From: Gammaproteobacteria bacterium
Lineage (GTDB): Bacteria > Pseudomonadota > Gammaproteobacteria > Pseudomonadales > Pseudohongiellaceae
Assembly: GCA_947458495.1 (NCBI GenBank)
Contig: CANHAR010000004.1
Coordinates: forward strand, 1 to 32,706
Length of the DNA stretch: 32,706 bases
Reading direction: 5' to 3'
The notes under the pieces were generated by a model. That model was not told the DNA's origin, searched no databases, and saw only the letters and a list, made by a program, of their open reading frames with translations. A program made the translations under genes and the position numbers. This document shows, piece by piece, positions 1 to 32,706 of the stretch; within the stretch, counting starts at the first letter, position 1, and each line of letters begins with the position of its first letter.

Positions 1-409
1 CAGCCTCATCGCGCAACCAGGCTCCATCAATCCAGTGCCAGTTCGGGTTGTCAAAACGGGCTTCATCGTCCCCTTCAAATCCACGTGCCAGATCCGGCCA
101 GATGGCGGCCTGGCCAAGCTGCCACTGCGCCTGGGTGTCGCGGTCAGCCACTTTGATGTCATCGGGCATGGTGTCCACAAAGTCCTGTTCAAAGCGCGGG
201 TGTGCACGCAGCATTGTCATGACCTGTTCGCGTGTGTCGGCTGACATCAACGCCCAGGCAACGTCAGCAGACAGACGATGACCGACAGCATCCCAGGCGC
301 TTGCTGTGCACGGCAGCAACAGCAGGGCAGCGGCTGCCGAGCTTGCCATGACCCGGCGGACATGGCGATGAATGGGGGAAAAAAACGGCGTGGGGTATTT
401 TGAAAACAT
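1..409 (-). CDS. S1/P1-nuclease-like secreted protein (N-terminal part; runs off the window)
   Basis: Minus-strand reading gives MFSKYPTPFFSPIHRHVRRVMASSAAAALLLLPCTASAWDAVGHRLSADVAWALMSADTREQV...NPNWHWIDGAW. It has a signal peptide followed by an N-terminal W and a GHR...A motif typical of S1/P1 nucleases. It is open to the window edge and absent from the ORF track. The start could also be 349. Confidence 0.7.
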   Translation of the reverse strand, partial: MFSKYPTPFFSPIHRHVRRVMASSAAAALLLLPCTASAWDAVGHRLSADVAWALMSADTREQVMTMLRAHPRFEQDFVDTMPDDIKVADRDTQAQWQLGQAAIWPDLARGFEGDDEARFDNPNWHWIDGAWLRDEA

Positions 410-597
410 AGATGAGCTTCCGGTTTTGGAGTTTGCGCACAGTGTAACAGAGGCGGGTGTGATGCAGCGCGCAGTCAGTGTTGCCGGCAGATGGTGGGCT
501 AAACAACACGTGCTTGAGGCTGTGCTGCTGATATCAATACGGTATAGTCAGATCACAAGCGTCACAACATCGAGGCTGGCGCGGTCAGCGAGCAGGC

Positions 598-637
598 AAA
601 AAAATGCCCACGTGGAGCGCTTGGCCCACACGTGGGC
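598..637 (-). terminator. Rho-independent terminator
   Basis: GCCCACGTG (606-614) and CACGTGGGC (629-637) form a perfect 9-bp stem. On the minus strand it is followed by A then seven T (598-604). Confidence 0.75.
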
Positions 638-713
638 GAGTTATCACCCATCAATGGAAAAGGGGAGAGTCTGTTCCATTTAAGCCACCAGCAGGGGAAT
701 GCCAGTGCTTGAT
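598..713 (-). ncRNA. Candidate small RNA with two C-rich-loop hairpins and an intrinsic terminator
   Basis: On the minus strand, hairpin 686-707 has an 8-bp stem (2 GU) and loop UUCCCC. Hairpin 653-680 has a 7-bp stem and loop CAGACUCUCCCCUU. Hairpin 606-637 has a 9-bp stem and is followed by A-UUUUUUU. A sigma54-like promoter lies just upstream. There is no credible ORF here. Confidence 0.5.
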
Positions 714-721
714 GTTGTTCA

Positions 722-739
722 ATGCATGAGCTGTGCCAG
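722..739 (-). promoter_or_regulatory. Sigma54 (-24/-12) promoter candidate
   Basis: The minus strand reads CTGGCACAGCTCATGCAT. It has TGGCAC and (A)TGCA, with exactly 10 nt between GG and GC as in consensus TGGCACG-N4-TTGCA. Predicted start is about 712-713. Confidence 0.5.
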
Positions 740-895
740 TTTTTTTAGTAAAAGTCTTACTTGTTGAATTTAAAAGCAAAGATGTTTTTTTCAAAGTGCT
801 CGGCGCGTTTCCTGTACGTGTAAAGCGTCGCTGCACAGGCAAGGAGAGGTTCTTTTTGGGTCTTGCACCTTGGTGCTGCACTCATATGGGGCGAA

Positions 896-943
896 GCTGG
901 GTTTAGGAATAGCTGGGTTTAGGTCTATCTGGGTGCAGGATTG
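896..943. repeat. Three-copy 16-bp tandem repeat
   Basis: GCTGGGTTTAGGAATA / GCTGGGTTTAGGTCTA / TCTGGGTGCAGGATTG, with the third copy degenerate. Confidence 0.7.
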
Positions 944-973
944 GCAAGATACTGTCATAGAGGAATGTGGCTG

Positions 974-1387
974 ATGGAGCCGTCAGAGTTAAAACAAGTA
1001 CAGGTTCAAGAAATCGACTTTAACGCCATAAGAGCGCAAGGAGCCGGTGGCCAGAACGTCAACAAAGTGTCGTCAGCAATTCATCTGCGTTACGACGTCA
1101 GGGCGTCGTCTCTGCCCGACGAGATCAAGGCCTTGGTGCTGGATCTGCGCGACCGGCGCATGACTTCGGAAGGCGTGATTGTTATCAAGGCACAACGTTT
1201 CCGTACCCAGGAAAAAAACCGCGAAGATGCCATCAAACGTTTACAGGCGCTCATCGATGCTGCCTGTGAAGTAGCGCCGGCGCGTCTGGCCACGCGGGTG
1301 CCGCGGGCTGCCAAGCGTCAGCGTCTTGATGAAAAGCGCAAGGTATCCACGATCAAGTCCTTACGCGGCAAGCCAGTTGCCGAGTAA
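974..1387 (+). CDS. arfB: Alternative ribosome-rescue factor / peptidyl-tRNA hydrolase ArfB
   Basis: RF-1-type GGQ motif in [24 protein letters not shown], with a basic C-terminal tail. Start at 974 has AGAGGA 9 nt upstream. Confidence 0.9.
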
Positions 1388-1422
1388 ACTCCGTTACCGA
1401 ATTTTTACAAGAGAGCAGCACC

Positions 1423-1854
1423 ATGTTACGACCGTTTCATCTGGCCATTCCCGTCCGTGATCTGGACGAAGCCCGCGAGTTTTACGGCAAGCGGCTGAAC
1501 CTGCCACAGGGAAGAAGTTCCGAACAGTGGATTGACTACAACCTGTTTGGCCACCAGCTGGTGGTGCATTTAAATCCGAATCTGGGTAAAGAGGGTTCAG
1601 TTCACCAGCATTCCAATCATGTGGATGGTCATGGAGTCCCCGTGCCGCATTTTGGTGTGGTGTTAACGATGGAGGAGTTTGCTGAGTTCGAACAGCAGCT
1701 GCGGGCCATGGGCACAGAATTTGTGATTGAGCCCTACATTCGCTTTAAAGGTCTGGCGGGCGAACAGGCCACCATGTTTTTTAAAGATCCGTCCGGAAAT
1801 GCCCTGGAGTTCAAGGCATTCCGGGATATCGAATCGCAGTTGTTTGCGGTCTGA
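1423..1854 (+). CDS. VOC (glyoxalase/dioxygenase) family protein
   Basis: [21 protein letters not shown]... and ...[15 protein letters not shown] are typical VOC motifs. Confidence 0.88.
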
Positions 1855-3036
1855 TCAGTACACTTCAAACAGACCGGCGCCGCCCATTCCACCACCAATA
1901 CACATGGTGCACACCACGTACTTGGCGCCGCGACGTTTGCCTTCGATCAGTGCGTGGCCAACCATACGCGCGCCGCTCATGCCATAAGGGTGACCAATAG
2001 AGATAGCGCCTCCGTTGACGTTCAACAGTTCGTCGGGGATACCCAGTTTGTCGCGGCAGTACAGTACCTGTACGGCAAACGCTTCATTCAGCTCCCACAG
2101 ACCGATGTCTTCCATTTTCAGGCCAAAACGCTTGAGCAACACAGGAATGGCAAATACCGGACCAATACCCATCTCGTCAGGTTCACAGCCAGCGACAGCC
2201 ATGCCGCGATAGGCTCCGAGCGGGGTCAAACCGCGCTTTTCAGCTAGTTTGCTGTCCATCAGGATGCTGGCTGACGCGCCGTCTGACAACTGGCTGGCAT
2301 TACCGGCGGTAATGCAGCCGCCTTCAATAACAGGCTTCAGGCTTTGCAAGCCTTCCAGCGTGGTTTCCGGGCGGTTGCCCTCGTCTTTGGTCAACTTGAC
2401 AGTTTTGAAGCTGATCTCGCCGGTGGCCTTGTCCGCCACGCCCATGGATGACTCCATGGGTGCAATTTCCTGATCAAATTTCCCGGCTGCCTGGGCAGCG
2501 GCTGTGCGCTGCTGGCTCTGAAAGCTGTATTCATCTTGTGCGTCACGGCTGATGCCATAACGTTTGGCAACAATCTCGGCAGTCTGCAGCATGGGCATGT
2601 AAGCGTGCTGCGACAGTGCTACTACATTCGCATCAACGGTGCGGAATTTGTTGCGGTGATCGTTCTGCACCAGGCTGATTGATTCAAGGCCGGCACCCAC
2701 CACAATATCCATGTTGTCGACGATGATCTGTTTGGCGGCCGTGGCAATGGCCATCATGCCAGAAGCGCACTGGCGATCGATGCTCATACCAGAGACGCTG
2801 CTGGGCAGTCCTGCAGCCACACCGGCAAGCCGGCCAATATTGTAGCCAGTCGTGCCTTGCTGCACGGCACAACCCATCACCACATCATCAATCTCATGGG
2901 GCGCGATTCCCGCGCGTTTGACGGCTTCGCGAATGGCATGTGCACCCAGTGTCGGCCCTTCCGTGTTGTTAAAGGCGCCGCGATAGGCTTTTCCAATCGG
3001 GGTTCGGGCGGTTGCCACGATGACTGCTTCTCTCAT
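1855..3036 (-). CDS. Thiolase (acetyl-CoA C-acyltransferase)
   Basis: [51 protein letters not shown] and [15 protein letters not shown] motifs. Confidence 0.93.
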
Positions 3037-3311
3037 GATGGGTCCTTCTAGTCGTTTGACTGCTTGTTGAGACAAAATGAATCAGAATTAGAACAGTTGT
3101 TCGTGCCGCAGTGTAGCCGAAGCACCATTAAAATCCCAAGCGTAATCATGGCGATGATTTTGACGTGAATTTTGGTGTGTCTGACCTGTCTGCCGTAGTT
3201 CCTGACTTTTGCAGCATTGCTGTTGATCTGGGCTTGTGCTAGCGTCGAACCGTCCGTTTATCAACAATAACAAGGCTGTTCTGTCTCGGCAGATGGCGAA
3301 CCGGAGGAAAT

Positions 3312-5108
3312 ATGAAAGCACGTGTGCATCCCTTGCAGGGCAGGCGCTTGTTAAGCCTGACAACCCTGTTGTCCGCCGCTACATTGGCAGCAGCCTTGTC
3401 GGCGCCGCTGTCCGCACAAACCCCCGCCCCTGATCTGAGCAGTCGCGTTGGCGATTTCTCGCTTCTTGATCAAAACGGTTATTTTCATCACATGAGTTGG
3501 TACGACAATCGCAAGGCGATTGTATTGCTGGTGCAGGCAAATGGCAGTGATGCATTCCGTCAGGCATTGCCAACCTTTGCTGCGTTGCAGGCAACGCATC
3601 AGGATGACTTCCAGTTTTTTATGCTCAATCCGCTGGGTGAGTCACGAGCATCGGTGATTGACGCCGTTGCTGAGGTTGGACAGACAATACCGGTGCTGAT
3701 TGATGACGCACAAATCGTTGCTGAATCCATGAACGTGCAAACTGCCGGCGAAGCGCTGATTTTCGATCCGCGCTCTTTCCGTCTGATTTACCGCGGCCCG
3801 GTCTCCGGTCTTGAGAAGGCACTGACAGAAGTAAACGCCGGACAGGCAGTGAGTAATCCTGTAGTGGCCGTGACCGGCGAGTCCATTCAATACGCGGCGC
3901 GTGATCTCAACATGGCGCGCACCGTATCGTACTCTCAGGAAGTGGCACCTATCCTTGCCCAGAATTGTGCCAGCTGTCACCGTGATGGTGGCATTGCGCC
4001 GTTTGCACTGGACAGCCACTCCATGGCCCAGGGCTGGTCACCAATGATCCGTGAAGTATTGATGACCAAGCGCATGCCGCCTGGCCAGATTGATCCTCAC
4101 GTCGGCGATTTTGTAAACAGCTACACCGTTAGCCCGCAAGATCAGCAGACCATTCTGCACTGGATTGCCCAAGGTGCTCAGCGCGACGGCGACGTTGATC
4201 CGCTGGCAGAGCTGGTTTGGCCTGCAACCGAATGGGCTTTTGGTGAGCCTGACCTGATTGTTGAGCTGCCGCCGCAGGTCATTCCTGCCACGGGAGTGCT
4301 GGATTACCGCAATGTGGTTGTCCCGTTTGAAGGTCTGACCGAAGACCGTTGGGTGCGCGCAAGTCAGTACATCGCTGGTGACCGCACCGTGTTGCACCAC
4401 ACACTCAACAGCATTCTGCCGCCAGGTACCGACGGCGACCGTCGCTTTCTCGGCGGTGGTAACAATGCAGATGAAGCCAACATCACTGCCTATATTCCTG
4501 GTGCCGAGCCCAGTATCGAGCCGGAAAACACTGGTGGTCTGCTGAAGGCTGGTTCACAGCTTGCTCTGCAGTTGCACTACACAACCAACGGCCGTGAAAC
4601 TGTGGATAACAGCCGTATCGGCATCTGGTTCTATCCAAAAGATCAGGTACCGGAAAAACGTATGTCAGGTCAGTGTGCGTGCATCTTTACACCTGACTGG
4701 ACAAATATTCCGCCGAATGATCCTGATTTTGAGCAGACACAGTCAATTACCGTGCCCCGTGACGCTTACTTGCATGCTTTCCTGCCGCACATGCATTTCC
4801 GTGGCAAGCGCATGCGTTTTGAAGCCACCTATCCGGATGGCAGCAGTGAAGAGCTGATCAATATCGCCAACTACAATTACAACTGGCAGCTACGTTACCA
4901 GTTGCGCGAGCCGAAATTGGTGCCTGCCGGCACTGTGATCACGGCAGTAGGAGCGTTTGACAATTCTTCCCAGAACAAGATGAACCCGGATCCGAGCCGA
5001 TCAGTGCCATGGGGCCTGCAGAGCTGGGATGAAATGTTCTTCGGTTCTGTGAGCTGGCAGTTTGTTGAACCAGAACCCGTTGCCGTTGAGACAGCATCTG
5101 TTCAGTAA
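3312..5108 (+). CDS. Exported fusion: redoxin-like domain, c-type haem motif, copper type II monooxygenase-like C-terminus
   Basis: Signal peptide; a peroxiredoxin/AhpC-like N-terminal region with no cysteine; a CASCH haem-binding motif (NCASCHRDGGIAPF); then PHM-like segments LHHTLNSILPPG, LQLHYTTNG and LPHMHFRGKRM. RBS GGAGGA lies upstream. Confidence 0.75.
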   Translation: MKARVHPLQGRRLLSLTTLLSAATLAAALSAPLSAQTPAPDLSSRVGDFSLLDQNGYFHHMSWYDNRKAIVLLVQANGSDAFRQALPTFAALQATHQDDFQFFMLNPLGESRASVIDAVAEVGQTIPVLIDDAQIVAESMNVQTAGEALIFDPRSFRLIYRGPVSGLEKALTEVNAGQAVSNPVVAVTGESIQYAARDLNMARTVSYSQEVAPILAQNCASCHRDGGIAPFALDSHSMAQGWSPMIREVLMTKRMPPGQIDPHVGDFVNSYTVSPQDQQTILHWIAQGAQRDGDVDPLAELVWPATEWAFGEPDLIVELPPQVIPATGVLDYRNVVVPFEGLTEDRWVRASQYIAGDRTVLHHTLNSILPPGTDGDRRFLGGGNNADEANITAYIPGAEPSIEPENTGGLLKAGSQLALQLHYTTNGRETVDNSRIGIWFYPKDQVPEKRMSGQCACIFTPDWTNIPPNDPDFEQTQSITVPRDAYLHAFLPHMHFRGKRMRFEATYPDGSSEELINIANYNYNWQLRYQLREPKLVPAGTVITAVGAFDNSSQNKMNPDPSRSVPWGLQSWDEMFFGSVSWQFVEPEPVAVETASVQ

Positions 5109-5174
5109 ACCGGGTTTTTAGTTAGCAGACGAAAGCTGATTGGCACACAGTGAGTTGATCAGCAAGGCAAGATC

Positions 5175-5244
5175 AAACAATCAGGGTGTGGGGGATGCGC
5201 GCGACGCGAACTGCGGAGGAGCGTCCCCCACACCCTGATTGTTT
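5175..5244. terminator. Bidirectional intrinsic terminator with a very long stem
   Basis: AAACAATCAGGGTGTGGGGGA (5175-5195) is a perfect inverse of TCCCCCACACCCTGATTGTTT (5224-5244). This 21-bp perfect stem extends by 3 pairs including one GU and sits between convergent genes. Confidence 0.8.
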
Positions 5245-5255
5245 TGGGTGATGAA

Positions 5256-6833
5256 TTAATTCACCGGCAACACATACCCGCTGCCAACGCCGGGGCCCAG
5301 CGGCAATCCCAGTGCCATCCATCCCATGGCCAACACCATACCAAAGATCAATATCCCGATACTGTAGGGGATCATGGTAGCCGCCAGCGAACCCAGACCA
5401 AACTCTTTATTCCAGCGCTGGCAAAACGCCAGGATCAGCGGGAAGTAAGGCATCAGCGGAGTAATAATATTGGTTGCGCCATCGCCAACCCGGTAAGCAG
5501 CAGTGGTCATTTCCGGGCTGACACCCAGTAGCATCATCATCGGCACCAGCACCGGGGCCAGCAATGCCCACTTGGCACTGGCAGAGCCGATAAACAGATT
5601 GATGGATGCAGTCAACATGATGATCAACGCTATCAGCGCCGGCATCGGCAGTTCAGCGCTACGTATCATGTCAGCGCCGTTGATCGCAAAAATCAGCCCG
5701 AGATTGGACCAGTTAAACATGGCTACAAAATGCGCCGCAGCAAACGCCAGCACAAGATAGTAGGCAAGGTCCGCCATTGCAGCCGACATCATGGCAACCA
5801 CATCACGGTGATTTTTCACCGTGCCGACAGCGGTACCGTAGGCCCAGCCGGTGGCCAGGAACAACAGGAAAAAAGCGGCGACCAGTGACTGGTAAAACGG
5901 CTGCAAGCTGGCATCGCCCGCTTCTTCGTTAATCAGGGGTGTACCCGGTCCAAAACACAACACCAGCCACAAACCGACAATTCCCAGCGCTGCCCATCCA
6001 GCCCTGCGCAGACCTGCGCGCTCGGCGCTGGTGAGGGTGCTGTCTTCACGGGTGCTCAGGCCAACGCCGTTGTTGGCAATAATGGCTTTGGCAGACCCCA
6101 GGCGCGGTTCAATAATCTTGTCAGTCACGTACCAGATCACTGGCAGAAAAACAAACAACATCGACGCAATAAAATACCAGTTGCCGGCAATGTTCATCAC
6201 CCAGCTCTGATCAAGGGTGATAACCGCAGACTCGGTAATGCCAAACAACAAGGCATCGAGTTGACCGGGAATCAGGTTGGCTGAAAATCCGCCAGAGACG
6301 CCGGCAAAGGCGGCTGCAATGCCGGCAATCGGATGGCGACCGGCGGCGGCATACACCACACCTGCCAGCGGGATCAGCACAACGTAAGCAGCATCGGCTG
6401 CCAGGTTGCCCATCATGGCCAGAAATGCCACCACTGGCGTGAGTAACGAGATGGGCGCCTTTTTGACCGCACTGCTCATGGCGGTGGCAAACAGACCGCT
6501 ACGCTCGGCAACACCGGCCCCCAGCATCACCAGCAAGACATATCCCAGCGGATGAAAGTGCGCAAAGGTGGTTGGCATCTGCGTCAGCAGGCGCTGCAGA
6601 TTGTCAGCAGATAACAAGCTGGCCGACATTACGATGACCGGGCTGCCATCTGCCTGCACCTGTGTCGGATGTATTGCAGAGACACCCAATAGCGATGCGA
6701 TCACGCTGACCAGAATCACACCACCGATCAGCCAGAAAAAAATAAAAACCGGATCTGGAAGTCGATTGCCTGTGTCTTCAATCCAGCCAAGGATGCCCTT
6801 GGGTTTATCGCTGTAACTGGGACTTGATGCCAT
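5256..6833 (-). CDS. AbgT-family transporter (p-aminobenzoyl-glutamate/antimetabolite type)
   Basis: MASSPSYSDKPKGILGWIEDTGNRLPDPVFIFFWLIGG, many transmembrane segments, and a DGATNIITPLMPYFPLIL motif. Confidence 0.9.
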   Translation of the reverse strand: MASSPSYSDKPKGILGWIEDTGNRLPDPVFIFFWLIGGVILVSVIASLLGVSAIHPTQVQADGSPVIVMSASLLSADNLQRLLTQMPTTFAHFHPLGYVLLVMLGAGVAERSGLFATAMSSAVKKAPISLLTPVVAFLAMMGNLAADAAYVVLIPLAGVVYAAAGRHPIAGIAAAFAGVSGGFSANLIPGQLDALLFGITESAVITLDQSWVMNIAGNWYFIASMLFVFLPVIWYVTDKIIEPRLGSAKAIIANNGVGLSTREDSTLTSAERAGLRRAGWAALGIVGLWLVLCFGPGTPLINEEAGDASLQPFYQSLVAAFFLLFLATGWAYGTAVGTVKNHRDVVAMMSAAMADLAYYLVLAFAAAHFVAMFNWSNLGLIFAINGADMIRSAELPMPALIALIIMLTASINLFIGSASAKWALLAPVLVPMMMLLGVSPEMTTAAYRVGDGATNIITPLMPYFPLILAFCQRWNKEFGLGSLAATMIPYSIGILIFGMVLAMGWMALGLPLGPGVGSGYVLPVN

Positions 6834-7088
6834 GGTGGGGTCCTTTTGTTGTTTGAGGGTGCTGCTAAACAGTGCGCAACTGAATTCGCGAGGTGACGCA
6901 AGCATAATGCAGGCATGGCCGTGCGGCAAACCTCGGATTCAGCGCGGTTGCTGATGAGGTGCCTGGATTTGAATAGTGGTGGTCGGGAGAATGCAGCACC
7001 CACATCTTTTGAGAGGCTATGTGTGCTGCATTCCCCTGCCTTCCGACCGGACCGTTGCTTCCTGCTGGCAGATACGTATAACGCGTTT

Positions 7089-7134
7089 GAACCGCTTGTG
7101 GTTCGCTATCAGCAGTATAAACCATGTATGGTTC
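7089..7134. promoter_or_regulatory. Two tandem (G)AACC-N6-GGTTC dyads, candidate operators
   Basis: GAACC-GCTTGT-GGTTC (7089-7104) and AACC-ATGTAT-GGTTC (7120-7134). Centres are exactly 30 bp apart and the second overlaps the XRE gene start. Confidence 0.5.
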
Positions 7135-7454
7135 ACTTGCGTTCAAGATTGGCAGCATTTATACGGCAACGGCGCGGCAGCATGCCGCAACGGACTTTTG
7201 CCCGAAAAATCGGGCTGGCGCAGTCGTCAATCATGCGTATTGAGAACGAAGATCAGAATGTCACGCTGGAGACTCTGGAAATGCTCTGCAAGACCTTCCA
7301 AGTGGATGTAGCAGAGCTATTTCCGACCGTTGACAAGATTCGCGTTTACCAGACGCCGGTGCGCGTTAGCGTGGGCATACCGATGATTCACGAGACCAAG
7401 GCGCCTGATTCGGCGCCTGCCGGTACAAAAAAGACCGACAAAAAACTCAGATAA
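7128..7454 (+). CDS. XRE/Cro-type helix-turn-helix regulator
   Basis: LAAFIRQRRGSMPQRTFARKIGLAQSSIMRIENEDQNVTLETLEMLCKTFQVDVAELF is an HTH_3 domain. Start inferred at 7128; the ORF is open further upstream. Confidence 0.8.
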   Translation: MVHLRSRLAAFIRQRRGSMPQRTFARKIGLAQSSIMRIENEDQNVTLETLEMLCKTFQVDVAELFPTVDKIRVYQTPVRVSVGIPMIHETKAPDSAPAGTKKTDKKLR

Positions 7455-7770
7455 AACTCAGCGTTGCCAGCGCGTTTGTCATCACCAGCAACAAAAACAG
7501 CATGGCAATTCGCCCCAAGGCTTTGCCGGGGTCTTCGCCTTTAAAACCCCGTTGAACCCCCACCAGTAACAAAAATGTCCAGCCCAGCATCGCGCCCAAC
7601 CCGATCAGATAGCGTGGCCAATCTTCAGCTGCCACAGCCGCGCTGCCGAAGACAAAAAATACCAGCGATGCACCGATGAACAGTGTCCAGTAGGTTAACG
7701 CCAACCCGAAATGTCCCAGAATCAGACGTTGAAAAAAAGAATGCGGGTGTGACGCGGGAGTTTTCATCAT
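7447..7770 (-). CDS. Small membrane protein of unknown function
   Basis: 107 aa with about three hydrophobic segments (WTLFIGASLVFFVFG, YLIGLGAMLGWTFLLLVGV, AMLFLLLVMTNALATL). Its 3' end overlaps the XRE gene by 8 bp. Confidence 0.6.
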   Translation of the reverse strand: MMKTPASHPHSFFQRLILGHFGLALTYWTLFIGASLVFFVFGSAAVAAEDWPRYLIGLGAMLGWTFLLLVGVQRGFKGEDPGKALGRIAMLFLLLVMTNALATLSFI

Positions 7771-7955
7771 GGTCTGTCAGGACTCGAATACAGCGGTCGT
7801 TAGAGTGTCTGCGCGTGGCGCGGTGTTGACCCGATAGTATCAGTGCGGCTGCAATCATCCAAGTCAGCGTGTTGGTGCAGTGTGTACAAGGTTGACTCCA
7901 CCCGGTCGCGCATTGAGAATGCCCGTAGTTGTTTCTGCGCGGAGTAAAGCCCCTC

Positions 7956-8570
7956 ATGACGGTATCAGTCCGAAGTCACTTTTACGCCTATATCAGCAAA
8001 TTGCGCTGGTTACAGCGTTGGGGCATGAAGCGTAACGTCATTACCGAAAATGTCATGGAGCACAGCTGGGAAGTCGCCACCATCGCACATGTGCTGGCGC
8101 TGGCTAAAAATCGCTATTTTGGCGGGCAACTGGACGTTAACGCGGTGGTGGTTGCCGCGCTTTACCATGACTGCAGTGAAGTGATCACCGGCGATATGCC
8201 GTCACCGATCAAGTATCACTCCCCTGAAATCACCCTGGCCTACAAAGCCATTGAGCAACAGGCTGGCTATGAATTACTCAATCTGCTGCCTGCAGATCTG
8301 CGCGCAGACTTTCGCAAAGTATTGATTGAAGACGAGCTTGCCGAGGATGTGCACACCATCATCAAGGCCGCGGATACCATTTGTGCCTGGCTGAAATGCA
8401 AGACCGAAGTTCAGGCCGGTAACACGGAGTTCTCCAAAGCAGAGGAGGACGTGCGCCGCCGACTGGAGCGTATCAATAGCCCGGAAGTGCGCTACTTTAT
8501 GGAAACCTTTGCGCCCAGCTACGGATTAACGCTGGATGAGCTGTTAAAAAATCCCCGGGGATCTGTATGA
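7956..8570 (+). CDS. yfbR: YfbR-like 5'-deoxynucleotidase (HD domain)
   Basis: HFYAYISKLRWLQRWGMKRNVITENVMEHSWEVA, YHDCSEVITGDMPSPIKY motifs. Confidence 0.92.
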   Translation: MTVSVRSHFYAYISKLRWLQRWGMKRNVITENVMEHSWEVATIAHVLALAKNRYFGGQLDVNAVVVAALYHDCSEVITGDMPSPIKYHSPEITLAYKAIEQQAGYELLNLLPADLRADFRKVLIEDELAEDVHTIIKAADTICAWLKCKTEVQAGNTEFSKAEEDVRRRLERINSPEVRYFMETFAPSYGLTLDELLKNPRGSV

Positions 8571-11134
8571 CTGATCAGGCTGCACGATTATTTGAAGAGC
8601 TGGTAGAGCTGAATTTTCAACTGTACAGCAGCTTGTTTCTGACCTTGCCGCTGGATGCCATCGAGCAGACCGGCACCTTGCTTCCGCTGTTAAATGAGGC
8701 CTGCAGCGCTGGATTGCAGCAAGGGCATACGCCAGACACCATCATCGAAGAATTCTTTTCACGACATCGCGCACATTTCACCGAACACGACCGCATACAG
8801 TTCATGTTCAAGATTGTGCAGTATGTCGAGCGACAAGTGGTGCTGATTGACGCGCTGGAGGATGCGGCTTACAGCCGCGTCCACCAACTGGGCAACAAAA
8901 GTTCGCTGATGCGCCTGAGTGACCGTGCGGCTGATGAAGGGCGCAACGAGCAACTGGCCAGTCTTCTGGAAAAGTTTGGTGTGCGAGTGGTGCTGACCGC
9001 ACACCCGACTCAGTTTTATCCGGGGCAGGTGTTAGCAATCATTTCTGATCTCACCGATGCCATTTCCAATGCGCGCGCCGGTGCCGTTCGCGACTTATTG
9101 CAACAGCTTGGCAACACACCGTTTTTTCAGAAGAAGAAACCCACGCCTTTTGACGAGGCAGTGTTGCTCACCTGGTATCTGGGTAATATTTTCTACCCGG
9201 CAATTGGTGACCTGGTGGATCCGCTGGCTGCGAGTTTTCCCGCGCAGGTCAATGCCAACAGTGAGCTGGTGAGTATCGGCTTCTGGCCGGGCGGCGATCG
9301 GGATGGCAATCCGTTTGTCACCACGGCAACAACGCTAAAAGTGGCGGCCAAGCTGCGTTATACGATTTTGCAGTGTTATCACCATGATTTACGCCTGATC
9401 AAACGCCGGCTGACCTTTGCCGGTGTGTACGACATGCTCGACCGGCTGGAAAAACGCATTCACGACGAATTGATTGAAAAACCGGAACGAACGGAAGTCA
9501 GCCTGACGGAGATTTTTGACACACTCGATCGCGCTGAAGCGTTGGTCAAAGAACATTTCCAGGCCATGTTTATCGAACAGCTGCAGTCTTTCCGCCGCAA
9601 GGTCACGCTGTTCGGTATGCACTTCGCGAGCCTTGATATCCGTCAGGACAGCCGGGTGATTGCGCAGGCGCTGAATGCTGTGCTCGCCCAATGTCCGGGT
9701 ATTCTGCCTGCAGACTTTGAGCAGTTACCGCTTGATCAGCAACTGAATTGTCTGTTTACCTGCAGCCCCTCAACCGTCAACCCGACGTCCGACGATGCCG
9801 TCATCCGCGATACCATCGAATCGGCGCAGGTGATCCGCCAGATTCAGGCCGTCAATGGTGAGCGCGGCGCGCATCGTTACATCATCAGCAACTGTCGTGG
9901 CCCCTTGGATATTGCGCGCGTATTTGCGTTGTTCAGGCTTTGTGGCTGGGCAGACCAGCCCATCACGGTGGATGTGGTACCTCTGTTTGAAACGGTCAGT
10001 GATTTAAGCAGTGGCGGTGAATCCATGGCCAGCCTTTACGCCAATCGTCACTATCAGGCGCATCTGACGCAGCGCCGTCGCAGACAAACGGTGATGCTGG
10101 GCTTTTCCGATGGCACCAAAGATGGCGGTTACATGATGGCGAACTGGGCGATTTATTCGGCCAAGGAAAACATCACTGCCATGTCACGCCAGGTGGGTGT
10201 GGAAGTGATCTTCTTTGATGGCCGCGGTGGCCCGCCCGCGCGGGGCGGCGGCGACTCCTATCTGTTTTACGCGGCTCATGGCAAAAACATTGAGAGCAAC
10301 CAGATTCAGATGACGGTGCAGGGGCAAACCATCAGTTCGCACTATGGCATCAAAGCCGCTGCCGGGCACAATCTGGGACAACTGATGACCGCCGGGCTGG
10401 AAAACAACCTGATTGATCGCGCTGATCGTGAACTCGATGACGCGCAACGTGATCTGTTGCAAACGCTGGCCAATGTCAGTTACGCGAAGTACGAGGCCTT
10501 TAAGCAACATCCCCTGTTCCTGCCTTATTTGCAGGAGATGAGTACCCTGAATTACTACGCTATGGCCAATATCGGCAGCCGGCCTTCCAAGCGCGGTGCC
10601 GGGGCGATGCGCTTTGAGGATCTGCGCGCCATTCCGTTTGTGGGCGCATGGAGTCAGCTTAAACAGAATGTGCCGGGTTTTTATGGGTTGGGAACTGCCT
10701 TGAAGGCCGAGGAAGATCATGGGCGATTGGATCAGTGCCAGAACTTGTATCAACGCTCGCGGTTTTTCCGCGCGCTGATCTCCAACAGCATGCAAAGCAT
10801 GAGCAAAACCAATTTTGAGCTGACCCGCTACATGCAGACTGATGCGCGTTTTGGCGCGTTCTGGCAGGACATTTACGACGAGTACTGTCTGAGCCGCGAG
10901 ATGGTCCTCAAAGTTGCCGGCCAGACACAGCTGCTGGATGACAATCCGCGCACACGCCTGAGTATCCAGTTGCGCGAGCGTGTGGTGTTGCCGTTGTTGA
11001 TGATTCAGCAATATGCCTTGATACGCGTTCGCCAGACCCGAGAGCAAAATGACCCGGAGCAATTGGCCTTGTATGAAAAGATGGTGGTAAGGACTCTGTT
11101 TGGCAATATCAATGCAGCAAGAAACTCCGCGTGA
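8567..11134 (+). CDS. ppc: Phosphoenolpyruvate carboxylase
   Basis: VVLTAHPTQFYPGQVL, GFWPGGDRDGNPFVT, GFSDGTKDGGYMMANWAIY and FFDGRGGPPARGGG motifs. 4-bp ATGA overlap with yfbR. Confidence 0.92.
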   Translation: MTDQAARLFEELVELNFQLYSSLFLTLPLDAIEQTGTLLPLLNEACSAGLQQGHTPDTIIEEFFSRHRAHFTEHDRIQFMFKIVQYVERQVVLIDALEDAAYSRVHQLGNKSSLMRLSDRAADEGRNEQLASLLEKFGVRVVLTAHPTQFYPGQVLAIISDLTDAISNARAGAVRDLLQQLGNTPFFQKKKPTPFDEAVLLTWYLGNIFYPAIGDLVDPLAASFPAQVNANSELVSIGFWPGGDRDGNPFVTTATTLKVAAKLRYTILQCYHHDLRLIKRRLTFAGVYDMLDRLEKRIHDELIEKPERTEVSLTEIFDTLDRAEALVKEHFQAMFIEQLQSFRRKVTLFGMHFASLDIRQDSRVIAQALNAVLAQCPGILPADFEQLPLDQQLNCLFTCSPSTVNPTSDDAVIRDTIESAQVIRQIQAVNGERGAHRYIISNCRGPLDIARVFALFRLCGWADQPITVDVVPLFETVSDLSSGGESMASLYANRHYQAHLTQRRRRQTVMLGFSDGTKDGGYMMANWAIYSAKENITAMSRQVGVEVIFFDGRGGPPARGGGDSYLFYAAHGKNIESNQIQMTVQGQTISSHYGIKAAAGHNLGQLMTAGLENNLIDRADRELDDAQRDLLQTLANVSYAKYEAFKQHPLFLPYLQEMSTLNYYAMANIGSRPSKRGAGAMRFEDLRAIPFVGAWSQLKQNVPGFYGLGTALKAEEDHGRLDQCQNLYQRSRFFRALISNSMQSMSKTNFELTRYMQTDARFGAFWQDIYDEYCLSREMVLKVAGQTQLLDDNPRTRLSIQLRERVVLPLLMIQQYALIRVRQTREQNDPEQLALYEKMVVRTLFGNINAARNSA

Positions 11135-11253
11135 TGGTCGTTAGAAAAAAAATGGCAGGTCACCGTCCCCTTTTATCACATCCATAACACGGGTATAGTC
11201 CGTCGCCATGAATGCAGATTTTAGCCGTATCACGATGTAGCCCAGGGGGTTGT

Positions 11254-12348
11254 ATGGTCATTGTATTTCTGATTGCTGGATTGGTTTTATTGGTAATTGG
11301 CGCAGAGATTTTGGTTCGAGGCGCCTCACGGCTGGCTTCAAGTCTTGGAATTTCCCCCCTTGTGATTGGTCTGACCATTGTTGCTTTTGGCACCAGTGCG
11401 CCGGAAATGGCGGTCAGCATCAACGCCTCCTGGGCCGGTCAGGCCGATCTTGCTCTTGGCAATGTAGTCGGCAGCAATATTTTTAACGTCTTGTTTATCC
11501 TGGGGTTATCAGCGCTGGTGGCGCCACTTGTCGTCTCCCAACAACTTGTCCGCCTTGACGTTCCACTCATGATCGCGGCATCAATTGTTGTGTTGTTGAT
11601 GGGGATGGATAACAAAATTTCCCGCATAGATGGGGTGATTCTGTTTGGTACAGTGCTTGCCTATACGTTTTTCCTGATTCGGCAGAGTCGCCGCGAGTCC
11701 AGTGCAGCGGTTACTGCACAGTATGAGGCGGAGTATGGCGCGGCTGGCGCGCAAAACGGTTCTGCGCTCATGCAGTACCTGAAGGACGCAGTGATGATTC
11801 TGGGCGGCTTGGCGCTCTTGGTGCTGGGTGCGCGCTGGCTGGTGGACAGCGCCGTACAGATTGCACAGTACCTTGGCATGAGTGAACTGGTGATCGGATT
11901 GACCATTGTTGCTGCCGGTACGTCAATGCCTGAACTGGCGACCTCGGTCATTGCCAGTCTGCGCGGTGAACGTGATATCGCCGTCGGTAATGTGGTTGGC
12001 AGCAACATCTTTAACTTGCTAGCCGTCCTGGGTCTATCCAGCATCGTCGCGCCGGATGGTGTTCAGGTCGCTGATGCAGCACTGGCTTTTGATATCCCGG
12101 TGATGGTGGGCGTGGCGCTGATCTGTCTGCCTATATTTTTTACCGGCTTTCTGATCTCACGCTTGAACGGTGCGCTGTTCCTGTTCTACTACGTTGCCTA
12201 CACAGCATACCTGCTGATGGCCGCGCAGCAGCATGAGAGCCTGCAGACCTTCAGCGCCGCGATGGTCTGGTTTGTGATGCCAGCCACCGTCATCATGTTG
12301 GTAACCTTGGCCTGGCGATATCAGCGCAGTCGCAACGCAGCTGCCTGA
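11254..12348 (+). CDS. Calcium/sodium antiporter (CaCA family, YrbG-like)
   Basis: Two inverted alpha repeats: GLTIVAFGTSAPEMAVS...GNVVGSNIFNVLFILG and GLTIVAAGTSMPELATS...GNVVGSNIFNLLAVLG. Confidence 0.93.
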   Translation: MVIVFLIAGLVLLVIGAEILVRGASRLASSLGISPLVIGLTIVAFGTSAPEMAVSINASWAGQADLALGNVVGSNIFNVLFILGLSALVAPLVVSQQLVRLDVPLMIAASIVVLLMGMDNKISRIDGVILFGTVLAYTFFLIRQSRRESSAAVTAQYEAEYGAAGAQNGSALMQYLKDAVMILGGLALLVLGARWLVDSAVQIAQYLGMSELVIGLTIVAAGTSMPELATSVIASLRGERDIAVGNVVGSNIFNLLAVLGLSSIVAPDGVQVADAALAFDIPVMVGVALICLPIFFTGFLISRLNGALFLFYYVAYTAYLLMAAQQHESLQTFSAAMVWFVMPATVIMLVTLAWRYQRSRNAAA

Positions 12349-12355
12349 GTCGGGT

Positions 12356-12382
12356 GTCTCACCCGGGAAACCGGGTTGTGAC
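12356..12382. other. GAAA-tetraloop hairpin after the antiporter gene
   Basis: GTCTC-ACCCGG-GAAA-CCGGGT-TGTGAC pairs along its length with one mismatch and one bulge. No T-tract follows. Confidence 0.45.
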
Positions 12383-12468
12383 GGATGGGGATTACCAGCG
12401 CTCCTATAGTTTGTTATATATGCCACGCAGCTATTTGGCATGAACATAAACAAACAAGGAGAGACGTT

Positions 12469-13677
12469 GTGATTGCACCCGTAGATCAGCGCATCGACGC
12501 ATTGGACGCCTTACGAGGATTTGCCGTTTTAGGCATTCTGGTCATGAATATTCAGTCGTTTGCCATGCCTATGGCTGCGTATCTGAACCCTACCGCTTAC
12601 GGATCACTCGAAGGAATACACCGCTGGGTCTGGGCTGTCAGTCATGTGCTGGCAGACCAGAAAATGATGGCACTGTTCTCCCTGTTATTTGGTGCCGGTA
12701 TAGTGTTGTTCTGCGAGCGTGCTCGCGCGTCCGGCCGCTCAGAGGCCGCTTACCACTACCGCCGTAACCTCTGGCTGATGTTATTTGGCATGGCTCACGG
12801 CTACCTGCTCTGGTCAGGCGACATACTGTTTGTGTATGCACTGTGTGCCTTTGTGCTGTTTCCGCTGCGCAACCGCTCATCTCGCTCACTGTTTAAACTG
12901 GGTATCATTTTTCTCGCGGTGTCGTCGATTTTTTACCTGCTGACCGGCGCCAGTCTGCAGTTTATGGGCCCGGAAGCGGTGCAGGAGGAGTTATTGCCAG
13001 CATGGCAACCCGATTCCACGTTGATTGCTGCTGAGATTGCAGCGATGCAGGGTAACTGGATGACGCAGCTCGCAGCGCGTATCCCCATGACCCAGGAGAT
13101 GCACGGTCCTGCCTTGCTTCTGTGGGGTTTCTGGCGCGCCAGCGGCATGATGTTGCTGGGCATGGCACTGTACAAATCCCGCGTCCTCACCGGTTTGTCT
13201 GATAGCAGCGTCTATCGTCGACTGATATGGCTGGCTGTGTTAGTGGGTGTGCCCATGGTGGTGGTGGGTATCTATTGGAACTTTCAGAACAACTGGCAGA
13301 TCAGCTCCATGTTTTTTGGCTCACAGTTCAATTACTGGGGCAGTGTACTGATCAGTCTGGGTTTTATGTCGGTTATTCTGCTGCTATTAAAAAACGGCAT
13401 GGTGCCGGCGCTGACCAACCGCCTGGCGGCGGTCGGTCGTATGGCGTTCAGTAACTACATCATGCACACCTTGATTTGCGGCCTGATCTTCTACGGCCAT
13501 GGTCTGGGCCTGATGGGTGAGATAGAACGCGCCGGGCAACTGCTGATTGTACTGGGCATCTGGGCCTTGCAGTTGTGGCTGTCGCCGATCTGGCTGCGCC
13601 ACTTCCGTTTTGGTCCGCTTGAATGGTTGTGGCGGTCATTGACGTACTGGAAGCTGCAGCCGATGCGGGTGGTTTAA
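12469..13677 (+). CDS. DUF418 (YeiB-like) membrane protein
   Basis: RIDALDALRGFAVLGILVMNIQSFAMP N-terminus and C-terminal GPLEWLWRSLTYWKLQPMR. GTG start with AAGGAG RBS. Confidence 0.9.
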   Translation: MIAPVDQRIDALDALRGFAVLGILVMNIQSFAMPMAAYLNPTAYGSLEGIHRWVWAVSHVLADQKMMALFSLLFGAGIVLFCERARASGRSEAAYHYRRNLWLMLFGMAHGYLLWSGDILFVYALCAFVLFPLRNRSSRSLFKLGIIFLAVSSIFYLLTGASLQFMGPEAVQEELLPAWQPDSTLIAAEIAAMQGNWMTQLAARIPMTQEMHGPALLLWGFWRASGMMLLGMALYKSRVLTGLSDSSVYRRLIWLAVLVGVPMVVVGIYWNFQNNWQISSMFFGSQFNYWGSVLISLGFMSVILLLLKNGMVPALTNRLAAVGRMAFSNYIMHTLICGLIFYGHGLGLMGEIERAGQLLIVLGIWALQLWLSPIWLRHFRFGPLEWLWRSLTYWKLQPMRVV

Positions 13678-14867
13678 ACCATCTCTATCGCCACCGCAAC
13701 TGCTTCACCACCGCCAATACACAAACTGGCGATGCCCTTGGTTTTGCCGAGCTTTTTCAGCGCATACATCAGCGTCACAATAATACGTGTGCCGGATGCC
13801 CCCACCGGGTGTCCGAGCGCACAAGCGCCGCCGTGAATGTTGACTTTACTGTGATCGAGTCCCAGTTCACGCATGGCCAGCATGGGCACCATGGCAAAGG
13901 CTTCGTTGATTTCCCACAGGTCGACATCGGCCGTGGTCCAGCCAGCGCGGGCCAGTACTTTTTCAATCGCACCAATGGGCGCAATGGTGAATTCACTGGG
14001 GTGACGCGCGTGACTGGCCTGCGCGACGATGCGTGCCATTGGCGTTAAACCCTTTGCTTTTGCGGTGCTTTCACGCATCAACACCACCGCGGCCGCGCCG
14101 TCAGAGATTGACGATGAGTTTGCTGCGGTGACTGTGCCGTCAGCTGAGAACGCCGGGCGCAATTGCGGGATTTTATCGACGCTGGCTTTGCCGGGTTGTT
14201 CGTCGTGCACGATGACAGTATCCGTTTTGCCGGCTTTGACCGGCACCCCCACTGACTCGGCATCAAACCAGCCATGTTTGATCGCATCCTGGGCGCGGGT
14301 GAGTGAGGCGATGGCGTAGTCGTCCATGTCTTTGCGTGTCACGTCATGTTTGTCAGCCGTTTCCTGCGCAAAACTGCCCATCAGTCTGCCGGTGTAGGCG
14401 TCTTCCAGGCCGTCCATAAACATGTGGTCTTTGAGTTCGCCATGGCCGAGTCGCAGGCCGCCGCGGGCTTTAGGAATCAGGTAGGGCGCTTGTGTCATGT
14501 TCTCGATGCCACCAGCCAGAATGGTATCGGCGTGACCGGCAAGGATCTGGTCGCAGCCCATCATCACGGTTTTCATGCCGGAGCCACACATCTTGTTGAC
14601 GGTGGTGCAGGGCGTGGTGACGGGTAAACCTGCTCCCAACGCAACCTGACGGGCCGGCGCTTGAGCCAGTCCCGCAGGTAACACGCAGCCCATCAATACA
14701 TCATCAATGGCATTTTCAAGTTTGTCCGCATGTATGCCTGCACGCTCCAGTGCGGCACGAGCGGCCAGTATGCCCAGCGCCGGCGCGGTCACGCCGCTGA
14801 AGACACCCTGAAAACCACCAATCGGCGTGCGTGCGCCGCCCAGAATCACAACAGTCTCTTTACTCAT
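13674..14867 (-). CDS. Thiolase (acetyl-CoA C-acetyltransferase)
   Basis: VVILGGARTPIGGFQG, TVNKMCGSGMKTVM, NIHGGACALGHPVGASGTRI and SLCIGGGEAVAVAIE motifs. Confidence 0.93.
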   Translation of the reverse strand: MSKETVVILGGARTPIGGFQGVFSGVTAPALGILAARAALERAGIHADKLENAIDDVLMGCVLPAGLAQAPARQVALGAGLPVTTPCTTVNKMCGSGMKTVMMGCDQILAGHADTILAGGIENMTQAPYLIPKARGGLRLGHGELKDHMFMDGLEDAYTGRLMGSFAQETADKHDVTRKDMDDYAIASLTRAQDAIKHGWFDAESVGVPVKAGKTDTVIVHDEQPGKASVDKIPQLRPAFSADGTVTAANSSSISDGAAAVVLMRESTAKAKGLTPMARIVAQASHARHPSEFTIAPIGAIEKVLARAGWTTADVDLWEINEAFAMVPMLAMRELGLDHSKVNIHGGACALGHPVGASGTRIIVTLMYALKKLGKTKGIASLCIGGGEAVAVAIEMV

Positions 14868-14910
14868 TTTCTGTTCCTCAATTTGTTTCAGTAGAGTTCA
14901 AAGGGACTCT

Positions 14911-15369
14911 TCAGTGATTATTTCTCATTTGCCGCAATCGGCTGCGACACTGCGTTTCGAATTCTTTTAACTCATGAAGGCTGAGCTGGATATCTTCCAT
15001 CTGCTGGCGCAGCACCAGTTTGCGTGCTTCAACTTTGTCCAGTACATGGCGCAGCTGCGCCAGTTCGCCTGTCGCTGAATCGTATAACTCAAACATTTCG
15101 CGGATTTCTTCCAACGCAAATCCCAGGCGTTTGCCGCGCAAAATCAGTTTAAGACGCGTGTGATCACGCTGACTGTACAGGCGATTGCGACCATCGCGCT
15201 CAGGGTTCAACAGGCCTTCGCTTTCGTAAAAGCGGATGGCGCGGGTGGTGATATCAAACTCTTTGGCCAGTTCAGAAATCGTATAAAGTTTTTGACTATG
15301 GTTGTCACGCGGGTCCAGCGCATTACTGCGCAGGAAACTGTCGCTGAGTATCTGGGTTAGATCTGACAT
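14911..15369 (-). CDS. MerR-family regulator, LiuR-like
   Basis: YTISELAKEFDITTRAIRFYESEGLLNPERDGRNRLYSQRDHTRLKLILRGKRLGFALEEIREMF; followed by a C-terminal coiled coil. Confidence 0.85.
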   Translation of the reverse strand: MSDLTQILSDSFLRSNALDPRDNHSQKLYTISELAKEFDITTRAIRFYESEGLLNPERDGRNRLYSQRDHTRLKLILRGKRLGFALEEIREMFELYDSATGELAQLRHVLDKVEARKLVLRQQMEDIQLSLHELKEFETQCRSRLRQMRNNH

Positions 15370-15400
15370 AGGATGGTCTTCAATGCTGGTGAGTCTTCGA

Positions 15401-15428
15401 TTGACGTTGACGTTAACGTCAATATAAT
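15401..15428 (+). promoter_or_regulatory. Promoter with a 16-bp palindromic operator filling the spacer
   Basis: TTGACG (-35) - TTGACGTTAACGTCAA (15407-15422, perfect palindrome) - TATAAT (-10, 15423-15428). Confidence 0.75.
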
Positions 15429-15470
15429 AATCCAGCATTACATGCAGTTCAATTTTTGGTTTTGACGCTC

Positions 15471-18400
15471 ATGGTGAGCCCGGGAGTTTATGTGTCCTCA
15501 GTTGTTTCCATTCGCCCTGATGTAACCCCGGTCTCCGCAACAAGCGACTCCCGTGTTCAGTTGCAAACTGCTCAGTACCCGCGGTTTGTGACTGCAGCCA
15601 GTCTGTTTGATGGCCATGATGCCGCGATCAACATCATGCGTCGCATGTTGCAGGCCTCTGGCGCAGAGGTGATTCATCTGGCGCACAACCGCTCAGTGCA
15701 GGAGGTAGTAGAAGCTGCCTTGCAGGAAGATGCACAGGCCATCGCCATCAGCTCTTACCAGGGCGGGCACATCGAGTACTTCAAATACATGGTGGATATG
15801 CTGCGTGAGCGTGGCGCTGGCCATATTCAGGTGTTTGGTGGCGGCGGTGGGGTGATTATCCCTAGCGAGTTAAAAGAATTACATGCCTATGGTGTCAGCC
15901 GGTTGTATTCGCCGGAAGACGGTCAGACCATGGGCTTGCAGGGCATGATTGACGACATCATGCAGCGCGTGGCGAGCGGTTCGCGTGGTCCGCAAGTAAA
16001 GGTGGCAGAGGAGGTTGCCGGTGGTGATCGCCTGCAGTTGTCGCGCTTGATCAGTGCGCTGGAAAACAATCTGGTGGACGAGGCGGGCAAACTACAACTG
16101 CATACCATGGCGCAAAAAATCGCGGCGTCAGTGCCGGTGTTGGGTATTACCGGAACCGGTGGCGCGGGTAAATCTTCGCTGACTGATGAGCTGATTCTGC
16201 GTTTTCGTCAGGACAGCGGTGATGGCTTGAAAATCGCGGTGTTGGCGATTGATCCGACGCGCCGCCGTACCGGTGGAGCGTTGCTGGGCGACCGTGTACG
16301 TATGAACGCGATTTATCATCCCTCGGTGTATATGCGTTCGATTGCAACCCGTCGTTCTGAAACTGAAGTGCCGACCTACATGCGCGATATTATTGCGGCT
16401 GTGCGCGTGTCCGGTTTTGATCTGGTGGTCGTGGAAACACCCGGCATCGGACAAGGGGATGCCGGCATTGTGCCCTACGTGGATGCTTCGCTGTATGTGA
16501 TGACCCCGGAGTTTGGCGCGGCCAGTCAGCTGGAAAAAATTGACATGCTGGATTACGCCGATGTGATTGCCATCAATAAATTTGATCGCAAAGGTGGCGA
16601 AGATGCGCTGCGTGATGTCAGCAAACAGGTGCAGCGCAACCGCGTTGCGTTTGATAAACCCGCTGAAGCAATGCCAGTGTACGGTTCTATCGCCTCACGC
16701 TTTAATGATGATGGTGTCACCGCCTTGTATCAGGGTTTGCTGCCGGTATTACGTGAAAAAGGTTTAAAAGTATTCGAGGGTAAACTTGCGCGTGTATCAA
16801 CTCGCACGTCAACCCGTCAGTCGGCCATTGTGCCGCCGCAGCGGCAGCGTTATCTGGCAGAGATTGCCGAATCTGTGCGCGCCTATCGCCGCCATGTTGA
16901 ACAGCAGGCGGTATTGGCGCGTGAGCTACAACAGTTGCACGGCGCCGCGCAGATGTTAAACAAAAACGGTCAGGCAACCGCCAGTGTGCAGGCGCTGATC
17001 ACGCAACGTGAATCGCTGCAACATGGTGAGTGCAAAACGTTATTGCAGCAGTGGCCGGTGATGCAAACTGAATACGCCGCCGATGAATTGATTACAGAAA
17101 TTCGTGGCAAGCAACTACGCACTGAGTTGACGTGGACCAGCATGTCCGGCACCCGAGTACCCAAGGTGTCACTGCCGCGTTTTAATGATCATGGTGATGT
17201 GCTGCGTTATCTGATGCTGGAGAACGTGCCGGGTCGCTTCCCTTACACGGCAGGTGTTTTTCCCTTCAAGCGCGAAGGCGAAGATCCCACGCGCATGTTC
17301 GCCGGTGAAGGCGATGCGTTCCGCACCAACCGTCGTTTTAAGGCGCTGTCAGAGCACTCCGATGCCAAGCGTCTATCGACCGCGTTTGATTCGGTGACCT
17401 TGTATGGTTTTGATCCCGATGAGAGGCCGGATATCTATGGCAAGGTCGGCAACTCCGGCGTGTCAATCGCCACGCTGGATGACATGAAAGCCTTGTACGA
17501 TGGTTTTGATCTGTGCCATCCGTCCACCTCGGTGTCGATGACCATTAACGGGCCGGCGCCCACCATTCTGGCGATGTTTTTGAATACCGCCATTGCCCAG
17601 CAGATGTCAGTGTTCCGTGCTCAGCAGGATCGTGAACCGGATGCGGCTGAAGCGGCGCAGATTAAAGCAAAAACCCTGGAATCGGTGCGCGGCACGGTGC
17701 AGGCAGACATTCTCAAAGAAGATCAGGGGCAGAACACCTGCATCTTCTCTACCGAATTCAGCTTAAAACTGATGGGTGATATCCAGGAATATTTTATTGC
17801 CAACAAGGTGCGCAATTTTTATTCCGTATCGATTTCCGGTTACCACATTGCGGAAGCCGGCGCCAATCCCATTTCCCAGTTGGCCTTCACACTGTCCAAT
17901 GGTTTTACCTTTGTGGAAGCCTGGCTGGCGCGTGGAATGAACATTGATGATTTTGCCCAAAACCTGTCGTTCTTTTTCTCCAACGGCATGGACCCCGAGT
18001 ACACGGTACTGGGTCGTGTTGCGCGGCGTATCTGGTCCACAACCATGCGTGAAAAATACGGCGCAAATGAGCGCAGCCAAAAACTCAAGTACCACATTCA
18101 AACCTCCGGCCGCTCACTGCACGCGCAGGAAATGTCCTTCAACGACATTCGTACCACACTGCAGGCGTTGATCGCGATTTACGACAACTGCAACAGTCTG
18201 CACACCAATGCCTATGATGAAGCAGTGACCACGCCCACCGAAGAGTCGGTGCGCCGTGCCATGGCGATTCAGCTGATCATCAACAAAGAATGGGGCCTGG
18301 CCAAAAACGAAAATCCCAATCAGGGCGCGTTTATCATTGATGAGCTGACAGATCTGCTGGAAGAAGCGGTGATGCTGGAGTTTGAAAAAATAGCCGAACG

Positions 18401-18794
18401 TGGCGGGGTGTTGGGCGCCATGGAAACCGGTTATCAGCGTGGCCGCATTCAGGATGAGTCGATGTTTTACGAACATAAAAAACACGACGGCTCGTTGCCG
18501 ATTGTGGGTGTTAACACCTACCTCAATCCCAATGGCGAGGACAACAGCGGCGAGTTCTCCCTGGCGCTGGCGCGCTCCACCGATGAGGAAAAACAAAGCC
18601 AGATACAACGCCTGCGCGCATTCCATCGACGTCACGAATCTGCGTCGGAATTGGCCATCCAGCGCCTGAAACAGGCTGCCATCAACAACGACAATGTGTT
18701 TGAGGTGCTGATGGACGCGGTGCAGCACTGCTCGTTGGGCCAGATTACCCATGCGTTTTTTGAGGTGGGCGGCCAGTACCGGCGGAATATGTGA
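15471..18794 (+). CDS. icmF: Fused isobutyryl-CoA mutase (B12 domain + MeaB-like GTPase + mutase)
   Basis: [18 protein letters not shown]12-binding region, [18 protein letters not shown]-loop, then mutase domain ([58 protein letters not shown]). The ORF could also start at TTG 15456. Confidence 0.93.
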
Positions 18795-19597
18795 TGTTTG
18801 ATATTTGGTTGTTCGCTTACCTCGCCCTTGGCCTGCTCACCGGGTTGCTGGCCGGCCTGTTTGGCATAGGCGGCGGTGCGGTCATGGTGCCAGTTCTGAC
18901 AGTCATGTTTGCCGCACAAGGCTTTGCGCCAGACTATGTTGTCCATCTGGCGCTGGGTACATCCATGGCGACGATTATTCCCACATCGCTCTCCAGTCTG
19001 CGTGCGCATCACAAACATGGCGCGGTGTTGTGGTCAGCCGTGCGTGGATTGGCTCCCGGCATTTTGCTGGGAACGTTTGCTGCAACCTTTTTGGCGGCAA
19101 TTTTATCGCCGCGTCCGCTGGCGATCTTTTTCTGTTTTTTTATGAGCTACGTGGCGGCGCAGATGATTCTGAACCGTAAACCCAGCCCGTCCCGGCAGTT
19201 ACCCGGTGCAATTGGGCTGGCAGCAGTGGGCGGCGGTATCGGCAGTATCTCTGCGCTGGTGGCAATCGGGGGCGGCACCATGACCGTGCCGTTTCTGACC
19301 TGGTGCAATGTGCGTCTGCAAACCGCGATAGGCACATCAGCTGCAGTGGGTTTGCCCATTGCCTTGGCGGGCACCACCGGTTATCTGATCAACGGTTGGG
19401 GCACGGCAGGGCTGCCAGACAACACGTTGGGATTTGTCTATTGGCCGGCGGTTCTGGCGATGGCAGCCGCCAGTTTGTTCTCCGCGCCTCTGGGTGCAAA
19501 ACTCGCGCATAAACTGCCGGTAGCCACACTCAAAAAATTGTATGCGGCGCTGATTATTGTGTTGGCGTTGCAGATGCTCAGAACGGTCATCGCTTGA
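18794..19597 (+). CDS. TauE/SafE-family anion exporter
   Basis: LLTGLLAGLFGIGGGAVMVPVL and IGSISALVAIGGGTMTVPFLTWCNV repeats. TGATG overlap with the icmF stop. Confidence 0.88.
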   Translation: MFDIWLFAYLALGLLTGLLAGLFGIGGGAVMVPVLTVMFAAQGFAPDYVVHLALGTSMATIIPTSLSSLRAHHKHGAVLWSAVRGLAPGILLGTFAATFLAAILSPRPLAIFFCFFMSYVAAQMILNRKPSPSRQLPGAIGLAAVGGGIGSISALVAIGGGTMTVPFLTWCNVRLQTAIGTSAAVGLPIALAGTTGYLINGWGTAGLPDNTLGFVYWPAVLAMAAASLFSAPLGAKLAHKLPVATLKKLYAALIIVLALQMLRTVIA

Positions 19598-19609
19598 AGG
19601 AGTTGACTC

Positions 19610-20065
19610 ATGGCCAAGTGGCTCGCGAAAACCGAACCATCGGAATGCAGCATCGACGATTTTGCCCGCCATCCCGATAAACCCATTGTGTGGGAAGGCG
19701 TTCGCAATTATCAGGCACGCAACTTTTTGCGCGACATGAAAGCCGGTGATGAGATTTTTATTTATCACTCCAGCTGCATACACATTGGCATTGCCGGAGT
19801 TGTCAAGGTTGTGTGTGAGGCGTATCCCGACCCCGCGCAGTTTGACCAGAAATCCGCGTACTATGATCCCAAAAGCCCGCCCGGCAATCCGCGCTGGAGC
19901 GCGGTAGACATGGTCTTTGTCAGCAAGTTTGCCAACATCATCACGCTGGATCAGCTAAAAGCCATGCCTGCGCTGGCGTCTCTGTCATTGGTGCAAAAGG
20001 GCAGTCGCCTGTCGGTTATGCCGGTCAGTGATGGCGAGTGGGAGGCCATTCTTACCCGTATCTGA
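19610..20065 (+). CDS. EVE-domain protein
   Basis: MAKWLAKTEPSECSIDDF...WEGVRNYQARNFLRDMKAGDEIFIYHSSCIHIGIAGVVKVVCEAYPDP is characteristic of EVE/thymocyte nuclear protein 1-type domains. Confidence 0.92.
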   Translation: MAKWLAKTEPSECSIDDFARHPDKPIVWEGVRNYQARNFLRDMKAGDEIFIYHSSCIHIGIAGVVKVVCEAYPDPAQFDQKSAYYDPKSPPGNPRWSAVDMVFVSKFANIITLDQLKAMPALASLSLVQKGSRLSVMPVSDGEWEAILTRI

Positions 20066-20103
20066 AAAAAATCTGCAATCCATCAATTTCTCTGCTATAA
20101 ATG

Positions 20104-20122
20104 TGTACAAAATATTTGTACA
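20104..20122. promoter_or_regulatory. Inverted repeat TGTACAAA-ATA-TTTGTACA, candidate toxin-antitoxin operator
   Basis: Perfect 8-bp arms located just after a CTGCAA-N17-TATAAA promoter and 48 bp upstream of the antitoxin start. Confidence 0.65.
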
Positions 20123-20170
20123 AAAATGGGTTGCCTGAACAGGCCGCACACTATAGGAGAAATTGTCAAA

Positions 20171-20401
20171 ATGGAAACTGTCAGCGTCAGTGAGTTAAGA
20201 GCTAATCTTTTGATGTACATGGAAAAAGCACATTCAGGGGAGCAAATTACCGTTACCAGTCATGGACGTGTGCTGGCAACAATCTCTGCACCTTTAAATC
20301 TAAAAGAACAGGCGCAGAAAAAATTGCACGCCCTGGCTGAGACAGCAGAAGTGTATGACATTGTCAGTCCGGTCAATGCCACGTGGGAAGCAAATTCATG
20401 A
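20171..20401 (+). CDS. Type II antitoxin, Phd/YefM family
   Basis: METVSVSELRANLLMYMEKAHSGEQITVTSHGRVLATI, a Phd/YefM N-terminal domain. Confidence 0.88.
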   Translation: METVSVSELRANLLMYMEKAHSGEQITVTSHGRVLATISAPLNLKEQAQKKLHALAETAEVYDIVSPVNATWEANS

Positions 20402-20793
20402 TTGTGCTGGATACCTGCGCAATCATTTGGGACGCGTTGCAACAAGACAAACTGACCAAGCGTGCTTTAAAGGCCATAAACAAGGCCGATCATGAGAATT
20501 GTCTGATTGTCTCTGATATTTCCTTTTGGGAGATCGCGATGCTGGTAAAAAAGGGCCGGTTGAAACTGGATACCACGACTACAAGCTTTATCGCGCTGTA
20601 CCTTCAGTTCAGAAACATTACGGTAGCGGCAATCTCCCCGGAGATTGCCGAGGTGTCAGTCGGGTTTTCTGATGGAATTAACCAGGATCCTGCCGACCGT
20701 ATTATTGTTGCAACATCGCTTGTACATCGCGCTTGTTTAGTCACGGCGGATTCAAATCTGCTCGCCGTTCCGACAATTGAAACGTGTTGGTAA
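20398..20793 (+). CDS. PIN-domain toxin
   Basis: MIVLDTCAIIWDAL...SFWEIAML...DPADRIIVATSLVHRACLVTAD, PIN-domain acidic residues. ATGA overlap with the antitoxin. Confidence 0.88.
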   Translation: MIVLDTCAIIWDALQQDKLTKRALKAINKADHENCLIVSDISFWEIAMLVKKGRLKLDTTTTSFIALYLQFRNITVAAISPEIAEVSVGFSDGINQDPADRIIVATSLVHRACLVTADSNLLAVPTIETCW

Positions 20794-20808
20794 CTCCCCA
20801 AAACTTCT

Positions 20809-20840
20809 GGGTCTGTAACCGCTCTCGCGATGTCAGACCC
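20809..20840. terminator. Hairpin between convergent toxin and dadA genes; possible terminator
   Basis: GGGTCTG (20809-20815) pairs with CAGACCC (20834-20840), with an 18-nt loop. A T6 tract lies 14 nt downstream, so the geometry is non-canonical. Confidence 0.35.
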
Positions 20841-20858
20841 CGTCAGTTTCAGAGTTTT

Positions 20859-22157
20859 TTAACGCACCGGCACTGCATTAAATCCGCTGCTGCGCTTACC
20901 GCTGCTCAGATACCGATCAATGCCGTAACCATCGGCACTGATCGCAGTTTTCTGGCCGCTGATCAGATCTGCCAGTAACTGGCCAGAACCGCAGGACATG
21001 GTCCAGCCCAGTGTGCCATGGCCGGTATTCAGGAACAGGTTGGCCAGTTTCGTGGCGCCCACCACCGGTGTGCCATCCGGTGTCATCGGGCGTAATCCTG
21101 TCCAGTAACTGGCATTCTGAATATTACCGGCGCCAGGGAACAAATCGTCCAGCACCATGCGCAAGGTAGCTTGCGGACGCGCACGCAACCTGGTGTCAAA
21201 ACCGGCCAGTTCTGCCATGCCGCCCACACGGATGCGGTTGTTAAAACGGGTAATGGCGATCTTGTAGGTTTCATCCATGATGGTGGACACCGGCGCAACG
21301 CGGTCATTGGCGATGTCTGCCGTCATGGAATAACCTTTCACCGGGTACACGGGTAAATCAATTCCCAGCGGCTTTAACAACCGGGGTGAATAACTGCCCA
21401 GTGCCAGCACATAACGATCAGCACGGGCGGCTTTTTCGCCTATGCGCACACCAGTGACGCACTGGCCATCGGTGAGTAGTTCATCAATCGCCACGCCGTA
21501 GTGGAATTTGACACCCAGCGTTTCACAGTGCTGCGCAAGGCGGGTGGTGAACAACTGGCAGTCGCCTGTTTCGTCACGTGGCAAACGCAGGCCACCAACA
21601 ATTTTGTCGGCGCTGTTGGCAAGTCCCGGCTCAACGGCAATACAACCCGCGCGGTCCAGCACCTCAAACGGCACGCCGCATTCCTTGAGTACGGCAATAT
21701 CTTTAGCAGCAGCATCCATTTGCTTTTGGGTTCTGAACACCTGCAGGGTACCTAGTTCGCGGTGTTCATAGTCGAGACCGGTCTCAGAGCGCAGATCCAT
21801 CAGGCAATCACGGCTGTACTCGGCAAGTTTCATCATGCGCGATTTGTTCACGGCATATCGGCGGGTGGTGCACTGCATGAGCATGTGCAACATCCAGCGG
21901 TATTGCGACAGATCGGCCGTTGGGCGCACCGCCAGCGGCGCGTGTTTGGCCAGCATCCACTTGATGGCTTTAACGGGCACACCGGGCGCCGCCCAAGGCG
22001 CAGAGTAACCGGGGGAAATCATGCCGGCATTGGCAAAACTGGTTTCCAGCGCCGGTCCAGGCTGACGATCAATCACCGTGACCTCATGGCCGGCTTTTGC
22101 CAGATACCATGCACTGGTTATACCAATCACACCGCTACCTAACACCAGAACTTCCAT
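20859..22157 (-). CDS. dadA: D-amino acid dehydrogenase small subunit
   Basis: [35 protein letters not shown]-binding N-terminus; [67 protein letters not shown]. Confidence 0.93.
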
Positions 22158-22299
22158 CGTCCACTCCCGAGGTCTGAGACCCATAGCTGATGGCGCTATT
22201 GTAAAAGCGCAGCCATGAGTGTATTTACTGAAAAAAATGTAATCAGCGGGATATAGTCCTGCCTGACTATTAAAAATCCAGAAAAGGTTCTGAAAAACG

Positions 22300-22803
22300 A
22301 TGAAAACACGGAGAGCTTCCAGTCGTGAGCTGGACAACATTGATCGCAATATCCTGCGCATCATTCAGCGCGAAGGCAGAATCTCGTTTGTTGAGTTGGG
22401 CGAGAAGGTCGGATTGTCGACCACGCCGTGTATGGAAAGAGTGCGCCGCCTGGAGCGTGAGAAGTTTATTCTGGGGTACGGCGCGCGTTTGAATCCACAG
22501 AAGCTGCAGGCCAATCTGCTGGTGTTTGTGGAAATCAGCCTGGAGTCCAATTCGGCCAGCATTTTTGATGATTTCCGCCGCGCAGTGAGCAAATCACCCC
22601 ATCTGCTTGAGTGCCATCTGGTATCGGGTGATTTTGATTACCTGATCAAGGCGCGCATTTCCGAAATGGCGTCTTATCGCAAACTGCTGGGCGATATCCT
22701 GTTAAAGCTGCCGGGAGTGCGTGAATCCAAAAGTTATATTGTGATGGAAGAGATCAAAGAGACACTGGACCTGATTGTGCCCGACGAATCTGACTCCGAC
22801 TAA
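22300..22803 (+). CDS. Lrp/AsnC-family regulator
   Basis: [56 protein letters not shown]. Divergent from dadA. Confidence 0.93.
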
Positions 22804-22870
22804 CAGTGAGCCACTGCCAGACTCTGCCAAAAGCTCACGTTGCCTGCGAATCAAATACCAACGCGGATAC

Positions 22871-23164
22871 TCACAGTTGATACCCTTCAATGATCACCAG
22901 ATCCAGTGTGGAAACCGGTTGTCGCAAGGCAATGGCATATTGGTATTCGGGTGAATGCCAGCAGTCGAGTGCCGACTGATAGTCCGGAAACTCCAGCACC
23001 ACATGCCGCGCACGGCTGTTGCCTTCCGGGTTCTCAAAACGCCCGCCGCGTACCAGAAATGTGGCGCCATATGTTTTGAAGGGCTTGGCATTGGCGGCCA
23101 CGTAATCTTTGTATTTTTCCACGTCATTGATATCGACCTGCACAATCCAGTAGCCTTTGGGCAT
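22871..23164 (-). CDS. DUF1330 family protein
   Basis: PKGYWIVQVDINDVEKYKDYVAANAKPFKTYGATFLVRGG...VVLEFPDYQSALDCWHSPEYQ. Confidence 0.88.
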   Translation of the reverse strand: MPKGYWIVQVDINDVEKYKDYVAANAKPFKTYGATFLVRGGRFENPEGNSRARHVVLEFPDYQSALDCWHSPEYQYAIALRQPVSTLDLVIIEGYQL

Positions 23165-23177
23165 AAAAATTCCTCAT

Positions 23178-23390
23178 TCATTCCGCATCAGCAATATCCA
23201 GTAAGTCACCCGGCGTACAATCGAGCTCCTCACACAATTTTGCCAGCGTATCAAAACGCACGCCTTTGATTTTGCCGGTGCGCAGCAGCGACAGATTGGC
23301 CTCGGTGATACCGATACGCTCCGCTAATTCCTTGGAGCGCATTTTGCGTAGGGCCAACATAACATCCAGTCTGACGATAATCTGTTTCAT
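23178..23390 (-). CDS. Small Cro/CI-type HTH regulator
   Basis: MKQIIVRLDVMLALRKMRSKELAERIGITEANLSLLRTGKIKGVRFDTLAKLCEELDCTPGDLL. Confidence 0.88.
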   Translation of the reverse strand: MKQIIVRLDVMLALRKMRSKELAERIGITEANLSLLRTGKIKGVRFDTLAKLCEELDCTPGDLLDIADAE

Positions 23391-23899
23391 ACAAACGCGT
23401 CATTTTCAGTTTTGATGTGAGTGGCAGCCGCCAGTATCCTGCCAACAGCCGATACAAACACGGCAAACGCGAGCATGCCAATGTACTCGGGCTCAATGCG
23501 AACATCAAAACCGCCTTGTTGATTAACCCACAACAATAGGTTCGGGGTAATCAGCATCACCGCAATCATGGCGTAAATGGCACTTGAACCTGCGTTGGCG
23601 ACGTGCCTGGCAGCTTCATTGCTGAAGAATTCACTGTTGCCAAAAGAGGTAAGTGCCCGGCGCAGGTGATTAACAGCCTCAAGAAACAAAATCGCCGGTA
23701 ACAATTCAATCAGCACCAGGCCAGTGCTGTGCACTTTCTGCTGCCATGACAGGTCGGCAGAAATCAGGGTACTACCAATACTGAATCCACCTTTGGTGAC
23801 AATGGCAACAATCAGCGTGACCATGGCAATGATGGCAAAGGTTTGAGCAGTGATGGCAAGGTTTTGTGCGTGTTTCAGTTCGTTGGCGGGGATTGACAT
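23387..23899 (-). CDS. DUF2975-type membrane protein
   Basis: Four hydrophobic segments, overlapping (ATGA) a YozG-like HTH gene, which is the usual DUF2975 arrangement. Confidence 0.75.
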   Translation of the reverse strand: MSIPANELKHAQNLAITAQTFAIIAMVTLIVAIVTKGGFSIGSTLISADLSWQQKVHSTGLVLIELLPAILFLEAVNHLRRALTSFGNSEFFSNEAARHVANAGSSAIYAMIAVMLITPNLLLWVNQQGGFDVRIEPEYIGMLAFAVFVSAVGRILAAATHIKTENDAFV

Positions 23900-23933
23900 G
23901 ATAATGCCTCAATTTCTGTTTGGTGCTATAAAA

Positions 23934-23950
23934 TTATTGTTAAACAATAA
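23934..23950. promoter_or_regulatory. Palindrome TTATTGTT-A-AACAATAA upstream of the DUF2975-HTH operon
   Basis: Perfect 8-bp arms in the promoter region. Confidence 0.5.
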
Positions 23951-24121
23951 CTAATGCAATTTTATTTTTATTTTATGAAGTTGTTGGGCGCCGCAATCAG
24001 CATTGAACTATATCTCTTCGTCGCAGTATCTTTTACAAAGGCGTTGGACAGTAGGAAGAGACTTGACTTAATTTGATTTGAGGAACAGCATCTTACCTGC
24101 GTCTTACTTTGAGGCAGCGCG

Positions 24122-24385
24122 ATGATAACAACACGATTGTCGAGTAAAGGTCAGATCATTATTCCCAAGTCAGTGAGGGAGGCTCGCAAGTGGCAGACAG
24201 GTCAAGAGTTGATGGTTGTGGAAACAGTTGATGGCATTTTGCTTACCCCAAAACAAGCGTTTGCACCAACAATACTCGATCATGTTGCGGGTTGTTTACA
24301 CACAGAGGGACTGTCTAAAACGGATACCGAAATTGAGCTGGCCATGAAAGCTGCAGCAAGGAGAGCGTGGCATGATAGCGATTGA
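24122..24385 (+). CDS. AbrB/MazE-type antitoxin
   Basis: MITTRLSSKGQIIIPKSVREARKWQTGQELMVVETVDGILLTP, an AbrB-fold swapped-hairpin domain. Confidence 0.9.
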   Translation: MITTRLSSKGQIIIPKSVREARKWQTGQELMVVETVDGILLTPKQAFAPTILDHVAGCLHTEGLSKTDTEIELAMKAAARRAWHDSD

Positions 24386-24761
24386 TACAAACGTCTTGGT
24401 AAGGCTGCTAAGCAGGGACAATGAGCACCAATTTGCAATCGCCTACAAGATTTTTGCCGCACACGAGGTGTTTATTCCTGACACTGTGATTCTCGAAACC
24501 GAGTGGGTATTGCGGCATGCTTATGACTTCCCTAAGGAAAAAATCACAGCAGCTCTGATACTGGTATTTGGCCTGCCAAACGTCCATGTTCATCAGGCAG
24601 AGACAATTGCGTCGGTAATCGACTGGTATAAACAAGGCCTTGATTTTGCTGACGCTTTTCATCTTGCGGGGTCCCAGCACACTGAGTCCATCAAGACCTT
24701 TGATCAGCATTTTGCCAAACGCGCTGTCGGACTGTCAGTGTGCCCTGCCGAGTTGCTCTAG
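24372..24761 (+). CDS. PIN-domain toxin (VapC-like)
   Basis: MIAIDTNVLVRLLSRD...ILETEWVLR...GLDFADAFHLAGSQ...TFDQHFAKRA. 14-nt overlap with the antitoxin. Confidence 0.92.
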   Translation: MIAIDTNVLVRLLSRDNEHQFAIAYKIFAAHEVFIPDTVILETEWVLRHAYDFPKEKITAALILVFGLPNVHVHQAETIASVIDWYKQGLDFADAFHLAGSQHTESIKTFDQHFAKRAVGLSVCPAELL

Positions 24762-25180
24762 AGATCGACCTGCCGTGGTCGCCCCATCCACAGACCGGTA
24801 AACAGTATCGCCGCCACACCTGCCAGAATCATTGCAGGGTAAATCCGGTCATCCATGCTGCCGGGATCGGGGAACCAGCGTTCAAAAAAAATGGTGCCAA
24901 ACACATCCAGGCACATAGCGGGCGCTGTCAGAGCCGCTGCCGCATGGACTCGCCATTGTGGCGGCGTATTGAATAGTTTGAACACAGTCACCGCAGTCAA
25001 CGCTGAGCCTGCGAATCCGACAAGCAACCATATCCACAGCACCGTTGGTGCATTGCCAGCTTCTGTGCCACCAGGCCACCAGCTTCTGAATAGCAGCAAA
25101 AATCCCACCCAGCCTGCCAGTGAAATCACCATCATCCAAAAAATCTGCTGCTTGATGTTTATGTGTTTGGGCCTCAACAT
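24758..25180 (-). CDS. Small membrane protein, DUF5367-like
   Basis: 140 aa with four hydrophobic segments and ALTAPAMCLDVFGTIFFERWFPDPGS. Divergent from a TetR gene. Confidence 0.6.
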   Translation of the reverse strand: MLRPKHINIKQQIFWMMVISLAGWVGFLLLFRSWWPGGTEAGNAPTVLWIWLLVGFAGSALTAVTVFKLFNTPPQWRVHAAAALTAPAMCLDVFGTIFFERWFPDPGSMDDRIYPAMILAGVAAILFTGLWMGRPRQVDL

Positions 25181-25199
25181 GACCAGGTCTCCTGAAAAT

Positions 25200-25241
25200 T
25201 GTAATGATTGCTACAGAAATTATCTTGTAGCAGGCGCTACA
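25200..25241. promoter_or_regulatory. Two TGTA-N8-TACA dyads, candidate TetR operators
   Basis: TGTAATGATTGCTACA (25200-25215) and TGTAGCAGGCGCTACA (25226-25241). The second lies in a TTGTAGC-AGGC-GCTACAA inverted repeat. Confidence 0.6.
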
Positions 25242-25278
25242 ATATTAAGCAAGAAAAAAGTGACATTGATGTGAGGGC

Positions 25279-25848
25279 GTGAGCGTGGCTAAAAGGCAAG
25301 TCAAGCGAGCAGAGGTGATTGATCTGCTCGCGGTGCATTTTCTGGACACTGGGTTAAGTGATACCGGATTGCGTCGGCTGGCGGAGGTGGCCGGCACCAG
25401 TGACCGGATGTTGTTGTACTATTTCGAGAACAAGGAGGAGTTGGTAGCCGCCGTCTTGACGCATATCGCGAGTGGTCTGAGTGCATCGTTGACGGATATG
25501 TTTGGCAACCGTCCTTTACCACCTTCAGCCTTGTTGGAAGCGTTGTGGGCGGCTGCAAAAAGTGAGGCGTTTAAACCTCATCTCAGGCTGTGGCTTGATC
25601 TGGCCGCCAATGCCAATCGGGGCGACCCCCTGTTGATATCCATAGCCCAAAAAATCAGTACTGGCTGGATAGACTGGATGGCAAACCTGCTCGATGTTCC
25701 CGAGGCGAACAAAGATGCGACAGCCGCTTTGATTCTGGCAACGGTAGATGGTCAGCTGGTGTTGTTTCCCGGTGAAATTGCGCGTGGTGAACATGCCATT
25801 CTGCAATTGATAGCCTTGTTCAGGGGGCAGGCCAAAGCTCAGGAATAA
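25279..25848 (+). CDS. TetR-family regulator
   Basis: Sequence TGLRRLAEVAGTSDRMLLYYFENKEELVAAVLTHIA, a TetR HTH. Confidence 0.9.
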   Translation: MSVAKRQVKRAEVIDLLAVHFLDTGLSDTGLRRLAEVAGTSDRMLLYYFENKEELVAAVLTHIASGLSASLTDMFGNRPLPPSALLEALWAAAKSEAFKPHLRLWLDLAANANRGDPLLISIAQKISTGWIDWMANLLDVPEANKDATAALILATVDGQLVLFPGEIARGEHAILQLIALFRGQAKAQE

Positions 25849-26693
25849 TCGGCTACTCCATGTAGCGCCGTTGTTTCATAAAAGCGAATCACCTGTTTGC
25901 GCTGCTCTCCCCAACGATAACCGCCCAATGCGCCACTTTTGCGGATCACCCGATGGCATGGAATCAGTATCGCAACCGGGTTGGCGGCAATGGCATTGGC
26001 AACCGCCCGGGTGGCATTGGGCTTTTGTATGTGCTCCGCTACCCCGGAATAAGTCTGCGAGTCTCCGGGCGCGATTGCCAGCAAGGCACGCCAGACCGCT
26101 ACCTGAAAATTGCTGCCAGACACATGCAGAGGCATTGTTTCTGCGGGCGTCTCACCACGTAACAACCGGCAGATCGCGCTGGCGGTCATCTCGGTCTGTT
26201 GATGGTCTTCGACAATCACCGCGTTTGGCCATTGTGCCTGCAATCTCAAAATTTCTGCGTCTTTTCCGTCAGTCTCGGTAAACACTGCTTTGCAAATTCC
26301 ACGAGGTGTTTGTGCAATCAGCAATTCACCAAACGGAGTCATATGCAGCCCATAATTAATCTGCAGATCAAGACCGCCTTTTTTAAATTCCCCGGGTGTC
26401 ACCGCCTCCAGCGATACAAAGTGATCGTACAGTCTGGAACTGCTGCTGAGTCCGACTGATCCGGAAATATCCAATAAAGATCGTTGCGCGGACACCTGGC
26501 TCTTGGCCTTTTCCAGCGTGATGACTTGTAGAAACCGTTTTGGGCTAATGCCTGCCCATTGACAAAACAGGCGCTGAAAATGGAACGCACTCAGATGAAC
26601 ATGCGCTGCCACCTGCTCGAGGGTCGGCTGTTGCTCGACATGTTGGCTAAGAAAATCGATGGCCTTGGCAATGCGTTGGTAGTCATTCATCAT
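25839..26693 (-). CDS. AraC-type HTH fused to methylated-DNA-protein cysteine methyltransferase (Ada-like)
   Basis: AraC HTH (LEQVAAHVHLSAFHFQRLFCQWAGISPKRFLQ) plus an Ogt active site (NPVAILIPCHRVIRKSGALGGYRWG). It lacks the N-terminal Ada Zn domain. Confidence 0.92.
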   Translation of the reverse strand: MMNDYQRIAKAIDFLSQHVEQQPTLEQVAAHVHLSAFHFQRLFCQWAGISPKRFLQVITLEKAKSQVSAQRSLLDISGSVGLSSSSRLYDHFVSLEAVTPGEFKKGGLDLQINYGLHMTPFGELLIAQTPRGICKAVFTETDGKDAEILRLQAQWPNAVIVEDHQQTEMTASAICRLLRGETPAETMPLHVSGSNFQVAVWRALLAIAPGDSQTYSGVAEHIQKPNATRAVANAIAANPVAILIPCHRVIRKSGALGGYRWGEQRKQVIRFYETTALHGVADYS

Positions 26694-26764
26694 GCGGGCA
26701 GTATGTAACGCGGGCTGCACGCTGTCGAACCGGATCTTGCGGTTTTTGGGGTAAGGGTAAGGGA

Positions 26765-27241
26765 ATGATGATGACAATCACACTGGATGATGAGCAAAAA
26801 ATCAAGGCTGTTACATATCTCAGTCGTCAAGACAAGAAACTGGCAGTACTGGTAGAAAGAGTCGGCGAGTGTCGACTCAGTGACAAGGGGCACCCTGACT
26901 TGTTTGGGACGCTGGTCGATGCCATCGTCAGCCAGCAGTTGTCCGTAAAAGCAGCTGCGACCATTTTTGGGCGCTTTTGTGGTTTGCTTGGCGCAGAGGA
27001 TAAAAAACCGCAGCCTGCGCAGATGTCTGGAGTGACAGAGCAGCAATTGCGCTCGGTTGGGTTATCCCGAGCAAAATCGCTGGCGGTGCTGGATCTGGCT
27101 GACAAAATTGAACAGGGCATTGTGTTGCCGTTAACAGTACTTGAGGCGATGCCAGACGAAGATGTTATTCAGAACCTGATTCAGGTGCGTGGTATCGGGC
27201 GCTGGAGTAGTGGTTTTTATCTGGATCTGCAGGGCAGGTGA
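26765..27241 (+). pseudogene. Truncated AlkA-like DNA-3-methyladenine glycosylase (HhH family)
   Basis: LFGTLVDAIVSQQLSVKAAATIFGRF...LSRAKSLAVLDLADKI...IQVRGIGRWSSGFYLDLQGR*. It stops just after the HhH motif, before the expected catalytic Asp segment. Confidence 0.7.
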
Positions 27242-27362
27242 GTCAGGCTCCAGAGTGTGCGGCATTGAATGGATTGCCGGGGTTTGAACAGCCGTCCATT
27301 GACATCTGCATCATCGAACACCATGATCCGGTGAAATTTTATACAGTGGCAACCCTTCTCCT

Positions 27363-28826
27363 ATGTGCTCAACTACTACAGAAACCTTGCAGTCCATGAC
27401 TGATCGCGCCCAAACGCTCAAGCAACAGGGTGATCTGGCGGGAGCGTTGTCCGTTTACGAAACTGCAGTACAAGCCTGGCCTCAAAGCGCCGTCGCACAG
27501 CATAATCTGGCGTCAACGCTCGGTGATGTGGGCCGCTATGACGAATCTGCCAAAGCCGCCATGGCTGCTATCAAGCTCGGCATCCGTGCACCTGAAACGC
27601 GACTGGTTCTGGCCAGAGCACAGATGCATATCGGCCAACTGACCGCGGCGCAACTGGCATATCGAGAGGCAATCAGTCTGCGACCTGACATGCACACAGC
27701 GCTGTTTGAGCTGACACAACTGTTGTGGATGAGCAGTGCGGATCAGAACATAGCCTTGCAGCCCTTGGTCAACGCTGTGCGCGCTTATCCGATGTCGGCT
27801 GACTTGCATATGGCGCTGTCGCAGGCGCTGGAGTTCACCGGCGATAAACCCGGTGCGGTGCGGGTGATACTGGATCTGGCAACACGCAACGCGGCCGATG
27901 CCCGCATGATGGTGCGCGCCGCAGACCTGTTACTGGAAATAGGCAATCTGGAACATGGCCGCGAGCTGGCGATCCGGGCTTTTAATGCAGATCGTTCCTC
28001 ATTCCCGGCGGTGATGACTTTGGCGCGCGCGGCGTTGGCCTGTGGTGAAGCAGATGGCGCCGCGGCGGCAGTCACTGATGCACTCAACCGTCGCCCCTTT
28101 GACCAACACGCGCTGGCGCTGCAGGCCATGGTTTGGCGCATGACTGATAATCCCGGATTCGATGCTCTTTACGACTACAAGTCCATGGTCAGATCCTATT
28201 TGATTGAGCCGCCGGCCGGGTGGAGCACGCGGGCGGAATACCTGGCGGATCTGGCTGCAGAGTTAAAACAGTCACATCACTTTCGCACCCATCCATTTGG
28301 TCATTCTGTGCGGCAAGGCAGCCAGTTGCCCAATATTTTTACCGTTGGCACACCCGCCATTCAGGGCTTTCTGCAAGCATTGCAGGCACCAGTCAACGCG
28401 CACATTGAACACCTGGGTACCGGTGCTGATCCATTGCGCAGACGCAACACCGGGGCGTGGCAGATACAAGGCATCTGGTCAGTGATGTTGCGCCCGGGCG
28501 GCTTTCACGTGGATCACGTGCATCAGGAAGGCTGGTTGTCGTCGGCGTTTTATGTCGAGCTGCCGGACGTGGTCACAAAACCTGACGCCAGGACGGGGAG
28601 TGCGCAGGGGAAAAATAAAACGGAGGGCGGTGACTCAGCCAGGCAGGGCTGGATACGCTTCGGACAGCCAGGCTCACCGGTGCAGCCCGTGCAGACTGCA
28701 CAACACTTTGTGAAACCGGAACCCGGCATGTTGGTGCTGTTTCCATCGTACATGTGGCACGGTACGGTGCCATTTACCGGAAAGCAGTCCCGGTTGACGG
28801 TGGCAATGGATATTGTGCCTGTTTAA
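27363..28826 (+). CDS. TPR protein with C-terminal 2OG-Fe(II) oxygenase-like domain
   Basis: TPR repeats (QGDLAGALSVYETAVQAWPQSAVAQHNLASTLGDVGRYDESAKA) then GGFHVDHVHQEGWLSSAFYVELP...GMLVLFPSYMWHGTVPFTGKQSRLTVAMDIVP. Confidence 0.75.
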   Translation: MCSTTTETLQSMTDRAQTLKQQGDLAGALSVYETAVQAWPQSAVAQHNLASTLGDVGRYDESAKAAMAAIKLGIRAPETRLVLARAQMHIGQLTAAQLAYREAISLRPDMHTALFELTQLLWMSSADQNIALQPLVNAVRAYPMSADLHMALSQALEFTGDKPGAVRVILDLATRNAADARMMVRAADLLLEIGNLEHGRELAIRAFNADRSSFPAVMTLARAALACGEADGAAAAVTDALNRRPFDQHALALQAMVWRMTDNPGFDALYDYKSMVRSYLIEPPAGWSTRAEYLADLAAELKQSHHFRTHPFGHSVRQGSQLPNIFTVGTPAIQGFLQALQAPVNAHIEHLGTGADPLRRRNTGAWQIQGIWSVMLRPGGFHVDHVHQEGWLSSAFYVELPDVVTKPDARTGSAQGKNKTEGGDSARQGWIRFGQPGSPVQPVQTAQHFVKPEPGMLVLFPSYMWHGTVPFTGKQSRLTVAMDIVPV

Positions 28827-28892
28827 GGCGTCCCGTCGAGGTCGCTTTGTGTCATACAACCCGTTTACGTTGGGGGTAAGCTGCAACAATAC

Positions 28893-28916
28893 GGTGGGCC
28901 ACATCAGCAGCCCACC
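28893..28916. terminator. Hairpin between convergent genes; possible terminator
   Basis: GGTGGGC (28893-28899) pairs with GCCCACC (28910-28916), with a 10-nt loop and no T-tract. Confidence 0.35.
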
Positions 28917-28929
28917 ATGATGTCTGCGC

Positions 28930-30567
28930 TTACGCAGGGCGAATCATGTGTTCGCCAGCGTAACTCTCCAGTGGTGCAGCGGCTTCCACTGCATACTCCT
29001 GTTCAATCACCGTCGATACGTAGAAAAAGCCGGTAGAGACTTTTTCGCGGGTGATATCCAGCTCCATCCAGCCGCGTCCAAGGCCACGCATGTAACGCAT
29101 TTCCGGGCTGGCGCTCATAAAAGCTTCAACCAGTTGTGCTTCAGGCAATGGCATGAAGTTCTCAAAACCCGGTGAACTCACACTGGGAGTACCAAACTCA
29201 ACGGCAATTGCATCGCCTTCAGCGTCATGCAGGTCAAACGCCCAGGAACTATGAGTGTCGCCCGCCAGCACTACAACGTTGTTGCCGTGCTCCCGGAACA
29301 TGTCCAGAACCCGTTCACGATTGGCAGGATAACCATCCCACGCATCAAAGTTCAGCGGCAGGCCTAACTGGGCGCGTTCACGCAACATGCCGTATCGACT
29401 GCCCGCCACGGCATCGCGCACCTCGGGGGCAAATTCTTCATTGGCAACCTGCGGTATGTTCTTGCGGCCCATGATCACCTGCTGTCCGATGATCTGCCAG
29501 GGAATGCCCGCCTCAGCAGAGTTTCTGAGCTGTGCCGCCAGCCAGCTTTCCTGTTGAGCGCCGATGAGGGAGCGCGAATCGTCTGCCAATTGGCTGCGTA
29601 TCACATCGATGTTCATGTCGTGAGTCAGCTGCTCGTCGCGGCCCACCAGACGTGTGTCCATCATGATCAGCGACGCCAGATCACCAAGGTCAAAGCTGCG
29701 GTAGATAATGCCTTGCTCAATGTTGCTTTGCTCGCGAATCGGCATCCACTCATAAAAAGCCTGAATGGCAGTCAGACGACGTCCACCGAAGTCACCCTCA
29801 CCCTGGTCGGCATTGTGGTTCTCTGCGCCATCCTTGAAAGTGTTGTTGGTGATTTCGTGGTCATCCCACACACAGATAAACGGATGGGCCTGATGCACTG
29901 CCTGCAGGTCAGCATCACTGCGGTACAGGCCATAACGCATACGGTAATCTTCGATAGACACAATTTCGTGTATTGGCTGCACGTGGCGGCCTTTTTCCAG
30001 CATCAGCGGGTTGGCATAACCACCGTCGGCATATTCATAAATATAGTCACCCAGGTGCACCACCGCATCGCAGTCGCGCGCAGCAATTTCACGGTACACA
30101 TTGAAGTAGCCTTGCGGAAAGTTCGAGCACGACACCACGGCCAGTCGTGCCTGCTCCACGCCTGCCGCGGGCAGCGTGCGGGTGCGGCCGATCGGACTGC
30201 TCACCCCTTGGGCATTAAAGCGGTAAAAATAGCTTTGCCCTGGCTCAAGTCCGGTGGCATCTATTTTGAGGGTGAAATCGCGCTCAGGTCCGGTGCTCGC
30301 GAGGCCATTGGCCACGATATTGGAAAAGCGCTGATCACTGGCGACTTGCCATTCCAGCTCAATCGACTCGGGCTGGCCGCTGCCGGGCAGAACCCGCGTC
30401 CACAAAATGACACGGTCCTGTAACGGATCACCGCTGGCAACGCCGTGAGTAAAGTGGGCAGGTGCTGCCGCCAGCAGTGGCCGACCACGCACAGCCAAGC
30501 TCCCCAGCATGACGGCAGATACCGCCAGAAAACGTCGTCGGTTCAATTGAAGTAAATTGTGTGACAT
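28930..30567 (-). CDS. phoD: Alkaline phosphatase D family phosphodiesterase (Tat-exported)
   Basis: Tat signal LNRRRFLAVSAVMLG; THGVASGDPLQDRVILWTRVLP; VVHLGDYIYEY; FICVWDDHEITNNTFKDGAENH; VVVLAGDTHSSWAFDL. Confidence 0.92.
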   Translation of the reverse strand: MSHNLLQLNRRRFLAVSAVMLGSLAVRGRPLLAAAPAHFTHGVASGDPLQDRVILWTRVLPGSGQPESIELEWQVASDQRFSNIVANGLASTGPERDFTLKIDATGLEPGQSYFYRFNAQGVSSPIGRTRTLPAAGVEQARLAVVSCSNFPQGYFNVYREIAARDCDAVVHLGDYIYEYADGGYANPLMLEKGRHVQPIHEIVSIEDYRMRYGLYRSDADLQAVHQAHPFICVWDDHEITNNTFKDGAENHNADQGEGDFGGRRLTAIQAFYEWMPIREQSNIEQGIIYRSFDLGDLASLIMMDTRLVGRDEQLTHDMNIDVIRSQLADDSRSLIGAQQESWLAAQLRNSAEAGIPWQIIGQQVIMGRKNIPQVANEEFAPEVRDAVAGSRYGMLRERAQLGLPLNFDAWDGYPANRERVLDMFREHGNNVVVLAGDTHSSWAFDLHDAEGDAIAVEFGTPSVSSPGFENFMPLPEAQLVEAFMSASPEMRYMRGLGRGWMELDITREKVSTGFFYVSTVIEQEYAVEAAAPLESYAGEHMIRPA

Positions 30568-30666
30568 GGACACGTGCTCCCGCAGTAAGGTGTAGCGCAA
30601 TATGCTGACACCTTACAACGACAAATTAGTGACAGCAATGAAGTCCGCATCACAGTGGATGATCGG

Positions 30667-30888
30667 TCAGAGACGATCAACAGAGACCAGTTTGTTGTTG
30701 TCATCGATGGTCAGCCGGAAGCTGCCCTGAATTCCATAGTGGCTTACAAAGCGTTGCAGAATGGCGGATGGGAACTGTACTTTCCGGCCATCGCGGGCGG
30801 TGCAGATCACCTGACGGACCGCTCCCTGGTAGTGACGCTGGTACTGTTCCGGTGAAATGTTGAGGTCAACAATGACAAATTTGGACAT
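30667..30888 (-). CDS. DUF2835 family protein
   Basis: FVIVDLNISPEQYQRHYQGAVRQVICTARDGRKVQFPSAILQRFVSHYGIQGSFRLTIDDNNKLVSVDRL. Confidence 0.88.
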   Translation of the reverse strand: MSKFVIVDLNISPEQYQRHYQGAVRQVICTARDGRKVQFPSAILQRFVSHYGIQGSFRLTIDDNNKLVSVDRL

Positions 30889-30903
30889 GAATTTTTAGTC
30901 TGG

Positions 30904-31332
30904 TTAAGGTTGTAGCAGGCGACTTGCCATGTAAATCACCACAGCGTAGCGCAGACCTTTGCCTGTCGCCACCAGCATCAGGAACATCACAAAACGCACG
31001 CGCAGAACTCCGGCAACCAGGGTCAACGGATCGCCGACGACGGGTAACCATGCCAGCAACAGGCTCCAGCTACCGTAGCGCCGAAAGTGCGTCTGTGCGG
31101 TTTCCAGTTGCAGTGGTGTCACCGGGAACCAGCGTTTATGCTGAAATTTTCCAATCTCCCACCCGATAGCCCAGTTCACACAGGATCCCAGCGTGTTGCC
31201 TATGGTGGCTGCCAGCCATAACAGCCAGGGTGTGTATCCCTGCTGAAACAGCGCTACCAGCAAGAGTTCAGACGAGGCGGGGAACAGGCTGGCTGCAATA
31301 AAGCCGCTGAATACCAAAGAGAGATAAATCAC
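30904..31332 (-). CDS. YqaA/DedA-like membrane protein
   Basis: FIAASLFPASSELLLVALFQQGYTPWLLWLAATIGNTLGSCVNWAIG...LLAWLPVVGDPLTLVAGVLRV. Confidence 0.88.
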   Translation of the reverse strand: MIYLSLVFSGFIAASLFPASSELLLVALFQQGYTPWLLWLAATIGNTLGSCVNWAIGWEIGKFQHKRWFPVTPLQLETAQTHFRRYGSWSLLLAWLPVVGDPLTLVAGVLRVRFVMFLMLVATGKGLRYAVVIYMASRLLQP

Positions 31333-31360
31333 TGATACAGGGTCTCAAATACCAACATGG

Positions 31361-32323
31361 TCAAGATCTGTCCGCTTTGCGACAGTAACCCGGCTGGCGA
31401 AACTGGCGGAGATTGAGCACCGTTTTATCGATCAGGGTCTGCCGTGCTTCCGGGGTAATCCAGGCGTTGTGGGGCGTGACCATCAGATTCAGTGGCAGGG
31501 TCAGCGCATCCAGCAGGATATGTCCGTTGCGGGGAGGCTCCTGTGGTAAAACATCCACGCCGTAGCCACCTAGCGAACCGCCGGTTAATGCGTCCAGTGC
31601 AGCCTGATCGTCAACCAGTCCACCACGGGCACAATTGATCAGCAGACACCCGGGTTTTAACTGTTGCAGTAACGTGTGGTTGATCAAACCAAGCGTGTGT
31701 TCGTTCAGTGGGCAATGCAGGCTGAGCACATCGGCTTCAGGCGCCAGGTCTGCCAGCGCGGCGCGGGAATCGCTGGCTTCATAACCCGGACGGGCGCAAA
31801 AACTGACGCGCATGCCAAATGCCGCTGCCAGTTGAGCGACCCGTGTGCCGAGTTCGCCGCTGCCGACAATCACCAGATGTTTGCCTTCCAGTTGCAGGGT
31901 TGTGTGGTGCTGCAGACAAAAGTTGGTACTTTGTTGCCACAGACCTTTGCGCACATCGTTTTGGTATAAGGGCAATCGATTGGCCAGTGCCAGCATCAGC
32001 ATCATTGTGTGCTGTGCAACACTGGCGGTGCCGTAGGCACTGACATTGCGCACGGCTATGCCCAGCGTTTGCGCTGCCTCCAGATCCACATTGTTCATGC
32101 CAGTGGCGGTCACACAAATCAGTTTTAACAGCGGTAAGGCCTGCAGTGTTGCCGCATCCAGCCGAACCTTGTTGCTGATGGCGATGTCAGCGCCGTCTAA
32201 ACGCCCGACACAGTCTGCCGTGTTTGAGTACTCATACAGAACCAGTTCATCAACACAGGTGCGCAGGCCGGAAAAATCGATGCCCGCGCCCATGCTGGCG
32301 GTATCCAGAAACACGGCTTTCAT
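31361..32323 (-). CDS. D-2-hydroxyacid dehydrogenase (NAD-dependent)
   Basis: LVIVGSGELGTRVAQLAAAFGMRV Rossmann motif; CPLNEHTLGLINHTLLQQLKPGCLLINCARGGLVDDQAAL; TPHNAWITPEARQTLI. Confidence 0.92.
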   Translation of the reverse strand: MKAVFLDTASMGAGIDFSGLRTCVDELVLYEYSNTADCVGRLDGADIAISNKVRLDAATLQALPLLKLICVTATGMNNVDLEAAQTLGIAVRNVSAYGTASVAQHTMMLMLALANRLPLYQNDVRKGLWQQSTNFCLQHHTTLQLEGKHLVIVGSGELGTRVAQLAAAFGMRVSFCARPGYEASDSRAALADLAPEADVLSLHCPLNEHTLGLINHTLLQQLKPGCLLINCARGGLVDDQAALDALTGGSLGGYGVDVLPQEPPRNGHILLDALTLPLNLMVTPHNAWITPEARQTLIDKTVLNLRQFRQPGYCRKADRS

Positions 32324-32706
32324 AAGGAGCGTGGGGCCGGCAGATTCCAGGCTGCTTCGAGTACCTTGGTGTTCAGATTCTGTTTAGCCTGCTCCAGATA
32401 CTGATGCAGACGCGCCATCACATCGGGATTTTCGCGTGCGTAGCTGTAGGTTTCCGAGGGGTCCAGCGCCAGGTCAAACAGTAAACCTTCAGTGCCAAAC
32501 TGCGAACCCGGATGATCAAAACGTGTCATGGCGCTCAGGTAATTGGACTCCAGCACCAGTTTCCAGGAGCCACTGCGCACGCCAGCAATGCGGTCATTCT
32601 GAAACAGGAACAGCGCTTCGTGTGGAGACGCTGCTCCCTCACTCAGCACTGGCATGATGTTTTTACCATCGATTACTCGATCAGTTGGCAATTCAGCACC
32701 GGCCAG
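32320..32706 (-). CDS. Sulfatase (C-terminal part; runs off the window)
   Basis: DGKNIMPVLSEGAASPHEALFLFQNDRIAGVRSGSWKLVLE...LFDLALDPSETYSYARENPDVMARL is a typical arylsulfatase C-terminus. 4-bp overlap with the dehydrogenase. Confidence 0.85.
   Translation of the reverse strand: MAGAELPTDRVIDGKNIMPVLSEGAASPHEALFLFQNDRIAGVRSGSWKLVLESNYLSAMTRFDHPGSQFGTEGLLFDLALDPSETYSYARENPDVMARLHQYLEQAKQNLNTKVLEAAWNLPAPRSL

Follow-up and report, generated by a model that had tools for sequence, protein, structure and literature searches.

RsaE and other sRNAs of the C-rich-loop type carry UCCC-type loops that are proposed to pair with Shine–Dalgarno regions, and EutX and Rli55 are sRNAs that sequester ANTAR proteins. 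The known sRNAs under the control of sigma54 and NtrC are few, and we found no description of one from the group of marine Gammaproteobacteria considered here. NrsZ of Pseudomonas (RF02695) is a short RNA that is made from a sigma54/NtrC promoter and induced by nitrogen limitation (PMC8395346, PMC9308961). In the NasS-NasT system, NasT binds a nasA leader (PMC3795266) and a leader hairpin is required (PMC5424462); the hexaloops of ANTAR targets follow a rule, with A at position 1 and G at position 4 (PMC3369931). Our literature search returned no mention of Pseudohongiella together with an sRNA. The locus analysed here lies in a Pseudohongiella genome, in a window (the whole stretch of DNA that was analysed) of 32,706 nt, where the original prediction had placed a sigma54-driven sRNA of about 115 nt with twin C-rich loops and had claimed no homology to a known family.

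The minus strand of the window encodes a predicted stand-alone structured RNA at 598..711 (~114–115 nt, predicted start 711-712), which agrees with the size first proposed, and both covariance models match it over its full length (R1, 123.5 bits, E 3.7e-25; R2, 104.9 bits). It folds at -46.6 kcal/mol (z = -3.95), and none of 200 shuffles was equally stable. Stem-loop 1 (682..710, minus) has 11 pairs and the loop UUCCCC at 694-699. It is followed by stem-loop 2 (653..680, minus), AAUGGAA-CAGACUCUCCCCUU-UUCCAUU, with a C-rich loop at 660-673, and by the linker GATGGGTGATAACTCGCCC (634..652, minus), with a GGGU that could pair to the GCCC in the 5' arm of the terminator. The intrinsic terminator (598..637, minus; GCCCACGUG...CACGUGGGC followed by A and U7) is kept in all homologues. 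The positions originally assigned to the -24/-12 site, the three stem-loops and the terminator were all recovered in the sequence. The twin loops fared less evenly: the C-run of the second loop is an invariant GACUCUCCCC in all 15 genus members, but the CCCC of the first is lost in one of them (L015) and replaced by UCCUCU-like sequence in the sister genus g5. No Rfam family reaches its gathering score; at gathering and permissive thresholds, the only matches were sub-threshold chance ones to ylbH (21.4 of 50 bits, on the other strand) and OmrA-B (17.2 of 40).

Upstream of the RNA, minus-strand positions 739-722 read CTGGCACAGCTCATGCAT, with GG (737-736) and GC (725-724) exactly 10 nt apart, as described in the original prediction. 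The putative -24/-12 box itself, TGGCACAGCTCATGCA (723..738, minus), differs from the consensus TGGCAC-N5-TTGCW by one mismatch in TTGC. The match by itself is not significant, with at least one exact match in 32 of 100 shuffles of the 32.7-kb window, and conservation therefore has to decide. The box TGGCA[CT]-N5-[AG]TGCA occurs with constant spacing in 15/15 genus members. It also lies directly upstream of the homologues from genera g5 and g7, and farther from the matched stretch in the g4 matches, although these homologues were found with a covariance model of the transcript only, with no promoter in the model. An IHF site near -31 (TATCAA) was considered and set aside; its position recurs, and it is mostly not significant.

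A candidate NtrC-type enhancer, CGCCCCATATGAGTGCA (877..893, minus), is located at -155 from the -24 box and is overlapped by a weaker candidate, TGCAGCACCAAGGTGCA (864-880, minus). No promoters other than the glnK-type ones of the genus (L121, L123-L125, L134-L144), among them the window genome's own (L121), went into the scoring matrix (GCACC-N5-GGTGC type). Their layout is very regular: the same kind of sigma54 box is accompanied by an NtrC site at -101 and usually by another at -132. Scored in this way, the window site reaches 12.3 bits (p = 0.007 vs shuffles) and is among the weaker sites of the set. An NtrC-type site with p < 0.05 is present in all 26 upstream regions, namely those of the 15 genus members and of the 11 homologues found first. 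It usually stands at -155 in the genus, and the same matrix places a site at about -99 in most of 16 g4-type loci. The ntrC gene scores above the family cut-off in 13 of the 15 genus genomes, and NtrC is most likely the activator of the RNA. The NtrC-like site also falls within the 5' region of arfB, the divergent neighbour, where a conserved AAGAACCAAAACG element adjoins it in most of the genus (window 877-974); arfB could share NtrC control, or the element may be the arfB promoter.

A DNA search of 56 related genomes recovered the element in the window genome and all 14 other genus members (15/15 Pseudohongiella genomes examined), and R1, built from the transcript alone, extended it to diverged homologues in three more genera of the family, g5, g7 and g4. 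Within the genus, 9 of the 27 pairs changed on both sides, which occurred in none of 500 shuffles; across 24 homologues, 22/27 pairs show double-sided change in an alignment fitted to the structure. Paired cells amount to 94.7% over these 24 homologues, compared with 72.8% in shuffles and <40% in slid controls. Stem 1 covaries strongly (7/11 pairs in the genus, 11/11 across genera). Stem 2 is invariant in Pseudohongiella and is replaced in g5 by different but complementary sequence, with covariation at 7/7 pairs across genera, and the loop that it closes, ACUCUCCCC (CUCUCCC), is kept in most homologues. Stem covariation and promoter conservation, on which the original prediction had been made to depend, are thus both found. 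A pattern of sigma54 box and CTCTCCC at the right distance gave ~60 matches in 137 genomes and 4 for the reversed control, and revealed additional g4 loci, where a long closing stem carries the loop. In L213-L225, L153, L154 and L064, this stem (UACAGG...CCUGUA in many) surrounds the CUCUCCC hairpin. Some candidates were rejected. L016 of genus g8 has a promoter-like match only, with no NtrC site and no RNA, and is not a homologue; its TGGCACAGCTCGTGCT box (1501-1548), found by DNA similarity, is possibly another sigma54 promoter. In L072, L156, L157 and L158, which lack a sigma54 box, the covariance model has probably matched no more than a terminator. Conservation, covariation, the promoter and enhancer motifs and synteny can all be read from the sequences themselves, and the significance of the locus derives from the conserved box, the homologues found with a promoter-free model and the double-sided pair changes.

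In Pseudohongiella, the RNA lies between arfB and an S1/P1-nuclease gene. On one side are thiolase, glyoxalase and arfB genes, oriented as in g5; the arfB-like gene of the window (974..1387, plus; name from the original prediction) is the divergent neighbour, and its position is conserved in the genus except in L015 and is also seen in g7. On the other side, the S1/P1-type nuclease gene (PF02265, assigned from the L003 orthologue; 1..409, minus) is downstream and runs off the window. In P. nitratireducens (L015 / L076), the RNA has kept its glyoxalase and thiolase neighbours, no arfB was found next to it, and the NtrC-like site is farther upstream, at -239. No nas genes were found in the genus neighbourhoods, and nas genes, nasT and hfq were not found in 2.0 of the 3.35 Mb (60%) of the complete genome G008. 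In P. nitratireducens, a response regulator encoded close to the RNA has a weak NasT match, but it proved OmpR-like, not NasT.

In the sister genus g5, the RNA lies in the same thiolase–glyoxalase neighbourhood, but next to nas genes. Three genomes share the identical order thiolase-glyoxalase-...-nasT-nasS-RNA-nrtA-nrtD-nirB-nirD-nasA, and the RNA stands directly before a NasA-like reductase in two further g5 loci; the nas names were assigned from gene order and from domains (PF13379 in both nasS and nrtA, PF00384 in nasA, nitrite-reductase domains in nirB), and nasT has receiver and ANTAR domains. In L062, tandem GTGGGAGCGAGCCTTGCTCGCGA repeats (REP/BIME-like) lie at ~1640-1830, upstream of the RNA, between nasS and the RNA promoter. 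The coding sequence of the nrtA-linked loci begins ~25–75 nt after the T-run, and a hairpin of 4–5 bp with the hexaloop AAUGUA/G (A1, G4), at the position of the linker in the window RNA, overlaps the 5' arm of the terminator. On this evidence, the homologous RNA of g5 is almost certainly the nas leader and would be a target of NasT; the nearby NasT probably adds antitermination. We tentatively propose, at somewhat less than an even chance, that the same NtrC/sigma54 RNA is an attenuated nas leader in one genus and a free-standing sRNA in its sisters, with the CUCUCCC loop as the surviving function. In one scenario, a leader orphaned by loss or relocation of the nas genes was retained and became a trans-acting sRNA; in the other, an sRNA was recruited as a leader. 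The clear promoter and enhancer, the covarying structure and the change of context between sister genera make the passage between leader and free sRNA, in either direction, testable on living relatives.

Since its g5 homologue is a nas leader, a cis-acting origin must also be weighed for the RNA of Pseudohongiella, and a cis-acting leader or attenuator is the main rival to the sRNA reading. S1/P1 nucleases are nucleic-acid scavenging enzymes, and NtrC/sigma54 transcription could be meant for the nuclease gene, with the terminator as a regulated stop as in g5. The nuclease gene adjoins the RNA, is co-directional with it and is conserved in the genus, so read-through into it may occur, and the GGGU–GCCC pairing with the terminator arm is possible in most genera. 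However, an extended -10-like box (TCTGTTACACT, 441..451, minus, in the window) stands between terminator and nuclease gene in 13/15 genus members, at very variable distances from the T-run (2 to 146 nt), and the antitermination hexaloop of g5 is lost at that position in all 15. The next gene is convergent in g4, where it belongs to the Lrp/AsnC family in many loci, and the loops and stem 2 are more conserved than a plain attenuator requires. We regard the cis-acting leader as unlikely. With no nas genes beside it, a promoter-like box of the nuclease's own and a convergent next gene in g4, the RNA looks stand-alone in Pseudohongiella and g4.

The RNA might instead bind a NasT-like ANTAR protein, sequestering it or responding to it in the manner of EutX and Rli55, with no pairing to mRNA. 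Two tandem A1/G4 hexaloops (GGA-ANNGAC-UCU and UCC-AUUGAU-GGG) can form in 15/15 genus members, their positions 2–3 are the variable ones in the genus, and the dual motif arises in 0.3–1.2% of shuffles; the g5 relative moreover adjoins nasT and carries its A1/G4 hairpin over the terminator. Yet the mini-hairpins of the genus have only 3 bp, lie around the much stronger stem 2 and compete with it, and none is at the g5 hexaloop site or over the terminator. The first hairpin is absent in g5, which has the terminator hairpin only, the genus sequences are not independent, and nasT is found neither beside the RNA nor in the searched 60% of G008. The support is suggestive but weak, and we consider this alternative improbable, more so than the cis-acting leader. 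As a separate observation, two loci of family f43 from other genera (L159:1501-1589, L160:1501-1610) have a sigma54 box, TGGCACGCGTTATGC, followed by an RNA of ~70 nt. Its terminator is overlaid by GGGU-AAUGAA-GCCC, which has an A1/G4 hexaloop, a porin-like gene comes immediately after it, and this RNA looks like another sigma54-driven ANTAR-type leader.

Two further explanations can be treated briefly. That the locus encodes the peptide MEQTLPFSIDG, as a small protein gene or as a dual-function RNA, is very improbable: an 11-codon ATG...TGA frame does cross stem-loop 2 in 13/15 genus members, but two species have TAG as third codon (one also with a frameshift), there are no silent changes, all variation is confined to one loop codon and the frame is absent in g5. 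A diverged NrsZ can be given equally little credence: the type of control is the same and the g4 relatives contain ACAGGNAG, which resembles the NrsZ motif ACAGGCAG, but the RF02695 model finds nothing in the window, also with E relaxed to 10 on the short stretch, or in the relatives, R1 has no match on a bona fide Pseudomonas NrsZ that the Rfam model scores at 154.9 bits (positive control), and the RNA stands beside arfB and glyoxalase, not ntrC, with no NrsZ at any of eight Pseudohongiella ntrC loci.

The reading that we favour, and consider probable, places a stand-alone sRNA gene in the nitrogen-limitation regulon; it would be induced via NtrC and sigma54, and its RNA would use the C-rich loops for pairing with ribosome-binding sites. 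From the sequence comparisons we infer transcription of the RNA, its dependence on NtrC, its action in trans and the type of its targets. When nitrogen is short, phosphorylated NtrC would bind the enhancer, which precedes the -24 box by ~155 bp, and activate the sigma54 polymerase, and an RNA of ~115 nt would be made that ends at the strong terminator. This RNA would expose its C-rich loops, chiefly that of stem 2 with its conserved CUCUCCC(C), and the most likely pairing partners of these loops are G-rich Shine–Dalgarno regions; the pairing could repress target mRNAs, or activate them by opening structures. The Pseudohongiella RNA would be orthologous to the NtrC/sigma54-driven nas leader of g5, but free-standing, at a position with no nas genes. 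Two pattern searches of ribosome-binding sites before ATG for 8–9 nt of loop complementarity gave no target conserved beyond one clade. The candidates GGGGAGAGT, before flgC and a UPF0016-like membrane protein (named by eye) in one clade, and GGGGAGAG(T), which four closely related species have before a PQQ-dehydrogenase-like protein, were unconvincing. The sRNA would add a post-transcriptional arm to the nitrogen-limitation response of these marine bacteria.

Compared with the described systems, the window RNA is closest in control to NrsZ, as a short RNA with a sigma54/NtrC promoter, and the Pseudomonas NrsZ copy has C-rich segments as well. NrsZ, however, is ~226 nt long and located beside ntrC with repeated ACAGGCAG units, whereas the window RNA is about half that length and located elsewhere, and the two match in neither sequence nor structure in either direction. 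The g5 RNA resembles the NasS-NasT nas leader in its place between nasS and nrtA, the upstream nasT, the NtrC/sigma54 promoter and the A1/G4 hairpin; the Pseudohongiella RNA differs from it in having neither nas neighbours nor the terminator hexaloop, and its next gene has a promoter-like box. With RsaE and other C-rich-loop sRNAs the window RNA shares loops of the UCCC type; these sRNAs belong to another phylum and have another promoter, and none of them is matched by the window RNA in Rfam. The likeness to EutX and Rli55 is limited to the tandem A1/G4 hexaloops that this free-standing RNA may form; no riboswitch was found with the window RNA, its hairpins are very short and no ANTAR partner has been found in the genus so far. 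On these tests, the window RNA family is separate from NrsZ, though its control is NrsZ-like. The comparisons point to a genuine and apparently unreported family of NtrC/sigma54-driven RNAs, absent from Rfam, with what would be an unusual double life as leader and sRNA.
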